A stretch of 64,000 bases of DNA, from positions 1 through 64,000 of the forward strand of contig CAJYXJ010000077.1 in the NCBI GenBank assembly GCA_913778085.1, given 5' to 3'. Shown one piece after another: positions 1 to 64,000 of the stretch. Every line of letters starts with the position of its first letter. Within the stretch, counting starts at the first letter, position 1. A model generated the notes under the pieces. The model searched no databases. It worked only from the letters and a program-made list of their open reading frames with translations, and had not been told where the DNA came from. A program made the translations under genes and the position numbers. Source of the DNA: an uncultured Chryseobacterium sp. Lineage in GTDB: Bacteria > Bacteroidota > Bacteroidia > Flavobacteriales > Weeksellaceae.

Positions 1-75
1 AAAGCGGACAATCTCGAAATGGGAAATTAAATATTCGGGAAGCAGTAATTTCAAAAGTTCGTTCTCACCAGACAT
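1..75 (-). CDS. N-terminal fragment of an ISAon1-type transposase-like protein (cut by window edge)
   Basis: Reading leftwards from an ATG at 75, an uninterrupted frame of 25 codons runs off the window. It contains the pattern ELLKLLLPEYLISHFEIV. This matches my memory of the short N-terminal proteins of ISAon1-family insertion sequences in Bacteroidota, where a small ORF precedes the main transposase ORF. Only the start is visible, so neither completeness nor terminal repeats can be judged. It could also be another small protein with the same leucine-rich start. Confidence 0.4.
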   Translation of the reverse strand, partial: MSGENELLKLLLPEYLISHFEIVRF

Positions 76-116
76 TCAACAAAAATAACACTTTATCTTT
101 TTCTCCCCAACTTTTG

Positions 117-719
117 TTACTGATCCGTCATTTTTTCAAACAGATCAGCCTCCTGATTGATCCTTGCAATGAAATCCGCATTCTTTTTACCCATGATGAA
201 AATTTCGGAAGGATCGAGGTTCAGGCTGAGGTGTTTTTTTAAGGAATCGATCATAAAATCCTTTACGGCAGCAAACAGGGCTTTGTCATCATAATAATTG
301 GCATTTACCCATCCGCTTTTCGATTTTCTGACGATAGCCAGCGGGAAAGGCGAATTGATGTAAACCTCGCGGTAAAATTCTTCGGCACCACCATATTCCG
401 CGATCATGTCATAAACAAAAACCGAAGATACCTCATGCGTATAGGCTGAGGTCATTTTAATTCCGCAAATGCTTTCCAGTCTCTTGGTATCGGTAAAAGG
501 AACCCCGGTCACTCCGGAACCGTGGCGGCTTGGATTGATGCCCAGGAGAAATTTCCGACGGTTGGAATCATTATAATATTTAAGGTAAAACTGCTTCATC
601 ACCTCCAGGGTTTCCGGATTATCCAGATACGGGTTCATGACCATGAAATCATCGGGAAGTTTTCCGCTGTAGTGGAGATTCTTATTGAATGCGATGACCT
701 GTTCTGCAAAGTTTTTCAT
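117..719 (-). CDS. SMUG2-type uracil-DNA glycosylase family protein (DUF4918)
   Basis: A 200-residue soluble protein of the uracil-DNA glycosylase superfamily. The segment LGINPSRHGSGVTGVPFTD (about residues 58-76) is the substrate-pocket motif of the DUF4918/SMUG2 group, with the GINP start shared with SMUG enzymes. Proteins of this group remove uracil from DNA to start base excision repair. There is no signal peptide. It stands alone between the transposase fragment and two small secreted proteins transcribed in the same direction. The family call is firm, but the exact substrate range (uracil alone or other deaminated bases) is inference. Confidence 0.8.
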   Translation of the reverse strand: MKNFAEQVIAFNKNLHYSGKLPDDFMVMNPYLDNPETLEVMKQFYLKYYNDSNRRKFLLGINPSRHGSGVTGVPFTDTKRLESICGIKMTSAYTHEVSSVFVYDMIAEYGGAEEFYREVYINSPFPLAIVRKSKSGWVNANYYDDKALFAAVKDFMIDSLKKHLSLNLDPSEIFIMGKKNADFIARINQEADLFEKMTDQ

Positions 720-812
720 ACGACAAGATAAAAAAAATGCAGCAGTTTATGGCTAAACTCCCGCATGGTTATCGTTTAAAAGTCATCAATTCCTGAAAAC
801 CTATCTTTCAGA

Positions 813-1229
813 TCAGTCTTCCATCTTTGTATCCGTAAATTCGTAATTTTCAGAAGCCTGCTTGATTGACATGTGATCTTCTTTAAATTTCACATGGGTA
901 TTATCCAAAACTTCATAGGTGTAAACATCTGTTTTTCCATCTGTTTTGTGCAGTTCATAAAATTTACCATTATCTACCCACCACTGGCCTTTTTCGGTAA
1001 AAGTTGTGGTCTCTCCATCTTGTACAGCAACGAACAGCAGTAAAAATTTACCGTCATCGAAGCGGTGCATGATCCAGCTTTTGTGCATGCCTGCAATTTG
1101 CTTATCATCTTCTTCACCGCTCCAGCTTCCGACCAATTTCGGATCGATCCTGTTCTTTTTAGAATCTGTTTTTTGTCCGTAGCAAACCAGTGAGAAAGCC
1201 ACCAGCATAATCCCTAAAAATTTTTTCAT
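813..1229 (-). CDS. secreted protein with lipocalin-like fold pattern, function unknown
   Basis: A 138-residue protein with a Sec signal peptide (MKKFLGIMLVAFSLVCYGQ; cleavage probably after about residue 18). The mature part has the pattern VGSWSGEE followed by alternating hydrophobic strands (WIMHRFDDGKFLL, GQWWVDNGKFYEL, YEVLDNTHVKF). That is the usual pattern of small lipocalin-like Bacteroidota proteins, which start with a G-x-W strand. No catalytic residues are recognisable. It lies 7 bases downstream of the lipoprotein gene at 1236-2039 on the same strand, so the two are probably co-transcribed. Confidence 0.6.
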   Translation of the reverse strand: MKKFLGIMLVAFSLVCYGQKTDSKKNRIDPKLVGSWSGEEDDKQIAGMHKSWIMHRFDDGKFLLLFVAVQDGETTTFTEKGQWWVDNGKFYELHKTDGKTDVYTYEVLDNTHVKFKEDHMSIKQASENYEFTDTKMED

Positions 1230-1235
1230 TTTAAT

Positions 1236-2039
1236 TTATTTAAAAAATATTAATACATTCATTTCGCTGTTTACCGGTATCCCGACAGAGGTTGCCGTTT
1301 TCCATTTCGATTTCTTCACGAATTTTTTAAGCTTCTCCAAAAAATACCCAGAAAACTGATAATTACGGTCATCCTGAAAAGTAATTTCAACTTCCGGCTC
1401 GGAAATGCTTCCGCCTTTGTAGAGAGTAAAACTGGCCTCCATATGGGAATAGTAATCTTTTTCCTTACGGTAAATAAAATCTTCAGGGTAGTCGGTCTCC
1501 TGCCAGAAATCGGTTTCTACCTGTTTCAGAGCTTCGCTGTAATCATTCGATTTCAGATATCTGGAATTCATATCGCATTCTTCAAAGGGGAAAATTCTGT
1601 TCTTGTTTTTATTCACATAAATAATCTCAGCCTTTTTTCGTAGAGAATCAATAAATGCAGCTCCATATCTTTTAGCAATTTCCTTATTCATTTCACGGGC
1701 ATAGCAATTCTGCTTTGAAGGAGGAACCATACAGTAATATCCTGATTTTTTTGTTTTGATAGAATATCCGCTCAGTAACGAATCCATTTCAGCATCACTT
1801 CTGTACATTTCCACCATTCCGAAAATATGGGTGTAAAAAAGCTGATTTTTACGGATATCCTGCAGGGCGTTTTTTCTTTCTGCATTACAAAGCGAGTCCC
1901 AGTATTTTGCTTCCATATCATCCATCGGTATTGAGACACCTGCAATAGGCTCATATTCGGAACTTACGGGATTTTGTTTTGTTTTACAGGAAAACAAAAA
2001 CAGAGCAAGTATGAATAAACCTGTAAATAAACTTTTCAT
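1236..2039 (-). CDS. lipoprotein, function unknown
   Basis: The start is placed at the internal ATG (2039) because it gives a clean lipoprotein signal: MKSLFTGLFILALFLFSC, with the lipobox cysteine at residue 18. The longer reading adds ten non-hydrophobic residues. The mature part (about 250 residues) is acidic and lysine/tyrosine-rich with no family I recognise. The C-terminus has a strand-rich part (VEITFQDDRNYQFSGYFLEKLKKFVKKSKW), as seen in TonB-C-like or periplasmic repeat domains, but the match is too weak to name. It is probably an outer- or inner-membrane-anchored periplasmic protein. Confidence 0.6.
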   Translation of the reverse strand: MKSLFTGLFILALFLFSCKTKQNPVSSEYEPIAGVSIPMDDMEAKYWDSLCNAERKNALQDIRKNQLFYTHIFGMVEMYRSDAEMDSLLSGYSIKTKKSGYYCMVPPSKQNCYAREMNKEIAKRYGAAFIDSLRKKAEIIYVNKNKNRIFPFEECDMNSRYLKSNDYSEALKQVETDFWQETDYPEDFIYRKEKDYYSHMEASFTLYKGGSISEPEVEITFQDDRNYQFSGYFLEKLKKFVKKSKWKTATSVGIPVNSEMNVLIFFK

Positions 2040-2072
2040 GTGTTCAAATCTATGATATATTAATGACATGAA

Positions 2073-2102
2073 AAAATCCCTTTCAATATTGAAAAGGATT
2101 TT
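2073..2102 (-). terminator. intrinsic terminator downstream of paaZ
   Basis: Thirteen-base arms at 2073-2085 and 2090-2102 pair with one mismatch around a 4-base loop. On the minus strand the stem is followed by a run of T. It lies 22 bases after the paaZ stop codon and 33 bases before the next gene on that strand, so it probably ends the paaZ transcript. Confidence 0.7.
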
Positions 2103-2124
2103 AAAAGGTATAAATTATTCTTGT

Positions 2125-4620
2125 CTAAACCAATCCGAACTGCTCAAAATGATGGGTAAAATGTTTTCGGTGCATCAGTTCCCACATTTCCTTATTCAGT
2201 TTTCCGAATACGAAATTCATGTGCTCGGCCTGCGGATTTTCTTTATAATAGATTGAAAATCTTTTCAGGTTTTCAAGGAAAGACTGTCTCGCAGCATCCA
2301 GGTTTTTATGTTTCAGTTCCGGCAGTGAGCCGTCGGCATTCAGGAACGGGGCCTGGAAATCTTTCGGCATTTTCCGGTGGGTGTATAGCGAATCCTGCCA
2401 TTTTTCCAGCTGCTCTTCAGGAGTGAAGCACCGGTCGGCTTCCGGCTCGCCCAGACTTACCAGCAATCCATGTTCCAGGTGCTCGATCATCTGCTGGGGA
2501 GACATTTTACCCCACTGCGAAGGTGTCTTCTCCGTTAATCCATTCAGTATTTTCTGAATATTCTTTACATTCAAATCAATAAAGGGAGAATGCTTTGCCA
2601 CTAAGGTCAGAATGGTCGCTACACAAACTACTTCTTCTCTCTGGTTTACCACTTCCACCAGCCATTTCACCACGCCGGAAGGAATATTTCTTCCTTTTAC
2701 GCCCCGGTTGATCTTTTCTTTGGCCGTTAAATAAACCGTAATGGTATCTCCGGCATATACCGGTTTGAAGAATGAACAGTTTTCCAGTCCGTAGTTGGCG
2801 ATAACCGGTCCTTTTTTTCCGGAAACGAACAGTCCTGCCGCCGCAGAAAGGATAAAATAGCCATGGGCAACCGTCTTATCGAAAATGGTCCCCGTTAAGC
2901 TCGTCGCATCGGTATGGGCATAGAAATGATCCCATGAAACGTTGGAAAAGTTTACGATATCGGCATCGGTAACGGTTCTTCCTGCCGTTTCCAGGGAATC
3001 ACCGATTTCCACTTCTTCAAAATACTTCTGGAAAGGATGCTTATCGGAATATTTCTTTTCTGCACCCTGCTGGTAAACTTTGGTAATTGCCGTCAGGATA
3101 TCCGGAGATCCCTGAATGGCGGTTTTCTGAAGGAAGAAATGAAGACCGTTCAGTCCGCCCATCTCCTCACCTCCTCCGGCTCTTCCGGGACCGCCGTGCA
3201 TCAGCGTCGGAAGCGGTGAACCGTGACCAGTGCTTTCTTTGGCATTGTCTCTGTTTAAAACGAAAATCCTTCCGTGCTGGGAAGCCATTTTCCATGACGT
3301 TTCGGCCACGAATTTTTCATCGTGGGAAATAATAGATCCTACCAGACTTCCTTTTCCTCTTTTCGCCAGAGCCGCCGCTTCTTCCGCATCTTTATAAGGC
3401 ATCAGCGTAGAAACCGGCCCGAAGGCTTCAACGTCGTGGGAGATATTCTTTTCAAAAGGTTTATCGTTAAAGAACAGTTTAGGACTCATGAACGCTCCGT
3501 TTTCGTAATCGGCATCCACCAGTTGATGCTGCCCATCATAGATCAGCTCTGTTTCCGCTTTCAATAAATTTACTTTTCTCAGAACTTCATCATACTGCTG
3601 TCTTCCAACCAGTGATCCCATCTTTGTTTCCCGGCTCAAAGGATTTCCGATTTTGGTCTGGTCCAAAGCTTTCGATAAAGCCTGCTGAACATCACCGACC
3701 AGGTTTTCCGGAACGATGATCCTTCTGATAGCGGTACATTTCTGCCCGGCTTTGGTGGTCATTTCATTACGGACTTCCTTGATAAACAAATCGAACTCGG
3801 GAGTACCTGACTTCGCTTCCAATCCTAAGATCGAACAGTTCAATGAATCCGCCTCCATATTGAAACGAACGGCATTGCCTGCCACCGACGGCAAAGATTT
3901 TAATTTTTTTCCCGTTGTTGCCGAACCGGTAAACAGTACGGAATCCCCGTCCTGAACATAATCCAGGATATTTCCAGGCTCGCCGCAGACAAGTTGCACG
4001 GCTCCTTCAGGCAATAGACCGCTTTCGATCATATCCTGAAATACGGCGTTTGTAAGATATGAACCGAACGGGGAAGGCTTTACGATAGAAGGAACACCTG
4101 CCAGCAATGAAGTCGAAAGTTTTTCCAGCATCCCCCAAACCGGGAAATTGTAGGCATTAATCTGAACGGAAACGCCCTCACTCGGCGTTAAAATATGGGT
4201 TCCCAGGAAAGTTCCGTTGGCTGAAATTTTCTGGGTTTCCCCATCTACCCAGAACGGGGTATTCGGAAGCATTCTCTTGGCCAGTCCGGAATACGTGAAG
4301 AACGTCCCGAAACCGCCTTCGATATCTACCCACGAGTCCACATGGGTCGCTCCTGTCTTGTAGGATAAATCGTAATATTTCTTTTTCCTTTCGAGAAGAT
4401 AGAGTGCTACTTTTTTCAGCATTTCCCCACGGTCGTAAAACGTCATGGACGAAAGGTTTTTGTACCCAACGGTCCTTCCGTAGTCCAAAGCCTGTTCAAA
4501 ATTAAGCCCTTCCGTATCCGAAACGGCGACCTGCTCTCCCGTCACGGCATTATACAGAGGAATTCCGTTTCCGGTTCCTTCGATCCATTCGCCGTGGATA
4601 TAGTTTTTCAGTTTTTGCAT
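2125..4620 (-). CDS. paaZ: phenylacetate degradation bifunctional protein PaaZ with extra C-terminal DUF1569/DinB-like domain
   Basis: PaaZ opens the oxepin-CoA ring (MaoC-type hydratase) and oxidises the resulting semialdehyde (aldehyde dehydrogenase) to 3-oxo-5,6-dehydrosuberyl-CoA. The ALDH domain covers about 1-520, with catalytic Cys295 in GQKCTAIRR and Glu256 in NMEADSLN, the same numbering as the E. coli enzyme. The hydratase domain covers about 530-675, with Asp564 and His569 in DHFYAHTD. The protein has 831 residues against about 680 for typical PaaZ. The extra 155 residues (about 677-831) contain SPQQMIEHLEHG and a C-terminal WELMHRKHFTHHFEQFG, which is the pattern of the DUF1569/DinB-like four-helix fold. 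The gene lies apart from the other paa genes, beyond a RAYT and two unrelated genes, and has its own terminator. Confidence 0.92.
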   Translation of the reverse strand: MQKLKNYIHGEWIEGTGNGIPLYNAVTGEQVAVSDTEGLNFEQALDYGRTVGYKNLSSMTFYDRGEMLKKVALYLLERKKKYYDLSYKTGATHVDSWVDIEGGFGTFFTYSGLAKRMLPNTPFWVDGETQKISANGTFLGTHILTPSEGVSVQINAYNFPVWGMLEKLSTSLLAGVPSIVKPSPFGSYLTNAVFQDMIESGLLPEGAVQLVCGEPGNILDYVQDGDSVLFTGSATTGKKLKSLPSVAGNAVRFNMEADSLNCSILGLEAKSGTPEFDLFIKEVRNEMTTKAGQKCTAIRRIIVPENLVGDVQQALSKALDQTKIGNPLSRETKMGSLVGRQQYDEVLRKVNLLKAETELIYDGQHQLVDADYENGAFMSPKLFFNDKPFEKNISHDVEAFGPVSTLMPYKDAEEAAALAKRGKGSLVGSIISHDEKFVAETSWKMASQHGRIFVLNRDNAKESTGHGSPLPTLMHGGPGRAGGGEEMGGLNGLHFFLQKTAIQGSPDILTAITKVYQQGAEKKYSDKHPFQKYFEEVEIGDSLETAGRTVTDADIVNFSNVSWDHFYAHTDATSLTGTIFDKTVAHGYFILSAAAGLFVSGKKGPVIANYGLENCSFFKPVYAGDTITVYLTAKEKINRGVKGRNIPSGVVKWLVEVVNQREEVVCVATILTLVAKHSPFIDLNVKNIQKILNGLTEKTPSQWGKMSPQQMIEHLEHGLLVSLGEPEADRCFTPEEQLEKWQDSLYTHRKMPKDFQAPFLNADGSLPELKHKNLDAARQSFLENLKRFSIYYKENPQAEHMNFVFGKLNKEMWELMHRKHFTHHFEQFGLV

Positions 4621-4621
4621 A

Positions 4622-4655
4622 AAATTTAATTTAACAATGTATCAATTCAGTTTTT
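4622..4655. repeat. remnant of the TGTAACAATG-type spacer repeat upstream of paaZ
   Basis: The spacer just upstream of paaZ contains AATTTAACAATGTATCAATT, the same AT-rich unit that fills the other paa spacers. Only one arm is left here, and no inverted partner is visible nearby. Confidence 0.5.
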
Positions 4656-4684
4656 CAAGAGTATTCATACACATCTAGATTTAT

Positions 4685-5239
4685 TTATTCTTTATCTACT
4701 GTCTTTTTTCTTTTTGAAAATTTCTTTTCTGCCGTTTCAGCCCCTAACATGATTAGATTTTTCACCAGTGAAAAAATACTCATAATGATTAAAAGAGCTG
4801 CTAATATTCCTATACCCTGAAATATCCATAGGTATCTGCCTTCCTTTTCATTTTTAACCTTATCATATTCTTTACAAGGATCTTCCGCTTCATTTTCAGA
4901 AGGATTATCCGGGTTATACCAAACATCAACTGTCATCTCCGGCTTATCATTAAGTGAAGTTTTATCAATACTGTAATATTGATTATTAACGGCATAAGTA
5001 TAATGAAATGTATTGATATCTACTTTTAAAGCTCTTTTACTAATTGTTCTTTGATCATAAGTTTGCGCTATATCTGCCGTCGTTTTTTTGAATGTGCTGC
5101 ATTCTTTTTTATACATATCTTTTGTCCCTGTTTCTGAGCCTGTCAAATATCCCATGCCCCACGTTATTGCAAGATATAATCCCATTAAAACAAGTACATA
5201 AATATTTCCTCTGATTTTTTCTTTTCTGGTTTCTTCCAT
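4685..5239 (-). CDS. DUF3592-like membrane protein
   Basis: A 184-residue protein with a membrane segment near the N-terminus (about 11-30, YVLVLMGLYLAITWGMGYL) and a second near the C-terminus (about 137-165, YLWIFQGIGILAALLIIMSIF). The loop between carries YAVNNQYYSID and VDVWYNPDNP, which fits DUF3592 proteins, where a beta domain is displayed between two helices. No enzymatic role is known. It ends 64 bases before paaZ on the same strand, but a link to phenylacetate metabolism is not evident. Confidence 0.6.
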   Translation of the reverse strand: MEETRKEKIRGNIYVLVLMGLYLAITWGMGYLTGSETGTKDMYKKECSTFKKTTADIAQTYDQRTISKRALKVDINTFHYTYAVNNQYYSIDKTSLNDKPEMTVDVWYNPDNPSENEAEDPCKEYDKVKNEKEGRYLWIFQGIGILAALLIIMSIFSLVKNLIMLGAETAEKKFSKRKKTVDKE

Positions 5240-5272
5240 TTGTGTTTCTGATTATTATCATTTATTAATCTA

Positions 5273-6097
5273 TCAGGATGTGTGATAAGGAAATAATTTC
5301 AAAAGACCTTCATACAGGCTTCTGTGCAAAATAGTCGCGTGATTGTCTGTTTCCATCATTTTATAATCAACGGTCCAGTTCTTTTTACCCGCTTTTTTCA
5401 GCACATCATACAGATCTTCAGCATCTTTTATCATTACCGGATGTTCTCCTTTTCCGACGGAAATATAAATAAATTTCTTGGTATCCGGAATCTTGGTTAA
5501 CAACTGATCTACACTTTTTAATAAGCTTTCATCATCCCACCATAAGCTTGGGCTAATAATAAAATAATTATTGAACAGTTCAGGCTTTTTCAGCAAAATT
5601 TCGGTTGCCAGCAACCCGCCCAAAGACTGTCCGAATAAATAGGTATCTGTAACTTTAAACTGAGTTCCGATATAAGGTTTTAATTCTTTTTCTAGAAAGC
5701 TGATAAACTTATCGGAATGCCCCGTTGTCGGGTAATCCTTTTGTAAATCTTTCAAATCCGTATGAAATGTAAAATCTCGTTTCCGGTCGATATTCGCAAT
5801 TCCCACGACGATTGTCTCCGGCATGGAATACATTTGATTGAAAAACTGAATCAGTCCTGTAATGTGGATAAAATCTTCATTCATGCTTCCATCCAGCAGA
5901 TAAATAACCGGATAGGATTTGGCTTTGTTAAAATTCTGGGGAAGATAGATGTTTAAAGTTCTGTCTTCATTTAAAATTTTAGATTTAAACGTTCTGATTT
6001 CCCCGATTGTTAACGGTTTTACGTTGCTATTTTGCGCTGAAACCATAGCTGAAAACCCAAATATCATTGTGCAGATCAGAAGAATTTTTTTAATCAT
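5273..6097 (-). CDS. secreted alpha/beta-hydrolase, putative esterase family (IroE/enterochelin-esterase-like)
   Basis: A 274-residue protein with a signal peptide (MIKKILLICTMIFGFSAMVSAQ). It has the esterase PF00756-type pattern: VIYLLDGS near residue 64, the nucleophile elbow GQSLGG with Ser158, SPSLWWDDE downstream, and a late His in DNHATILH. These are the catalytic Ser and His positions of the family, which hydrolyses esters of siderophores or other small molecules. It sits between the RAYT and the DUF3592 gene on the paa strand. The real substrate cannot be read from the sequence. Confidence 0.8.
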   Translation of the reverse strand: MIKKILLICTMIFGFSAMVSAQNSNVKPLTIGEIRTFKSKILNEDRTLNIYLPQNFNKAKSYPVIYLLDGSMNEDFIHITGLIQFFNQMYSMPETIVVGIANIDRKRDFTFHTDLKDLQKDYPTTGHSDKFISFLEKELKPYIGTQFKVTDTYLFGQSLGGLLATEILLKKPELFNNYFIISPSLWWDDESLLKSVDQLLTKIPDTKKFIYISVGKGEHPVMIKDAEDLYDVLKKAGKKNWTVDYKMMETDNHATILHRSLYEGLLKLFPYHTS

Positions 6098-6139
6098 TTT
6101 TACTCTACTTTTTTTCTAAATCTAACGGGTTTTTTGTTT

Positions 6140-6172
6140 AAACCTCATAGGTTTTAAAAACCTATGAGGTTT
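6140..6172. repeat. REP-like palindrome at the 3' end of the RAYT gene
   Basis: A 33-base near-perfect palindrome with arms AAACCTCATAGG and CCTATGAGGTTT. Its right half supplies the last codons and stop of the RAYT gene (stop at 6162-6164). It has the same frame AAACCT....GGTTTT as the palindrome upstream of the RAYT, with a different four-base core (CATA against AACG). Confidence 0.85.
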
Positions 6173-6740
6173 GTATAAAATCATATTCTACGTTAGATTG
6201 ATGATATGCTATAAAATCATTTACCGTATCAAAATACTTCATCATTTCAGTTCGTTCGATATGACTCGACTTTGCTATATTGATATAAGAATGATATGAT
6301 GAATATTTCCAGTTTCTGATATCTTTTACCAATCCATGATTCACAGGGTTATTGTGAATATAATGCAACACTTTAAGCAAGTATTTCTGATCGGTGATCT
6401 TTTTCCTTTTGATGGCATTCAGAAATAAAGCGCCTTTTCTCTCATACATTTTATTAAATGCTTTTGCATAAGAATTGAGAAAATTACCAAAATGTTTCAT
6501 GAGATGAGCATGTTCATTTTCTATGGGTATATTTTCGAAATTCTTAAATCTTACCAATAAATGAAAATGATTAGCCATCAAACAATAGGCATAAATATCA
6601 GCTATCGGCAATATATACTGCATTAGTTTTTTAAGGAAAAACTGATAATTGGTTTCTTCACGAAAGATAAGTTCCTTTCCGTTCACATGAGAAAAAACGT
6701 GATACACAGAATCAAACTCAAAGCTTTCGGTATTGATCAT
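6162..6740 (-). CDS. REP-associated tyrosine transposase (RAYT, Y1/IS200-like)
   Basis: A 192-residue single-domain HUH nuclease of the TnpA/RAYT group. It has the characteristic CLMANHFHLLVR metal-binding HxH motif (about residues 54-65) and the conserved YIHNNPVNHGLV...YSSYHSY segment. RAYTs are thought to mobilise or process REP palindromes. Two palindromes of the same architecture flank this gene at 6140-6172 and 6777-6809, supporting that role. It interrupts the paa cluster between paaY and the esterase, so it probably inserted there or was domesticated. A full, uninterrupted frame suggests it is functional. Confidence 0.88.
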   Translation of the reverse strand: MINTESFEFDSVYHVFSHVNGKELIFREETNYQFFLKKLMQYILPIADIYAYCLMANHFHLLVRFKNFENIPIENEHAHLMKHFGNFLNSYAKAFNKMYERKGALFLNAIKRKKITDQKYLLKVLHYIHNNPVNHGLVKDIRNWKYSSYHSYINIAKSSHIERTEMMKYFDTVNDFIAYHQSNVEYDFIQTS

Positions 6741-6776
6741 TATTCTAGTTATTTTCTATTTGGTCTTATTTGGTAA

Positions 6777-6809
6777 AACCTAACGGGTTTTGAAAACCCG
6801 TTAGGTTTA
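6777..6809. repeat. REP-like palindrome upstream of the RAYT gene
   Basis: Perfect 16-base arms (AAACCTAACGGGTTTT at 6777-6792 and its complement at 6794-6809) around a single G. It lies 36 bases upstream of the RAYT start. A fragment of the same core (CTAACGGGTTTTT) recurs at 6122-6134 beyond the other end of the gene. Confidence 0.9.
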
Positions 6810-6831
6810 GTGAGGCGTTACCCTCAAAATT

Positions 6832-7425
6832 TCATTTAACATCATCCCAAATACTGTAATCGATAATTTTAGTTGGAACCTGTTTTACATATTCGGTGAA
6901 CGGCTCGCAGGGAAGAATGGCATCTTTTCCTTCTCTCGCGAGTTCTTGGTACAGCCGGGTGCCTTCGGTCTTCCATTTGATCATTTCATCAGAAACATCG
7001 CGGATGATCCGAGCCGGACTTCCGACAATCAGCTTCCGGGCCTCGCATCTGAAGTTGGCAGGAACAAAAGCCAGGGCTCCGATGATGCATTCTTCACCGA
7101 TAATTGCTTTGTCCATCACCACGGCATTCATTCCAACCAGACAGTTCTTTCCGATATGTCCGGAATGGATGATCGCGCCGTGGCCGATGTGTGCCGATTC
7201 TTCCAGGATGGTTTCAATACCCGGAAAAACATGAAGCGTACAGTTTTCCTGAACATTCGCCCCGTCTTTCACAATAATTTTCCCCCAGTCGCCGCGGATG
7301 ACCGCATTGGGACCGACATACACTTCTTCACCGATTTCCACATTCCCGATAATGACTGCCTGCGGATGAACGTAAGCTGAAGGTTTTATAATGGGCCGAA
7401 TGCCGTGGTATGAGTAGATATTCAT
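6832..7425 (-). CDS. paaY: PaaY, gamma-carbonic-anhydrase-like hexapeptide-repeat protein (thioesterase)
   Basis: A 197-residue left-handed beta-helix protein with hexapeptide repeats from about 14 to 145 (for example VIIGNVEIGEEVYVGPNAVI and VMDKAIIGEECIIGALAFV) and conserved His residues (NCTLHVF, AHIGHGAIIHSGHIG) that bind metal in the gamma-carbonic anhydrase fold. In the phenylacetate pathway PaaY hydrolyses dead-end CoA thioesters, which relieves CoA depletion. The paa context makes PaaY the best name. Its C-terminal helix (KWKTEGTRLYQELAREG) matches the PaaY subgroup. Confidence 0.88.
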   Translation of the reverse strand: MNIYSYHGIRPIIKPSAYVHPQAVIIGNVEIGEEVYVGPNAVIRGDWGKIIVKDGANVQENCTLHVFPGIETILEESAHIGHGAIIHSGHIGKNCLVGMNAVVMDKAIIGEECIIGALAFVPANFRCEARKLIVGSPARIIRDVSDEMIKWKTEGTRLYQELAREGKDAILPCEPFTEYVKQVPTKIIDYSIWDDVK

Positions 7426-7444
7426 AAATTTTTTGTTAAAAATT

Positions 7445-7569
7445 TAATGTAACAATTGATCAATATACCAGTTTACCAATAGATGCTTCGACAGGCTCAG
7501 CATGACATTAAGCAAAAATTGTTTCACCGCCACATTGTTATACTATTATATTGATCAATTGTTACATTA
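7445..7569. repeat. full-length paa-spacer inverted-repeat element with central TGCTTCGAC core
   Basis: Perfect 23-base inverted arms at 7445-7467 and 7547-7569, built of TGTAACAATTGATCAATA units, enclose 79 bases. In the middle is a core, ATGCT-TCGACAGGCTC-AGCAT (7483-7503), which I remember as a frequent intergenic repeat in flavobacterial genomes. The element separates paaJ from paaY. A related copy with core TGCTTCGACTAGCTCTGCAT lies at 15345-15466. Confidence 0.85.
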
Positions 7570-7577
7570 TTAAAAAG

Positions 7578-8786
7578 TTACACTTTTTCAATCACCATTG
7601 CATAGCCTTGTCCGACACCGATACAAAGGGTACACAGGGCATATTTCTTATTTTGTTTCTGCAATTCCATGGCGGCAGAACCTACGATTCTTGCTCCGGA
7701 AACGCCCAGTGGGTGACCAATGGCAATAGCGCCTCCGTTTGGATTTACTCTTGAATCATCATCTTTTAAACCCAATGATCTCGTCACCGCTAAAGCCTGG
7801 GCGGCAAACGCTTCGTTCAGTTCAATGACATCCATATCATCAAGTGACAGGTTTAATCTCTTCAAAACTTTCTGTGAAGCTTCTACCGGGCCGATTCCCA
7901 TGATTCTTGGCTCTACACCGGCAACCGCTGATCCTAAAATTTTAGCAATGGGCTGAAGTCCGTATTTCTGTACGGCCTCTTCACTGGCTAAAATCAACGC
8001 AGCGGCACCGTCATTCATTCCTGAAGCATTTCCGGCGGTTACTGTTCCTCCTTCTTTCCTAAAAGCGGGACGAAGTTTTGCCAGACCTTCCATGGAAGAA
8101 GTTGGTTTGATGAATTCATCTTTATCGAAAACTTTAGGTTCTCCTTTCTTCTGTGGGATTTCCACTTTTACGATTTCTTCTGCCAGTCTTCCGCTTTCCT
8201 GCGCTCTGGAAGCTTTCTGCTGAGACCATAAAGCAAACCGGTCCTGATCTTCACGGCTGATCTGATGTAGATCTGCTAAGTTTTCCGCCGTTTCACCCAT
8301 GCCGTCAACACCGTACATTTCTTTCATTTTTGGGTTGACAAACCTCCATCCGAAAGTGGTATCGAACATCTGGCTGTCTCTTCCGAATGCAGTACTTGGT
8401 TTCGACATCACGTAAGGAGAACGCGTCATATGTTCTACACCGCCGGCAATATAAATTTCTCCCTCACCTGCTGCAATCGCACGGAATGCATTCGCTACGG
8501 CAGACATTCCCGAAGCGCATAATCGGTTCACGGTTTCACCTCCGATTTTATATGGCAATCCAGCCAACAGCAGGGCCATTCTCGCTACATTCCGGTTATC
8601 TTCTCCGGCCTGGTTGGCACACCCGAAGATCACATCCTCGATTTCCTCTACCGGAAGTTCCGGATTTCTCGCGATGATCTCTTTGATGACAATAGCTGCC
8701 AGATCATCGGCTCTTACTTCTGAAAGGCCTCCGCTTAGTTTTGAAATCGGAGTCCTGATGTAGTCTATGATATATACGTTGTTCAT
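7578..8786 (-). CDS. paaJ: 3-oxoadipyl-CoA / 3-oxo-5,6-dehydrosuberyl-CoA thiolase PaaJ
   Basis: A 402-residue thiolase of normal family length. The acyl-carrying Cys90 lies in VNRLCASGMSA, the catalytic His358 in GGAIAIGHPLG, and Cys388 in LCIGVGQGYA. It also has the thiolase signature NEAFAAQ. PaaJ performs the two thiolytic cleavages of the pathway, releasing acetyl-CoA and finally succinyl-CoA. The paa context supports PaaJ over a general acetyl-CoA acyltransferase. It is transcribed with the rest of the cluster, separated from paaI by a broken gene and from paaY by the repeat element. Confidence 0.92.
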   Translation of the reverse strand: MNNVYIIDYIRTPISKLSGGLSEVRADDLAAIVIKEIIARNPELPVEEIEDVIFGCANQAGEDNRNVARMALLLAGLPYKIGGETVNRLCASGMSAVANAFRAIAAGEGEIYIAGGVEHMTRSPYVMSKPSTAFGRDSQMFDTTFGWRFVNPKMKEMYGVDGMGETAENLADLHQISREDQDRFALWSQQKASRAQESGRLAEEIVKVEIPQKKGEPKVFDKDEFIKPTSSMEGLAKLRPAFRKEGGTVTAGNASGMNDGAAALILASEEAVQKYGLQPIAKILGSAVAGVEPRIMGIGPVEASQKVLKRLNLSLDDMDVIELNEAFAAQALAVTRSLGLKDDDSRVNPNGGAIAIGHPLGVSGARIVGSAAMELQKQNKKYALCTLCIGVGQGYAMVIEKV

Positions 8787-8794
8787 AATATTTC

Positions 8795-8830
8795 AATTTA
8801 ACAATTTAGTAATGTAACAGTGTAACAATA
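8795..8830. repeat. paa-spacer repeat, left arm flanking the broken four-helix-bundle gene
   Basis: This stretch contains AATTTAACAATTT and AATGTAACAGTGTAACAAT units. CAGTGTAACAAT at 8818-8829 is exactly complementary to 9235-9246 on the far side of the broken gene. Confidence 0.75.
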
Positions 8831-9193
8831 CTAGATGCCTTGATCTTTATTTAAACTGATACTCAATATTTTATAAATAATTTTCCCTAATACTATAATT
8901 TGTTGTTCCAATTTTTCATTGAATGGATAAGTTTTGGAATGTTTACAGAGATAAAGCCAATATTTTGTTTCTTCTAATTCTTTAGCCGCAATTTTTATTT
9001 TACTGATAAAATCATTTTTACTATGCGGATTTTATGCTTCAAATGCATTAGCCCCAATGCTTGTTCCGGAACGCAGCAGTTGTTTGGCGATAACAAACTT
9101 TTTCTTTTCTTCCAGCAGCTCACAGAATTCAATAATATCTAAAGAAAACTGCACAGCTTTTTCTATTAATGAGTTGCTTTCGAAATTGATCAT
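8831..9193 (-). pseudogene. four-helix-bundle (23S rRNA intervening-sequence type) protein gene with one in-frame stop
   Basis: From ATG at 9193 to TAG at 8831 one frame encodes 120 residues with a single TAA at 9032-9034 (codon 54). Before the stop: FVIAKQLLRSGTSIGANAFEA. After it: NPHSKNDFISKIKIAAKELEETKYWL. Together these give the continuous pattern of the PF05635 four-helix-bundle family, where Q usually follows GANxxEA. A single C-to-T change of CAA would create this stop. Intact members are small helical proteins, often found between genes or inside 23S rRNA intervening sequences, with no firm function. The gene is bracketed by the two arms of a paa-spacer repeat, as if it had been inserted inside one. 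A sequencing error cannot be excluded. Confidence 0.82.
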
Positions 9194-9207
9194 TTGTGTT
9201 TATTTTT

Positions 9208-9246
9208 AATTGTTATATTTATTTATATTGATACATTGTTACACTG
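9208..9246. repeat. paa-spacer repeat, right arm flanking the broken four-helix-bundle gene
   Basis: This stretch contains AATTGTTATATTT and GATACATTGTTACACTG units. Positions 9235-9246 (ATTGTTACACTG) pair exactly with 8818-8829. Together the arms enclose the four-helix-bundle pseudogene. Confidence 0.75.
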
Positions 9247-9248
9247 AA

Positions 9249-9662
9249 CTAAAGTTCGGTTACTTTCTTCCCTATTTTATACACGGTTCCCACAAACTTA
9301 GCCACAAGCTCTTCGTTCTGATTCGTGATCTTAATATCGTAAACGGCCGTTTTTCTTGTTTCGTTGGCCAGAATGCTTTCTGCCCTGAAAACATCGCCTT
9401 CTTTTCCGGCTTTGGTAAAATTGATGACACAGTTTAAGGCTACTGCGGCATCTCCTGAATTGTTGGAGGAAAAGGCCAGTGCCGAATCGGCAAAGGCAAA
9501 AGTAACGCCTCCGTGTACCGTTTTCAGCCCGTTGATCATTTCTTTTTTAACGGGCATTTCTATTAAACAATAGTTTTCTTTAATTTCGATCAGCCGGATA
9601 TTCATCCATTGGGAAAAATGATCCTGATCGTACATATATTCTGCAACCTGTTTGGGTGTCAT
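9249..9662 (-). CDS. paaI: hydroxyphenylacetyl-CoA thioesterase PaaI
   Basis: A 137-residue hotdog-fold thioesterase. The pattern MINGLKTVHGGVTFAFADSALAFSSN (about 42-67) is the PaaI signature: HGG plus the acidic residue in the following helix, followed by the strand VALNCVINFTKAGKEGD. PaaI hydrolyses stalled hydroxylated phenylacetyl-CoA intermediates. Its start codon overlaps the stop of the small membrane protein gene upstream by 4 bases, pointing to translational coupling. Confidence 0.9.
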   Translation of the reverse strand: MTPKQVAEYMYDQDHFSQWMNIRLIEIKENYCLIEMPVKKEMINGLKTVHGGVTFAFADSALAFSSNNSGDAAVALNCVINFTKAGKEGDVFRAESILANETRKTAVYDIKITNQNEELVAKFVGTVYKIGKKVTEL

Positions 9663-9907
9663 TTATTCTTATTTAAATTTTTGAATTTTATCAAATCTTT
9701 CCACGTATAATCTCTGCCGTCCAAGATGAAGTAAGCTAAAAACATAAAAATGAAATACACTATAAAACCATATCCATTTAGACTTTTTTCATCATCCCAT
9801 CCGAACTTATAAAAAAGAAGCTTAATGAGAAAAAAACCGATAGTAAAAATGATCGCATTTACCAGCGAACGCAGCAAGTTTTTCTTTGTCAATATTCTTT
9901 CAAGCAT
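9659..9907 (-). CDS. small membrane protein, function unknown
   Basis: An 82-residue protein with two predicted membrane helices (about 14-34 and 46-64), a short acidic loop (KFGWDDEKSLNGYG) and a basic tail (TWKDLIKFKNLNKNK). No family is recognised. It overlaps paaI by 4 bases and follows the 104-residue gene by 24 bases, so it is part of the paa transcript. A role in phenylacetate uptake or metabolism is not supported by the sequence itself. Confidence 0.6.
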   Translation of the reverse strand: MLERILTKKNLLRSLVNAIIFTIGFFLIKLLFYKFGWDDEKSLNGYGFIVYFIFMFLAYFILDGRDYTWKDLIKFKNLNKNK

Positions 9908-9931
9908 GGTTTTTCGGTTTTAGTTAAAGTA

Positions 9932-10246
9932 TTATTGATGGTTTATTTCTGCATATAATTCATCAGCAAGCCGGTCATAAATATTCATGGTCTTACCCAG
10001 AATGATCTGCTCATTGGAAAGATTCTCCGTATGTAAAGCATCGTTTTTATCATGATAGGAAGCATCCAGATCGATACCGTCTTCCTGTGCGATTCTTTTG
10101 ATTAAGTCTTTATACTTTTCATTGAATTTACCCAACAGTTCAAGTTTTTCCTGATCATCTTCGATTGAAGAGAGTTCCTGAAGGAGATATTCTTTTTCAA
10201 TGAGAAGCCTGGTTTCCAATTCGGCTCTGACTCTTTCTATATTCAT
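9932..10246 (-). CDS. small helical protein, function unknown
   Basis: A 104-residue, strongly charged protein with no signal peptide or membrane helix. It is probably helical throughout (MNIERVRAELETRLLIEKEYLLQELSS; DRLADELYAEI). Acidic and basic residues alternate, as in small coiled-coil proteins. It lies between paaH and the small membrane protein and is probably co-transcribed with them. No family could be named. Confidence 0.55.
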   Translation of the reverse strand: MNIERVRAELETRLLIEKEYLLQELSSIEDDQEKLELLGKFNEKYKDLIKRIAQEDGIDLDASYHDKNDALHTENLSNEQIILGKTMNIYDRLADELYAEINHQ

Positions 10247-10250
10247 TTTT

Positions 10251-10328
10251 TAATGTAGCAATTGATCAATATAACAATTTACCAATGCTTTTTAATTGTT
10301 ACACTGCTAAACTGTTACATTGGTACAT
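10251..10328. repeat. paa-spacer repeat between paaH and the 104-residue gene
   Basis: It begins with TAATGTAGCAATTGATCAA, one base different from the left arm of the 7445-7569 element, and ends with TAAACTGTTACATTGGTACA. It is a shortened copy without the TGCTTCGAC core. Confidence 0.7.
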
Positions 10329-11459
10329 TTATAATTTTCTAAGCAAAGGGCTTTGTCGGTATCTTTCTTCCTGATATTCTTCATAAAGGTCCTGAAGGGT
10401 TCCGGAGATTTCTGCATATCCGATTTCCTGTCCCCAGGCCAATAATCCTTTCGGGTAATTAACCCCTTTTTGCATGGCCAGTTCAAGGTCCTGATCACTG
10501 GCAACTCCCAATCTTTTGGCTTCTACCGCTTCATTGATCAGCATGGAGATGATTCTCAGAAAAATCTGTCGGTAAAGTGCATCATCCTTCTTAGGTTCAG
10601 TTTTAATTGCTCCTTCCGAATAATCATAGAATCCTTTTCCGGTTTTCCGGCCGTGAAGTTTGGCTTCGGACATCCTTTGCTGCAATAAAGACGGCTTGTA
10701 TTTCGGATCGTAAAAATATTCGTTGTACACCGTTTTGGTTACTGAGAAATTGACATCCACACCGATGAGATCCATTAATTCAAAAGGGCCCATTTTAAAG
10801 TTTCCGATGGTTTTCATGGCATCATCCACCTGTTCTATGGTGGCAATGTTTTCTTCCACAATCCTAAGGGCTTCTCCATAATACGGGCGGGCAATCCGGT
10901 TCACGATAAACCCTGGAATATCTTTGGCAATCACCGGTATTTTTCCCCAGTCTTTCATCAGGCTGTAGATTTTTTCCGGCAATGATTTTTCAGTAAGCAA
11001 AGATGGGATCACTTCTACCAATGGCATCAATGGCGCCGGATTGAAGAAGTGGATTCCGATGAAACGTTCAGGATGTTTCAGTTCCGCACCAAGGGAGGTA
11101 ATGGAAATAGATGAGGTGTTGGAACCGATAATGCAGCTTTCAGAAACATGGTTTTCCAATTCCGTGAATACCTTCGTTTTAATTTCTTTATTTTCAATGA
11201 TGGCTTCAATAACGAGTTCACAGTCTTTGAAGTCCTTCAGTTCCGTTGCGATGGAGATATTGGCTAAAATTTCAGTCATTTTTTCTCCTGAAATTTTCTG
11301 TTTGTCAACCAGTTTGACCAGTGTTTTTTTTAGGCCGAGGGTGGCGGTTTCCACCTGTTTGGCATTGGCATCATATACCCAGACCTGGCATCCGTTTGTG
11401 GCGGCTACCTGTGCGATGCCTATTCCCATGGTTCCGGCACCGATAATTCCTACTTTCAT
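10329..11459 (-). CDS. paaH: 3-hydroxyadipyl-CoA dehydrogenase PaaH
   Basis: A 376-residue NAD-dependent 3-hydroxyacyl-CoA dehydrogenase. The start was set at 11459, because the extra 11 residues upstream are encoded by spacer repeat DNA. The N-terminal Rossmann motif is GIIGAGTMGIGIAQ, and the catalytic His is in IGIHFFNPAPLMPLVEV. The helical C-terminal domain follows (KMGPFELMDLIGVDVNF), with a second partial C-terminal repeat typical of the PaaH/PaaC-type enzymes. It oxidises 3-hydroxyadipyl-CoA to 3-oxoadipyl-CoA in the lower part of the pathway. Confidence 0.9.
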   Translation of the reverse strand: MKVGIIGAGTMGIGIAQVAATNGCQVWVYDANAKQVETATLGLKKTLVKLVDKQKISGEKMTEILANISIATELKDFKDCELVIEAIIENKEIKTKVFTELENHVSESCIIGSNTSSISITSLGAELKHPERFIGIHFFNPAPLMPLVEVIPSLLTEKSLPEKIYSLMKDWGKIPVIAKDIPGFIVNRIARPYYGEALRIVEENIATIEQVDDAMKTIGNFKMGPFELMDLIGVDVNFSVTKTVYNEYFYDPKYKPSLLQQRMSEAKLHGRKTGKGFYDYSEGAIKTEPKKDDALYRQIFLRIISMLINEAVEAKRLGVASDQDLELAMQKGVNYPKGLLAWGQEIGYAEISGTLQDLYEEYQEERYRQSPLLRKL

Positions 11460-11460
11460 A

Positions 11461-11541
11461 TCTATCAATGTAACAATATAACAATGTAACAATGTAACAA
11501 TAAGATTGGTAAACTGCTACACTTGTACATTGTTACATTAG
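11461..11541. repeat. paa-spacer repeat between paaG and paaH
   Basis: Three tandem AATGTAACA-type units are followed by an opposite arm. ATGTAACAATGTA at 11484-11496 is exactly complementary to 11526-11538. It fills nearly the whole 85-base spacer. Confidence 0.8.
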
Positions 11542-11544
11542 TTC

Positions 11545-12345
11545 TTATTTTCCTTTATAATCAGGTTTTCTTTTCTGTAAAAATGCGTTTACGCCTTCGA
11601 TGAAATCTTCTGTTCCGGCGGCTTCCTGTTGAAGGTCGGCTTCCAGTTCCAGCTGTTCTTTCAAGGTATTGTTATAAGAGTTGGCGAATGCTTTTTTGGT
11701 CAATTTAATCGCGGCAGTAGGCATATAGGCCATTTTTTCGAGAATTTCCATGGATTTTGAGTTGAATTCTTCCTCCACAAAAACCTCAGCCACCAATCCG
11801 TATGATTTTGATTCTTCAGCCGATAATCTTTTGCCGGTAAAGGCTAAATAATTGGCCAGTTGTCTTCCCAGTAATTTCGGCAGGAAATAGGTTCCTCCAG
11901 TGTCAGGAATCAGTCCGATATTGGAGAAAGCCTGGGAGAAATATGCTTTGTTATTGGCCAGTACAAAATCACAGATCAGGGCAAGCATGGCTCCGGCACC
12001 TACAGCAGGACCGTTCACCAAGGCTACCACCGGCTTTTTGCATCGCGTAATCTCCATCACCAGCGGATTGTAATAATCGGTTACAATTTTCCGGATGATG
12101 TCATGGTCGTGGTGTTCATTACCGGTAACAAATGCATCATCAAGGTTCTGTCCTGAACAGAATGCCCTTCCTCTTCCGGAAATGGCCACACAACGAACTG
12201 TAGGATCATTACTGCATTCATGGATAAAATCTTTCAGATCAGACAAAGATGGTTTGGTCAGCGCATTCATGGTGTCCGGCTGGTTGAGGTAAGCGATTTT
12301 CAGCTTTCCTTCAAAATGCGTTTCAATATCGAGTTGGGTATACAT
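11545..12345 (-). CDS. paaG: 2-(1,2-epoxy-1,2-dihydrophenyl)acetyl-CoA isomerase PaaG
   Basis: A 266-residue crotonase-family protein. The oxyanion-hole parts are GRGRAFCSGQNLDD and NGPAVGAGAMLAL. The active-site Asp is in SNIGLIPDTGGTYFLP, the PaaG type. A hydratase such as PaaF would carry Glu residues at the two catalytic positions. PaaG isomerises ring-1,2-epoxyphenylacetyl-CoA to oxepin-CoA. It is the only crotonase in the cluster, so the PaaF hydration step must be supplied elsewhere or by another enzyme. Confidence 0.88.
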   Translation of the reverse strand: MYTQLDIETHFEGKLKIAYLNQPDTMNALTKPSLSDLKDFIHECSNDPTVRCVAISGRGRAFCSGQNLDDAFVTGNEHHDHDIIRKIVTDYYNPLVMEITRCKKPVVALVNGPAVGAGAMLALICDFVLANNKAYFSQAFSNIGLIPDTGGTYFLPKLLGRQLANYLAFTGKRLSAEESKSYGLVAEVFVEEEFNSKSMEILEKMAYMPTAAIKLTKKAFANSYNNTLKEQLELEADLQQEAAGTEDFIEGVNAFLQKRKPDYKGK

Positions 12346-12379
12346 CGTTTTTTAATTTTATGATTTAACAAATATAAAA

Positions 12380-12519
12380 TAATGTAACAATGTACCAGTA
12401 CAATAATCCATCAATATACCAGTTTAACAATGTAATACTTATAATTCGGTCTGAATTTTATTGATAATTTTCTACATTGATGTATTGTTACATTGGTATA
12501 TTTTTACATTGTTACATTA
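12380..12519. repeat. paa-spacer repeat between paaD and paaG
   Basis: Perfect 15-base arms (TAATGTAACAATGTA at 12380-12394, complement at 12505-12519) enclose about 110 AT-rich bases containing further CAATATACCAGTTTAACAA units. The TGCTTCGAC core is absent. Confidence 0.8.
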
Positions 12520-12522
12520 ATT

Positions 12523-12987
12523 TTAGTGGCATTTAAAATAATCAAAAGGTTCCAGGCAGTCCAGGCATTGGTAGGAAGCCTTACACAAGGTCGATCCAAA
12601 CCTGCTGATCTGCCTGGTGTGTTCGGAACCACAGCGCGGACATTTTTTCGGTTTCCCGATATGATGCTCGTCGGCTCCTTTTTCCGGTGGTGTAATTCCG
12701 TAAACCCGTAGCTTTTCACGGGCTTCATCCGTAAGCCAGTCGGTTGTCCAGATCGGAAACATTTTGGTCACAACTTTTGCGTCCCATCCGTTTTGCTTCA
12801 TGATCTTGATGATGTCTTCCTCAATGGTAAACATAGCGGGACAGGCAGAATAGGTCGGCGTAATGGTAACTTCACAGGAATTTTCCCCGGTTACTTTCGC
12901 TTCCCGCACAATACCCAGTTCCACGATGTTGATTACCGGAATTTCCGGATCGGGAACCATTTCTAATATGTCTAAAGGATTTCTCAA
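12523..12987 (-). CDS. paaD: 1,2-phenylacetyl-CoA epoxidase subunit PaaD
   Basis: A 154-residue protein with an N-terminal MIP18/DUF59-type domain (MVPDPEIPVINIVELGIV) and a C-terminal four-cysteine metal-binding module (CPRCGS...CLDCLEPFDYFKC). This is the PaaD arrangement. PaaD is needed for maturation or activity of the PaaABCE epoxidase, probably by handling iron or Fe-S clusters. It lies downstream of paaC in the usual A-B-C-D order. Confidence 0.93.
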   Translation of the reverse strand: MRNPLDILEMVPDPEIPVINIVELGIVREAKVTGENSCEVTITPTYSACPAMFTIEEDIIKIMKQNGWDAKVVTKMFPIWTTDWLTDEAREKLRVYGITPPEKGADEHHIGKPKKCPRCGSEHTRQISRFGSTLCKASYQCLDCLEPFDYFKCH

Positions 12988-13010
12988 TCTTTTTTAATTC
13001 TGAAAAGTTT

Positions 13011-13084
13011 TAAACGCAAAGTGCGCTAAGTTTTTTTGACAACTAACTGTTTTTAAGTTCGCAAAGGCGTTCTACTCAGCAAAG
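13011..13084. repeat. interspersed repeat, ACGCAAAG family, copy 1
   Basis: It contains the parts TAAACGCAAAGTGCGCTAAG, a T-run, CTAACTGTTTTTAAGTTC and GCAAAGGCGTT. The same ordered parts recur at 26696-26766. I remember this ACGCAAAG...GCTAAG...TTCGCAAAG pattern as a common flavobacterial intergenic repeat. Confidence 0.75.
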
Positions 13085-13089
13085 CCCTC

Positions 13090-13152
13090 AAAGTATAATT
13101 TTAACAACAGTATAAATTGTTACATTGTGAAACTGCTGCATTGTTACATTAA
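13090..13152. repeat. paa-spacer repeat between paaC and paaD
   Basis: It contains AATTGTTACATTGTGAAACTG and CATTGTTACATTAATC, that is, only the right-hand arm type. It directly follows the ACGCAAAG-family repeat. Confidence 0.65.
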
Positions 13153-13154
13153 TC

Positions 13155-13904
13155 TTACCAGGTACATCCCGGATATGCTCTCTGCATGTATTGCAGTTCG
13201 CAAAGCATAAATCCGAAATATTCCGTATGATATCCGGTTCTGGATTTTGGCTGCATGAAAGGGTTGGAAGGATATTCCAATCCGTATTCCGCAAAGTCTT
13301 TTTTAGTGATGGCTAAAAATTCTTCGTAAAGAGTATCTGCATCCGGAGCTATGTTTAAAGCTACCAGATCATCCTCACCTTCGGTTTTGGCAAATAAGCC
13401 TTTGGTATATTCCCAGATATTCTCAATGGCTTTCCCAAGACGGGATCTGCTTTCTTCCGTTCCCTGAGCGAAAATTTTCATCCAGGAAGCCGCGTGGGTA
13501 TAATGATATCTCACTTCTTTCAGGGATTTCTGGGCAATGGCAGAAAGCTCTTCGTCCGCAGATTGGGATAAAGCTTCATATATCAGCTTTTGGTAGATGG
13601 AAAAAACGTATACTTTCAGGATCGTCTGTGCATAATCCTCGTTGGGAAGCTCGGTCCAGTGGGCATTCAAATATTCGTGTTCGTATCTTAGAAAAGCAAG
13701 ATCGTCTTCCGTTTTGCCATTATCGACCACTCTCGAAGCATACACATAAAAGTTGTTGGCTTGACCCAGTTCATCCAGTGCGATATTCGTCAATGCAATA
13801 TCCTCTTCCAGATAAGGACCTTCCCCGCACCACGCCGACAGACGCTGCCCCATAATGAAGCTGTCGTCAGCCAGTTTTAATAAATAATTATATAATGGAT
13901 TCAT
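13155..13904 (-). CDS. paaC: 1,2-phenylacetyl-CoA epoxidase subunit PaaC
   Basis: A 249-residue ferritin-like helical protein, the structural partner of the catalytic subunit PaaA. Family segments are LADDSFIMGQRLSAWCGEGPYLEEDIALTN near the N-terminus and EVRYHYTHAASWM in the middle. PaaC has the fold of PaaA but lacks a working diiron site and forms the PaaAC heterodimer. It sits between paaB and paaD in the canonical order. Confidence 0.93.
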   Translation of the reverse strand: MNPLYNYLLKLADDSFIMGQRLSAWCGEGPYLEEDIALTNIALDELGQANNFYVYASRVVDNGKTEDDLAFLRYEHEYLNAHWTELPNEDYAQTILKVYVFSIYQKLIYEALSQSADEELSAIAQKSLKEVRYHYTHAASWMKIFAQGTEESRSRLGKAIENIWEYTKGLFAKTEGEDDLVALNIAPDADTLYEEFLAITKKDFAEYGLEYPSNPFMQPKSRTGYHTEYFGFMLCELQYMQRAYPGCTW

Positions 13905-13914
13905 TTTTCAATTT

Positions 13915-13975
13915 TTGTACAATGTAAAATGTCGGAATGTACAATGTACTTTTTACATCTGACATTTTACAATGG
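13915..13975. repeat. paa-spacer repeat between paaB and paaC
   Basis: A short inverted repeat of a slightly different type: TGTAAAATGTC at 13923-13933 is exactly complementary to 13961-13971, with TGTACAATGTA units beside it. The whole 72-base spacer is occupied. Confidence 0.75.
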
Positions 13976-13976
13976 A

Positions 13977-14258
13977 TTACATATTTTTCACATCGTTCGG
14001 GATTTCGTAGAAAGTCGGGTGACGGTACAGTTTGTCGTCTGCCGGATCGAAGAATGCTTCTTTGTCCACTCCTTCCGAAGTCACAATATATTTGCTCGGC
14101 ACCACCCAAACGGAAGTTCCTTCTTTTCTTCTGGTATAAACGTCTCTGGCATTCTGCAACGCCATTTCGGCAGTCGGTGCCTGTACGATTCCTACGTGTT
14201 TGTGGGACAATCCCGGTTTAGTCTGGATAAACACTTCCCACATATCTAAATTTGCCAT
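13977..14258 (-). CDS. paaB: 1,2-phenylacetyl-CoA epoxidase subunit PaaB
   Basis: A 93-residue protein starting MANLDMWEVFIQTKPGLSHKHVG, which is the PaaB family start. ATG at 14258 is preferred to a GTG two codons upstream. PaaB bridges the PaaAC dimers in the multicomponent epoxidase. Length and sequence are normal for the family. Confidence 0.93.
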   Translation of the reverse strand: MANLDMWEVFIQTKPGLSHKHVGIVQAPTAEMALQNARDVYTRRKEGTSVWVVPSKYIVTSEGVDKEAFFDPADDKLYRHPTFYEIPNDVKNM

Positions 14259-14269
14259 AATCACTTTAA

Positions 14270-14404
14270 TTTAACAATGTATCAGTGTAACAGTGTATCA
14301 ATGAAGCGCTTTGATAATTTAACAACTGTAATGAGTTCGCCAGCGCAACAGTAATTGTTACATTTTTACATTGGTATACTGTTATATTATTTTACTGTTA
14401 CACT
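14270..14404. repeat. paa-spacer repeat between paaA and paaB, running into paaA
   Basis: AGTGTAACAGT at 14284-14294 is exactly complementary to 14394-14404. The right arm lies inside paaA and encodes its last residues. Between the arms are further AATTTAACAA, ATTGTTACATT and ACATTGGTATA units. Confidence 0.8.
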
Positions 14405-15322
14405 ACGCTCCGCAAATGCAGCGGCCGCTTCTTTCACCCATGAATTCTCTCTCTGGGCTTTGCGCTTGGTTTCGATACGCTTTTTATTGCACGGTCCGTT
14501 TCCTTTCAGGATTTCCATGAATTCATCCCACGGAAGTTCCCCGAAATCGTAATGCTGTCTTTCCTCATTCCATTTCAGGTCTTTATCCGGAATGGTAAGG
14601 CCTAAGAATTCAGCTTGGGAAACCGTAACATCAACAAAACGTTGACGAAGGCTGTCGTTGCTTTCCCTTTTCACTCTGTAATTCATTGATATTTTGGAGT
14701 TTGGCGAACTGTCGTCATTCGGTCCGAACATCATCAGTGCCGGCCACCAGAAACGGTTCAGGGAAGCCTGTGCCATTTCTTTCTGCTGCTTGGTTCCGCG
14801 GCAGAGGGCCATCAGGATCTCATACCCCTGTCTTTGGTGGAAGGATTCTTCTTTACAAATCTTCACCATCGCTCTGGAATAAGGCCCGTAGGAATTCCCC
14901 ATCAGCATCACCTGGTTCATGATCGCGGCACCGTCTACCAGCCATCCAATTGCGCCGATATCTGCCCAGCTCAACGTAGGATAGTTGAAGATGCTTGAAT
15001 ATTTGGCTTTCCCGGAAAGCATATCTTCATACGTCGCATCCCGGTCAGCCCTAATGCTTCCGTCCCCTAAAGTTTCGGTAGCTGAATACAGGTACAATCC
15101 GTGTCCGGCCTCATCCTGAACCTTAGCCAGCAAGGCCATTTTCCTTCTTAAAGAAGGTGCTCTGGAAATCCAGTTGGCTTCCGGCAGCATTCCTACAATT
15201 TCAGAGTGGGCGTGCTGGGAGATCTGGCGAACCAAAAGCTTCCTGTAATCATCAGGCATTACGTCTTTCGGCTCCACTTTATTTTCGTCGTGTACGTATT
15301 GTACGAATTTTTCTAAGTCCAT
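14387..15322 (-). CDS. paaA: 1,2-phenylacetyl-CoA epoxidase catalytic subunit PaaA
   Basis: A 311-residue diiron monooxygenase subunit that epoxidises phenylacetyl-CoA with O2 and electrons from PaaE. Recognisable parts are the iron-ligand helices around [18 protein letters not shown] and [15 protein letters not shown], and [12 protein letters not shown] near residue 195. The last residues (SVTVK) are encoded by a spacer-repeat arm, so the native C-terminus was set by repeat DNA. The order paaA-B-C-D is canonical, but paaE lies upstream of paaA here. Confidence 0.95.
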
Positions 15323-15344
15323 AATTAAAATTTTTCAAATTTTA

Positions 15345-15466
15345 AAATGTAACAATATAATAATTTAACAATGTATCAATTTAACAGTTTACCAATAAAA
15401 TGCTTCGACTAGCTCTGCATTAAAAAATTGATTGTTATATTTTTATATTGATAAATTGCTACATTA
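15345..15466. repeat. full-length paa-spacer element between paaE and paaA
   Basis: The left part has AATGTAACAATATAATAATT and AACAATGTATCAATTTAACA units. The core at 15401-15420 is TGCTTCGACTAGCTCTGCAT, and the right part is TTGATTGTTATATTTTTATA and GCTACATTA. The layout is the same as the 7445-7569 element, but the arms have diverged. Confidence 0.8.
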
Positions 15467-15467
15467 G

Positions 15468-16553
15468 TTACACATCATAATTCAGCATCACCACATTGGT
15501 CGTCGGGTGGCACTGGCAGGTCAGTACATAGCCGCGGGCTACTTCTTCTTCGGTAAGCGCGTAGTTCTTTTCCATGAAGACTTCCCCTTCGAGAACTTCG
15601 GCTTTACACGTACAGCACACTCCTCCTTTGCAGGCAAACGGCACCGGAAGATTATCCTTTAATGCTTTATCTAAGATACTTTCTTTTTTTGAGTTGAGGT
15701 GGAATGAATATTCATCGTCATCAATAATCACCGTTACCATGCTTTCGATATTGGCAATGGCCTTGAATTCGTCGCTCATTTCTTCTGTATTTTCTTCATC
15801 CGGAGCGGTAAAATATTCAAATAAGACCTGGATAGCAGGTACTTTTTTATCTTTTTTCAGGTAATCCGCCACACTCTTAATCATCTCTGAGGGGCCACAG
15901 ATGAAATAGGTAGCTTCCTTGACATCGATCTCAGGATGTCTTTCAAAAAGCTGTTCCAGCTTATCCGGACAAATTCTTCCTTCAAACAATTCATCCTCAT
16001 GCTTCTCGCGGCTTACGAGATAAATAACCTTCAGCCTGCCGTTGAACTTCTGCACCAATGCTTCGATCTCCGCTTTCTTCATCACATGGTTCATGCTCCG
16101 GTTGCTGTAAAACAGATACGCATTAGAATCCGGTTCCTGATATAAACTTTCTTTGATATTGGAAAGCACAGGACTGATTCCGCTTCCTGCAGCCAGTCCG
16201 ATATAGGTTTTCACGTTAGTTGGGTGATACGAAGTATTGAAACCGCCCATCGGAGGCATTACTTCCAGCACCTCATCCATGTGAAGGTGTTCGTTGAAAT
16301 AGCCGGAAACTTTTCCGCCTTCCAGCAGCTTGACCAATACTTCCAGCGTATTGCTTTTTTCGCTGGGTGCATTGCAGATGGAATAAGAACGCCTTTCTTC
16401 ATTTCCGTCGATCATCATACGGAAATTAAGATACTGGCCTTGCTTGAACCTGAATTTATCCTTTAGCTCCTCAGGGATTTCCACGGCTACATTCACGGCA
16501 TCCGCTGTATCTTTCTGAACCTTTACGGTTTTTAGTTTATAAAATGAATTCAT
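15468..16553 (-). CDS. paaE: 1,2-phenylacetyl-CoA epoxidase reductase subunit PaaE
   Basis: A 361-residue reductase passing electrons from NAD(P)H to PaaA. Order of domains: FAD-binding (RSYSICNAP near residue 57), NAD-binding (GLAAGSGISPVLSNIK, then TYFICGPSEMI), and a C-terminal plant-type [2Fe-2S] ferredoxin with CKGGVCCTC and the last ligand in LTCQCHP. The start was set at 16553 (MNSFYKLKTVKV). Its ATG overlaps the paaK stop by one base (TAATG), indicating translational coupling. Confidence 0.94.
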   Translation of the reverse strand: MNSFYKLKTVKVQKDTADAVNVAVEIPEELKDKFRFKQGQYLNFRMMIDGNEERRSYSICNAPSEKSNTLEVLVKLLEGGKVSGYFNEHLHMDEVLEVMPPMGGFNTSYHPTNVKTYIGLAAGSGISPVLSNIKESLYQEPDSNAYLFYSNRSMNHVMKKAEIEALVQKFNGRLKVIYLVSREKHEDELFEGRICPDKLEQLFERHPEIDVKEATYFICGPSEMIKSVADYLKKDKKVPAIQVLFEYFTAPDEENTEEMSDEFKAIANIESMVTVIIDDDEYSFHLNSKKESILDKALKDNLPVPFACKGGVCCTCKAEVLEGEVFMEKNYALTEEEVARGYVLTCQCHPTTNVVMLNYDV

Positions 16554-17869
16554 TATTTTTTGAGTATTCTGTTGATTTTTCCGCCTTCGCATTTTGGCAG
16601 GCTGTCCTGGGCGTGAATCTTCACTTTTGTGGTAATTCCTACCCGCTTTTTAATTTCGTTTTCTATATCTTTTCCGAAATTTCCGACAAAAATAGCATAA
16701 TCATCGGTATTTAAACTTAAATTCTGCGCCCTTACCAATTCATCATCCACTTCCACATCAATATCCAACGCCACGCACATCTGTTCTTTTTCCACCGGCG
16801 TCAGATAATAATTCGGAACGACTCCCGGCACATGCGAGAAAGCTTCTTCAATCTGACTCGGATAAACATTCACGCCTCGTACAATCAGCATATCGTCTGC
16901 CCTTCCGAGGATCGGCTTCATTTTCACCATGTTCCGTTTTCCTTTTTCATCGTAATAGAGGCTCGTAATATCGTTAGTCCAGTAACGCAGGAGCGGCATG
17001 GCTTTTTTCGTCAAAGTGGTAATTACCAGAACACCCTCTTCTCCGAAAGGAACCGGCTGTTTGGTAACCGGGTCTAAAATTTCAGGATAAAAATGGTCTT
17101 CCCAGATATAAGAGCCGCCTTTTTCTTCAAAATCTTCCACTGACACCCCGGGACCGATGATTTCGCTGAGCCCGTAAATATTAGTGGCATGAACACCCAG
17201 TCTTTCTTCAATATGATGCCTGATGATTTCCGTCCACGGTTCCGAACCGAGCACCGCATATTTCAGGCTGATTTCTCCAGGAGCAATTCCTCTCTTTGTC
17301 AGTTCGTCTGCAATCGTCAAAGCATAAGAAGGTGAGCAACAAAGGACTTCGGGTTTGAAATCCATGATCAGATCTACCTGTCTTGAGGTCATTCCCCCTG
17401 AAATCGGGAGAACGCTCATGCCCAGCTTTTCCGCTCCGTAATGAAGTCCAAGCCCGCCGGTGAAAATCCCGTAACCATAAGCATTATGCAGCTGCATCCC
17501 CGGTTGGGCTCCTGCTGCATTCAGTGACCGGGCAACCACTTCACTGAACAGTTCGACATCTTCTTTGGTATATCCCACCACCGTCGGTTTGCCTGTAGTT
17601 CCGCTGGAGCAGTGGATCCGCTGCAGTTCATTCTTTGGAACCGTGCATAATCCGAACGGATAGTTGTCTCTTAAATCTTGTTTGTAAGTAATCGGCAGTT
17701 TAGCAATATCGCCAATGGATCGTATATCTTCTGTTGAAAGTCCGGACTCCATCAATTTCCCTGCATAAAACTCCGATTTCTCACCCAGATACTTTACCAA
17801 ACGAACCAATCGCTCTGACTGTAAAGCCCGCAACTGATCCAACTGTAAATATTCCACTGAAAAATCCAT
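16553..17869 (-). CDS. paaK: phenylacetate-CoA ligase PaaK
   Basis: A 438-residue ANL-family ligase activating phenylacetate to phenylacetyl-CoA with ATP, the entry step of the pathway. It has the P-loop IHCSSGTTGKPTVVGYT, the A4/A5 region (ATNIYGLSEIIGPGV), and the C-terminal domain (GRADDMLIVRGVNVYPSQIEE) with a final SLPKCEGGKINRILKK. ATG at 17869 was chosen because a GTG at 17887 lies inside the putative operator. It is the first gene of the main paa operon. Confidence 0.95.
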   Translation of the reverse strand: MDFSVEYLQLDQLRALQSERLVRLVKYLGEKSEFYAGKLMESGLSTEDIRSIGDIAKLPITYKQDLRDNYPFGLCTVPKNELQRIHCSSGTTGKPTVVGYTKEDVELFSEVVARSLNAAGAQPGMQLHNAYGYGIFTGGLGLHYGAEKLGMSVLPISGGMTSRQVDLIMDFKPEVLCCSPSYALTIADELTKRGIAPGEISLKYAVLGSEPWTEIIRHHIEERLGVHATNIYGLSEIIGPGVSVEDFEEKGGSYIWEDHFYPEILDPVTKQPVPFGEEGVLVITTLTKKAMPLLRYWTNDITSLYYDEKGKRNMVKMKPILGRADDMLIVRGVNVYPSQIEEAFSHVPGVVPNYYLTPVEKEQMCVALDIDVEVDDELVRAQNLSLNTDDYAIFVGNFGKDIENEIKKRVGITTKVKIHAQDSLPKCEGGKINRILKK

Positions 17870-17880
17870 AACTAAACTAA

Positions 17881-17894
17881 CTAACACTTGTTAG
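17881..17894 (-). promoter_or_regulatory. candidate PaaR-type (TetR family) operator
   Basis: CTAACACTTGTTAG is a palindrome (CTAACA-CT-TGTTAG) three bases downstream of the paaK -7 box and 12 bases before the ATG, so it covers the expected transcription start. The Thermus thermophilus PaaR consensus, as I remember it, is CNAACGNNCGTTNG. This site has the same spacing and differs only by symmetric G-to-A and C-to-T changes. A TetR gene lies 470 bases upstream. Confidence 0.6.
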
Positions 17895-17897
17895 GTA

Positions 17898-17927
17898 CAA
17901 ATGTAAAAAGAATTTCAGAGATGACAA
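17898..17927 (-). promoter_or_regulatory. paa operon promoter (Bacteroidota type)
   Basis: On the minus strand, TTG (17925-17927), 19 bases, then TACATTTG (17898-17905). This fits the flavobacterial TTG/TAnnTTTG consensus. It lies 29 bases upstream of the paaK start and next to the palindromic operator. Confidence 0.7.
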
Positions 17928-18024
17928 AATTTTTATGATTTTCGTCATGTGGGATGCTTTTAACATTCAAGAGCAGGATTTTAATACATAAGAAACATGA
18001 GGTTTTTAGAGTAAAACTTTGCGG

Positions 18025-18261
18025 ATATTTTAGAGCACATGAGAAATAAAAATCAAAGATCTTTTTTTGTTGCATCTAACTGTCCGGTAGCTGAGAATCT
18101 AGAAGCCACATTATTATCTATGAACATCTATACAGCTTCTAAGGTTTTAACCGCAAAGCGGCAAAAGATATTGATACTGTTAATAAAGTTGAATATAAAA
18201 TGTACAGAAGCGCACAAAAGTTTTAAAAATCTTTGATTTTATCTGATGTGCTCTAAAATAT
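18025..18261. mobile_element. MITE-like element with about 36-base terminal inverted repeats
   Basis: The outer 16 bases are perfectly complementary (ATATTTTAGAGCACAT at 18025-18040; complement at 18246-18261). Complementarity continues inward with small gaps through AAATCAAAGAT and T/A-runs. The 237-base interior has no long reading frame and includes TTTTAACCGCAAAGCGGCAA, similar to the ACGCAAAG repeats. A short non-autonomous element is the simplest reading, but a long RNA hairpin is also possible. No target-site duplication was confirmed. Confidence 0.6.
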
Positions 18262-18284
18262 TTTCAGCCAATCTAAAAATTCTT

Positions 18285-18345
18285 TCTGTGACTTATGTGT
18301 CAAAATAAACGCTGTAATCTGTGAAAATCTGCGAGATCAACAGGA
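18285..18345. repeat. interspersed repeat, ATCTGTG family
   Basis: It contains TTCTGTGACTTATGTGTC and TAATCTGTGAAAATCTGCGAG, related to the CCACAGAT/ATCTGTGGG arms at 50682-50859. It is a single degenerate arm here. Confidence 0.45.
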
Positions 18346-18362
18346 GAATAAAAAAGTCAGCT

Positions 18363-18944
18363 TTAAATATTGCGTTTTCCTAAAAGCCCGAACAGAATCT
18401 TATCCCTGATTTCATCGGTAATTTCGGTGGTGGATTCTGTGTTTCTTTTGAACCAGAAATAGGAATTGTTGAGGGTATGAAGAATAAACCTGGTGGTAAA
18501 AGACGGTGACCGGAGCTTCCACTGTTCTGCTTTGTAAATATCGGAAATCAGCTGTTCCACTTCCTGCTGGTAATTTTTCCGGAGTTCCACAAATTCGGGC
18601 AGTCTTTCTTCCAAATGCTTCCACTCGTTGGAATAAATATGGGTCACATCGCGGTTCTGAAGGACAATAGATAGATGCTTGTCAATAAAAAGATTCAGCT
18701 TTTCTTTCGGAGCGACATCGGTATTTTTCACCTGCTGAAGCTCATCGAAAAACTGTTGTGCGATACCGAAGCAGATCCATTCCAGAATTTCTTCTTTGGA
18801 GCGGATATGTGCATATAAGGAAGCTGCTTTAATGTTCAGCCGTGTCGCCAAATCGCGTACGGAACTTCCCATATACCCTTTCTCTTTGAAAAGTTCTACG
18901 GCAACTTCTAATATTTTCTTTTGTTTTTCTTTAAGCTCTTCCAT
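18363..18944 (-). CDS. TetR/AcrR family regulator, probable PaaR
   Basis: A 193-residue regulator with an N-terminal HTH (about 8-50): AVELFKEKGYMGSSVRDLATRLNIKAASLYAHIRSKEEIL. The helical C-terminal domain would bind the effector. The gene lies immediately upstream of paaK on the same strand but separated by 490 bases with a MITE-like element, so it has its own promoter: TACTTTTG at 18991-18998 fits a -7 box. By position, and because a PaaR-like palindrome sits at the paaK start, it probably represses the paa operon and is released by phenylacetyl-CoA. This is inference. Confidence 0.82.
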   Translation of the reverse strand: MEELKEKQKKILEVAVELFKEKGYMGSSVRDLATRLNIKAASLYAHIRSKEEILEWICFGIAQQFFDELQQVKNTDVAPKEKLNLFIDKHLSIVLQNRDVTHIYSNEWKHLEERLPEFVELRKNYQQEVEQLISDIYKAEQWKLRSPSFTTRFILHTLNNSYFWFKRNTESTTEITDEIRDKILFGLLGKRNI

Positions 18945-19049
18945 CTTTTGCCTGTCATCAAAAATCCCTGATGAATATTTTAGTGTAGTGCAAAAGTATG
19001 ATAATTATTGTAAAAAGCTTCGGGCAATCACCAATAACTGTCTGCCTGA

Positions 19050-20210
19050 TTACGATCCGGAAACCTGATGTTTTTTTCTGAACTTAATTTTCTTCAGATA
19101 GCTGTAACTTATCATGTAGAAAATTATTGTAGTGACCATATTCTGAGGAAGATGAATGGATGACAGCTCCATAAGAACAGTTTTTTTAAGCGCATCGAAT
19201 AGAAACATCGGAAAATCCAGAATTTCTCTCCAGTTAAAAAGAAGCTGAATGGTAATAAAATATCCGAAAACAGCTGTGTTGAAAAGTCCGTAAACCAAAA
19301 TAAAAAGTTTCTTATAGCTGAAGGGTTTAAGACTATCAAGTGGAGTTTTAATAAGCATAAAAACACTTTCAGCAGACTTTTCCTGAAGATTGGGAGTAGA
19401 GGAAAGGTCCGATAACAGCCAATAGCCATCTGACCTGATGAAAGGTATCAGTTGTATAAAGCTGTAAACCGCCATTATGTAAGCCATATAAAAGAAAACA
19501 AACTCCTGCAGAATATAATATAAAAGCAGAAAAATAAGCATGGCGAACATCTGCAGATAAACGCCTCCCAGATTGGCAATTATCCTTTCTTCTTTATCCG
19601 CATGCCATACACTGGAAATATCTGAATAAAAGACAGGAAAAATAAAATAGATGCCGAATCCGATTTCACCGTTTTTTCCGGTATATGTATTACAGGCAGC
19701 AATGTGTCCCAGCTCATGAATAAAAATCGTCGGCAAATACAATATCATAACCCATAGTACCGGAAAATTCTCTGCAGATTCTAACGGTGATGTTCTGAAT
19801 ACCGTATAGGCAGCCAAAATAGACAATATTGAAAAAAAAGTCCAGAATATTTTTTTGTTAAAAAGAAATCTGAAAGGAATAATCAGTTTTCCGGCCGTAG
19901 TTGCCTTAATAAGGGGCATCTGAAATTTAATGAAATTTTTATGTCCCGCAATCTCCTCAGCATTATTTTCAAAAATAGGAATTTTTGAAAAAACATCTCT
20001 CACCAATGAACCAAATGCCTCTTCATCTAAATTATCATTAAAGCAAGCATTGAATTTTGAAACCGCAAAATAATATGTTTCAGATTCGGAAAGTATATCC
20101 ATAAGTGCTTTGCTTTCGTTGCTTATTATGAAATGATGCCCCGATATTTCTATAACCCATCGGTTACCGGGGTAAGCGGATATATGATAATCCTGACGAA
20201 TAAGTGACAT
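19050..20210 (-). CDS. M50-family membrane zinc metalloprotease with possible PqqD/RRE-like N-terminal domain
   Basis: A 386-residue polytopic membrane protein. The zinc motif HELGH is at 165-169 inside a membrane helix (YLPTIFIHELGHIAACN), and the third ligand is in IRSDGYWLLSDL (Asp261). This is the pattern of peptide-processing M50 proteases in bacteriocin and modified-peptide loci. Residues about 20-82 (ISNESKALMDIL...DEEAFGSLVRDVFSKIP) resemble PqqD-like peptide-recognition domains: a strand, then L-x-x-I-L, then a helix ending D-V-F. It starts 6 bases after the isoprenoid-synthase-like gene, and a 54-residue peptide gene lies upstream in the same operon, giving it a plausible substrate. 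Confidence 0.75.
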   Translation of the reverse strand: MSLIRQDYHISAYPGNRWVIEISGHHFIISNESKALMDILSESETYYFAVSKFNACFNDNLDEEAFGSLVRDVFSKIPIFENNAEEIAGHKNFIKFQMPLIKATTAGKLIIPFRFLFNKKIFWTFFSILSILAAYTVFRTSPLESAENFPVLWVMILYLPTIFIHELGHIAACNTYTGKNGEIGFGIYFIFPVFYSDISSVWHADKEERIIANLGGVYLQMFAMLIFLLLYYILQEFVFFYMAYIMAVYSFIQLIPFIRSDGYWLLSDLSSTPNLQEKSAESVFMLIKTPLDSLKPFSYKKLFILVYGLFNTAVFGYFITIQLLFNWREILDFPMFLFDALKKTVLMELSSIHLPQNMVTTIIFYMISYSYLKKIKFRKKHQVSGS

Positions 20211-20216
20211 TACTTC

Positions 20217-21044
20217 TTAATTTAAGGTGAGTTCCTGTATAAGTTTTTCATTTTCGGTAATAACTGATATAACCTGATCCAGATAATGTTCAAGATCCTT
20301 GAGGTTATATTTATTTGACAGCAACTTTGCAGAGATAAATTTTTCTTTTGCATAAGCCGTAAGCTCCTGTCCTATTCCGGAAATATACAATACCCTTTCC
20401 CTGATTTTATCTAATCCTGTGTTTTCATCAATAGCGTTTTCTTTCATAAATTCCTCAACTCTTGAATGAACATACGTCCATTGACCGCTGAAAAGATCCG
20501 CATTAAAATCTTCTATATCATCAACCATCTGGATGCCGCAAAATATTTCGGTAAAGATGCTCTCTATAGCTGCTGGAGAAATTTTATACTCAAATAAGTA
20601 TCCCAATCCTTTAACGGGAATGTACGCCAATGAATGCTTGGAAACAGCATAATCCTCAAAATCAGAGAGAGATAAAACATTCCTGGCTGAATTTTCGTAT
20701 TTTTCCCTGATGAGAATTTTATAATATTTCTCACTGCAGACATTCAGATCATTCCAAAACATATGTTCATCATCAGGAAACAGTTTTCCCAAGGATTTTA
20801 CAGCGTCCTGGTGATTTTTCATCATATCGTAAATTCCGTTTCGTTTTTCTGTGTGCTGCCTTACAAAATCAGAATCGCCGTCAATCAGCTTATCGATTTC
20901 GAAAATAAAGTAACAGAATCTTTCCACCGCAATGCTGAATTGATGTAACAGCTCTTCGTTATCGGTGATATAGTTCTCTTTTAAAAGAGGAATCTGGCTC
21001 TTGAAAAAATTTATGGTAATTTTATTATTCGATTTCATAATCAT
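20217..21044 (-). CDS. class I isoprenoid-synthase-like protein
   Basis: A 275-residue all-helical protein with no signal peptide. IQMVDDIEDFNAD (171-183) has the Asp-rich QxxDDxxD form of trans-isoprenyl synthases, and DKLIDGD (51-57) could be the first Asp-rich site. The start was set at ATG 21044, because the longer reading would run through a hairpin. Known relatives bind polyprenyl diphosphates through Mg at such motifs. Here the neighbours are a peptide gene and a peptidase, so a role in modifying the peptide (for example prenylation) or making a terpenoid partner is possible. Function is inferred, and a non-catalytic helical homologue cannot be excluded. Confidence 0.6.
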   Translation of the reverse strand: MIMKSNNKITINFFKSQIPLLKENYITDNEELLHQFSIAVERFCYFIFEIDKLIDGDSDFVRQHTEKRNGIYDMMKNHQDAVKSLGKLFPDDEHMFWNDLNVCSEKYYKILIREKYENSARNVLSLSDFEDYAVSKHSLAYIPVKGLGYLFEYKISPAAIESIFTEIFCGIQMVDDIEDFNADLFSGQWTYVHSRVEEFMKENAIDENTGLDKIRERVLYISGIGQELTAYAKEKFISAKLLSNKYNLKDLEHYLDQVISVITENEKLIQELTLN

Positions 21045-21070
21045 CTGTTGATAAAAGAAATTTAATAAAA

Positions 21071-21095
21071 TACCTGAGCCTTGACGGCCCAGGTA
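21071..21095 (-). terminator. hairpin between peptide gene and downstream enzymes (leaky terminator or processing site)
   Basis: Arms TACCTGAGCC (21071-21080) and GGCCCAGGTA (21086-21095) pair with one wobble around a 5-base loop. On the minus strand the stem is followed by TTTTATTAAATTT. It sits 28 bases after the peptide stop and 26 bases before the enzyme start, where it would raise the amount of peptide mRNA relative to the enzymes. Confidence 0.65.
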
Positions 21096-21122
21096 CTGCT
21101 TCAATTTTAGCGTACGAAGAAA

Positions 21123-21287
21123 TTATACACCTCCTTGATTTCCCGGATTAGGTGTCGGGGTTGGCACCGGAGTCGGAGCCGGAGTTGGTGGATAATAAGG
21201 CTTCGGGCAGCAGTAAAAAATAAATTCTTTACGCTCTTCTAATTTCTCTACAGAAAACTTTGCTAATTTTTCGTTCATTTTGTTCAT
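21123..21287 (-). CDS. 54-residue precursor-like peptide (leader plus Cys-Cys, Pro-rich core)
   Basis: A short gene (ATG at 21287, or at 21278 three codons later). Residues 1-21 (MNKMNEKLAKFSVEKLEERKE) are charged and helical, like a leader peptide. Residues 22-33 are FIFYCCPKPYYP, followed by a P-T-P-x-P repeat tract and NPGNQGGV. There is no Sec signal. Neighbours are an isoprenoid-synthase-like protein and an M50 protease with a PqqD-like start, both downstream in the same operon. A hairpin follows the gene, as is typical of highly expressed precursor genes. It could instead be an unrelated small protein, but its composition and position favour a ribosomally made, modified peptide. Confidence 0.65.
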   Translation of the reverse strand: MNKMNEKLAKFSVEKLEERKEFIFYCCPKPYYPPTPAPTPVPTPTPNPGNQGGV

Positions 21288-21337
21288 AATTTAAAAAAAT
21301 TTAATTGTTAAAATATATTTAGTTCCGATCGGTCATA

Positions 21338-22117
21338 TTATAAAGGCCTGGCATAGACATTAAGCTTATCCCCTGAATCTCCTCCGAAATACACATAATG
21401 ACCGACATTGTTTGTGGAGCCTATGGTTAATCCATCTAAAACCAAAGTATAGCTTCCCGGCTCAAGTACAATTTCTCCGCCTGGACTTAAGTTAAATGTA
21501 TTGATTGAGCTTGATGTACCGCTGGCATAAGTAACACCATCCGTAAGGTTATAATCGGCAAGGGATGAAGGAGAAGTAATACGAATACGGGCAACAATAC
21601 TTTTGTGATAGGTATCGCTTAAGATGCCACCTGATGTATTGGTAATTCTTGCAGAAATTGAAGACACAATATAGACCATTGACCTTTGCGTCAACGTAAA
21701 ATTTATGGTTCGCAATGCAGGTGATGGCTGATATCCGGCAATCGTAGTCGTGGCTGGAAAATAAGCACTTTGTTCAGTTATTGCATCTCCATCAATTGGT
21801 GTGTTTTCAATTAACTGTATTGCTTTTAAAGTACCGGTAATACCGTTACTGTTAACATACAGCGGATTGGTGGTATCGTCATTGGTGAAGACAGTGGAAT
21901 TATTGGTTTTATTAAGACCGTCTATTCTTACTGTAGGAGTTACAAGCTTTACTCCTGTAGTCCCGATATTGTTATTTACAACGGAGGATGCTCCGCCTAT
22001 ATGCAATCTCTGTTTAGGATCATTGGTACCCATACCGACATTACCGGTTTGAGCAGAGAATGTATTATAAAGGACGATGAATAATAAGGTTGCTAAAAAT
22101 GTACTGGGTTTCATCAT
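21338..22117 (-). CDS. secreted protein of the VGIGTxNP-start type, paralogue 3 of 3
   Basis: A 259-residue protein with a signal peptide (MMKPSTFLATLLFIVLYNTFSAQ). The mature start, NVGMGTNDPKQRLHIGG, is the common Bacteroidota N-terminus of surface or secreted proteins. It shares TPTVRIDGLNKTNNS (about 60-74) with the two genes upstream, and a C-terminal strand pair with EPGSYTLVLDGL that looks like part of a jelly-roll domain. It follows paralogue 2 by 14 bases and precedes the 54-residue peptide gene by 50 bases. Function unknown. Confidence 0.65.
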   Translation of the reverse strand: MMKPSTFLATLLFIVLYNTFSAQTGNVGMGTNDPKQRLHIGGASSVVNNNIGTTGVKLVTPTVRIDGLNKTNNSTVFTNDDTTNPLYVNSNGITGTLKAIQLIENTPIDGDAITEQSAYFPATTTIAGYQPSPALRTINFTLTQRSMVYIVSSISARITNTSGGILSDTYHKSIVARIRITSPSSLADYNLTDGVTYASGTSSSINTFNLSPGGEIVLEPGSYTLVLDGLTIGSTNNVGHYVYFGGDSGDKLNVYARPL

Positions 22118-22131
22118 TTTATAGATTTTAT

Positions 22132-22917
22132 TTATTGCACAGGATAGGCTACCACACTGAAAGTATCATTACCTGCACCGTTTATAATTCTCATAGGAGC
22201 CTGCCCCGAAGCGGTTGCCGCAGCAGCAATAATTTCTATGGTATAGCTGCCGGCAGGTAAATAGAGGACATCCTCCGAATTTGAGTAATAGATTCCCTGA
22301 TCGGTTGTATTCGGCGTTTTACTGTAATATCCCTTTAAGGACTTTCCAAAATAAGACGTGGCGGATGTCGGAATGCCTGCCGGTGCGGCGGAAAATCTGA
22401 ATTTTGTCCCCCACTGCCGGTTTGAGTCATCTGCAATACGGCTTGTGCTGTTGGCTTGGTAAAACTGGAAGCTGGTAACCGCTCCTAATCTAACCAGTGA
22501 CGGTGAGGAGAGCGTAAAATTAAAGCTGCGCAATACCGTGTTGGTTGTAAGATTGGTACTTGTCTGATCAGTAGTTACAACCGCTGTCAGGTAATCCTTT
22601 TCAGTATTTGATATATTGAAATCGTCAATCATGATCAGTGGCACAACCAAAGCCGGAGCCAGAACCACATCACCCTTGTCGGTTACTGAAACAGGTCTTA
22701 TCTTATCTGTAACAGACTGATTTGCATTATTAAGTCCTTCGATTCTCACAGTTGGCGTAATAATCTGTATTGTAGATGTACCAGGAACAGATGTAGCAGT
22801 TGTAGCACCGGAAATATCTGAAATCTGCAAAGCTTTATTCGGATTTTTTGTTCCTATCCCTACTTGTGCGAATGCATACTGTATGGAAAAGAAGCTGATA
22901 AAAAATATTTTTTTCAT
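22132..22917 (-). CDS. secreted protein of the VGIGTxNP-start type, paralogue 2 of 3
   Basis: A 261-residue protein with a signal peptide (MKKIFFISFFSIQYAFAQ), then VGIGTKNPNKALQISD and the shared segment TPTVRIEGLNNANQS. The C-terminal half is beta-rich, ending with LYLPAGSYTIEIIAA, which matches GTYTV and GSYTL in the paralogues. No enzymatic motif is visible. It sits 15 bases after paralogue 1 and 14 bases before paralogue 3, so the three genes are one transcription unit. Predicted extracellular or outer-surface location; role unknown. Confidence 0.65.
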   Translation of the reverse strand: MKKIFFISFFSIQYAFAQVGIGTKNPNKALQISDISGATTATSVPGTSTIQIITPTVRIEGLNNANQSVTDKIRPVSVTDKGDVVLAPALVVPLIMIDDFNISNTEKDYLTAVVTTDQTSTNLTTNTVLRSFNFTLSSPSLVRLGAVTSFQFYQANSTSRIADDSNRQWGTKFRFSAAPAGIPTSATSYFGKSLKGYYSKTPNTTDQGIYYSNSEDVLYLPAGSYTIEIIAAAATASGQAPMRIINGAGNDTFSVVAYPVQ

Positions 22918-22932
22918 AAAATAAAAACTGGT

Positions 22933-23676
22933 TTAGTAGGAAACTGGAGTTATACTGACTCTCATAACCTGGCTGGTTTGGGATTGTGTATTAACCGTGT
23001 AATCTATATCAGGATTTTCTAAAAAAGCATATAAATTTACGGTATAGGTTCCTTTAGGTAAGTAAAGGTCTTTGCTTGGATTAAAGTAATACTGGCCCTT
23101 AAGCTGCTCTGCGTTGGTTGTGTTCGAAGAGGAATATGATCCTAATGCATTTACTGAATTTCCAAAGCCTTTCGTGGTCGAAACTCCGCTTCCCGAAGGA
23201 ACACTCGTAAACTTAAAATAAAATCCCATCTGTCTTGGCTTGCCATCACTGAAATTACCGCTGTTCGTAGGAGAACCTGAATCATTCCATACCAATGAAG
23301 CTCTTGCCTGAAAATGGACTAAAGAAGGATAATCTAAAACAAAAGTCTGTGTACCTACTGCTGTTTCACCTGAAAAAACCTTTGTTCGTGTGATTGGAGA
23401 CGTTGTGCTAAATTTATTGATTTCTTTATTTCCCAAAATCACCAAATCACCATCAGAAGTAGCATACACTCTTTTTTGCGAGCCAATATTTTCATTAGCC
23501 GTATTATTGATACTGTTTAAACCGTCGATTTGTATTACTGGCTGCAATGTTCCTGAACCAGAGCCTGAAATATGTAATGCCTGCTGTGGATTAGAATTAT
23601 TAATACCGACCTGAGCGAAAGTAGCATTGCTCAAAGTGCCAAGTAGTAACAATACAAATAATTTGTCTTGTTTCAT
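22933..23676 (-). CDS. secreted protein of the VGIGTxNP-start type, paralogue 1 of 3
   Basis: A 247-residue protein. The start was set at 23676 (MKQDKLFVLLLLGTLSNATFAQ), which gives a proper signal peptide; the longer reading adds nine basic residues. It has VGINNSNPQQALHISG and QPVIQIDGLNSINNT as in the paralogues, then a beta-rich C-terminus with LYLPKGTYTVNLYA. It is the first gene after a good promoter (23701-23732), and five more genes follow on the same strand with small gaps. Confidence 0.65.
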   Translation of the reverse strand: MKQDKLFVLLLLGTLSNATFAQVGINNSNPQQALHISGSGSGTLQPVIQIDGLNSINNTANENIGSQKRVYATSDGDLVILGNKEINKFSTTSPITRTKVFSGETAVGTQTFVLDYPSLVHFQARASLVWNDSGSPTNSGNFSDGKPRQMGFYFKFTSVPSGSGVSTTKGFGNSVNALGSYSSSNTTNAEQLKGQYYFNPSKDLYLPKGTYTVNLYAFLENPDIDYTVNTQSQTSQVMRVSITPVSY

Positions 23677-23700
23677 CCGTTCATGTTTTTTTATTGGCGG

Positions 23701-23732
23701 CAAAGATAAATTAAAAAAACAATTCCCTCCAA
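23701..23732 (-). promoter_or_regulatory. promoter of the six-gene peptide/M50 operon
   Basis: Minus strand: TTG (23730-23732), 21 bases, then TATCTTTG (23701-23708). This is a full match to TTG/TAnnTTTG, 25 bases upstream of the first start codon. Confidence 0.65.
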
Positions 23733-24014
23733 AAAAAAACTATTTTTTTTCTAAAAAAAATGAAAAAGAGAAAATTTGTCATTAAAAACTACTATAAAAT
23801 CTACAAATTAGGAAATTTTGACACCTTTTTTTTCATATTTAACAATTGAATACTTTTTGCGATACACTTCCCGAATTAAATGATTGAATAGATGGAGGGC
23901 ATCAGAAATTAGAAAATCGGATTTGCAAAATTAACATTTTTAAGACTCTTATGGTCTGAAATCTGATGTCTGAAATCAATAGTCAAACTGAATTAAAATC
24001 AAAAATATAGAGAT
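23733..24014. other. spacer between the divergent peptide operon and clpB
   Basis: A 282-base AT-rich spacer with long A- and T-runs (23731-23760 and 23826-23833). The clpB promoter should lie here, but no complete TTG/TAnnTTTG pair or heat-shock site could be picked with confidence. TACTTTTTG near 23851 is one base too long for a -7 box. Confidence 0.4.
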
Positions 24015-26609
24015 ATGAATTTGAACCAATATACTGTAAAATCGCAGGAAGCCATCCAGGCTGCACAACAGGTAGCTATGGAATTCGGCAACCAAAGTAT
24101 CGAGCCCCAGCATCTTCTTGAAGGTATTTTTCAGGTGGATGAAAACATTTCGCCGTTCTTACTGAAAAAATCCGAAGCAGATGCTGCTTTGGTAAGAGAG
24201 CGCAACCGTGAAAATTTAGAAAAACTTCCGAAAGTACAGGGAGGAAATATTTACCTTTCCCAGTCTGCCAACAAAGTATTGCTGGACGCTCCGAATATTG
24301 CCAAAAAAATGGGAGATGAATACGTAACCATCGAGCATCTGTGGCTTTCACTGATCGAAACGAATTCGGAAGTATCAAAGATGCTGAAAGACATGGGAGT
24401 AACCCGCAACTTACTGGAAGGCGGAATTAAAGAATTGAGAAAAGGAAGCAAGGCTACTTCTGCAAGTTCGGAAGAAACTTACCAATCCTTAAATAAATAT
24501 GCCAAAAATTTTAACGAATTAGCTGCAGAAGGTAAACTGGATCCGGTGATCGGCCGTGATGAGGAGATCCGCAGAGTGCTGCAGATCCTCTCGAGAAGAA
24601 CAAAAAACAACCCGATCCTGATCGGGGAACCGGGTGTGGGTAAAACCGCTATCGCAGAAGGAATTGCCCACAGAATCATCAGCGGCGATGTCCCTGAAAA
24701 CCTGATGGATAAAACATTGTATTCCCTGGACATGGGTGCTTTGATCGCCGGGGCCAAATACAAAGGAGAATTTGAAGAAAGACTGAAATCGGTGGTTAAC
24801 GAGGTAATCAAATCCGATGGCCAGATCATCCTTTTCATCGACGAGATCCACACTTTGGTTGGAGCCGGCGGCGGTGAAGGGGCAATGGACGCTGCAAATA
24901 TCCTGAAACCGGCTTTGGCAAGAGGAGAACTAAGGGCTATAGGTGCCACCACACTGAATGAATATCAGAAATATTTCGAAAAAGACAAAGCTCTTGAACG
25001 AAGATTCCAGAAAGTAATGGTAGAAGAGCCGGATACCGAATCTGCGATTTCCATTCTCCGCGGAATCAAGGATAAATACGAGGCGCACCATAAAGTACGA
25101 ATTAAAGACGAAGCGATTATTGCTGCGGTAGAAATGTCCCAACGGTATATCTCCGATCGCTTCTTACCGGACAAAGCAATTGACCTCATCGACGAAGCTT
25201 CCGCCAAATTGAGAATGGAAATCAATTCCAAACCGGAAGAGCTGGATGTTCTAGACCGAAGGCTGATGCAGCTTGAAATTGAGCTGGCCGCGATTTCAAG
25301 GGAAGGCAACCAGACCAAAATCGACCATTTAAAAGAAGATATTGCCAAGATTTCCGAACAGCGGAATGAGATCAACGCCAAATGGCTGAAGGAAAAACAG
25401 AAATCTGAGGATTTAACCCAGATTAAAAAAGATATTGAGTCCCTGAAACTCGAAGCAGAGAGAGCCTCAAGAGCCGGAGATTACGCCAAAGTAGCGGAAA
25501 TCCAATACGGAAAACTAAGGGAAAAGGAAGATGAACTTTCCAAACTTGAGCTGGAAATGCAGAACCACCAGAACGAGCTGATTAAAGAAGAAGTGACTTC
25601 CGAAAATATTTCTGAAGTAATCGCTAAATGGACCGGTATTCCGGTAACCAAACTGCTGCAGTCTGAGAGAGAGAAACTATTGAACCTGGAAACCGAATTG
25701 CACCACAGGGTTGTAGGACAGGACGAAGCCATTACCGCTGTTGCCGATGCGATCCGAAGAAACAGAGCCGGATTGAGCGACGATAAAAAGCCGATCGGAT
25801 CATTTCTGTTCCTGGGAACCACCGGTGTCGGAAAAACCGAGCTGGCCAAGGCCTTGGCTGAGTTCTTATTTGATGATGAGAACAACATGACAAGGATTGA
25901 TATGAGCGAGTACCAGGAACGCCACAGTGTTTCCAGGCTGGTAGGGGCGCCTCCGGGATATGTAGGTTATGACGAAGGCGGACAGCTGACGGAAGCTGTG
26001 AGAAGAAGACCCTATTCCGTGGTGCTGTTGGATGAAATTGAAAAAGCCCATCCGGATGTTTTCAATACCCTGCTCCAGGTTTTGGATGACGGACGTCTCA
26101 CCGACAACAAAGGAAGGGTGGTGAACTTCAAAAACTCAATCATCATCATGACCTCGAATTTAGGTTCGCATCTGATCCAGGAGAATTTTGAAAATATTAC
26201 CGATGAAAACCAGGATGAAATTGTTGATAAAACAAAAGATCAGGTTTTCGACCTGCTGAAACAGACGCTGCGTCCGGAATTCCTGAACAGGATCGATGAA
26301 GTGGTACTATTCCAGCCTCTAAGAAAAAAAGAGATCGGAAAAATTGTGACCTATCAGCTGAGAGGATTCAACGAGATGCTGGCCAAACGGAACATCATCA
26401 TGACCGCTACCCAGGACGCTGTGGATTACCTGATGAATAAAGGATACGACCCCGCATTTGGGGCAAGACCGCTGAAAAGGGTGATTCAGCAGGAAGTACT
26501 GAACAGGCTGTCCAGAGAAATCCTTGCCGGCAAAGTAAACGACGGAGACCGGATTACCCTGGATTATTTCGAGGAAACCGGACTGGTCTTCAGGCCAACC
26601 GATTTATAA
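24015..26609 (+). CDS. clpB: ATP-dependent disaggregase ClpB
   Basis: An 864-residue Hsp100 chaperone of normal length that, with DnaK, resolves aggregated proteins in the cytoplasm. Order: Clp N-domain (1-145); first AAA+ with Walker A GEPGVGKTA (from 204) and Walker B LFIDEIHTLVG; coiled-coil middle domain (about 400-530, very charged); second AAA+ with GTTGVGKTELAKAL and SVVLLDEIEKAHPDV; and the small C-terminal domain. The middle domain separates it from ClpA and ClpC. It stands alone with its own terminator. Confidence 0.97.
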   Translation: MNLNQYTVKSQEAIQAAQQVAMEFGNQSIEPQHLLEGIFQVDENISPFLLKKSEADAALVRERNRENLEKLPKVQGGNIYLSQSANKVLLDAPNIAKKMGDEYVTIEHLWLSLIETNSEVSKMLKDMGVTRNLLEGGIKELRKGSKATSASSEETYQSLNKYAKNFNELAAEGKLDPVIGRDEEIRRVLQILSRRTKNNPILIGEPGVGKTAIAEGIAHRIISGDVPENLMDKTLYSLDMGALIAGAKYKGEFEERLKSVVNEVIKSDGQIILFIDEIHTLVGAGGGEGAMDAANILKPALARGELRAIGATTLNEYQKYFEKDKALERRFQKVMVEEPDTESAISILRGIKDKYEAHHKVRIKDEAIIAAVEMSQRYISDRFLPDKAIDLIDEASAKLRMEINSKPEELDVLDRRLMQLEIELAAISREGNQTKIDHLKEDIAKISEQRNEINAKWLKEKQKSEDLTQIKKDIESLKLEAERASRAGDYAKVAEIQYGKLREKEDELSKLELEMQNHQNELIKEEVTSENISEVIAKWTGIPVTKLLQSEREKLLNLETELHHRVVGQDEAITAVADAIRRNRAGLSDDKKPIGSFLFLGTTGVGKTELAKALAEFLFDDENNMTRIDMSEYQERHSVSRLVGAPPGYVGYDEGGQLTEAVRRRPYSVVLLDEIEKAHPDVFNTLLQVLDDGRLTDNKGRVVNFKNSIIIMTSNLGSHLIQENFENITDENQDEIVDKTKDQVFDLLKQTLRPEFLNRIDEVVLFQPLRKKEIGKIVTYQLRGFNEMLAKRNIIMTATQDAVDYLMNKGYDPAFGARPLKRVIQQEVLNRLSREILAGKVNDGDRITLDYFEETGLVFRPTDL

Positions 26610-26638
26610 GTAGTTTTTTTCATATATATTATTTTTGT

Positions 26639-26680
26639 AGTAAGTGCCGCAGACAAGAATCTGCGGCACTTACTTTTTAT
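26639..26680 (+). terminator. clpB intrinsic terminator
   Basis: Perfect 15-base arms at 26639-26653 (AGTAAGTGCCGCAGA) and 26660-26674 around CAAGAA, followed by TTTTTAT. It starts 30 bases after the clpB stop. Confidence 0.9.
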
Positions 26681-26695
26681 ATTTGCTGAATTTCA

Positions 26696-26766
26696 TAAAC
26701 ACAAAGTGCGCAAAGATTTTTTTATACTAACCGTTTTAAGTTCGCAAAGGTATTTCACCCAGCAAA
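26696..26766. repeat. interspersed repeat, ACGCAAAG family, copy 2
   Basis: TAAACACAAAGTGCGCAAAG, a T-run, CTAACCGTTTTAAGTTCGCA and CACCCAGCAAA appear in the same order as at 13011-13084, with scattered differences. It directly follows the clpB terminator. Confidence 0.7.
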
Positions 26767-26777
26767 TCATGAGTAAT

Positions 26778-26973
26778 CCTTTTTTTGAGAGGTTTATTAA
26801 ACCTTGTATAATAATAAACAACTTCTGTAGCTAATTACTACGTTATTTCATTAAACGGAATTTTTATGATTGATTTAAAAGAACTTGCTCAGATCTATGT
26901 GTTAGTCTTGAAAGAACAGCCGCAGTGAAAGCATCCGGATTTGTAGGCTATTAATCTAAACCTCTCGAAAAGG
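26778..26973. mobile_element. short inverted-repeat element of unknown type
   Basis: Left arm CCTTTTTTTGAGAGGTTTA (26778-26796) and right arm TAAACCTCTCGAAAAGG (26957-26973) are complementary apart from a short gap. The 10-base segment GAGAGGTTTA pairs exactly. The interior has only a 20-codon frame from 26866 (MIDLKELAQIYVLVLKEQPQ), which could be a remnant of a transposon gene. The rest of the 26974-27190 spacer shows nothing I can name. Confidence 0.45.
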
Positions 26974-27190
26974 TGGTTTTTACTTGTCTTCATATGATGA
27001 ATTTTCACCTGAGATGATTAAATCATCACTCCCAAACATAGTCTTTAAATAATATTAACAGATGAATCTTTTTCATCAAATTCACAATCCGTAAAAACCC
27101 CATAAATAAACAGGAAAAAAACCGTGTGGCATCAGCGTCTTTTTTTACGAAATTTGCAGAACCAACTAAGATTTCATTAAAACCGAGCTT

Positions 27191-27736
27191 ATGAAAACAA
27201 AACCTAACCCTTTAGAAACTGAACAGGTGGAGCTGAGCCCTACACCCAATACCATGACCTGTACTTTCATTAAAACTTTGGTGGACAATTACAGGAAGAA
27301 TCAGCTAATGTCCGTAAAAGATACGATGGGCATTGATGATGCACATGCCATCCATTTTGATCTCGCAACGCTTAAGAAATTCATTTCCGATGTTGAAGCG
27401 GAAGCACGGAAAAGCTATCCTGTTGCTACAGCAGAAGACCTGGGAATCCGTTTCTACTATGCCGCATATCCGAAAGTTGCCGATTGGGCCGTTATGGCCG
27501 ATACTCCCATCGGGCAGGAATATGCCGAACGACATACCCTGGTGATGGTCCCGACCATAAAAAGAGCCGATGAGAACGGGGAATCTTTATGCTACGATTT
27601 CAGTCCGATCAATTCCGGAGCCAATACCGGTGAAATTCTGGCGATGGCGAGAGGTACCGGCTTACAGGGCGATATCATATCTCAGAATCATGGATCTCTT
27701 TCTCCTCCAAGCGATCCTAAATTAGAGTTGTTTTAA
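27191..27736 (+). CDS. conserved cytoplasmic protein, function unknown
   Basis: A 181-residue soluble protein with no signal peptide. Features seen: MTCTFIKTLVDNYRKNQLMSVKDTMGIDDAHAIHFDLATLKKFI, then a strand-rich part with GIRFYYAAYPK, TLVMVPTIKR and a C-terminal GDIISQNHGSLSPPSDPK. I remember similar proteins as hypothetical in flavobacteria but know no function. It precedes the membrane protein and sensor kinase by 19 bases and probably shares their transcript. Confidence 0.6.
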   Translation: MKTKPNPLETEQVELSPTPNTMTCTFIKTLVDNYRKNQLMSVKDTMGIDDAHAIHFDLATLKKFISDVEAEARKSYPVATAEDLGIRFYYAAYPKVADWAVMADTPIGQEYAERHTLVMVPTIKRADENGESLCYDFSPINSGANTGEILAMARGTGLQGDIISQNHGSLSPPSDPKLELF

Positions 27737-27755
27737 ATTTATTTAATAAAATATA

Positions 27756-28403
27756 ATGAGTGAATTTCAGAAGGTTTTACAAGAATCCATGATATGGATC
27801 GAAGGATTTACGGCCATCGTTTCAATCATTTATTTTTACCGGGTAAAAGATCAGTACTGGAAATATTTTTCATATTACCTGATTATTATTTTTCTTTCTG
27901 AAGTTTTTGGGAAGTGGGGACATTATTTAATCGATTATGACAAACCTGCTTTTTTCAATTATTTTGTTATTCCTTTAGAATTTATATTCCTATACTGGCT
28001 CTATGCGGCAAAATCATTTGGGAAAAAGAATCTATTTTATATTATAAGTGCATTATATCTAATTTCGTTTATTCCAAATGAGTATTTTTTTAAAATGAAA
28101 AAGATAATTTTCTCATTCAACTATACATTCGGATGTTTAATTCTGATGATTTTAGTTGTCATGGAATATTATAAACAGATCAATTCATCTGAAATCCTGA
28201 ATTTCAGTAAAAACAGAATGTTTTATATTAATCTGGGAGTAACGTTATTTTATATCGGAACATTACCGTTCTGGACGTTTTTCAGTATTCTGAATGAATA
28301 CAAAGATCTCTGGAACATCTATTTTAATTACTTCCTTATTTCCGGAATAATTATGTATCTGCTATTTTCAACTTCAATCATATGGGGAAAACAGAATTAT
28401 TAA
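27756..28403 (+). CDS. polytopic membrane protein linked to a two-component system
   Basis: A 215-residue protein with about six or seven membrane helices from residue 12 to 212 and aromatic-rich helices (IVSIIYFYRVKDQYWKYF; FNYFVIPLEFIFLYWLYA). It overlaps the sensor kinase gene by 22 bases, so the two are translated together. The kinase has only one membrane helix and no sensor domain, so this protein may be its sensing partner (inference). The family has no known function. Confidence 0.65.
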   Translation: MSEFQKVLQESMIWIEGFTAIVSIIYFYRVKDQYWKYFSYYLIIIFLSEVFGKWGHYLIDYDKPAFFNYFVIPLEFIFLYWLYAAKSFGKKNLFYIISALYLISFIPNEYFFKMKKIIFSFNYTFGCLILMILVVMEYYKQINSSEILNFSKNRMFYINLGVTLFYIGTLPFWTFFSILNEYKDLWNIYFNYFLISGIIMYLLFSTSIIWGKQNY

Positions 28404-29167
28404 TAACCATCATTCTTTTCAATATATTCTTCCTGTTCTTTATTGTTGCCGTGATGATCTATATCCGGAAATACAAACAGCGAAAGAAAGAATATCTGAA
28501 TGAAATTGAAGTAAAAAATGAGATCCACAAACGGGAGCTTCTTGCCACACAATTGGAAATCCAGCAGGCCACCATGCAGCAGATCGGCCGCGAGCTTCAT
28601 GACAATATCGGTCAGAAACTTACCCTGGTGAGTCTTTATACCCAGCAGCTTTTGTACGAAAACAAAGTTCCGGAAGTCAGCGAGAGAATCGATCAGGTTT
28701 CACAGATCATCAACCAGTCATTGCAGGATTTAAGAAGTTTATCCAAAACACTGACAGATGATAATATCAACCAGAAAGAAATCGTAACTTTAATCCAGGA
28801 AGAAGCAGACAATACCAATGTCTTCAAAAGATGCCATGTGGATTTTAAGCACAACTTTCAGCACCTTGATCTGGGATTTGTCCACAAGAATGTATTGCTG
28901 AGGATTACCCAGGAATTTATCCAGAACAGCATTAAGCATTCCCGGTGCAGCAATATTTTCATCAGTCTGAACACGTCGAAAGAATCGCTCTGGGAACTTA
29001 ACATTAAAGATGACGGAATTGGATTTGACCAGTCGAACATTGCCTCGACCGGGATTGGGCTTACGAATATGAAAAACAGGGCCGAAATTATCGGGGCAGA
29101 ATTCAGCCTTGAAAGCCAGAAAGACAAAGGAACCACGCTCAACATTATTTTAAAAAGACAGCCATGA
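28382..29167 (+). CDS. sensor histidine kinase, NarL/LuxR-partner type (HisKA_3)
   Basis: A 261-residue kinase. One membrane helix (about 6-28), then a coiled linker, the dimerisation domain with phospho-acceptor His73 in GRELHDNIGQKLTLVSLYTQQL, and a GHKL ATPase domain (TQEFIQNSIKHSRC; DDGIGFD; STGIGLTNMKNRAEIIGA). There is no extracellular domain. It passes phosphate to the response regulator downstream, whose start overlaps by 4 bases. Confidence 0.9.
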   Translation: MGKTELLITIILFNIFFLFFIVAVMIYIRKYKQRKKEYLNEIEVKNEIHKRELLATQLEIQQATMQQIGRELHDNIGQKLTLVSLYTQQLLYENKVPEVSERIDQVSQIINQSLQDLRSLSKTLTDDNINQKEIVTLIQEEADNTNVFKRCHVDFKHNFQHLDLGFVHKNVLLRITQEFIQNSIKHSRCSNIFISLNTSKESLWELNIKDDGIGFDQSNIASTGIGLTNMKNRAEIIGAEFSLESQKDKGTTLNIILKRQP

Positions 29168-29805
29168 AAAAAACCATAGTGATTGTTGATGATCACGTAC
29201 TCATCGCCAAAGCACTGGAAGGAATTATCGACAACTTTAAAGAGTTTGAGGTGATCTATGTTGCAGAAAACGGCAAAGACCTCATCCGGAAATTTGAAAA
29301 TAACAGTAAGATCCCGGATATTATCCTTCTGGACATCAGCATGCCCATCATGGATGGTTTTGAAACCGTACTCTGGCTGAAGGAAAACCATCCCGCAATT
29401 AAGGTGATGGCCTTGAGTATGCAGGGTGACGATAAGAGTGTGATTAAAATGATTAAGAACGGCGCAAAGGGGTATCTGCTGAAAAATACGCATCCTAAAG
29501 AACTTGAAAATGCACTAACAAAATTAGATGCAGACGGTTTCTTCTATCCTGAATGGGCTTCCAAAATCATCTTTTCAAATATGAGCAATGAAGATCCGGC
29601 AGGCAGCATCCGGATTTCTGAACGCGAAAAGGAATTCCTCAAATATACCGTCACCGAGCTCAGCTACAAAGAAATTGCCGATAAAATGTGCTGCAGTCCA
29701 CGAACGGTGGAAAGCTACCGGGATCAGCTTTGTGACAAGCTCGATTTAAAAACCAGGGTCGGCTTAGCGGTTTTTGCGATAAAAAATGGCTTCGCAGAAT
29801 CCTAA
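29164..29805 (+). CDS. response regulator, NarL/LuxR family
   Basis: A 213-residue regulator: receiver domain with acidic pair D9/D10, phospho-acceptor Asp57 in IILLDISMPIMDG and Lys near 105 (AKGYLLK), then a LuxR-type HTH (SEREKEFLKYTVTELSYKEIADKMCCSPRTVESYRDQL). The cognate kinase is immediately upstream. Targets are unknown. Confidence 0.92.
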   Translation: MKKTIVIVDDHVLIAKALEGIIDNFKEFEVIYVAENGKDLIRKFENNSKIPDIILLDISMPIMDGFETVLWLKENHPAIKVMALSMQGDDKSVIKMIKNGAKGYLLKNTHPKELENALTKLDADGFFYPEWASKIIFSNMSNEDPAGSIRISEREKEFLKYTVTELSYKEIADKMCCSPRTVESYRDQLCDKLDLKTRVGLAVFAIKNGFAES

Positions 29806-29845
29806 ATTTTAATCACATTCACTCATATTTATAACTTCGATTGAG

Positions 29846-29876
29846 ATCCTTTCCTGTTTTCAGGGAAGGATTTTTT
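29846..29876 (+). terminator. terminator of the membrane protein/two-component operon
   Basis: Arms ATCCTTTCCTG (29846-29856) and CAGGGAAGGAT (29861-29871) pair with one wobble around TTTT, followed by a T-run. It begins 41 bases after the regulator stop. Confidence 0.8.
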
Positions 29877-29986
29877 GTCATTAAATCCAAAACAGGCCAT
29901 AAAAAAGCCAAAAACAGCATTTAATCAATTCCAGATTAATGTAAAATATTTACAACAAAACAGAGCTTTAAATATACATTAATCAA

Positions 29987-29994
29987 TATATTTG
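29987..29994 (+). promoter_or_regulatory. -7 box of the M43 protease gene
   Basis: TATATTTG fits TAnnTTTG and lies 108 bases upstream of the ATG at 30103, implying a long leader of about 100 bases. No TTG was found at the usual distance, so the call is weak. Confidence 0.35.
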
Positions 29995-30102
29995 AAAAAA
30001 TACTATTGATCGAATAATAAAATAATTAACAATTGTGTGAAATACTTGCACAGTAATTTCAAAAATTATAATTTCATCTTACGTAACAAAATATATATAT
30101 CT

Positions 30103-31098
30103 ATGAAAAAGTTATTATTCGGAGCTCTTGTACTCGGCTTCATGTCGGCCTGTAACAGCGACAATCTATCCAACCAGAATGAAAATTCTGAAAACCTTAC
30201 TGCTCCGGCTTCGGGAGCCGCTCTGAGACGAGGCTGTGCGTCTGAAGAAATCAGACAAAACGCACTTAAAAACAGTTCGGAACTAAGACAGAAATTTTCT
30301 GAGCTTGAATTGAGAACCGAAAAATTTGAAAACGACCTGAAACTCGGAAAAGTATTATCCGATGGTTCTATAGAAATTCCTGTGGTAGTAAATGTATTGT
30401 ATAGAACCTCCTCAGAAAACCTTTCCGATTCGCGTATTGCCGAGCAGATCGCTGTCCTGAATGCCGATTACGCAGGCAGCAACAGCGATGCCTCTAAAAT
30501 TCCTACTGAATTCCAGGGCGTTAAAGCAGGAGACGTAAAAGTAAGATTCAGACTGGCCAATACGGTGAGAAAGTCCACAACAAAAACCAGCTGGAGCACC
30601 AATGATGCGATGAAAAAATCTTCCAGCGGAGGAATCGACGCCACCAGCCCATCCAATTATCTGAACATCTGGGTAGTAGGAAATATGGGCCAGATCTTAG
30701 GATATGCCACCTTCCCTGAATCCGCAGGATTATGGAATGACGGCGTGGTAATTGCTGCGCCTTATTTCGGGAAAACCGGAGCTTCTTCACCATTCAACCT
30801 GGGAAGAACCGCTACCCACGAAGTTGGACACTATCTGAACCTGAGACATATCTGGGGCGATGCCAACTGCGGAAACGACCTTGTAGCCGATACCCCTACA
30901 CAGACCGGTGCCAACTCAGGAAAACCAAGCTACCCGTTATACAATACCTGCAGCGGTACGCAAAGATCTGTTATGTTCATGAACTACATGGACTACGTGG
31001 ATGATGCCGCCATGTTTATGTTCTCTGCCGGACAGAGATCAAGAATGCAGTCGGTAGTAGCTTCTTCAGGAGCAAGATCAGGACTGAGACTTTATTAA
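30103..31098 (+). CDS. secreted lipoprotein zinc metalloprotease, M43 (pappalysin/cytophagalysin type)
   Basis: 331 residues from ATG 30103, chosen for the lipoprotein signal MKKLLFGALVLGFMSAC (Cys17). The longer reading is not signal-like. The zinc site HEVGHYLNLRHIWGDANCG carries the three His ligands, and the Met-turn is FMNYMDY. Cys residues around the site (ANC, NTC) would form the disulfide seen in M43 enzymes. It is probably exported and anchored or released at the cell surface to degrade proteins. Flanked by terminators, it is monocistronic. Confidence 0.88.
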   Translation: MKKLLFGALVLGFMSACNSDNLSNQNENSENLTAPASGAALRRGCASEEIRQNALKNSSELRQKFSELELRTEKFENDLKLGKVLSDGSIEIPVVVNVLYRTSSENLSDSRIAEQIAVLNADYAGSNSDASKIPTEFQGVKAGDVKVRFRLANTVRKSTTKTSWSTNDAMKKSSSGGIDATSPSNYLNIWVVGNMGQILGYATFPESAGLWNDGVVIAAPYFGKTGASSPFNLGRTATHEVGHYLNLRHIWGDANCGNDLVADTPTQTGANSGKPSYPLYNTCSGTQRSVMFMNYMDYVDDAAMFMFSAGQRSRMQSVVASSGARSGLRLY

Positions 31099-31122
31099 GC
31101 TTTTCACCTTAATTTTTATAAA

Positions 31123-31156
31123 AAACCCGGCTGTTCTTTCTTGAAAAGCCGGGTTT
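31123..31156. terminator. bidirectional terminator between the convergent M43 and M1 protease genes
   Basis: Arms AAACCCGGCT (31123-31132) and AGCCGGGTTT (31147-31156), with A- and T-runs on both sides. It lies 25 bases after the M43 stop and 22 bases after the M1 stop on the other strand. Confidence 0.88.
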
Positions 31157-31177
31157 ATATTTATTTAAATACTTTTG

Positions 31178-33040
31178 TTACAAGGTTTTCTGATTATCGG
31201 CCGGTGTATAATCCATAAAAATACCACCGTCCAGCTGTACCGATTTTACCTTCTTTTTAATGGGCACCGTAAGCACCATCTGCTTCTGGTCCTTTTCCCA
31301 GACCGCCGGAGAAAAATGCAGCTTTTCCAAACTTCCGTCGTCATAACTGATTTGCGCATCGAAAGGAACCGCAAAACCACCGACATTTTCAACATTTGCC
31401 GTCAGCAGGCCGTTCATCTGCGCCGCATTGGTGACTTTCAGGTCAATATAATTGTTGGTGTAGAACCAGTTGTTGAAGAACCAGTTCAGTTTTTTTCCGG
31501 AACCGGTATTCATGGAATTAAAATAATCCCATGGGATCGGATGTTTGCCGTTCCAGTTGTTCATATAATGATGCAGCGCCTTTTTGAAGAGGTCATCGCC
31601 CAGGTAATCTTTCAGGGCAAGATAAGACAGGGAAGCTTTTACATATGAATTGTTTCCGTAACCTGCCCCGCTCACTTGGGTACTCATGGTAATAATCGGC
31701 TGGTCCTGCTCTGCTGAAGGATCGTTGATCCATCTTTTTACCCTGAAATTCTGATAAAATTCTTTGGCCTTCGTTTCACCGTTTTCATCGATTCCGATCA
31801 GGTATTCCAGGGTGGTTGCCCATCCTTCATCCATGAAAGCATAGCGCGTCTCGTTGATCCCCATATAGAAAGGGAAATAGGTATGTGCAATTTCGTGGTC
31901 TGCGGTAAGCCTTGCATCCTGGAAATCATCCGGAATGCTGGTATCGTTAATCATCATCGGGTATTCCATATCGGCATACCCCTGGATGGCCGTCATTGCA
32001 TTATAAGGATATTCTACACCCGGCCAGTTCTTCGAGAACCAGTCGAGGTTGTAGCGCATCCATTCTACATAATGCTCAAAATCTTTCGCTCCGTTTTTAT
32101 ATCCCGCCTGCACGCTGGCTCTTTTCGTTTTCAGCTGTACACTCGCCCCATCCCAGACGTAGTGGTTGCTTAAGGCAAAACAGAAATCGGTAATATGGTT
32201 GGCTTTGAATTTCCAGACATTCCACTTATTCGGTTTGGTCACTTTTCCGGATTTCATCTCATGCTCATTTGCGATATGGATCACTTTATCGCTTTTTAAA
32301 GAAGATTTGTATCGCTTCAGATATTCCGGCTGAAGAACGGCCTCGGGGTTTAGGAAGTCACCGGTCGACCAGACTACATAATTTTTCGGGGCGGTAATCG
32401 CAAAACTGTAGTCATTAAAATCATTGTAAAACTCCTGACGGTCGGAATGCGGAAGCATATCCCATCCATTATAATCGTCGTATACGGAAATCCTCGGGAA
32501 AGAATAGGCAACATAAAATGTTTCAGGATCAATCTGCCCTTCCCTTCCACTTTGTACGGACAGCGGATACTCCCATTCTATTTTTACCTCCGCTTTAGCT
32601 TTGGATTTTAAAGCCGTATTCAGCTTTACTTTTTCTACCGTTCCCCAATCTTTGCTGCTCACCGCATATTTTTCGCCGTTCACAACAAAAGATTTGATGT
32701 GCAGACCTGATGTCAAAAAGTCTTCAGACACCATTCCCGATCTCGGTGCCTGCGGTTTGTGGAGATTATTGACGAACCGGATCGCCAGGTCATTAAGCTC
32801 ATTCGGGCTGTTATTGGTATAGACAATCGTTTCTCTTCCTGAAACGATTTTAGAATTGGGATCCACTTTTACCTCAACATTATACACACCTTTATTCTGC
32901 CAATAATTCTTTCCCGGAGCGCCTGACCGGTCGCGGGTCCCGTTTTCATATGCTTTTTTAATATTTCTCGGCATATACAGTTCCTGCGCGGAAAGCTGCC
33001 ATGAAGCCAAAAGCACAAGACCGAAAATGATTCTATTCAT
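31178..33040 (-). CDS. secreted M1-family aminopeptidase (620 residues)
   Basis: The start was set at 33040 (MNRIIFGLVLLASWQLSAQ) to give a signal peptide. The gluzincin core is TADHEIAHTYFPF with the Glu ligand 18 residues on in MDEGWATTLEY, and the substrate motif near YADMEYPM replaces the textbook GxMEN, as in many Bacteroidota M1 enzymes. The N-terminal part is beta-rich (IVSGRETIVYTNNSPNELNDLAIRF). It probably trims peptides in the periplasm or outside. The second M1 gene at 34743-36944 is a distant paralogue. Confidence 0.9.
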   Translation of the reverse strand: MNRIIFGLVLLASWQLSAQELYMPRNIKKAYENGTRDRSGAPGKNYWQNKGVYNVEVKVDPNSKIVSGRETIVYTNNSPNELNDLAIRFVNNLHKPQAPRSGMVSEDFLTSGLHIKSFVVNGEKYAVSSKDWGTVEKVKLNTALKSKAKAEVKIEWEYPLSVQSGREGQIDPETFYVAYSFPRISVYDDYNGWDMLPHSDRQEFYNDFNDYSFAITAPKNYVVWSTGDFLNPEAVLQPEYLKRYKSSLKSDKVIHIANEHEMKSGKVTKPNKWNVWKFKANHITDFCFALSNHYVWDGASVQLKTKRASVQAGYKNGAKDFEHYVEWMRYNLDWFSKNWPGVEYPYNAMTAIQGYADMEYPMMINDTSIPDDFQDARLTADHEIAHTYFPFYMGINETRYAFMDEGWATTLEYLIGIDENGETKAKEFYQNFRVKRWINDPSAEQDQPIITMSTQVSGAGYGNNSYVKASLSYLALKDYLGDDLFKKALHHYMNNWNGKHPIPWDYFNSMNTGSGKKLNWFFNNWFYTNNYIDLKVTNAAQMNGLLTANVENVGGFAVPFDAQISYDDGSLEKLHFSPAVWEKDQKQMVLTVPIKKKVKSVQLDGGIFMDYTPADNQKTL

Positions 33041-33174
33041 TAAAATTTTATAGGTATTTAATTCAACATAAAAGTACAAAAAACAGCAATACCGGACTTA
33101 TTGCACCTGCAAATTTTTGTACCACGGAAAAAGATCTTTCCAGTAATCCAACTGGAAGTTTTTATACGGGAAAA

Positions 33175-33300
33175 TTGTGGATAACTTTGTGGATAACTCG
33201 GGGAATACATTTGTGGATAACTTTAAACTATTTTTAGGTTAAAAAAATTAAATAATTTCTTAGTAATCAATCAATTAAAAAATATAAAATTAATAATGAG
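33175..33300. other. candidate chromosomal replication origin: DnaA-box array with AT-rich unwinding region
   Basis: Three exact copies of the 12-mer TTGTGGATAACT lie at 33175-33186, 33187-33198 and 33211-33222, with a decayed fourth in register (CGGGGAATACAT, 33199-33210). Each holds the perfect DnaA box TGTGGATAA (complement of TTATCCACA). Directly after comes 33223-33300 with only 9 G/C in 78 bases. A reverse box with one mismatch (TTTTCCACA) begins at 33301, and TATGGATAA follows at 33335. Genes to the left of 23.7 kb run left and genes after 42 kb run right. Alternatively the array could be a DnaA-titrating or regulatory site. Confidence 0.6.
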
Positions 33301-33371
33301 TTTTCCACAAAAATATTTACCCCACTTTTGCCAATATGGATAAGTACGATCATCCTCTTATCTTATAACCC

Positions 33372-33607
33372 TAATACTATGTCGAGATTCCTGCGGAATG
33401 ACAAACTTTGAGCTGTATCTTTAAATTCGTATTCTGACAGCTTTATTGTTTCTAGATAATCCAAACATGATTTTTTTAAATGCACGATTTAATACTACGT
33501 CGAGATTCTTGCGGAATGACAAACTTTGCGTTTAATCTTTTAGCTGATATTTTACGGAAGCTTTGTCATTCCGTAGGAATCCAAACACAAATCTTTCCAC
33601 TATCCAA
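33372..33607. repeat. tandem pair of 118-base hairpin repeats (GTCGAGATTCCTGCGGAATGAC type)
   Basis: Unit 1 (33372-33489) and unit 2 (33490-33607) both start TAATACTAYGTCGAGATTC, continue with GCGGAATGACAAACTTTG, and end with an inverted partner before ATCCAAAC. The partner is well preserved in unit 2 (TTTGTCATTCCGTAGGAAT) and decayed in unit 1. The core is a known kind of intergenic repeat in flavobacteria, as I remember it. Confidence 0.75.
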
Positions 33608-33622
33608 TTTCCGGAAAATAAA

Positions 33623-33648
33623 AAAAGCGCATTTTGAGATGCGCTTTT
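33623..33648 (-). terminator. terminator of the endonuclease/phosphatase-fold gene
   Basis: Arms AAAAGCGCAT (33623-33632) and ATGCGCTTTT (33639-33648) around TTTTGA, with A/T-runs on both sides. It lies 38 bases after the stop of the minus-strand gene. Confidence 0.85.
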
Positions 33649-33685
33649 TAATGGTATTGAAATACTAGTTTTATTTAAACCTTTA

Positions 33686-34519
33686 TTATTTCACAAACTG
33701 CAGTTCCGCCAATACCGGAAAATGGTCCGAAGGATACAGCAGGTTTTCTCTCCGGTCGTTGATATGACGGTGGGATTTAATGCTGAACCCTTTGACGAAA
33801 ATATAATCGATCCTTTCCTTTGGAACTTCATTTACATCAAATCCGGTAAATGTTCCTTTCGGTCCGTAATGTTTGGTTTCCGAATGGTAGAAAGAGTCTT
33901 TCAGGTTTTTCGACATGATTTTAATGGGCTCCGAATCTTCTGTCAGGTTGAAATCACCGCTCACAGTTACCGGTAAATTTTTAGGATTGATCTCTTTGAT
34001 TTTCTTTAAAATCAGTTCTGAGGATTTCACCCTTGCTACATTTCCTACATGATCGAAATGAAGATTGAGCGCCATAAATTCCTTTTTTGATTTTTTATCT
34101 TTAAAAACCGCATAGGTACAGATCCTGTTCAAAGCGGCATCCCATCCTTTTGAAGGTTTTTCCGGCGTTTCGGAAAGCCAGAATGTTCCGGAATTTACGA
34201 TCTGAAGCCTGTTGGTATCGTAAAAAATAGCCGAAAATTCACCTTTCTCTTTTCCGTCATCCCTGCCTACGCCTGTATAGTCGTAATTCTTCAGTCCGTT
34301 TTTGATATCCTTCATCTGATCCGGCAGCGCTTCCTGAACCCCGAAATAATCCGGATGATAGTACATCAGCAGGTCTACAACATCCTCTTTCCGGTTAGTC
34401 CATGAATTTTCTTTGTCCGAATCTACGTTCAGCCTGATGTTGAAGCTCATAACCTTAAGATCCTGTGCAAAACCAACTGCAAAGGCCAAGATAAATATGA
34501 TTGAAAATTTTGAATTCAT
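33686..34519 (-). CDS. secreted endonuclease/exonuclease/phosphatase-family protein
   Basis: 277 residues from ATG 34519, which gives the signal peptide MNSKFSIIFILAFAVGFAQ. The DNase I-like fold signatures are all present: KVMSFNIRLNV (Asn), FGVQEALPDQ (Glu), LNLHFDHVGNVAR, SGDFNLTEDSEP (Asp, Asn) and a terminal YPSDHFPVLAEL (Asp-His). Substrates in this family range from nucleic acids to sugar or lipid phosphates. In secreted flavobacterial members the substrate is usually unknown. Confidence 0.88.
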   Translation of the reverse strand: MNSKFSIIFILAFAVGFAQDLKVMSFNIRLNVDSDKENSWTNRKEDVVDLLMYYHPDYFGVQEALPDQMKDIKNGLKNYDYTGVGRDDGKEKGEFSAIFYDTNRLQIVNSGTFWLSETPEKPSKGWDAALNRICTYAVFKDKKSKKEFMALNLHFDHVGNVARVKSSELILKKIKEINPKNLPVTVSGDFNLTEDSEPIKIMSKNLKDSFYHSETKHYGPKGTFTGFDVNEVPKERIDYIFVKGFSIKSHRHINDRRENLLYPSDHFPVLAELQFVK

Positions 34520-34623
34520 TATTTTTTTACTTTGAACACACAAAAATAAAAATTATGTCTCAGAGCGGGACTATAAACCCCGAACTTTCCTGTTATATTT
34601 TGTTCATAGGAAAAGAAAACCGA

Positions 34624-34663
34624 TGTACACCTCAAAAGTTTTGAAAACCTGTAAGGTTTTTTT
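34624..34663. repeat. degenerate REP-like palindrome
   Basis: ACCTCAAAAGTTTTGAAAAC followed by CTGTAAGGTTTT keeps the ACCTnnnn...GTTTTGAAAAC...AGGTTTT frame of the palindromes around the RAYT at 6.1-6.8 kb, but its two halves carry different cores and no longer pair fully. Confidence 0.5.
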
Positions 34664-34668
34664 ACATC

Positions 34669-34694
34669 AAAAAAGCTGCCTTTTCAGACAGCCT
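34669..34694 (-). terminator. terminator of the 733-residue M1 gene
   Basis: On the minus strand the stem GCTGTCT/AGGCAGC, with one wobble, is followed by TTTTTT. It lies about 50 bases after the stop at 34743. Confidence 0.7.
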
Positions 34695-34742
34695 TATCAT
34701 TTATACCATGCCAATCAGCACAATATTATTTGTCATTTAAAC

Positions 34743-36944
34743 TTACTCCTTCGTAAATTTGAATTCCTTTCCTCCCTGGTTGAAAGTGATGGTTTTCTTA
34801 TCCTGACTGAAAACCATTGAAATCTGCGCCATTTCGAAACTAAAAGTATTATTTCCGGTATATTCCAACGGGAATGCCTGCTGACCGGTAGCCTGGGCGT
34901 ACAATTTATTATCTTTCTCCGTAAATGTGATTTTTAACGGAAGCTCCTTGCTGCCATATACGCCGGTAAAATCTTTGATGTTGATCTTTTCCATCGGTTT
35001 CGCCTGGGCGGAAGTCCATAGATTGTTCTGGCTGTTTACATCAGGAATCAGGGAATTAGGATCCAGTTTTACCTGTTCGATTTCTTTATTGGAATCCAGC
35101 TTGAAGGTCCATTCCTTATTTCTTTTCCAGACTTCAATCGGCAGCTTCACGGTTTTTTCGGTCCCATCTTTGAATTTTACCTGTACGGTAGTCGGCATGG
35201 GCAATTGCCCGATATTTTCAATGGTAATCTGTGCTCCGTTCTTGAAGTCGCCGTTTACGTATTTCACGTCTTTCACGCTTTGATCGATCTTCCATTTGTT
35301 GATAAACCATCCTCTCCAGAACCAGTTCAGTTCCTCACCGGAAACATTTTCCATAGTATGGAAGAAATCCCACGGGGTCGGATGTTTAAAAGCCCAACGA
35401 TCAATATAAGTCCTGAATGCCTTATCGAATTTTTCAGGGCCCAAAATCGACTCTCGGAGAATACCCAGCCCAAGCCCCGGTTTGTAATAAGCCAGGATCC
35501 CGATACTGTTCTCCTTCATGTTGTCAGGTCCTACCATGATCGGCTCGAAATTATCGTTCATCAGGAAAGCACCCATTTGTGCCACATTTTTCTTTTCGTA
35601 ATATTCTCCTTTGTTGAAAGCCTCTGTGGAAAGTTCATTAATAAACGTATTGAACCCTTCATCCATCCACGCAAAAAGCCTTTCGTTGGAACCTACGATC
35701 ATCGGGAACCAGTTGTGCCCGAATTCATGATCGGTAACGCCCCAGAGCTCGCTGCCTTTGGAATTCATATGGCAGAAAACGATTCCCGGATATTCCATTC
35801 CGCCCTCGTTTCCGGCTACGTTGGTTGCGGCAGGATAAGTATATGGATACCATTTTGCAGAATAATGTTCGATGGCTGCTTTAGTGTATTCGGTGGACCT
35901 TCCCCAGGCATCATTTCCGGCACTCTCTGCAGGATATGCTGAAATAGCCATCGATTTTTTACCATCCGGAAGGTTGATCCTTGCAGCATCCAGAATAAAC
36001 GCCGGTGAAGAAGCCCATGCAAAATCCCTGGCCTGCGTAATTTTGAATTTCCAGGTTTTCGTACCGCCGGCCTGACGGGCGTTCCCGATCTCGGATTCCG
36101 GACGGATCATTACGGTTTTATCGCTGTTTTTAGCCTGTTCCCAACGGCTGTTCTCTTCTCTGGAGTATACGTCTTTCGGGTTCAGCAATTCTCCGGAAGC
36201 CACCACATAATGGTTGGCCGGAACGGTAATATTGGCGGTAATATCGCCATATTCAAGATAAAATTCGGAAGCTCCCAGATAAGGCATGGTATTCCAGCCC
36301 AGCACGTCATCATAAACGCACATTCTCGGATACCATTGGGCAATCGTGTAGACTTTCCCATTCTTCGTATCTTCGATTCCCATCCGGTCTGAACCGTATT
36401 TCGGGGAAAGAAAAGAATATTCTATTTTTATTCGGGCAACTCCTCCCTGCGCTTTCAGTTCGGAAGGAAGGTCGATCTGCATTCTGGTATCGGTAATGTT
36501 ATATTTTACGTCTTTACCGTCCAGCTTTACGGATTTTATTTTGTAACCGCCCTCAAATTCCTCGCCGTGTGCTCCGTTCCGGCTTCCGGACATCGGTACT
36601 ACCGCATTCCCTCTTGAATCTTTTGCAAATAAATTCTGGTCCAGCTGCAGCCACAGGAAGCTCAATTTATCCGTACTGTTGTTGGTATACGTAATTTCAG
36701 CAGTTCCGGTAATTTCGTTTTTGGCTTCATTCAGACTTACATTTAAATTATAGCTTGCCGAATTCTGCCAGTAGGCGTATCCGGGCTGTCCGCTTGCCGA
36801 TCTCGTTGGCGTACCGGTCTGCGTATAGAAAAACGGTTTGAATGCTTCTACATAATCATATTTCGGAGCTTCCTGAGCATATACCGGCTGTGAAAAGCAA
36901 AGTAAGGCAAGTGCGGAAACAAGAGTTGGAATCTTAAAGTTCAT
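34743..36944 (-). CDS. secreted M1-family aminopeptidase (733 residues)
   Basis: A signal peptide ([24 protein letters not shown]) is followed by the M1 core: the exopeptidase-type [10 protein letters not shown], the zinc motif [12 protein letters not shown] and the Glu ligand in [13 protein letters not shown]-terminal extension (about 620-733, [16 protein letters not shown] ... [14 protein letters not shown]) contains a small beta domain not present in the 620-residue paralogue. The protein probably acts in the periplasm or outside to release amino acids from peptides. Confidence 0.9.
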
Positions 36945-36977
36945 ATTTATTTTTTATTTAGCAAAGTAAACAAAAAT

Positions 36978-37004
36978 AAGACTTTCCCCATACAGAAAAG
37001 TCTT
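36978..37004 (-). terminator. terminator after the S8/I9 operon
   Basis: Arms AAGACTTT (36978-36985) and AAAGTCTT (36997-37004), followed on the minus strand by ATTTTTGTTT. It lies 10 bases after the stop at 37014. The adjoining TATTTTTG (36971-36978) also fits a -7 box for the M1 gene downstream. Confidence 0.6.
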
Positions 37005-37013
37005 TCAAACCTT

Positions 37014-37217
37014 TTAAATTGTGAAATTATTCCGCTCTTCTTCCACCGAGAGGAAGTATTCCGGAAAATCCTCTGCTGAAACAGCCTGCTCGCTTTCCAG
37101 TTTTACAATGCCGACAGTTTGGTAATGCGCTGTCAACCGGATCTTTTTCTTTTCCAGTTCTTCTTTCAGTTTTCGGATATCGGTCTCTTTTCTGAGAACA
37201 GCCAGGTATGCTTTCAT
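37014..37217 (-). CDS. small protein resembling a stand-alone I9 (subtilisin-propeptide) inhibitor
   Basis: 67 residues: AYLAVLRKETDIRKLKEELEKKKIRLTAHY is a strand-helix, and QTVGIVKLES...SAEDFPEYFLSVEEERNNF closes with the strand and VEEER ending seen in I9 propeptides (usually V-E-x-D/E-R). It starts 4 bases after the S8 protease stop. Stand-alone I9 proteins inhibit subtilases, so it may restrain the adjacent protease. The fold call rests on pattern only. Confidence 0.6.
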   Translation of the reverse strand: MKAYLAVLRKETDIRKLKEELEKKKIRLTAHYQTVGIVKLESEQAVSAEDFPEYFLSVEEERNNFTI

Positions 37218-37221
37218 GATG

Positions 37222-38478
37222 TCATGCCTGTATCAATCCGGTCCCGATGTCCCTGTATTTAAGACCTTCGATTGGCTTTGCCCTGGATTCCGTCCATTTC
37301 CAGATTTCCTCCGCCGATTTTTCCGGAAACTGTTCCATGTACAACGCCAGCAGTCCAGCCACATGTGGGGTTGCCATACTGGTGCCGCTCATGGCATAAT
37401 AGTTTCCGTTTTTGTTTTTGGAATTCTTGGGATAGGAACTGATGATATCCACACCGGGCGCACAAACATTCACATTGCCTCCGGTTGCGGGATTCAGTCC
37501 TGCATTGGAGAAACGCGCTACTTTCATCTGTCCGTCGATCGCTCCTACCGCCATGACAGACATGGAATTGGCCGGCATGGAAACCGGCTTCGGGAGCGAA
37601 GGCCTGCTGCTGTCGTTTCCTGCAGCCGCAACGATAATACAGTTGCTATCCAGAGCTCGGGCTCCTACTGTTTCAAAAAGCGGCGAAGGCACCTCATTCA
37701 GTTTTACAGCCGAGGCAAGTGAAAGCGAAAGGATCCTGAATTTTTTGGTAATGGCCCAATCAATCGCATCAATGACACTGCTCGTTGTTCCTTTTCCCGA
37801 ATCGGAAAGCACTTTGGCAATTTTCAGGTTAGCTTCTTTGGCAATGCCATATCGTTTCCCATTATCCATTCTAATATTTCCGGCGGCAATTCCTGCACAA
37901 TGCGTTCCGTGGCCATTAGGATCTCTGCTCCAGTCTTCTCCGGCAATAAAAGATTTTCCTTCAATTTCTTTTCCCGAAAAATCGGGATGCAGCATCTCAA
38001 GACCGGTATCAAGAATACAGATATCGATTCCTTTTCCCGTATAAATCGAATTTCCAACCCCGATGGCCTTTAATCCCCATTCCATTTCCATAAACGGCTT
38101 TTGGGGCAATGGCTTGCTGGTCATGTACTTTTCCAGTTCACTGATTTTTTCCGCCATTTCCGCTGACTGTTTCTTCAGCTCGGTAATGATCGACCACTCA
38201 TCCGCCGGAAAAAAATCTCTTTCTTTTTCAAAATAAACGATGGGATTCGACTCATCTCTTACAGCAGATTGAAGCTGTTCCACATCGCCGTTTTCGATGA
38301 CCAGCACGCCCAGGTTTTTATAAAGCACACCATTGTCATTATCAATTACCTGAAAAGAACGGTTTTCCGAAGAAAGGAATTCTGAGGAGGTAATGGAAAC
38401 TTCCAGCTCGTTCTCGACTTTCCGTAGGGCGCTTTTCTGCTGATCTTCCAGTATAACAATATATCTTTCTTTTTCCAT
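37222..38478 (-). CDS. cytoplasmic S8-family (subtilisin-like) serine protease
   Basis: 418 residues with the full catalytic set: Asp157 (DICILDTGLE), His190 (NGHGTHCAGIAAG), Asn288 (VAAAGNDS) and Ser367 (GTSMATPHVAG). Residues 1-91 (RYIVILEDQQ ... PIVYFEKERDF) look like an I9-type prodomain, followed by a coiled segment (about 95-120). There is no Sec signal or C-terminal sorting domain, so it should act in the cytoplasm unless exported another way. It belongs to a five-gene operon with three proteins of unknown role and a small I9-like protein. Confidence 0.88.
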   Translation of the reverse strand: MEKERYIVILEDQQKSALRKVENELEVSITSSEFLSSENRSFQVIDNDNGVLYKNLGVLVIENGDVEQLQSAVRDESNPIVYFEKERDFFPADEWSIITELKKQSAEMAEKISELEKYMTSKPLPQKPFMEMEWGLKAIGVGNSIYTGKGIDICILDTGLEMLHPDFSGKEIEGKSFIAGEDWSRDPNGHGTHCAGIAAGNIRMDNGKRYGIAKEANLKIAKVLSDSGKGTTSSVIDAIDWAITKKFRILSLSLASAVKLNEVPSPLFETVGARALDSNCIIVAAAGNDSSRPSLPKPVSMPANSMSVMAVGAIDGQMKVARFSNAGLNPATGGNVNVCAPGVDIISSYPKNSKNKNGNYYAMSGTSMATPHVAGLLALYMEQFPEKSAEEIWKWTESRAKPIEGLKYRDIGTGLIQA

Positions 38479-38485
38479 GATTTTT

Positions 38486-39064
38486 TTAATTTAATTTTAA
38501 AATCATTTTTTCCAATGTCAGGAAAATATCTTCCGAAATCAAGGTAAGCCTGAGCTTTTTATTGATTCCTGAAATCTGGGTATTGTGGTTTACCAGAGAT
38601 GTCCAGAACATTTCTATATTTTGAACAGAATCCATACCTTTTATTTTATCGTCATCCAGTACGCCGTTCTGGTATAATGAGATCACAAGGCCGGACAGCA
38701 GCTCTTCGGCTTCTTCCAGCTTCTTTTTCTCTTTGGCATGCATTTCCATTAAAAACCCATGAACACTTTCCATACCGCTGAAAGAAAATCCCCAGAGCAA
38801 CTCCCGTTTTCCGGTAGAAATCCGTTCCATTTTAATAGGATTAAAACCTCTTTTTACGGTGGAAATCAGGTTCATGACTTTCAGCAGCTCCGCTTCACAA
38901 GTGGTATTGCCCTTGGTTTTCAGGTATTCCAGAAATTCGTTGAGAAAGGCTTCAAACCGCCCGTCAAAATCGAAAGATTTCAACAGATAAAGTTCCTGGA
39001 CTTTATTGAAACTTCCCAGCAGATCTTCAAGCTGCTGAATCGTATGGTGAACAAGCTCCTGCAT
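38486..39064 (-). CDS. helical protein in the DUF2589/S8 operon, function unknown
   Basis: 192 residues, soluble and largely helical (VHHTIQQLEDLLGSFNKVQELYLLKSF; KEKKKLEEAEELLSGLV), with no family recognised. Its ATG overlaps the stop of the preceding gene by one base (TAATG), and the protease follows after 7 bases, so its production is coupled to both. Confidence 0.55.
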   Translation of the reverse strand: MQELVHHTIQQLEDLLGSFNKVQELYLLKSFDFDGRFEAFLNEFLEYLKTKGNTTCEAELLKVMNLISTVKRGFNPIKMERISTGKRELLWGFSFSGMESVHGFLMEMHAKEKKKLEEAEELLSGLVISLYQNGVLDDDKIKGMDSVQNIEMFWTSLVNHNTQISGINKKLRLTLISEDIFLTLEKMILKLN

Positions 39065-39768
39065 TACTCGAAAATGATTTGTTCGACTTCTTTCCCGTCT
39101 TTGTCTTTCAGGGTTACGATCCTGATTCCTTCTTCTTCCATTTCCACATGAAGGTTGATGAATAATTTATCTTTATCCTCTGCGGAATTGGTATTCGGGT
39201 CAATGTAAATGTTATTCAGTTTTGAATTGATGAGGCTGTATTTGTTCAGCACATCTGCATAAATCGCTTTTAACGCTTCGGATTCCGTTTCATCGGAAGT
39301 ACCGTCAATCGGGCGCTCTATCGGTTTCTCAGAAATGACAGGAATCCTTTTGCCTGGCATTCTGATTTCAGGAACCGGGTTTGTGGTAGCCCTCGCTGTT
39401 ATACTGCCTCCGGCCCGTACGGTATTAAGCAGGATTTTAAAATCTTCGTTCCGGATATTTTTAACCGAAACCGGCTGGATGTTTAGCAATTTCTGTTTGT
39501 TGACAAGCAGGATCCTTTCATTCACCTCCGTAATGAATTTGGTTTCATTAAGCTTGAAATTACGGTCTGCATCCGCGTCAATATCGGTGATCTTGATGGG
39601 AATATCCATCTTCACATTCGGCAGCGAATACCTCGGAACCTTAAAAAATTTTAAATACTCGTGCTGGGCATATTCCTTGGCAATCATCACTGCATTTTCG
39701 TCCGCTTTTTTACGAGCCTGAATTATCTCGTTGTTGAGATAATTCAGGTAATCTGATAATCTGATCAT
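39064..39768 (-). CDS. protein of unknown function in the DUF2589/S8 operon
   Basis: 234 residues. Residues 1-40 are helical (LSDYLNYLNNEIIQARKKADENAVMIAKEYAQ), followed by a beta-rich middle (PNVKMDIPIKITDI) and a Thr/Pro/Arg-rich linker (about 125-160). It lies 12 bases downstream of the DUF2589 gene. The first helix resembles the N-terminus of the DUF2589-type companions that I know only as hypothetical proteins. No enzyme motif was seen. Confidence 0.55.
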   Translation of the reverse strand: MIRLSDYLNYLNNEIIQARKKADENAVMIAKEYAQHEYLKFFKVPRYSLPNVKMDIPIKITDIDADADRNFKLNETKFITEVNERILLVNKQKLLNIQPVSVKNIRNEDFKILLNTVRAGGSITARATTNPVPEIRMPGKRIPVISEKPIERPIDGTSDETESEALKAIYADVLNKYSLINSKLNNIYIDPNTNSAEDKDKLFINLHVEMEEEGIRIVTLKDKDGKEVEQIIFE

Positions 39769-39780
39769 TCCCGTAAAAGT

Positions 39781-40653
39781 TTATTGAGCCAGCAATCCAA
39801 GAACTTTCTCCAGTCCGGCAGGCATTTCGTCGTTGGTAGCCTTCACTTTCACTCCAAGCGAATACTCTTTCTCCACCTTGATTCCCGTAGCGGAAGATCT
39901 CTTATACGATACATCCACGCTGAATTTTACCGGGCCGAATCCACCTGACGCCCCTGCTTTAATTCCTAATTCATCGCTTACGTCTTTCGTGTAGGTTGAG
40001 TTCAGCTTCACATTGAAATCCACCTCACAGGTTTCAATTCTGAAAGTAGGAACATTCAGTAATGAGATGAAAGGAACGGAAATTTCAACGTTGTTCATTG
40101 TCTGTTTCGGATTATCTTCATCTTCCGGCTTTTCAGGATCAAAATCAGGATTCGGCCCCATCTTTTTATACTTGAATTCCGCCATCCGCAGTTTCTGCTC
40201 TTCACCTACGGTTTCAAAACCTACTTCCTTGATAAAATTCACGGTACTGATCGAAGCATTCGACTGCGCTTTTACACATGCATCCAGCGGACCTCCGATG
40301 ATTGTCGCAAAATCGATGCTTCCCAGCTCCGCTGCGAAATCTGCACTTTCGGCACCTGATGTTTTGAATACCTGATCATCTGCAGCCATTCTTCCGGCCA
40401 CCATTTTCAGGACCTCCGAAGAAACGGAAGCAAAGGATTTTTCCCATTTTTCACTATAATTTTTTTTGAAATCTTCAATAATGCTGATCAGTTCCTTGTT
40501 GGAGAGCCCGGCCAGCTCCGAAGTTTCGATGCCTGACACTTTTTCGTAAACGGCAGGGCTCAATGATTTTTCCAGCCCGGTTAAAAGATCAATCAGTTCG
40601 TTTTTGGATTTTTTGGTATGGTTTGCTTCCAATACCGACTTTAGTGTTTCCAT
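39781..40653 (-). CDS. DUF2589 domain protein
   Basis: 290 residues. A helical N-terminus (about 1-100, SKNELIDLLTGLEKSL...) is followed by the DUF2589 region: IIGGPLDACVKAQSNASISTVNFIKEVGF, then the strands VEISVPFISLLNVPTFRIETCEVDFNVKLNST and a late FSVDVSYKRSSATGIKVEKEYSLGVKVKA. The paired long beta strands and glycine-rich turn (ASGGFGPVK) suggest a beta-sandwich or sheet-forming protein. DUF2589 has no assigned function. It is the first gene of the operon, with a TATCTTTG -7 box 35 bases upstream (40688-40695). Confidence 0.75.
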   Translation of the reverse strand: METLKSVLEANHTKKSKNELIDLLTGLEKSLSPAVYEKVSGIETSELAGLSNKELISIIEDFKKNYSEKWEKSFASVSSEVLKMVAGRMAADDQVFKTSGAESADFAAELGSIDFATIIGGPLDACVKAQSNASISTVNFIKEVGFETVGEEQKLRMAEFKYKKMGPNPDFDPEKPEDEDNPKQTMNNVEISVPFISLLNVPTFRIETCEVDFNVKLNSTYTKDVSDELGIKAGASGGFGPVKFSVDVSYKRSSATGIKVEKEYSLGVKVKATNDEMPAGLEKVLGLLAQ

Positions 40654-40687
40654 GTCTTGTTGCTTAGGTTATTAAAAATCTCTACTG

Positions 40688-40695
40688 CAAAGATA
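40688..40695 (-). promoter_or_regulatory. -7 box of the DUF2589/S8 operon
   Basis: TATCTTTG on the minus strand, 34 bases before the ATG. A TTG at the usual distance was not found. Confidence 0.45.
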
Positions 40696-40758
40696 GAATA
40701 CCTCAAAATATACATAATCAGTAGATTACCTAAACTTCAACCGTAAAATCACCCAAAT

Positions 40759-40790
40759 AAAAAAAGTAGATTCCCCATAGAGAACCTACT
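40759..40790 (-). terminator. terminator downstream of the SDR gene
   Basis: On the minus strand, GTAGGTTCTC and GGGAATCTAC pair throughout, allowing wobbles, and are followed by seven T. It ends transcripts coming from the SDR gene about 250 bases upstream. The intervening 40791-41037 shows no gene. Confidence 0.65.
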
Positions 40791-41037
40791 ATTAGTTTAT
40801 TTAATTAAAACAAAAACGAAATAAAATCAGGTTAAAAGGCTGGATGCAAGTTATTCGATCAAAATACAATCAACCGTCTTACTCAAATGATCCTGATTGC
40901 ATCAGGATAGAGGTAAGTGCTATTTTAAAACTCCCGGTCACCTTCCTGATTTTCCATCCGATCTATTAAACGACTGAAAACGAATTACCTGTCATCTGAT
41001 CCGCGTTTAACTCACTTTATATACGATTTTGCTTGAC

Positions 41038-41919
41038 TCAATTGGATTTTTTTGCTTTGATCATCGCTTCCAGCGCATCCCACATTTCCTGTGGAATATC
41101 TTCCAGCATATTGAACTCTCCGGCTCCCTGCAGCCATTCGCCTCCGTCAATCGTCACCACTTCCCCATTCATATACGCTGAATAATCAGACACCAGATAA
41201 GCAGCAAGGTTAGCCAGTTCCTGATGTTCGCCTACCCTTCTCAGCGGCACTTTTTTCCGCATATCGAATTTCTCCTGCAGATCTCCCGGCAGCAGCCTGT
41301 CCCAAGCTCCTTTTGTAGGGAAAGGTCCCGGAGCGATGGCGTTGAAACGGATCCCATACTTTGCCCACTCTACCGCAAGGGATCTGGTCATGGCCAATAC
41401 ACCTGCTTTTGCACAGGCCGACGGGACTACATAAGCGGAACCTGTCCAGGAATATGTGGTGACAATATTTAAAACCGTACCCGGCATTTTGGAATCGATC
41501 CAGTGTTTACCGATGGATAGCGTACAGTTCTTCGTTCCTTTTAATACGATATCCAAAACCGCATCGAAAGCCGAATGGGTGAGCCTTTCGGTGGGAGAAA
41601 TGAAATTTCCCGCGGCATTATTCAGGAGAATATCAATCTTTCCGAATTCGTTAAGGGTTGCTTCCTTCATGGCTTCCACCTCATCCCAGTTCCGTACATC
41701 ACAGGCTACAGACAAGACTTTGCCGCCGGTTTCTTCTTCCAGTTCTTTGGCCGTTCCCTGAAGTTTCTCCAGGTTTCTAGAGGTAATGACTACTTTGGCA
41801 CCCAGTTCAAGAAAATATTTGGTCATGGCTTTTCCCAGCCCGCTTCCGCCTCCGGTTACAATGGCTACTTTATCTTTTAAGGCTCCTTCCCGAAGCATTG
41901 GTTGTGTATAAAGATTCAT
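41038..41919 (-). CDS. short-chain dehydrogenase, 2,4-dienoyl-CoA reductase (DECR1) type
   Basis: 293 residues with the Rossmann motif TGGGSGLGKAM and NNAAGNF. The active-site segment TTYSWTGSAYVVPSACAKAGVLAMTRSLAVEW lacks the usual YxxxK Tyr and instead matches mitochondrial DECR1 (VVPSASAKAGVEAM). This points to NADPH-dependent reduction of 2,4-dienoyl-CoA during unsaturated fatty-acid oxidation. It stands alone, with no beta-oxidation genes beside it. Confidence 0.85.
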   Translation of the reverse strand: MNLYTQPMLREGALKDKVAIVTGGGSGLGKAMTKYFLELGAKVVITSRNLEKLQGTAKELEEETGGKVLSVACDVRNWDEVEAMKEATLNEFGKIDILLNNAAGNFISPTERLTHSAFDAVLDIVLKGTKNCTLSIGKHWIDSKMPGTVLNIVTTYSWTGSAYVVPSACAKAGVLAMTRSLAVEWAKYGIRFNAIAPGPFPTKGAWDRLLPGDLQEKFDMRKKVPLRRVGEHQELANLAAYLVSDYSAYMNGEVVTIDGGEWLQGAGEFNMLEDIPQEMWDALEAMIKAKKSN

Positions 41920-42139
41920 AAACAGATTATTTATTAATGTAAAAGAACCGCACTTTACTCTCCGTCGTGCATTCCGTAAATTTACTATAAATATTTATTT
42001 CTCTTGCTGAAAAAACTATGCAGACTATATAAAAACAACGCTTAATAGTATTTAGATAAATTAATAACGATTTAAAAATATTAATATTAAAATCACATTA
42101 AATTCAATTAAAAAATACAATATTGTCATAAAAAAAAAT

Positions 42140-42147
42140 TAATTTTG
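42140..42147 (+). promoter_or_regulatory. -7 box of the DUF1800/DUF1501 operon
   Basis: TAATTTTG, 19 bases before the ATG. A TTG lies 14 bases upstream (42123-42125), shorter than the usual spacing. Confidence 0.4.
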
Positions 42148-42166
42148 TAGAAAAATACAAACCATC

Positions 42167-43801
42167 ATGCCAAGCCTTACTCCCAAAACCACTGTCCTGG
42201 GGTTTTCGAATGCCTACCATCTTCTCAGACGGACCACTTACAATATTACGAAGGCAAAAATTCTCGATTTCGCTGCCAAAACGCCGCAGCAGGCCCTAAC
42301 GGAATTGTTTACCTTCGGAAATCCCGTTCCGCCGTCACCGCTTAATAATATTGGGGAAACCATTGTTCCCACGGCAGCGAACCCAACGATTACCGACAGC
42401 CAAAGTACCGTTAACACTGTGAAATATGACCTGTACTGGTGGCTGCACAGTGCGCTCAAAGATCCTTCTGCACAGCATAAAATCGTTTATTTTCTCCACA
42501 TCCTTTTTGTAACGGATGACGGCGCTTCGTTCTGGACAAATTTCGATTACAGTGAGTTGCTGAGATTCCATGCCAACGGAAGCCTTAAGGACCTGGCAGT
42601 CCGCGTCACTCAAAATGCTAGGATGCTGATGTTTTTGAATAATAACCTGAACCAGAGCACCAGCCCTAATCAGAACTATGCCCGGGAGTTTCTGGAGCTT
42701 TTTACAATTTTAAAAGGACCGCAGATTGCTACGGGAAACTATACCAATTACACAGAAACCGATGTACAGCAGGCGGCAAGGGTACTTACAGGTTTTACAC
42801 TGACCTCATCCATCCATCTTGACAAAACAGCAAGGCTTACCTCACTGGATCCTGCAACCAATATTCCTACCGGTGAAGTGAAGATCAGCAAGCACGATAC
42901 AGGAACCAAAACGTTTTCTTCGGCATTCGGGGGACAGACCATTGCCGGGGGAACCACAGAAACTGCGATTAAAGCCGAACTTCAGAATTTCGTCAACATG
43001 ATTTTTGATAAGGATGAAACGGCAAAAGCGTATTGCAGAAGAATATACCGCTACTTTGTAGGAAGGCTTATAACTGCAGATATAGAATCCAGCATTATCG
43101 TACCGATGGCAGCTTCGCTTAAAGCTGATAATTACAATATTCTTCCTACACTTACCACGCTTCTGAAAAGCAAACATTTCTATGATGAGGAGGACGGCAT
43201 TGCGGGCGACCAAACGATTGGAAATATTATACGAAATCCGGTAGAGCTTTATCTTCATATGTTTTCCCTGCTTAATCTACAGCTTCCGGCATACACGGCA
43301 AATCCATCAGCCATCCACAGCCTGATGGGAGTAGTGGCTAATTATTCCTTCAATATGGGAATGCCGGTATTCAGTCCGCAGTCTGTGAACGGATACGCCG
43401 CTTATTCCAGCAGCCCCAATTACGACAAGAACTGGATCACAACTTCTTCGTTAAGAATACGCTACAACAATACCATTGATTTCTTTATTAACGGACTTAC
43501 GTACAACGGGTTTTCCTTTAAACTGAACAATGCTGTTTTCGTAAAGGACAGCGGCTATTTTACAAATCCGGGAAATGCAGATACGCTGGTTACCGAATTC
43601 CTGCAGATGATGTTTGTGGAAGTACCGGACGGTACACGCTATGATGAGTTCAAAACCATTTTTCTTAATAATTTAAGCCCGATCAACTGGCTGAATGAAT
43701 GGAACAACTATACCAGCACAGGAAATGCCACCAATGTAAAGATCCCTATCGACCGGCTGGTAAAGGCCATTATCAAATCTCCCGAATTCCAAATAATCTA
43801 A
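42167..43801 (+). CDS. DUF1800 family protein
   Basis: 544 residues without a recognisable signal peptide at this start. Family segments: HLLRRTTYNITKAKI, WWLHSALKDPSAQHKIVYFLHILFVT, SPNQNYAREFLELFTI, QQAARVLTGFT, and KAYCRRIYRYFVGR in the middle. DUF1800 and DUF1501 genes occur as pairs across bacteria, and this one is followed 4 bases later by its DUF1501 partner. The biochemical role is unknown; the partner is exported by type IX secretion. Confidence 0.88.
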   Translation: MPSLTPKTTVLGFSNAYHLLRRTTYNITKAKILDFAAKTPQQALTELFTFGNPVPPSPLNNIGETIVPTAANPTITDSQSTVNTVKYDLYWWLHSALKDPSAQHKIVYFLHILFVTDDGASFWTNFDYSELLRFHANGSLKDLAVRVTQNARMLMFLNNNLNQSTSPNQNYAREFLELFTILKGPQIATGNYTNYTETDVQQAARVLTGFTLTSSIHLDKTARLTSLDPATNIPTGEVKISKHDTGTKTFSSAFGGQTIAGGTTETAIKAELQNFVNMIFDKDETAKAYCRRIYRYFVGRLITADIESSIIVPMAASLKADNYNILPTLTTLLKSKHFYDEEDGIAGDQTIGNIIRNPVELYLHMFSLLNLQLPAYTANPSAIHSLMGVVANYSFNMGMPVFSPQSVNGYAAYSSSPNYDKNWITTSSLRIRYNNTIDFFINGLTYNGFSFKLNNAVFVKDSGYFTNPGNADTLVTEFLQMMFVEVPDGTRYDEFKTIFLNNLSPINWLNEWNNYTSTGNATNVKIPIDRLVKAIIKSPEFQII

Positions 43802-43805
43802 GATC

Positions 43806-45425
43806 ATGAACAGAAAAGACTTTTTAAAATTAATTTCTCTTGCAGGGGTGGGTGCTCCTTTTTACCTGAACGGAATGCCGTCCCGGTTTATGAATCAGTT
43901 TTTGGATTTTCAGCTCAGTTGCGATGCAGTGAACGACCGTGCCCTGGTGATCCTTAGGCTGGCCGGTGCTAACGACGGACTTAATACGGTAATTCCTGTA
44001 AGCCAGTACAGCACCTATGCTACACTGCGTCCGACTATTAAGATCAACAGCTCGGGAACGGGAAGCTATATTCCGCTGGACAGTACGGTATCTTCCGGGA
44101 AACTGGTCGGCCTCAATCCTTCGATGACCGGATTTAAAAACCTTTATGATTCCGGGAAACTGTTACTGATGAACGGAGTAGGCTATCCGAATCCGAACTA
44201 TTCGCATTTCCGTTCGGAAAATCTTATGTTTTCAGGAAAGGACGGCTCCACGAGTTCAGATCTTCTGGATGGAATATTCGGGCGTTACCTGGGGGCTTTA
44301 TATCCGGGATTGGCAGGAAACCCGACTACCCTTAATCCGGATCCGCTGGCGATCCAGATGGGCAACCTGAATCCGTGCCTGTTTTATGAGCATACGACAG
44401 AGAAAAATATCGAGTATAATATGACGGGGTTCCAGTCAAGTGTTTTCAGCAATTTAAATCTGATGAATTCTGAGTATAACGATCTTTTAACCTACGTAAA
44501 AGGTGTTGCTTCGAGTATGGATGCTTATTACAACCGGGTCATGCAGGTTTTTAATGCAGGAAATAATTCGACCACAACTTACCCCAACTCCACACTCGGC
44601 AAGCAATTGAAAACCGTAGCCAGAATGATCAAAGGAGGCAGCAAAACAAAAATCTTCCAGGTTAACCTGAGTGGCTTCGATACGCACGTCAACCAGGTAC
44701 AGGCCGGAAGCACCCATTTGGGACTCCACGCCAATCTCCTGGGGGACATTGCCAATTCGGTGGCAGCTTTTCAGGCAGACATTCAGCAGCTGGGCATTGC
44801 AGACAAGATCATGACCGTCACCTTCAGTGAATTCGGAAGGCAGGTACGGGAAAACGGAAGTACAGGAACCGACCACGGCGATCTGGCACCGTTCTTTGTA
44901 ATTGGTAATGCGGCAGCGGCAGGAATTTTGGGCGACCATCCGGTATTTACCAATCAGACCAGCTTTTATTACAACCAAAACCAACGGCGATATGATTACC
45001 GCCAGATCTTTGGCTCGCTACTCCAGGATTGGCTGGGGGCAAGCACAAGCCTTATGGTAACCTCCGAGCTGGATTATTATGTTACCGGAAACCAGAAGGT
45101 GGATGTTATTTCCAATTCACAAAAGGCAGGTACAGTCTGTGCAACAACATTGGGAACCACCAACGTGACTTCTGAAAAAGGCATTAAGATATACCCTGTT
45201 CCGGCAAGCCAGTATGTATATGTAGATGTTGAAAACTCCAGAAATGCGGAAATACGATACCAGATGATGGATATGAGCGGGCGGGTTATTCTTCAGCATA
45301 ATGAAAAACCGGTTTCCGGCCGTATCGAAATCAATGTATCATCTGTTCCGCAGGGAGCCTATGTTCTGAAACTGACGATCGATTCTCAGGAGATCAGTAA
45401 GAAAATTATGGTTGTACATCACTAA
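43806..45425 (+). CDS. DUF1501 family protein with type IX secretion sorting domain
   Basis: 539 residues. The N-terminus MNRKDFLKLISLAGVGAP is of the Tat-like DUF1501 type, then LRLAGANDGLNTVIP and SGFDTHVNQVQAGSTHLGLHANL, characteristic of the sulfatase-like DUF1501 fold, and a late FSEFGRQVRENGSTGTDHGD. Residues about 460-539 (IKIYPVPASQYVYVDVEN ... GAYVLKLTIDSQEISKKIMVVHH) form a type-A T9SS C-terminal sorting domain, so the mature protein is carried to the cell surface or released. Confidence 0.9.
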   Translation: MNRKDFLKLISLAGVGAPFYLNGMPSRFMNQFLDFQLSCDAVNDRALVILRLAGANDGLNTVIPVSQYSTYATLRPTIKINSSGTGSYIPLDSTVSSGKLVGLNPSMTGFKNLYDSGKLLLMNGVGYPNPNYSHFRSENLMFSGKDGSTSSDLLDGIFGRYLGALYPGLAGNPTTLNPDPLAIQMGNLNPCLFYEHTTEKNIEYNMTGFQSSVFSNLNLMNSEYNDLLTYVKGVASSMDAYYNRVMQVFNAGNNSTTTYPNSTLGKQLKTVARMIKGGSKTKIFQVNLSGFDTHVNQVQAGSTHLGLHANLLGDIANSVAAFQADIQQLGIADKIMTVTFSEFGRQVRENGSTGTDHGDLAPFFVIGNAAAAGILGDHPVFTNQTSFYYNQNQRRYDYRQIFGSLLQDWLGASTSLMVTSELDYYVTGNQKVDVISNSQKAGTVCATTLGTTNVTSEKGIKIYPVPASQYVYVDVENSRNAEIRYQMMDMSGRVILQHNEKPVSGRIEINVSSVPQGAYVLKLTIDSQEISKKIMVVHH

Positions 45426-45442
45426 AAACAGCAGCCTCATAT

Positions 45443-45476
45443 AAAAACAGCCTGACAAAAATGTCAGGCTGTTTTT
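45443..45476. terminator. bidirectional terminator between the DUF1501 and DUF1573 genes
   Basis: Perfect 15-base arms (AAAAACAGCCTGACA, 45443-45457; complement 45462-45476) with A/T runs on both sides. It separates two convergent genes. Confidence 0.9.
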
Positions 45477-45495
45477 ATAACAAGATTAAAATTAA

Positions 45496-45909
45496 TTAAG
45501 AAGCCACTACCGTTCCCTTAAAAGAAAGGGTTTTAGGTGTCTTACTATCGCTTGTGGTAACGTTTACCGTTTTCATGAACGGTCCTGCATTAGCTGCGTT
45601 ATAGCTTGCTTCCACAAATCCTACTTTTCCGGGAAGGATCGGTGTTTTGGTATAGTTTGCCGTCGTACATCCGCACGAAGGCGCAACGTTTTCGATGATG
45701 ATCGGCTTGTTAGACGTGTTGGTAAATTCAAATCTGATCAGTTTCGGTTTTCCCTGAGGAATATTTCCCACTTCAATAGATTCTGATTTCCATTTGATGG
45801 CATCTGCCAATACACTTACAACAGGAGCACCTTCCGCAGGCAATACATTAGCATAGAAAGGGGAAAATGCCAAAACCGCAAGAAGTGCCGTAACTTTTAA
45901 ATTTTTCAT
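45496..45909 (-). CDS. DUF1573 domain secreted protein
   Basis: 137 residues from ATG 45909; a TTG three codons upstream is less likely. After the signal peptide comes one DUF1573 domain: EVGNIPQGKPKLIRFEFTNTSNKPIIIENVAPSCGCTTANYTKTPILPGKVGFVEASY, with the typical CGC motif. DUF1573 domains are Ig-like and common in secreted Bacteroidota proteins; function unknown. TACATTTG at 45957-45964 serves as a probable -7 box. Confidence 0.85.
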   Translation of the reverse strand: MKNLKVTALLAVLAFSPFYANVLPAEGAPVVSVLADAIKWKSESIEVGNIPQGKPKLIRFEFTNTSNKPIIIENVAPSCGCTTANYTKTPILPGKVGFVEASYNAANAGPFMKTVNVTTSDSKTPKTLSFKGTVVAS

Positions 45910-46017
45910 GATATCCAATTTTAATGATGATTAACCGATAATTTTATTTAATGAAGCAAATGTAAGCGGAAATCATGAACATATCCTGTTAATCGTTCTC
46001 AAACATTTGTTAATAAG

Positions 46018-46050
46018 TTGTTAACGATCAAAAATTAATAGATATTTTTG
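46018..46050 (+). promoter_or_regulatory. promoter of the OmpR-type two-component operon
   Basis: TTG (46018-46020), 22 bases, then TATTTTTG (46043-46050), 17 bases before the kinase ATG. Confidence 0.65.
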
Positions 46051-46067
46051 GATAATATTGCCTGTAA

Positions 46068-47315
46068 ATGGAAATCAAGAAACTCAATATTATTATCACC
46101 CTGGGCTTTGTGGCCATCATCGGTATCCTGATCGCCCAGTTGCTTTGGACGCGTCAGGCGTATAATCTTGAGGACAAGAAATTCAACCAGACCGTAAACA
46201 TCGCATTGCTGGAAGTGGTGGAAAAACTTTCCGGCGGAAAAGCTTCTTTTACTGAAAGTCCCGTACAGAACATTTCCAATGATTATTATGTGGTGAACAT
46301 CAACAACGAATTTCATCCCGAAGTTCTGGAACATTATCTGAAAACGGAATTTACAAGGTTCCAGATCAATACCGATTATGTATATGCCGTTTATAACTGC
46401 CACAGTGATAAAATGCTGTATGGAAAATATATTTCCAAAGACCAGGACGAGACCAACAATAAGGCGATTAAATTTCCGAAGCATAAAAACCTCGTATATT
46501 ATTTTTCCATCCGTTTTCCGGATAAGACGACTTACCTTATCAGTTCGCTGAGGTTTTGGTACCTGCTTACCTTTGCCCTGATCATTATCCTTCTGGTTTA
46601 TGTTTATTCTATTTACACCATTATCCAGCAGAAAAAATTCTCCGAGCTGCAGCGGGATTTCATCAATAACATGACCCATGAGTTCAAAACCCCTCTGTCC
46701 TCAATTCTCCTTGCTTCGGAAGCACTGACCAAGCAAAATGCGATAAAGGAGAATCCTAAGCTGCAGACCTACACTTCCATCATTACGGACCAGGGCCACA
46801 AGCTTAACCATCACATTGAAAAAATACTGAATATCGCCAAGAACGATGCTTCAGGCTTATCTCTGAAACCGCAGCGAATTGTTCTGCTTCCTTTTATTCA
46901 GGAAATTGCGGAAACGATCCGGCAGAAGAATGAAAATATTTCGGTTGAGCTTTATATTAACGAAGACGACTCTATTGTCGCCGATGAATTCCATTTTGCC
47001 AATATCATCTATAACATTATAGACAACTCCATCAAATATTGCGAGACGAAGCCGGTAATCATTATTTCTTCCCATACCGAACAAAAAGGCTTATCTTTAA
47101 AGTTTAAAGATAACGGAATTGGAATTCACGCTAAAAATCTCCCTCATATTTTTGATAAATTCTATCGGATAAATACATCCAGAAATGAGGAGGTAACCGG
47201 TTTCGGACTGGGCTTGTTTTATGTAAAAAAAGTCGTCCGGCAGCATAACTGGAAAATTTCTGTGGAGAATAACAGCGATAAAGGCATTACCACCACTCTG
47301 TTTATCCCTTTTTAG
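46068..47315 (+). CDS. sensor histidine kinase (HisKA/HATPase), OmpR-partner type
   Basis: 415 residues: membrane helix 8-27, a periplasmic sensor loop (about 30-160) with no named domain, membrane helix 163-186, dimerisation domain with His204 (FINNMTHEFKTPLSSILLASEAL) and an ATPase domain (NIIYNIIDNSIKYC, FKDNGIGI, GFGLGLFYVKKVV). It is followed 14 bases later by the response regulator. The signal is unknown. Confidence 0.92.
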   Translation: MEIKKLNIIITLGFVAIIGILIAQLLWTRQAYNLEDKKFNQTVNIALLEVVEKLSGGKASFTESPVQNISNDYYVVNINNEFHPEVLEHYLKTEFTRFQINTDYVYAVYNCHSDKMLYGKYISKDQDETNNKAIKFPKHKNLVYYFSIRFPDKTTYLISSLRFWYLLTFALIIILLVYVYSIYTIIQQKKFSELQRDFINNMTHEFKTPLSSILLASEALTKQNAIKENPKLQTYTSIITDQGHKLNHHIEKILNIAKNDASGLSLKPQRIVLLPFIQEIAETIRQKNENISVELYINEDDSIVADEFHFANIIYNIIDNSIKYCETKPVIIISSHTEQKGLSLKFKDNGIGIHAKNLPHIFDKFYRINTSRNEEVTGFGLGLFYVKKVVRQHNWKISVENNSDKGITTTLFIPF

Positions 47316-47329
47316 CATTTGGAAAATAC

Positions 47330-48010
47330 ATGGAAAAATCTAAAATTCTGTACGCCGAAGATGACCAGACGATCGCTTTCCTGATTCAGGACAGCCTGGA
47401 AAACCATTACGATATTCTCTGCTTTTCCGACGGCAGATCTGCCCTCGAAGCTTTTCACCGAGAAGATTTCGACATCTGCCTGCTGGATATCATGATGCCG
47501 GAAATGAACGGTTTTGAGCTGGCCGAACATATCCGCAGCAAAAATTCTGAGATTCCTATTATTTTTATTTCCGCGAAAGCTTTGAAAGAAGACCGGATCA
47601 GAGGCCTTAAGATCGGCGCGGATGATTATCTTGTAAAGCCTTTCAGCATTGAAGAGCTGATTCTTAAAATTGAGGTGTTCCTTCGACGGTCTAAGAAAAC
47701 AAATACTTCCTCACAGAAATACAAGGTCGGAAAATTCGATTTCGATCCTAAAAATTACACGCTGCAGGATTCACAGGCAAGCATTACCCTTACCCAAAGG
47801 GAATCCGAACTGCTTTTTTACTTTATCCGTCACAAAAATACGGTTCTGAAAAGACAGGACATCCTGAAAGCGATCTGGGGCGATGATGATTATTTTATGG
47901 GCCGGAGCCTCGATGTTTTCATTTCAAGATTGCGCAAAGTACTTGCTAACGAAGAACGTATTGTCATTGAAAATCTGCACGGGATCGGCTTCCGCTTCTC
48001 TGAGAAGTAA
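47330..48010 (+). CDS. response regulator, OmpR/PhoB family
   Basis: 226 residues: receiver with acidic residues E10-D12, phospho-acceptor Asp53 (CLLDIMMPEMNG) and Lys in DYLVKPFSIEEL, then a winged-helix DNA-binding domain (LTQRESELLFYFIRHKN...DVFISRLRKVL). Partner of the upstream kinase. Direct downstream genes are separated by a repeat spacer, so targets cannot be inferred. Confidence 0.93.
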   Translation: MEKSKILYAEDDQTIAFLIQDSLENHYDILCFSDGRSALEAFHREDFDICLLDIMMPEMNGFELAEHIRSKNSEIPIIFISAKALKEDRIRGLKIGADDYLVKPFSIEELILKIEVFLRRSKKTNTSSQKYKVGKFDFDPKNYTLQDSQASITLTQRESELLFYFIRHKNTVLKRQDILKAIWGDDDYFMGRSLDVFISRLRKVLANEERIVIENLHGIGFRFSEK

Positions 48011-48108
48011 GTGTTTTTAGCTACAGAGGATGGAAAGTGTTTTTGTCTGAGATTCATATTTACAAAAAGAAAAGTACGCTGTAGATTTGCCATCTTACAT
48101 GAAGATAA

Positions 48109-48177
48109 AACTCCTCCGGAGTTCGTTTTGGTGAAATTCCGATATACATACTACACAGATATTGCTCCTCCGGAGCA
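48109..48177. repeat. paired CTCCTCCGGAG hairpin repeat
   Basis: AACTCCTCCGGAGTT (48109-48123) and TGCTCCTCCGGAGCA (48163-48177) are two self-complementary boxes joined by 39 bases (TATACATACTACACAGATAT). They occupy part of the 358-base spacer between the regulator and the GH92 gene. Nothing else was recognised there apart from an AT-rich upstream stretch. Confidence 0.65.
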
Positions 48178-48368
48178 TTCAATTAGATTAACTATGCCGT
48201 TATGGAATATCAGAAATTTATTTTCAGCCAGATAAAAAGATGAAACTATACTTATAAAGAAACTCCAGCATCCTTTATCCCCCTTCCAGCCAATTCTTTC
48301 AAATACTCAAACCATAAATCATTATCTTTTAATTTTATATAAATTTACCTTCACAAAAAATATTGTTT

Positions 48369-50666
48369 ATGAAAAGGTCAGGGACTGCTGTTTTTATATT
48401 TCTTTTATTTTCCGGTTTTTATCTTAAAGCTCAGAATTCCGAAAAACTTTACCGGTATGTTAACCCATTAATTGGAACGGAAAAAATGGGCCACACGTAC
48501 CCCGGCGCGACCGCCCCATTCGGAGCCGTACAGCTAAGTCCGGAAACCGATACGATTGCGTATGAACTGAACGGCAAGTACAACGGTGAAGTGTATAAAT
48601 ATTGCGCCGGTTACCGGTATGAAGATAAAACGATTGTGGGCTTCAGCTCTACCCATTTCAGCGGAACCGGCCATTCCGATCTCGGGGATTTCCTGATTAT
48701 GCCGACCACAGGAAAGCTGCAACTGAATCCCGGAACAGCATCTCATCCGGAAAATGGTTACCGAAGTCGGTTTTCGCACCAGAATGAAACTGCAGAAGCC
48801 GGTTATTATAGGGTAAAATTAGATGATCACCATATCCTGGCGGAACTTACCGCCACCCCAAGAGTCGGCGTACATCGTTATACATTTCCGAAATCCGATC
48901 AGGCGCATATCATTTTAGATCTGATGGCGGGAATTTACAATTACGACGGCAAAAATGTATGGACCTACGTTCGGGTAGAAAACGGGAATACAGTAACTGG
49001 CTACCGGCAGACGAACGGCTGGGCCAGAACAAGAACCGTTTATTTTGCCCTGAGATTTTCAAAGCCTTTTAAATCATACGGCCAGAAGAATTATGACGGA
49101 AAACAGGTTTACAACGGATTCTGGAGAAAATTCGACCAGACCAGGAATTTTCCGGAAATCGCAGGGAAAAACCTGAAAATGTATTTCGATTTCGATACGG
49201 ATGAAAGCGAAGCCATTGAAGTGAAGCTTGCCATCTCACCGGTAAGCCAGGCCAATGCCTTGGAAAACCTTGAAACAGAAACCGGAAACCTGTCTTTTGA
49301 TCAGGTAAAAACGCAGACCCAGGAAAACTGGAACAAAGAACTGAATAAAATTGTCATCAAAGGTTCGGACACCGAGAAAACGAATTTTTATACGGCGATG
49401 TACCATACATTCATTAATCCTACCGTCTACACCGACGTTAACGGAGAATATAAAGGATTAGATCAAAATATTCACAAAGCGGAAGGCTTTATCAACTATA
49501 CCACGTTTTCCATCTGGGATACTTACCGGGCACTTCATCCATTTTTTAATATCATCCAGCCCAAACGGAACGGTGACATGGTGCAATCGATGATGGCGCA
49601 CTACCGCCAGTTTTCGATGAAAATGCTGCCGATCTGGTCGCATTATGCCAATGATAACTGGTGTATGAGCGGTTATCACAGCGTGAGTATTGTGGCTGAT
49701 GCGATTATTAAAGGGAATTACCAGGGTGATGCCAATGAAGCATTAAAAGCCTGTGTAGAAACGGCCAACAAAAGAAATTACGAAGGCATCGGACAGTATA
49801 TTGATTTGGGTTACATTCCCTCCGAGAAAAACGGGACTTCCGTTTCCAACACGCTGGAATACGCCTACGACGACTGGGCCATTGCCCAGCTGGCCAAACA
49901 TTTAGGTGAAACTGAAATTTATAACACTTTTATTAAACGTTCCGAGAACTGGAAAAACAATTTTGATAACAGCATCGGATTTATGCGTCCGCGGCTGGCG
50001 GACGGAAGTTTCAAAAAAGACTTTAATGCCCTGAGCACCCACGGACAGGGTTTTATCGAAGGAAACTCCTGGAACTACAGTTTTTTTGTCCCTCAAAATC
50101 CGGGTGAGCTTATCCGTATGATGGGTGGAAAGAAAAAATTTGCTTCCAAGCTGGACAAGCTGTTCACCATGCACCTGCCGGATGAATTTTTTGCCGATAC
50201 GGAAGACATTACCCGTGAGGGAATCATCGGTGGCTACGTCCACGGAAACGAGCCAGCCCATCATGTAGCCTATCTTTATAATTGGGCCGGGCAGCCCTGG
50301 AAAACCCAGGCGCAGGTAAGACGTATCCTGGAAATGCAGTATAAGGCAACTCCGGACGGGTTAGGCGGCAATGATGATGCCGGACAGATGAGTGCCTGGT
50401 ATATTTTGAGTTCGTTAGGCTTTTATCCGGTAGCTCCGGGATCGGAAGACTATGCCATCGGAAGCCCGGCCGTTGATCATGCAGTTCTGCATTTGGAAAA
50501 TGGGAAAACATTTGAAATTGAAGCCATTAATCAGGCACCGAAAAATGTATATATACAAAAAATTCTTCTGAACGGAAAAGAGATTAAAAATTATACGCTA
50601 AAACATTCCGAGATTATGAGTGGCGGGAAGCTGAGTTTTTATATGGGATCCAAGGCTAAAAAGTAA
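48369..50666 (+). CDS. GH92 family alpha-mannosidase, secreted
   Basis: 765 residues from ATG 48369, with signal peptide MKRSGTAVFIFLLFSGFYLKAQ. GH92 segments: RYVNPLIGTEKMGHTYPGATAPFGAVQLSPET at the mature start, VGFSSTHFSGTGHSDLGDF, SIWDTYRALHPFFNI, and GNDDAGQMSAWYILSSLGFYPVAPGS near the C-terminus. GH92 enzymes are Ca-dependent exo-alpha-mannosidases acting on glycans. It is alone, with no SusC/SusD partner in the window. Confidence 0.94.
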   Translation: MKRSGTAVFIFLLFSGFYLKAQNSEKLYRYVNPLIGTEKMGHTYPGATAPFGAVQLSPETDTIAYELNGKYNGEVYKYCAGYRYEDKTIVGFSSTHFSGTGHSDLGDFLIMPTTGKLQLNPGTASHPENGYRSRFSHQNETAEAGYYRVKLDDHHILAELTATPRVGVHRYTFPKSDQAHIILDLMAGIYNYDGKNVWTYVRVENGNTVTGYRQTNGWARTRTVYFALRFSKPFKSYGQKNYDGKQVYNGFWRKFDQTRNFPEIAGKNLKMYFDFDTDESEAIEVKLAISPVSQANALENLETETGNLSFDQVKTQTQENWNKELNKIVIKGSDTEKTNFYTAMYHTFINPTVYTDVNGEYKGLDQNIHKAEGFINYTTFSIWDTYRALHPFFNIIQPKRNGDMVQSMMAHYRQFSMKMLPIWSHYANDNWCMSGYHSVSIVADAIIKGNYQGDANEALKACVETANKRNYEGIGQYIDLGYIPSEKNGTSVSNTLEYAYDDWAIAQLAKHLGETEIYNTFIKRSENWKNNFDNSIGFMRPRLADGSFKKDFNALSTHGQGFIEGNSWNYSFFVPQNPGELIRMMGGKKKFASKLDKLFTMHLPDEFFADTEDITREGIIGGYVHGNEPAHHVAYLYNWAGQPWKTQAQVRRILEMQYKATPDGLGGNDDAGQMSAWYILSSLGFYPVAPGSEDYAIGSPAVDHAVLHLENGKTFEIEAINQAPKNVYIQKILLNGKEIKNYTLKHSEIMSGGKLSFYMGSKAKK

Positions 50667-50681
50667 CCGCAGATTTTTATC

Positions 50682-50859
50682 TCCCACAGATGGCACGGAT
50701 TTTCACGGATGTTTGCGCTTATTGCTTTAAAATACAGTAAGCCTTTCTGGATATTCATTCCGGATGCAAATAAAAAATGATCATTTTCTGATTTCAGAAA
50801 AGGTTCTGAATAGGGAGATTATCCGTCAACATCTGTAAAAATCTTTGAAATCTGTGGGA
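50682..50859. repeat. inverted-repeat element with ATCTGTG arms
   Basis: A 30-base left arm (50682-50711, starting TCCCACAGAT) and right arm (50830-50859, ending ATCTGTGGGA) are complementary at 24 of 30 positions and enclose 118 bases. A related single arm lies at 18285-18345. Confidence 0.65.
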
Positions 50860-50940
50860 CCAACCTGCCGGATGCTTAATTTACGGGTTCTAAATCGTCC
50901 AGCCTGTTATATAACGATCAAGATTCAGGCTTTTGACAAA

Positions 50941-51318
50941 TCAGGACATTTCCTCTTTGATTTTCATCTTGTGCGTTTTCCCCCATTCGGCAAGGGCACC
51001 GATCACCGGTTTTAGTGTCCGGCTATAGTCGGTTGAAATATATTCTACAACAACAGGTGTTTGTTCCGCATGCACCACCCTTTTTACAAAGCCGTTCAGT
51101 TCCAGGTCCTTTAACTCGTTGGAGAGAACCCTGGCTGAAATTCCCTCAACCTTTCTCTGCAATTCATTGAACCGGATATGCCCGCTTTCCTGCAGCACAA
51201 TAATAATTTTCAGTTTCCATTTTCCGCCGATCACATAGATGGCATCTTCAACCGAAGCAAGATGGCCCGAACATTCCTGCGCGGTTATCGGCTTTTCAAC
51301 AATAACTGTATTTTCCAT
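50941..51318 (-). CDS. HxlR-family transcriptional regulator
   Basis: 125 residues: winged-helix pattern with CSGHLASVEDAIYVIGGKWKLKIIIVLQESGHIRFNELQRKVEGISARVLSNELKDLELNGFV, the HxlR family signature including the N-terminal Cys that in some members senses electrophiles or oxidants. It is divergent from an azoreductase gene with shared promoter DNA, the common layout for redox- or aldehyde-responsive HxlR regulators. Confidence 0.92.
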   Translation of the reverse strand: MENTVIVEKPITAQECSGHLASVEDAIYVIGGKWKLKIIIVLQESGHIRFNELQRKVEGISARVLSNELKDLELNGFVKRVVHAEQTPVVVEYISTDYSRTLKPVIGALAEWGKTHKMKIKEEMS

Positions 51319-51334
51319 AGATTTCCATTTTTAC

Positions 51335-51358
51335 TAACCTGAAGGTTACCGCTAACCT
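51335..51358. promoter_or_regulatory. candidate HxlR operator, three alternating TAACCT half-sites
   Basis: TAACCT-GA-AGGTTA-CCGC-TAACCT: a perfect 14-base palindrome (51335-51348) with a third half-site four bases on. It lies between the HxlR start and the azoreductase promoter region. Confidence 0.5.
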
Positions 51359-51384
51359 TTTGTTCACTACTAACTTTTAATAAG

Positions 51385-51402
51385 CAAATGTACCTAATTT
51401 TG
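51385..51402. promoter_or_regulatory. back-to-back -7 boxes of the HxlR and azoreductase genes
   Basis: On the minus strand TACATTTG (51385-51392), and on the plus strand TAATTTTG (51395-51402), both TAnnTTTG, only two bases apart, so the two polymerase sites would compete. Confidence 0.5.
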
Positions 51403-51426
51403 CTAAAGAATTTTAAATAAAAAATT

Positions 51427-52032
51427 ATGAAAAATATCCTTCATATTATTTCAAGTCCAAGAGGAGAAATGTCCGCAAGCAGAAAGTTAGGAAGTGCCGT
51501 GGTGAAAAAAATCCTTGAAAAGCATCCGGATGCAGTTGTAAAAGAGCGTGACCTCACAAAAAAATTAGTTCCGGTATTGGAAGAAGTACACATCAACACC
51601 TTTTTTACACCACCACAAAATCACTCGCCGGAGCAACAGTCGATCAACAGGTATTCCGAAGAATTAATTTCCGAACTGAAGGAGGCCGATATTATCGTTA
51701 TCGATTCCCCAATGTATAATTTTTCGGTTCCGACCACCCTGAAAGCTTATTTTGATTTTACTTCCCGGGCAGGATATACTTTTAAATATAGTGAAGACGG
51801 ACCGAAAGGTTTACTTGATGATGATAAAAAGTTATACATCGCATTTACTTCCGGCAATATCTATTCAGAAGGGCCTTATCAGGTTTATGATTCGAATGTC
51901 CCTTACATCAAACACATCTTTGGGTTTTACGGAATTTCAGACATCAGCGTTTTCCGTGCAGAAGGATTAGCCATTCCAGGGATGATGGAAACTTCGCTGG
52001 AAAAAGCCATTGGAACGATTACCATTGATTAA
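51427..52032 (+). CDS. FMN-dependent NADH:azoreductase / flavodoxin-fold quinone reductase
   Basis: 201 residues with the flavodoxin-like fold of AcpD/AzoR: the FMN loop IISSPRGEMSASRKLGSAV, IVIDSPMYNFSVPTTLKAYFDFTSRAGYTFKY, and IAFTSGNIYSEGP. These enzymes reduce quinones and azo compounds with NAD(P)H, protecting against electrophiles. It is probably controlled by the divergent HxlR gene. Confidence 0.92.
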   Translation: MKNILHIISSPRGEMSASRKLGSAVVKKILEKHPDAVVKERDLTKKLVPVLEEVHINTFFTPPQNHSPEQQSINRYSEELISELKEADIIVIDSPMYNFSVPTTLKAYFDFTSRAGYTFKYSEDGPKGLLDDDKKLYIAFTSGNIYSEGPYQVYDSNVPYIKHIFGFYGISDISVFRAEGLAIPGMMETSLEKAIGTITID

Positions 52033-52256
52033 CCGGCTGTAAATAACGTGGCCTCAATAGAAGCCGAGTTTAGTGGGTGGAAGAAGGAAGCCGGATGCTA
52101 AAAGTTCCCTGCCTTGATACTGCAATCAAAGGCTTTGATTACCGAATGAAATCATTTGTCACCTTACCAGAGAAAAGCTTTGTTTAAATCCTTATCCAGA
52201 AACTTGATTTTTAATTTTTTAAACCATCAAATACAACCGAATTCACTTTAAATAAA

Positions 52257-52284
52257 AAAGCCTTTTCAAAACTGAAAAGGCTTT
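52257..52284. terminator. bidirectional terminator between azoreductase and dihydroorotase genes
   Basis: Arms AAAGCCTTTTCA (52257-52268) and TGAAAAGGCTTT (52273-52284) around AAAC, with A- and T-runs outside. It is 12 bases after the dihydroorotase stop. Confidence 0.85.
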
Positions 52285-52296
52285 CTTTATTATTTT

Positions 52297-53628
52297 CTAA
52301 GCTTCAAAAAGCAACCGCTCTCCGAATTTATTTTCGCTGATTCTTCCGTTGTCGTACGCCAGGTGCCCGTTAATAAAAGTATGGGTAACTTTGGAATGGA
52401 AATCCATCCCTTCCAGCGGACTCCAGCCACATTTGTAAAGGATATTTTCTTTGGCAACCGTCCAGTTTTCATTAAGATCGACCAGCACCAGATCTGCTTT
52501 ATAGCCTTCCCTAATAAAACCTCTTTTTTCAATTCTAAATAAAATAGCCGGGTTATGAGCCATTTTCTCAACGATTTTCTCCAGTGAAATCTTTCCGTTT
52601 TTATAATTTTCCAGCATCACTGTTAAAGAATGCTGCACCAAAGGTGCTCCGGACGGGCATTTGGTATAAACATTCTGTTTCTCCTCCCAGGTATGGGGTG
52701 CATGGTCGGTGGCAATCACATCGATCCGGTCGTCCAGCAGCGCTTCCCAAAGCCCATCTTTATCCTTTTGGGTCTTTACGGCAGGATTCCATTTGATCAG
52801 TCCGCCTTTTGTTTCGTAGTCATCGTTGGTAAATGTCAGGTGATGCACGCAGACTTCCGCCGTTATTTTTTTATCCTTCAAAGGAATATCGTTCCTGAAA
52901 AGTTCCATTTCCTTTGCCGTCGACAAATGGAAAACATGGAGCCTGGCACCGGTTTTCTTTGCCAGCTCAACCGCTTTTGAAGAAGATCTGTAACAGGCTT
53001 CTTCACTCCGGATCAGGTGGTGGAATTTCACGGGAATATCTTCTCCGTATTCATCGATATATTTCTGCGTATTGGCCTTGATGGTCGCTTCATCCTCACA
53101 GTGAACCGCGATCAGCATTTTTGTATTACTGAAAATATTTTCCAGCGTTTCCGGATTATCCACCAGCATATTTCCGGTAGAAGAGCCTAAAAACAGTTTA
53201 ATTCCCGGAACGTTCCTCGGATCCGTTTTCAGCACTTCTTCAAGATTGTCGTTGGTACCGCCCATCATAAAACCATAGTTGGCATAAGCTTTCTGAGCGG
53301 CAATTTCGTATTTATCGGCCAGCAATTCCTGCGTAACGGCATTCGGAACGGTATTCGGCTGATCGATGAAGCTGGTTGTTCCGCCGGCAATGGCTGCCCT
53401 CGATTCGGTTTCGATATCGCCTTTGTGGGTAAGTCCGGGTTCCCGGAAATGCACCTGATCATCAATCACACCCGGCAAAAGGTATTTCCCGCCGCCATCA
53501 ATAATCCGGTCTGCCTCTTCAGCAATCTGAGGTTCGATTCTGGAAATTAAATCATTATCAATTAAAATATCGCTTTCAACGATCTTTCCTTCGTTAACGA
53601 TCTTTACATTTTTAATTAAGGTCTTCAT
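52297..53628 (-). CDS. pyrC: dihydroorotase
   Basis: 443 residues of the amidohydrolase superfamily. Metal ligands are in DDQVHFREPG (HxR motif, about residue 58), AVHCEDEATI (His), FHLSTAKEM (His) and the catalytic Asp in DVIATDHAPHTWEEK. The fourth step of pyrimidine synthesis (carbamoyl-aspartate to dihydroorotate) is the best fit. The GGTTSFIDQPNTVPNAVT segment is of the class I dihydroorotase type. A hydantoinase-like function is less likely. Confidence 0.85.
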   Translation of the reverse strand: MKTLIKNVKIVNEGKIVESDILIDNDLISRIEPQIAEEADRIIDGGGKYLLPGVIDDQVHFREPGLTHKGDIETESRAAIAGGTTSFIDQPNTVPNAVTQELLADKYEIAAQKAYANYGFMMGGTNDNLEEVLKTDPRNVPGIKLFLGSSTGNMLVDNPETLENIFSNTKMLIAVHCEDEATIKANTQKYIDEYGEDIPVKFHHLIRSEEACYRSSSKAVELAKKTGARLHVFHLSTAKEMELFRNDIPLKDKKITAEVCVHHLTFTNDDYETKGGLIKWNPAVKTQKDKDGLWEALLDDRIDVIATDHAPHTWEEKQNVYTKCPSGAPLVQHSLTVMLENYKNGKISLEKIVEKMAHNPAILFRIEKRGFIREGYKADLVLVDLNENWTVAKENILYKCGWSPLEGMDFHSKVTHTFINGHLAYDNGRISENKFGERLLFEA

Positions 53629-53772
53629 TTTTACTTTTTTACAATTCGCTTATCCCTGTTCCGGCTCCAACTTTGTTAAAGTTCAGAACTTTGACAAAGT
53701 TTTATATTTTTCAAAATTAAGGTTTATGAATGAATTTTAACCCCGCGGATAAAAAATCAATTTCTAAATATT

Positions 53773-53780
53773 TACATTTG
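53773..53780 (+). promoter_or_regulatory. -7 box of the flippase operon
   Basis: TACATTTG, 16 bases before the TTG start at 53797, giving a very short leader. Confidence 0.45.
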
Positions 53781-53796
53781 CATAAAATTTCAGATT

Positions 53797-55215
53797 TTGA
53801 AAAAACTTCTCAACGAGACTATTATTTATGGAATCGGGGCGATTATGCCGAGGATTATTGTCGTGCTGCTGAATTATTTATTTATTAAAAATATTGACAA
53901 CAGTGCATTTGCTATTTTTACCAATCTTTATGCCCTGATCTCATTTGTTAACATTGTCCTTTCTTTTGGTTTTGAAACCGCATATTTCAGATTTTCATCC
54001 GATAAATACAATGAGCCGAAAGTTTTCAATACTTCTTTCTGGTTTTTAACAGGATTATCCTCTGTTTTTCTCATCACAGTTTTGCTGTTTAATCAGCCTA
54101 TTGCTGATATTTTCGGATATTCGGCAACGCCGGAGTATATTAAATGGTTTGCCTGGATTGCGTTTTTTGATAATCTTCTGGTTATTCCGCTGGCCTGGTT
54201 CAGATTTCATAACAGGCCTATTAAATATACAGCGATACGGGTGATTCAGGCAGTTTTTCAAAGCGCTTTTGCCATTGCATTGTTTCTTTACATTCCACAG
54301 GAATTCAGTTTAAAATTCGGGTTAAAAGAAAAAGTCGCCTACCCTTTCTACAGCAATCTGGCAGCCAGCTTTTTAGGGGTTGTTCTTGTTTTGCCTGTCC
54401 TTTTGAAAGTAAAATTTCAGTTTTCGAAAGACCTTTTTCTTCAGATGATCAAATATTCGTGGCCGATTATGATTGCAGGATTGGCTTTTATGGTTAATGA
54501 AAACTTCGATAAATTTATCCAGAAATTTATTATTGATGACGGTGATGCCGGAGCATATGGCGGATGCTATAAAATGGCCGTATTGATGACGCTTTTTGTA
54601 ACGGCATACCGGATGGGAATAGAACCGTTCTTCTTTAAACAGATGAATAATGACAGTGCTAAAAAAACCTATGCAAAAGTAACGGAATATTTTTCATTCT
54701 TCGCATCGGTGGTTGCCTTGGGAATCATTGCCAATGTATCATGGCTTAAACTCCTGTTGGTTCCGAACAGTTCTTATTGGACTGCTCTTAACATTATTCC
54801 GATTATTGTCATCGCGAATTTATTTTTCGGAATTTATTATAACCTTTCTACCTGGTATAAGGTAACAGACCGCACCAGAGTAGGAACTTATATCTCCTGG
54901 ACAGGGGCCATCATTACAATTATTTTAAATCTTACACTTCTGAGACCATATGGATTTATGGTTTCGGCCTGGGTAACCTTGGCAGCTTATTTTACCATGA
55001 TGGTACTGTCTTATTTTTTAGGTCAGAAATATTATCCTATTCCGTACAGGATGAAAAAAATCTCCTTTTTCATTATTCTCCTTACGGTTTTTAGTTATAT
55101 CATTGTACAGTTTTTCAATTACAATCTGTGGATCGGAAATCTGTTATTCATTATATACACCGGAATTCTGCTTTATTCCGAAAAAAATATGCTGCTGTCT
55201 AAAATCAGAAAGTAA
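53797..55215 (+). CDS. Wzx/MATE-like oligosaccharide flippase (polysaccharide biosynthesis protein)
   Basis: 472 residues with about 12-14 membrane helices. The N-terminal KKLLNETIIYGIGAIMPRIIVVLLNYLF is typical of flavobacterial polysaccharide flippases of the MOP superfamily, which move lipid-linked sugar units across the inner membrane. It starts with TTG, since no ATG in frame precedes the conserved KKLLNET start. The nucleotidyltransferase gene follows, fitting a role in surface glycan assembly. Confidence 0.85.
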   Translation: MKKLLNETIIYGIGAIMPRIIVVLLNYLFIKNIDNSAFAIFTNLYALISFVNIVLSFGFETAYFRFSSDKYNEPKVFNTSFWFLTGLSSVFLITVLLFNQPIADIFGYSATPEYIKWFAWIAFFDNLLVIPLAWFRFHNRPIKYTAIRVIQAVFQSAFAIALFLYIPQEFSLKFGLKEKVAYPFYSNLAASFLGVVLVLPVLLKVKFQFSKDLFLQMIKYSWPIMIAGLAFMVNENFDKFIQKFIIDDGDAGAYGGCYKMAVLMTLFVTAYRMGIEPFFFKQMNNDSAKKTYAKVTEYFSFFASVVALGIIANVSWLKLLLVPNSSYWTALNIIPIIVIANLFFGIYYNLSTWYKVTDRTRVGTYISWTGAIITIILNLTLLRPYGFMVSAWVTLAAYFTMMVLSYFLGQKYYPIPYRMKKISFFIILLTVFSYIIVQFFNYNLWIGNLLFIIYTGILLYSEKNMLLSKIRK

Positions 55216-55362
55216 AGACGGAAGTGCTTCTGCTGCTCGCCGGTCTGTTTTAATTGAACAAATATTTAAAACATCCGGCAATAAATCCGCACCCAGCGCT
55301 TTTATTGCTATCTTTATCAAAAATTAAACGTACTAACAAAAAAAACATACTTATATCATTCT

Positions 55363-56379
55363 ATGAAAATTATTGTTCCTATGGCTGGACGTGGATCAAG
55401 ATTACGTCCGCACACACTCACTGTTCCGAAACCGCTTATTCCGATTGCGGGGAAACCTATCGTACAGCGGTTGGTAGAAGATATTGCTAAAGTTGCAGGG
55501 GAAGAAATTGAAGAAGTAGCCTTTATCATTGGGGATTTCGGTCAGGAAATTGAGAGATCGCTTATTCAGATCGCTGAAAAACTGGGGGCAAAAGGAAGTA
55601 TATATTACCAAAACGATCCTTTGGGAACGGCGCATGCCATTAAATGTGCAGAACAGTCGATGACCGGAGACGTAGTTATTGCTTTTGCAGATACGCTTTT
55701 CCGGGCAGATTTTGTATTGGATAAAAACTCAGACGGAGTGATCTGGGTAAAAAGTGTGGAAGATCCTTCTGCATTTGGGGTAGTAAAACTGGATAACTAC
55801 GGTTTCATTACCGATTTTGTGGAAAAACCGGAGACTTTCGTTTCGGACCTTGCCATTATCGGGATCTATTATTTCAACAGCGCTGAAAAACTGATGGATG
55901 AAATCAACTACATTATGGATAACAACATCAAAAACGGTGGCGAATATCAGTTGACAACAGCATTGGAAAATCTTAGGGCAAAGGGAGCAAAATTCACTTT
56001 AGGAAAAGTAAACGACTGGATGGACTGTGGAAACAAGAATGCTACCGTAGAAACCAACAGCAAGATCCTGGAATACGAAAGAGAAGCGATGAGCATCCAC
56101 CCTGCTTCCGCACAGATCGAGAATTCTCTCATCATTCCGCCTTGTTTTATCGGTGAAAATGTAAAGATTTCCAATTCAAAAGTAGGCCCGGGTGTTTCTT
56201 TGGGCAACAATACGATCGTTGTCAATTCCAATATTGAGAATTCATTGATCCAGGAAAATACTAGGATCAACCACGGAAACCTTTCCAATTCAATGATCGG
56301 GAATTCCGCGCAGTATTTTGGGGTAGCGAGAGAGATTTCTCTGGGCGATTATTCTGTTCTTGATTTTTTGTCTAAATAA
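55363..56379 (+). CDS. sugar-phosphate nucleotidyltransferase
   Basis: 338 residues: the nucleotidyltransferase motif MAGRGSRLRPHTLTVPKPLIPIAGKPI at the start (GxGxRLxP...PK), a product-binding GTAHAIKCAEQ, and FADTLF (metal Asp). The C-terminal third (about 245-330) is a left-handed beta helix (IENSLIIPPCFIGENVKISNSKVGPGVSLGNNTIV), as in glucose-1-phosphate nucleotidyltransferases. It makes an NDP-sugar, and the substrate sugar cannot be fixed from sequence alone. Confidence 0.88.
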   Translation: MKIIVPMAGRGSRLRPHTLTVPKPLIPIAGKPIVQRLVEDIAKVAGEEIEEVAFIIGDFGQEIERSLIQIAEKLGAKGSIYYQNDPLGTAHAIKCAEQSMTGDVVIAFADTLFRADFVLDKNSDGVIWVKSVEDPSAFGVVKLDNYGFITDFVEKPETFVSDLAIIGIYYFNSAEKLMDEINYIMDNNIKNGGEYQLTTALENLRAKGAKFTLGKVNDWMDCGNKNATVETNSKILEYEREAMSIHPASAQIENSLIIPPCFIGENVKISNSKVGPGVSLGNNTIVVNSNIENSLIQENTRINHGNLSNSMIGNSAQYFGVAREISLGDYSVLDFLSK

Positions 56380-56485
56380 CTCTTTCAGATCAGAAATATT
56401 TGACTCAAATAAATTATATTCAGGCCACACAAAATGTTTTGTGTGGTTTGGCGTTAATATTGCAACAATTTATCAAATTTCCTTC

Positions 56486-57331
56486 ATGAAAAAGTGGATT
56501 CCGTTACTTATCCTCACCCTGCTGATTTATAGCTGTAAAGCCCGGAAAACGGCCGTACGGACGGATCAGAATTCAGACAGCACAGCAGTAGCTACTGCTG
56601 ATCCCAATGAGATCTCCACGGACGGAAAAAATGTGGCGGACCGACTTGATTTTTATCAGAAAATCTATCTTCATCCCCAGTTTGACCATTTAAAAATCAC
56701 CAGCAAAATCACAGCGGATAATATTAAGGTTAGTCCTTTGGATGCCGTCATTTATATTGAAACCGATAAAAAAATATGGTCAAGAATAGACTTCCTGTTT
56801 TTTAATGCAGCACGGGCGCTTATTACACCGGAAGGCATTAAAGCCATGGACAAATACAACAAAAATTATATCGATTCGGATTTTGACTACCTAAACAATC
56901 TTCTTAACGTTAATTTTATTGATTACAAAAACCTGGAGAAACTGCTTCTGGGAAGGACATTTTTTACCATCAGTAACAGAAATGCAAGGATCGTAAAAAA
57001 CAACGAAGGTTATCTGGTGGAATCAATTTCCAATATTAAAATTGAAACAAAAGAAGGTGAACGCGAATATAAAATCATGATGCAGTATTCCGATGATTTT
57101 GACCTGATGACCTTAAATCTGCGGGATGTAAATTCCAACGATTCCATGCAGATCGACTATAGCAACTGGGAATTGCAATCCAATAATGTAAAGCTTCCGA
57201 AAAATGTTAAAATAATTATAAAAGGAAGTAAAAACAGCCAGATTTTAATAGAAAATACGAAATTTGATTTTTCGAGGATGGATACACCTTATACTGTACC
57301 ATCCAGTTATAAGAAAATTGAGATTCAATGA
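56486..57331 (+). CDS. DUF4292 lipoprotein
   Basis: 281 residues from ATG 56486, giving the lipoprotein signal MKKWIPLLILTLLIYSC (Cys17); the longer reading has no such signal. The mature part, LDFYQKIYLHPQFDHLKITSKI ... IYIETDKKIWSRIDFLFFNAARALITPEGI, fits DUF4292 proteins, which resemble the LolA/LolB fold, so a role in lipoprotein or lipid handling at the envelope is possible. Its last 4 bases overlap the EnvC gene. Confidence 0.85.
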   Translation: MKKWIPLLILTLLIYSCKARKTAVRTDQNSDSTAVATADPNEISTDGKNVADRLDFYQKIYLHPQFDHLKITSKITADNIKVSPLDAVIYIETDKKIWSRIDFLFFNAARALITPEGIKAMDKYNKNYIDSDFDYLNNLLNVNFIDYKNLEKLLLGRTFFTISNRNARIVKNNEGYLVESISNIKIETKEGEREYKIMMQYSDDFDLMTLNLRDVNSNDSMQIDYSNWELQSNNVKLPKNVKIIIKGSKNSQILIENTKFDFSRMDTPYTVPSSYKKIEIQ

Positions 57332-58893
57332 TTAAAAAATTTAGCTTTTTAATTGGTATTTTACTGTTTGGATTCCACCATGGGCAGAATCAGAAAAAAG
57401 AACAGTTGCAGAAGCAAAATGCTGAACTTAAAAAACAAATTGCACAAATAAACACCGATCTGGCAAAGACGAGAACGGAATCAAAATTATCCGTAGCTTA
57501 TCTTGAAAATGTCAATAAAAAACTGGCCTTGAGGGAAAAAGTTTTCAACAATACCCAGAAGGAGAAAAGATTCATTGAAGACGATATTTATCTTCGTCAG
57601 CTAGAAATAAACCGCCAGAACCGTGAGCTTAAAGTATTGCGTGACAATTATGCTAAAGTACTTGTTAATGCTTACAAAAACAAAGGCGTACAGAATAAGG
57701 TAACTTTTATTCTTTCCGCCAAAAATATGGGTGAAGCAATAAGAAGGGTTCAATATTTGAAGCAATATTCAGATTACCAGGATAAAAAAGCGGCAGAAAT
57801 TACGAATGCTGCCAATAAAATAAAAAAAACCATCGCCCAGAAGCAGAATTCGGTGAAGGAGAAAACCAATCTTCTGGTGAATCAGCAGAAAGACTTAACA
57901 ACTATTAATGCGGAAAGAGCCCAGAAAGAACAGCTGGTATCCGAATTCAAGAAAAACGAGTCCAAACTGACGGCCGAACTGAGACAGAAACAGACCCAAT
58001 CCAAAGCATTGGAAGGGCAGATCAGAAGCATTATTGCCGAAGAAATAAGAATAGCCAAAGCAGAAGAAGAAGCAAGGAAAAAGGCCGAGGCAGAAAAAAT
58101 CCGGCTGGCAAAAATTGCTGCAGAAAGAGAAAAGGCAAGAATCGAGGCAGAAGCCAAAGCCCGTGCGGAAGCTCTGGAAAAAGAAAGACTGGCAGCAGAA
58201 GTAGAAGCCAGGAAAGCCAGAGAACTGGCAGACAAGCGTGCAGAAGAAGAAAGGAAACGTAGTGAAGAGGCAGCCCGCTCTGAAGCTACAGCAAGAGATG
58301 AAGCCCGGAAAGTAGCTGCGAAAAAAGCGTCCGATGAAGCCTCAGCAAAGGCCAAAGAAGCCTCGGATAAGCTGATAGCAGCAAGAGCAGCCGAAGCAGC
58401 ATTGGCAAGGAAAAAAGAAGATGATAAGAAAGCGGCTGAAAGCAAGGCCATGACGAACTATGGAGTAACAACCGTTGCAGGAAGTAATTTTGCCGATAAC
58501 AAGGGAAGACTGGGATATCCTGCAGATAAAATCGGACAAATCACCCACCGTTTCGGAAGACATCCTCACCCTGTATTTAAAAATATTGATGAGGAGAACA
58601 ACGGAATTAAAATTTCCGTACCGGCAGGAACGCGGGCGAAATCCGTATTCCCGGGAACGGTATCATCTGTTCTTGCGAACAGTGACGGAACCAAAACCGT
58701 AATGTTGAGACATGGTAGCTACTTTACCATCTATTCCAATCTGGGAAGCGTAAGTGTTTCCAAAGGACAACAGGTTTCTGCAGGAACACCGGTTGGCGTA
58801 ATAGGACAGGATTTTGACGGCACCTACACCCTTGATTTCCAAGTATGGAACGGAAGTACACCGGTGGATCCATTAGGTTGGGTTTCTTATTAA
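57328..58893 (+). CDS. EnvC-like murein hydrolase activator (degenerate M23/LytM domain)
   Basis: 521 residues: signal peptide, long coiled coil (about 20-250), an Ala/Lys/Glu/Arg-rich region (about 240-385), then a LytM domain (about 395-521). The domain lacks the zinc ligands of active M23 peptidases: GIKISVPAG replaces the HxGxD-type site and TLDFQVW replaces HxH. This is as in EnvC activators of amidases, which help split daughter cells. It is coupled to the DUF4292 lipoprotein and followed by tatA. Confidence 0.88.
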   Translation: MIKKFSFLIGILLFGFHHGQNQKKEQLQKQNAELKKQIAQINTDLAKTRTESKLSVAYLENVNKKLALREKVFNNTQKEKRFIEDDIYLRQLEINRQNRELKVLRDNYAKVLVNAYKNKGVQNKVTFILSAKNMGEAIRRVQYLKQYSDYQDKKAAEITNAANKIKKTIAQKQNSVKEKTNLLVNQQKDLTTINAERAQKEQLVSEFKKNESKLTAELRQKQTQSKALEGQIRSIIAEEIRIAKAEEEARKKAEAEKIRLAKIAAEREKARIEAEAKARAEALEKERLAAEVEARKARELADKRAEEERKRSEEAARSEATARDEARKVAAKKASDEASAKAKEASDKLIAARAAEAALARKKEDDKKAAESKAMTNYGVTTVAGSNFADNKGRLGYPADKIGQITHRFGRHPHPVFKNIDEENNGIKISVPAGTRAKSVFPGTVSSVLANSDGTKTVMLRHGSYFTIYSNLGSVSVSKGQQVSAGTPVGVIGQDFDGTYTLDFQVWNGSTPVDPLGWVSY

Positions 58894-58924
58894 AAAAAGA
58901 CTAACTTTGTAAAAATTTATAGAA

Positions 58925-59131
58925 ATGAATACATTAGCAATATTGTCATTATCTTGGCAACACATCCTGATCGTAGCGATCCTGCTTCTTTTGCTTTTCG
59001 GAGGTAAAAAAATCCCTGAACTGATGAGAGGAGTTGGATCCGGTATAAAAGAATTTAAAGACGCTGTAAAAGAAGAGGACAAACCTGGTTCTGAAAACAA
59101 AACCACTAACAATCCCCCTTCCGGAAACTAA
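58925..59131 (+). CDS. tatA: twin-arginine translocase subunit TatA/E
   Basis: 68 residues: an N-terminal membrane helix (WQHILIVAILLLLLFGGKKIPELMRGVGSGIKEFKDAV) with the FGxKxxP hinge and amphipathic helix, then an acidic tail. TatA multimerises to form the channel for folded proteins. TatC is not in the window. Confidence 0.95.
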   Translation: MNTLAILSLSWQHILIVAILLLLLFGGKKIPELMRGVGSGIKEFKDAVKEEDKPGSENKTTNNPPSGN

Positions 59132-59148
59132 AAAAGTCTTTTTACCCG

Positions 59149-59763
59149 ATGAATTTTACCGAGACTGCATGGAATGTCTTCAATAAATCTATTGAAGATT
59201 ATCATGTTTATGATGATGTTAATACCCAGATTAACAACCCGTTCGAAAAAAATACTTTGGAACGGATTTTGTATGCAAAGAACTGGATTGATACCGTTCA
59301 ATGGCATTTGGAAGATATAATAAGAGATGAAAATATTGATCCGGCTGAAGCACTTTATCTGAAAAGAACAATAGATGCATCCAACCAGAAAAGGACAGAT
59401 CTGGTGGAATTTATAGACAGCTGGTTTCTTAAAAAATACGAAAATATAACTCCTAAACCTGACGCAAAGATCAATACGGAAACTGTCGCATGGGCAGTAG
59501 ACCGGTTGTCTATTCTCGCACTAAAGGTTTATCATATGTCGTTAGAAGCCAACAGGGAATCTGCTTCCGAGGAACACAGGGCCAATTGTCAGGCTAAGCT
59601 GGATGTTCTTCTTATCCAGCATGAAGATCTTTCGACTTCTATTAATCAGTTGCTTGCTGATATTGAGAACGGTGACGTTAAGATGAAGGTGTACAAACAG
59701 ATGAAAATGTACAACGATGAAAGTCTTAATCCAATCCTTTATCAAAAGGGGCAGCAAAAATGA
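59149..59763 (+). CDS. DUF4254 domain protein
   Basis: 204 residues, cytoplasmic and helical: VDRLSILALKVYHMSLEANRES and HEDLSTSINQLLADIENGD are DUF4254 hallmarks. It is common in Bacteroidota next to glycan or envelope genes; no known activity. It lies 17 bases after tatA and overlaps the following lipoprotein gene by 4 bases. Confidence 0.85.
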   Translation: MNFTETAWNVFNKSIEDYHVYDDVNTQINNPFEKNTLERILYAKNWIDTVQWHLEDIIRDENIDPAEALYLKRTIDASNQKRTDLVEFIDSWFLKKYENITPKPDAKINTETVAWAVDRLSILALKVYHMSLEANRESASEEHRANCQAKLDVLLIQHEDLSTSINQLLADIENGDVKMKVYKQMKMYNDESLNPILYQKGQQK

Positions 59764-60218
59764 GACGAATAATTTTTTTTGGAGTACTGATCATCATTAC
59801 ATCTTCCTGTACAACGGAAAAGCCTAACTTTTCTCCGCTGTCTAACAGTTTTTACAGCGATACAAAAGGTTCTGATTCGGATAAAGGCACGCAAAGCAAT
59901 ATTGAAATGAATGTGAAAGAAAATATAAATGCTTCTGAAATTTCAAATATTACCGCAACCTTTCCACAATTCAAGAATACGGCTTTAAATACTGAAATTA
60001 CAACTTTGAAATACAGCCTGCAAAACTATCTGTATGCCATTGATGCCAATAATGTCTCCGGAAAAAACAAAGCTTTAAAAGACTTCGAAAAATCATACAA
60101 AAAAATCCAGAAATTAAGACAGAATCTCAACAGCGATGATAATGAAGTTCTCAACAGGTATCTGGTACGGCTGAAAAGCAATGTTTCGGCCATTGAAGAC
60201 TCGATAAAAAGAAATTAA
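59760..60218 (+). CDS. small lipoprotein
   Basis: 152 residues: lipoprotein signal MRRIIFFGVLIIITSSC (Cys17), then a Ser/Asp-rich linker and a helical C-terminus (LQNYLYAIDANN...DFEKSYKKIQKLRQNL). No named family. Placed between the DUF4254 gene and ribA in one operon. Confidence 0.6.
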   Translation: MRRIIFFGVLIIITSSCTTEKPNFSPLSNSFYSDTKGSDSDKGTQSNIEMNVKENINASEISNITATFPQFKNTALNTEITTLKYSLQNYLYAIDANNVSGKNKALKDFEKSYKKIQKLRQNLNSDDNEVLNRYLVRLKSNVSAIEDSIKRN

Positions 60219-60233
60219 AACCAAAGGAAATCA

Positions 60234-60830
60234 ATGATTAAAATTCAGGCAGAATCCAATGTTCCTACGGAATACGGAACTTTCCGAATGATCGCCCTTT
60301 CCGAAAACGAAAATGACTGGATGCCGCACATGGCCATCATCGCAGAGCATACGGATTTTTCAAAGCCTGTGAACGTACGTTTTCATTCCGAATGTATTAC
60401 CGGAGAAGTTTTCCATTCAAAAAAATGCGAATGCGGGCAGCAGCTGGATGCAGCCATGAAATACATCCATGAAAATGGGGGCATTATCATCTATCTGCGA
60501 CAGGAAGGGAGGAATATAGGAATCATCAATAAATTAAAAGCCTACTCTTTACAGGAACAGGGCTTTGATACGGTAGAAGCGAATTTAAAACTCGGCCTTC
60601 CCGCAGACGACAGAAACTTCGGGGTTGCTATTGAGATTTTAAATCTTCTCGGAGTAAAAGACATCAACCTGCTTACCAACAATCCCGAAAAAGTAAAATA
60701 TGTACAGGAAAGCAACATCCGCCTGAATGCAAGGCTTCCCCTACAGATTCCGGGCAATGAGATCAGCAGAGGATATCTTAAAACAAAAAAAGATTATTTC
60801 GGCCATCTTCTCGATGATAATGAAATTTAA
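60234..60830 (+). CDS. ribA: GTP cyclohydrolase II
   Basis: 198 residues with the three zinc cysteines Cys54, Cys65, Cys67 (CITGEVFHSKKCECG), the active-site region YLRQEGRNIG, and NNPEKV near 145. RibA opens GTP to start riboflavin synthesis. It is monofunctional here, with no DHBP-synthase fusion. It is the last gene before a strong terminator. Confidence 0.96.
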   Translation: MIKIQAESNVPTEYGTFRMIALSENENDWMPHMAIIAEHTDFSKPVNVRFHSECITGEVFHSKKCECGQQLDAAMKYIHENGGIIIYLRQEGRNIGIINKLKAYSLQEQGFDTVEANLKLGLPADDRNFGVAIEILNLLGVKDINLLTNNPEKVKYVQESNIRLNARLPLQIPGNEISRGYLKTKKDYFGHLLDDNEI

Positions 60831-60847
60831 CCGAATGTAAATAAAAT

Positions 60848-60878
60848 AAAAGCTCCGGAAATAATTCCGGAGCTTTTT
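60848..60878. terminator. bidirectional terminator between ribA and the lipoprotein
   Basis: Perfect 13-base arms (AAAAGCTCCGGAA, and its complement TTCCGGAGCTTTT) around ATAA, followed by T6 on one side and preceded by A-rich DNA on the other. Confidence 0.9.
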
Positions 60879-60911
60879 TGTAATTATAAAAACTGAAAAG
60901 ATATATTTTGA

Positions 60912-61430
60912 TTATTTGGTAACCGTGGTATTGATTACATTAGAATCATTAATATGATAATATTTAATTACACTGTTGTAATCTTCGTAATTAACCCCTG
61001 AATTTTTTGCTCCGCTTGCAGGAACCAGAACAATTCTGAATCTTTGATTATTAAGATACTGATTTACTTCTGTTGAATTTAGGCCGGTAGATAAATTGAA
61101 GTTCTCATCATCAATTCTAATCTGTACTTTTTGGCTATCAAAAACAAAATTGTACTGAAACTCCCTGCCGGTTGGCATTCCTGTAGCGTCAGGAAGATAT
61201 TCCATCTTCGGAATCAGCTGCCATGCCGAACCTAAGTTTCTGTAAACTAAAACAACGTCGGTACCTTGTATATTAATTCCTTGAGTAAAAGCATAACTGT
61301 TACCGCTATTAAATGATCCGGTAACATCCCTTACCTGCGAATAAGTATCATTGTCTGTGTTATTATTATCACAACTGAATATAAAAAGGCTTACAAAAGC
61401 CAACAATAAAATCGGAAGAATTTTTTTCAT
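60912..61430 (-). CDS. lipoprotein, function unknown
   Basis: 172 residues with lipoprotein signal MKKILPILLLAFVSLFIFSC (Cys20) and a low-complexity Asn/Asp segment. The mature part is beta-rich (VLVYRNLGSAWQLIPKMEYLPDATG; QNF-type strands). I know similar hypothetical proteins in flavobacteria but no function. Alone and convergent to ribA. Confidence 0.6.
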   Translation of the reverse strand: MKKILPILLLAFVSLFIFSCDNNNTDNDTYSQVRDVTGSFNSGNSYAFTQGINIQGTDVVLVYRNLGSAWQLIPKMEYLPDATGMPTGREFQYNFVFDSQKVQIRIDDENFNLSTGLNSTEVNQYLNNQRFRIVLVPASGAKNSGVNYEDYNSVIKYYHINDSNVINTTVTK

Positions 61431-61499
61431 TTTATAAAAGTTTAGTTGTTTATTATTTATGAAGCGTATTCAAATCATATACCAAAAAACTCAAAAACA

Positions 61500-61531
61500 T
61501 TGTTTCCATCATATTTTTAATTGTATTTTTG
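61500..61531 (+). promoter_or_regulatory. promoter of the GH3 gene
   Basis: TTG (61500-61502), 21 bases, then TATTTTTG (61524-61531), 16 bases before the ATG at 61548. Confidence 0.65.
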
Positions 61532-61547
61532 TTCTTATTCAATCATT

Positions 61548-63227
61548 ATGAAGAAACTGATTTATACGTCACTCTTTATTTTCCTGTTTCTGAATGCGAA
61601 TATCACCGCTCAATACATCCCGAAAAACATTTCCCGGCAGGATAGGAAAAAGGCTGAACATTGGGTTGACAGAACCTATAAAAAACTTTCACAGGATGAA
61701 AAATTGGGACAGCTCTTTATTGTCGCCCTTTACACCAACAGAGGAGAAAGTGAGATTGATAAAGTAAGGAACATTGTTTCCAATGATAAAATCGGAGGTT
61801 TGATCCTGATGCAGGACGATGCCGCCAGAGAAATCAGTCTGGTGAATGAATTCCAGCAGAAATCCAAAGTGCCGTTGATGATCGGCATGGATGCGGAATG
61901 GGGAATATTCCAAAGGATTTCTACCGCTCATAAATTCCCGTGGGCCATAACGCTGGGTGCCATTCAGGATAAAAAGCTGATTGAGCAGATGGCAGCCAAA
62001 ATCGCTGAAGACTGTCACAGGATGGGCATCAATTGGGATTTCGCACCGGTAGTTGATGTAAATACCAATCCGAACAATCCCATTATCGGAAACAGAAGCT
62101 TCGGCTCGGATGTAAATAATGTAGTCAGTTCCGCTGTATCATACGCAAACGGTCTGCAGAACAACAACATACTGGCGGCCATCAAACATTTTCCCGGCCA
62201 TGGCGACACCAGTACGGATTCTCATCTGGATTTGCCGGTGGTTTCCCATAACCTGGAAAGACTGAACTCGGTAGAGCTCGCTCCATTTAAAGAATTGATG
62301 GATAAAGGAATCGGCGGTGTAATGGTAGCGCACCTGTATGTTCCTGCTCTGGAACCGGGCAAGGGAATTCCAGCTTCCATTTCAAAAAACATTATTACCG
62401 GATTATTGAAAGATAAACTGGGCTATAAAGGTCTGATCATTACAGACGCCTTAAACATGGGTGCGGTAGCCAATAAATATAAACCGGGAGAGCTGGACGC
62501 AAGGGCTTTTAAAGCAGGAAACGACATTATGCTTTTCTCACAGGGTGTTGCCGAAGGAAAAAAATTAATTCAAAAAGCCATTGATAACGGTGAAATTCCA
62601 CAGTCCAGGGTCGAGGAAAGTGTAAAGAAAATCCTTCTGACCAAATATTTCCTCGGATTGGATACCTATACTCCTAAAAACCCTGAAAACATCAACTCGG
62701 ATTTGAATAATGATTCCCACAAGGCACTGGTTCAGAATTTATATTCCAACGCCCTTACCTTGCTGAAGAATGAAAGGAAACTGCTTCCTTTAAACGGAAA
62801 ACAGATCTTTTATGTTCCTTTGGAAGAAGCTCCTTACCAGACATTCGCCAATCGGTTGGGAACAGAGGTTATTATTAAAAAAGCATCTGAAATCAATGCC
62901 ATTCCTGCGAATTCAACCGTAATCGTAGGTTTCCATAAAGATAATTCAACGGCTTACAAACCTTATAAAATTTCCGATGCCGCAAAAAAAACCCTCGCTG
63001 ATTTAACAAAAAATCAGAATGTGATCCTTACCGTCTTCGGAAGTCCTTATGCCCTGAAGGATATCGACATTTCCAAAGTACCCACGGTATTGGTTGCTTA
63101 TGAAAATAACGACGATTCGATGACCGCTACGGCAGATGCGCTGAACGGAAAAACAGTGATCCACGGCAGGCTTCCTGTTGTGGTAAATGATTCCTTAAAA
63201 CCGGGAATGGGAATTGATTTAAAATAA
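61548..63227 (+). CDS. GH3 family beta-N-acetylglucosaminidase (NagZ-like), secreted
   Basis: 559 residues from ATG 61548 (signal peptide MKKLIYTSLFIFLFLNANITAQ). The GH3 N-terminal domain holds the NagZ-type KHFPGHGDTSTDSHLDLPVV with His and Asp and the catalytic site in ITDALNMGAV. A short C-terminal domain follows. Many Bacteroidota homologues carry an additional serine-hydrolase (beta-lactamase-like) domain making about 1000 residues; that is absent here. Likely role: releasing GlcNAc from peptidoglycan or chitin fragments. Confidence 0.88.
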   Translation: MKKLIYTSLFIFLFLNANITAQYIPKNISRQDRKKAEHWVDRTYKKLSQDEKLGQLFIVALYTNRGESEIDKVRNIVSNDKIGGLILMQDDAAREISLVNEFQQKSKVPLMIGMDAEWGIFQRISTAHKFPWAITLGAIQDKKLIEQMAAKIAEDCHRMGINWDFAPVVDVNTNPNNPIIGNRSFGSDVNNVVSSAVSYANGLQNNNILAAIKHFPGHGDTSTDSHLDLPVVSHNLERLNSVELAPFKELMDKGIGGVMVAHLYVPALEPGKGIPASISKNIITGLLKDKLGYKGLIITDALNMGAVANKYKPGELDARAFKAGNDIMLFSQGVAEGKKLIQKAIDNGEIPQSRVEESVKKILLTKYFLGLDTYTPKNPENINSDLNNDSHKALVQNLYSNALTLLKNERKLLPLNGKQIFYVPLEEAPYQTFANRLGTEVIIKKASEINAIPANSTVIVGFHKDNSTAYKPYKISDAAKKTLADLTKNQNVILTVFGSPYALKDIDISKVPTVLVAYENNDDSMTATADALNGKTVIHGRLPVVVNDSLKPGMGIDLK

Positions 63228-63239
63228 TTCACAAAACAA

Positions 63240-63893
63240 ATGATGTTAAAAATCAGTAAACTTTTAACGGTTTTGGTGGTTACCGTTTCTTTAAATATAA
63301 AGGCGCAGGAATTTGATGCTGTCCTGTATTTTCTGGATGGGAGCAAAAAAACAGGAAAGGCTGATATGGTGTCCAACGAAGAGACCAAATTGGCATTCAT
63401 AGAAAATGGCTCTAAAAAGAAAGAAAAAATTAAGATTAATTTACTGGATAAAGTTGAATATATTCATCTGAATAACAACCAGTCCGTGACTGCGGAACTT
63501 AGGGAATTCATCTATTATTTTTTATCTGACAAACCTAAATCAAATTATGGATGGATCAGAAAAATATCAACCTCAGGAGACATTTCAACGTATGTAGGAT
63601 ACAGTTATGATGCCGGAGTGAGAAACGCTTATCATTACACGGTAAAACCCTCTGAATTGTATAACTTTTTTTTCCAGTATAAAAATGAAAAACCACATCT
63701 AATATATTTTGACAATAGTATGTGGACCCCCAATAAAAAACAAATTGTAAGACGACAGGTTAAAAATTTTTTTACAGATATCTGCCCCCAGTTGGTAAGT
63801 GATTTTAATGATGGAAAAATTGAGATCAAAAATAATGATGTTAAAGTTCTCATCGATTATTATGAAAAAAACTGCAGCAGTACAAACAATTAA
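63240..63893 (+). CDS. secreted protein, function unknown
   Basis: 217 residues with signal peptide MMLKISKLLTVLVVTVSLNIKAQ. The mature part begins EFDAVLYFLDGSKKTGKADMVSNEETKLAFIENG, a strand pattern like the small repeat proteins that measure or bind metal or sugar, but no family is certain. It starts 12 bases after the GH3 gene, so probably shares its transcript. Confidence 0.55.
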   Translation: MMLKISKLLTVLVVTVSLNIKAQEFDAVLYFLDGSKKTGKADMVSNEETKLAFIENGSKKKEKIKINLLDKVEYIHLNNNQSVTAELREFIYYFLSDKPKSNYGWIRKISTSGDISTYVGYSYDAGVRNAYHYTVKPSELYNFFFQYKNEKPHLIYFDNSMWTPNKKQIVRRQVKNFFTDICPQLVSDFNDGKIEIKNNDVKVLIDYYEKNCSSTNN

Positions 63894-63911
63894 GAAATAC
63901 CCACAAAATAC

Positions 63912-64000
63912 ATGAAAATAGGCATACTTTGCTATCCGACCTACGGAGGAAGCGGAATCGTGGCAACAGAGCTCGGAATGTCCCTCGCCAACAAAGGCTA
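63912..64000 (+). CDS. bshA: BshA-like glycosyltransferase (partial, cut by window edge)
   Basis: The first 29 codons read [28 protein letters not shown], the start of BshA (N-acetyl-alpha-D-glucosaminyl L-malate synthase), the first enzyme of bacillithiol synthesis. The GGSG nucleotide-sugar loop is present. The gene continues beyond the window. It begins 18 bases after the previous stop. Confidence 0.85.

Follow-up and report, generated by a model that had tools for sequence, protein, structure and literature searches.

A 2026 review (PMC13290415) names Trp as the target of all characterised trans-isoprenyl-diphosphate-synthase-like (trans-IDS-like) peptide prenyltransferases, and its section 9 groups ComQ and PalQ with the ChrPC P domain as peptide prenyltransferases of the same superfamily, with PalQ acting on a terminal Trp and ChrPC combining a P domain and a C domain into a peptide prenyltransferase-cyclase. 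In the ComQ/ComX system of Bacillus, an enzyme of the isoprenoid-synthase superfamily attaches a prenyl group to an aromatic residue, namely a Trp, of the small precursor. PMC10853753 describes ComQ as lacking the second Asp-rich motif and the proteases cutting the prenylated ComX precursor as unknown. PalQ/PalX of Paenibacillus alvei represents a stand-alone trans-IDS-like peptide prenyltransferase within a RiPP cluster. M50 proteases are known from daptide (NF041824) and epipeptide systems (NF058609 for YydH/LiaK; EpeP), and, according to PMC10885120, EpeP probably both cleaves and exports its own product.

The window analysed here, a stretch of 64,000 nucleotides from an uncultured Chryseobacterium sp. 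(contig CAJYXJ010000077.1), carries a cluster of this kind with a 54-residue precursor (P0003), an isoprenoid-synthase-type protein (P0002) and an M50 protease (P0001). It resembles ComQ/ComX in pairing a small precursor with an enzyme of that superfamily and PalQ in the stand-alone form of the putative prenyltransferase. Compared to ComQ, P0002 retains an intact second Asp-rich motif, and an M50 protease is encoded alongside, whereas PMC10853753 gives the proteases of the ComX precursor as unknown. In contrast to ComX and PalX, the cognate peptide contains no Trp, the acceptor of the characterised enzymes. ChrPC, as described in section 9 of PMC13290415, resembles the proposed system in that its trans-IDS-like P domain modifies a ribosomal peptide, and larger relatives of P0002, which join a class I domain to a squalene-hopene-cyclase-like domain and have Trp-containing precursors, fit ChrPC by description only; P0002 itself stands alone, and the leader end of its precursors has Tyr where theirs has Trp. 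Because these two-domain relatives fit the description of ChrPC, the cluster belongs, as a variant, to an already described type of system and is not wholly new. The view of the first-pass annotation that no described family combines such parts is not supported, since ComQ, PalQ and the ChrPC P domain are comparable. New features are the LEER-x-E leader common to most of the clusters and the occurrence of Trp with two-domain enzymes versus Tyr with the P0002 family and one unrelated lineage.

Organisation of the gene cluster

An ORF check of the window recovered six ORFs on the minus strand at the positions given by the first-pass annotation, separated from first to last by the same gaps of 15, 14, 50, 78 and 6 bases. 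The first three code for secreted paralogues of 247 (P0006, 22933..23676), 261 (P0005, 22132..22917) and 259 amino acids (P0004, 21338..22117), of which P0005 and P0004 matched no Pfam family over the cut-off. They are followed by the genes for the precursor P0003 (54 amino acids, 21123..21287), P0002 (275 amino acids, 20217..21044) and P0001 (386 amino acids, 19050..20210). Upstream of the P0006 gene, the sequence contains a promoter-like pair on the minus strand (23701..23733), TTTG (23733-23730) and TATCTTTG (23708-23701) at a spacing of 21 nt, which we assigned by the Bacteroidota promoter consensus. As a pair read from a T-rich stretch without a chance control, it is weak evidence for the good shared promoter proposed earlier. 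The whole 78-base gap between the precursor and enzyme genes folds at -22.0 kcal/mol and includes a terminator-like hairpin (21069..21097, minus strand) followed by a T-rich stretch; hairpins were obtained, without a shuffle control, in 14/14 precursor-enzyme gaps folded from the 17 Tyr-type clusters described below. Elsewhere in the window, kinase-like and regulator-like genes are located at 28382-29805, and the neighbours on this side differ by eye in genome G134.

Conservation of the precursor, P0002 and the M50 protease

The 54-residue ORF constitutes a true gene rather than a chance reading frame, because its leader is under strong purifying selection with saturated synonymous sites: over 23 codons in nine genomes, pN/pS was 0.09 (pS 0.74, pN 0.065), and the protein sequence was conserved. 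The sequence features of the peptide agree with their earlier description and comprise a leader with a LEERKE motif, an invariant Tyr25 preceding a Cys pair, and a Pro-rich tail. With a conserved leader, a variable core and adjoining modifying enzymes, P0003 has the properties of a RiPP precursor. Tandem precursors occur in some genomes: G035 has six, G145 has three, and G138 and G085 have two apiece. Of the G085 pair, the second is divergent (FEERKE, with the same FTFYY) and escaped the motif search.

The proposed check for co-conservation of the peptide with its neighbours gave a consistent picture. P0002-type proteins were detected in 14 of 174 genomes searched from the genus, always with precursor ORFs upstream and an adjoining M50 gene (14/14 each, one M50 copy being broken), and the same trio is present in Algibacter and one further flavobacterial genome. 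Among 395 genomes of the order, the peptide profile matched five, and the class I profile found P0002-type proteins in the same five. Altogether, 16/16 flavobacterial clusters combine the peptide with the class I protein and the M50 gene, versus 9/16 that contain all three secreted paralogues; we consequently rejected the paralogues as part of the core and regard them as accessory. The basic proposal of a ribosomal peptide system with a precursor, an isoprenoid-synthase-like protein and an M50 protease is supported by this co-conservation and by the profile and NCBIfam comparisons.

P0002 contains the motifs D51xxxD55, K136 and Q172xxDDxxDxxxD183, i.e., both Asp-rich motifs, the first as a DxxxD variant of DDxxD, and a Gln just before the second. 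The 14-member P0002 family shows no variation at D51, D55, K136, Q172, D175, D176, D179 and D183, and the six Asp residues among them are also kept in the 11 two-domain rows shown. Comparing profiles with hhalign, the P0002 family (15 rows) matched the N-domains of 11 two-domain proteins with a probability of 99.7, and these N-domains matched 12 Bacteroidota polyprenyl synthases with 95.2. The pooled 27 rows still reached 90.4 against the polyprenyl synthases, and both the Asp motifs and the KT lysine were aligned, whereas reversed and 60 shuffled controls did not exceed 1.7. The P0002 family alone gave no significant match to the polyprenyl synthases (probability 2.7), and its profile yielded one unrelated weak match (E 0.022) among solved structures. 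Independently of the profiles, weak sub-cut-off Pfam matches to PF00348 (E 0.0015-0.057) lie at the same place in 5/12 two-domain proteins. By profile comparison, P0002 accordingly joins the isoprenoid-synthase superfamily as first suspected, with the link running via its two-domain relatives. It differs from canonical polyprenyl synthases (PF00348) by its DxxxD motif and by matching no Pfam family. The IPP-binding RRG arginines are absent from all 27 aligned rows, and chain elongation is unlikely for this reason. The cyclase-like domain (PF13243, over the cut-off in 8/12 two-domain proteins scanned) is missing from P0002, which at 275 residues aligned with the N-domain of its larger relatives, and no cyclase match was obtained in its five operon partners with Pfam or NCBIfam.

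P0001 contains the motifs HELGH and DGYW and matches the M50 models NF041824 over residues 15-332 with 97.5 bits and NF058609 with 65.6 bits, both below the curated cut-offs of 300 and 225. The PqqD-like start noticed in the first pass was recovered for the wider M50 family, whose N-termini (19 rows) matched PqqD with a probability of 82 and a score of 34 (shuffled maximum 12.3), but six close P0001 relatives alone gave a hint (probability 3.1, score 18.9, shuffled maximum 15.1). The M50 N-terminus did not match radical SAM N-termini in profile comparisons.

Trp or Tyr behind the leader motif

An aromatic residue at the leader end is associated with the presence of a class I domain. Tyr was found within five residues of the leader motif in 17/17 Tyr-family clusters (the P0002 family and one unrelated lineage), and Trp in 16/16 two-domain clusters, in 13 of them near the motif. 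The ten M50 clusters with LEER-type ORFs but no class I domain had neither residue near the motif (10/10), although Tyr occurs further along in every precursor of two of these clusters and Trp in one L146 precursor, which counts against the association. Trp within eight residues of the leader motif was absent from all 17 Tyr-type clusters, 12 of which contain no Trp in any precursor counted. The remaining five contain a Trp elsewhere, and in four of these it is located C-terminally behind glycines. Four minimal-type precursors have this end of glycines and Trp, which is preferred by PalQ, and the resemblance to a PalQ substrate argues against Tyr as acceptor.

We dropped the rule that a stand-alone enzyme means Tyr, which held in 17/17 clusters, because two stand-alone P0002 relatives on Hymenobacter plasmids keep Trp; an absent cyclase is therefore not enough to imply Tyr. 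On the tree, the Trp/Tyr state at the leader end changed at least twice. The counts do not include the two Hymenobacter clusters, L100 (split M50 gene, no class I gene, precursors with LEERLELGSW) and five M50 loci without a LEER-type ORF (L097, L144, L147, L148 and L149); L073 and L150 are one locus, which was counted once. L151 and L170 were counted as two-domain clusters with the enzyme gene in two pieces, and Trp occurs in 14/14 if both are excluded. Fisher-test P values for the contrast overstate the case, because the enzyme gene is split in 2/16 two-domain clusters and many clusters are near relatives (near-copies L094/L096/L153/L154, L095/L099 and L070/L075/L098, and L091/L151/L152/L170 with the same core).

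Proposed modification and alternatives

We consider it probable that the cluster directs synthesis of a RiPP in which P0002 prenylates the precursor at Tyr25, followed by processing by the M50 protease. The precursor would be bound through its LEER-x-E leader, and P0002 would act as a stand-alone trans-IDS-like peptide prenyltransferase, binding an allylic diphosphate (C10-C20) with Mg at D51xxxD55 and D175DxxD179 and transferring the isoprenoid chain to the aromatic residue directly after the leader motif. The intramembrane-type protease with its PqqD-like N-terminal domain may then remove the leader and assist the release of the lipidated, Pro-rich product. Within this scheme, we infer catalysis, the donor, Tyr as the acceptor, the sequence of steps and export. 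As a point against a Tyr acceptor, the whole P0002 family keeps Q172, the Gln to which recognition of Trp is attributed, and Tyr25 could be conserved for recognition only.

Such a recognition role of Tyr25 would also apply if P0002 S-prenylated a Cys near the leader/core junction. Thiols are the classic prenyl acceptors in eukaryotes, a Cys directly follows Tyr25 (FYC) in most precursors, and the unrelated G398 peptides carry SSYC and SCYC. However, this site lacks a Cys in four minimal-type Chryseobacterium (FYTIKNC or FYTVKNC), Algibacter (FYFNYAQC) and G834 (FYYSSHDSGC), one G035 copy has no Cys at all, and the two-domain relatives have Trp at the matching place, mostly without an adjoining Cys. 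Because the Cys pair of the window peptide is not conserved among relatives, in contrast to the invariant Tyr preceding it, we abandoned the initially suggested modification of the pair as main reading and regard S-prenylation as unlikely.

Terpene synthases also belong to the fold family, and free Trp is farnesylated by Ord1 (section 9 of PMC13290415), so P0002 might make or modify a small isoprenoid or prenylate free Trp, with the peptide otherwise modified or unmodified. The lack of the characterised acceptor Trp in the window peptide would agree with this, but P0002 tightly co-occurs with the precursor, the precursor/M50 neighbourhood is kept in 16/16 flavobacterial clusters, and the aromatic residue tracks the class I domain, which makes this option improbable. 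A catalytically dead P0002 serving as leader-binding or chaperone protein, with the protease performing the sole chemistry, would fit the DxxxD variant and the missing Pfam match, but is highly improbable in view of the invariant residues of the P0002 family and the Asp residues shared with the two-domain proteins.

In a broader reading that we put forward tentatively, at somewhat below even chances, the P0002 family may represent the first Tyr-accepting trans-IDS-type peptide prenyltransferases. They would form part of a broad Bacteroidota system, whose single LEER-x-E leader and single M50 family are joined by exchangeable modules (a prenyltransferase with or without cyclase, radical SAM enzymes, P450); at the same site, the acceptor would have switched at least twice between Trp and Tyr. 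Peptide lipidation is sought in drug design. An enzyme of this type, compact and single-domain, with a highly conserved short leader in its peptides and Tyr as predicted acceptor, would extend the available prenylation chemistry and allow direct comparison of Trp and Tyr between homologues at the same position. Many precursors of related clusters are so short that gene callers may overlook them, and the common LEER leader offers a simple handle for finding related clusters.

Operon, precursor gene and genomic setting

The six minus-strand genes described in the first-pass annotation were found at their claimed places, with intergenic gaps of 15, 14, 50, 78 and 6 bases, and none of their products matched a Pfam family above threshold. 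The 54-residue ORF (P0003) is a gene, with pS of 0.74 and pN of 0.065 over 23 leader codons in 9 Chryseobacterium genomes. Among 17 aligned precursors, M1, L8, E14, L16, E17, R19, K20, E21, F22 and Y25 are invariant, the last standing behind the leader motif (LEERKE in the window), and the tails vary in length and sequence and are mostly Pro/Gly-rich. As judged from this alignment, a conserved front joined to a variable tail is the usual leader/core picture of a RiPP. A terminator-like hairpin separates the precursor from the enzyme gene in all 14 gaps folded (out of 17 Tyr-type clusters; no shuffle control); the feature is kept, and its sequence differs among clusters.

A gene for a protein of the P0002 type (275 residues in the window, class I) occurs in 14 of 174 genomes of the genus, a 15th match (G077) being a relative that carries an additional domain. 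The proposal that peptide, P0002-type and M50 genes are conserved together held among these relatives: in all 14 genomes at least one precursor lies upstream of the P0002-type gene and an M50 gene adjoins it, the copy in G119 being interrupted by stops. Tandem precursors occur in G035 (six), G145 (three), G138 (two) and G085 (two, one divergent). Algibacter pacificus (L049) and G834 (L089) keep the peptide, class I and M50 genes but lack the secreted paralogues. When 395 genomes of the order were searched, five matched the peptide profile; all five were recovered by the class I profile too (E below 1e-70), which additionally found three remoter relatives. The three secreted paralogues of the window (21338-23676), which share N-terminal VGIxTxxPQxALHISG and C-terminal LPAGxYT consensus stretches, gave only weak matches in the PDB (best E 0.0036). 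Because the full trio was found in only 9 of 16 P0002-type clusters (Chryseobacterium, Algibacter and G834; scored in G018 by ORF lengths across 4.2 kb upstream), we regard these genes as accessory.

Within the genus, the operon occupies two distinct chromosomal sites, with neighbours named by eye. One adjoins clpB-like and TetR/phenylacetate-like genes (window, G134, G119 and G108; window, L061-L063), and the other a 361-aa protein starting like release factor 1 (G097, G099, G145 and G085; L064-L066, L068). On the opposite strand, some 5 kb away from the window's operon, are two genes (28382-29805) judged by eye to resemble a histidine kinase and a response regulator; the G134 copy has different neighbours on this side.

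Superfamily affinity of P0002

The profile of the P0002 family (15 rows) gave no significant match to polyprenyl synthases (probability 2.7). Against the N-terminal domains of 11 larger proteins, which have two domains and are 572-741 residues long, the same profile reached a probability of 99.7 (E 1.4e-26), and these domains matched 12 Bacteroidota PF00348 synthases (probability 95.2, E 2.8e-8). A pooled set of 27 rows gave a probability of 90.4 against the PF00348 synthases, with both Asp-rich motifs and the KT lysine aligned in register. As controls, synthase profiles that had been reversed or column-shuffled (60 shuffles) never exceeded 1.7. Of 12 two-domain proteins, five showed a weak match to PF00348 itself, below its cut-off (E 0.0015-0.057) and spanning KT to the second motif. 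The RRG arginines, which bind IPP in polyprenyl synthases, are missing from all 27 printed rows. The second domain resembles squalene-hopene cyclase in sequence, with PF13243 above cut-off in 8 of the 12 proteins scanned, below it in three (E 1.6e-5 to 8.3e-5) and absent from one (L077).

The trans-IDS-like peptide prenyltransferases comprise ComQ, PalQ and the P domain of ChrPC (PMC13290415), the former two being also described in PMC10853753. Trp is given as the target of all characterised members, and its recognition is linked to a Gln equivalent to Q172 of P0002, just upstream of the second Asp-rich motif (PMC13290415). ChrPC couples a P domain, which uses C10-C20 donors to prenylate an internal Trp, to a C domain that cyclises the chain (PMC13290415); compared by description only, our two-domain proteins fit this enzyme (original: Hubrich et al. 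2024). Q172 is invariant in the P0002 family, and the window's peptide contains no Trp; the ordinary synthase L101 also carries Gln at the equivalent place (FQIMDD), so Q172 may be ancestral. No title or abstract describing the P0002-type family came up in searches of open-licence papers, and the main text of a Bacteroidales RiPP survey (PMC10352776) contains none of the terms M50, terpene, prenyl, isopren, squalene or daptide.

Aromatic residues behind the leader motif

Small ORFs with a LEER-x-E-like motif lie near the class I and/or M50 gene in most fetched clusters. All 26 precursors counted in 17 stand-alone clusters (class I domain only) have Tyr at most five residues behind the motif. 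In 16 two-domain clusters, all 27 precursors counted contain Trp; it lies near the motif in 13 of these clusters and near the C-terminus (ICW or VCW) in three. The two-domain set includes G068 and G655, where the enzyme gene is in two pieces (L151 4614-7543 and L170 7634-9555) but still accompanied by its M50 gene and Trp-type precursor. For Tyr, stand-alone versus two-domain clusters gave a Fisher P of 8.6e-10, a significance overstated by near-copies. An aromatic residue stands directly behind the motif in 32 of all 35 class I clusters, the other three having the near-C-terminal Trp. Neither residue occurs near the motif in ten M50 clusters without a class I domain (33 precursors), where Tyr is found further along in two and Trp in one L146 precursor; five further M50 loci contain no LEER-type ORF.

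A stand-alone class I gene together with an M50 gene was found on each of two Hymenobacter plasmids (L171 5803-8130, L172 5719-8315), so the module is also plasmid-borne, yet the precursors behind their M50 genes keep Trp (QRLETAWSM, PRTEIWSKD); stand-alone form and Tyr are therefore not strictly tied. In the tree, the Tyr family is a single clade (100/100) with the two Hymenobacter rows nearest (86/79). The stand-alone, Tyr-type G398 (SSYC, SCYC) joins the two-domain proteins (99/94) on a long branch, which makes its placement less sure. The Tyr/Trp identity thus changed at least twice.

Several related clusters were seen alongside. L094, L096, L153 and L154 are M50 clusters lacking a class I gene, with LEER-type precursors (SVVSLDxxRC...) in four tandem copies that in L094 and L096 adjoin genes looking by eye like fatty-acid or polyketide synthesis. 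L095 and L099 also lack a class I gene; besides M50 and tandem LEER-type precursors (GDNYCCTGSD; six copies in L095, three in L099), they encode a 462-aa protein that by eye begins like a radical SAM enzyme. In G077, the two-domain cluster also encodes a radical SAM/SPASM protein and a P450 (PF00067; L070 11953-14553), the former above cut-off for PF04055 and best matched in NCBIfam by TIGR04463 (168.5 bits, cut-off 525). A second, degraded G134 cluster (L100 4070-9601), its M50 gene divided by an opposite-strand ORF, retains LEERLELGSW precursors, and no class I gene was found there.

Proteolysis, export and the proposed modification

The M50 protein P0001 (386 residues) matched the daptide protease NF041824 with 97.5 bits over residues 15-332 (cut-off 300) and the epipeptide protease NF058609 with 65.6 bits (cut-off 225; both NCBIfam). 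The PqqD-like start suggested for it was recovered only at the level of the wider M50 family (probability 82, shuffles at most 0.4); the close relatives by themselves gave 3.1. Export of the product has been proposed in addition for EpeP (PMC10885120). Pfam and NCBIfam revealed no transporter family among the six operon proteins. By eye, an ABC-F-like 634-aa ORF lies directly upstream in Algibacter L049, and another ABC-type ORF farther away in L078.

In the most likely pathway, P0002 would bind a prenyl diphosphate and Mg via both Asp motifs and pass the prenyl chain to Tyr25; the M50 protease would cut off the leader and, by analogy with EpeP, may additionally export the product. Prenyl donors are available because the host genome encodes two ordinary polyprenyl synthases. 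S-prenylation of a Cys is possible instead, since one directly follows the Tyr in most members, but not in all, four minimal-type Chryseobacterium (FYTIKNC or FYTVKNC) being among the exceptions. Four minimal-type precursors end in glycines followed by Trp, which is what PalQ would favour. The cluster is a real RiPP system, and P0002 is probably a stand-alone trans-IDS-like peptide prenyltransferase with Tyr as its likely acceptor, a putative assignment from sequence.
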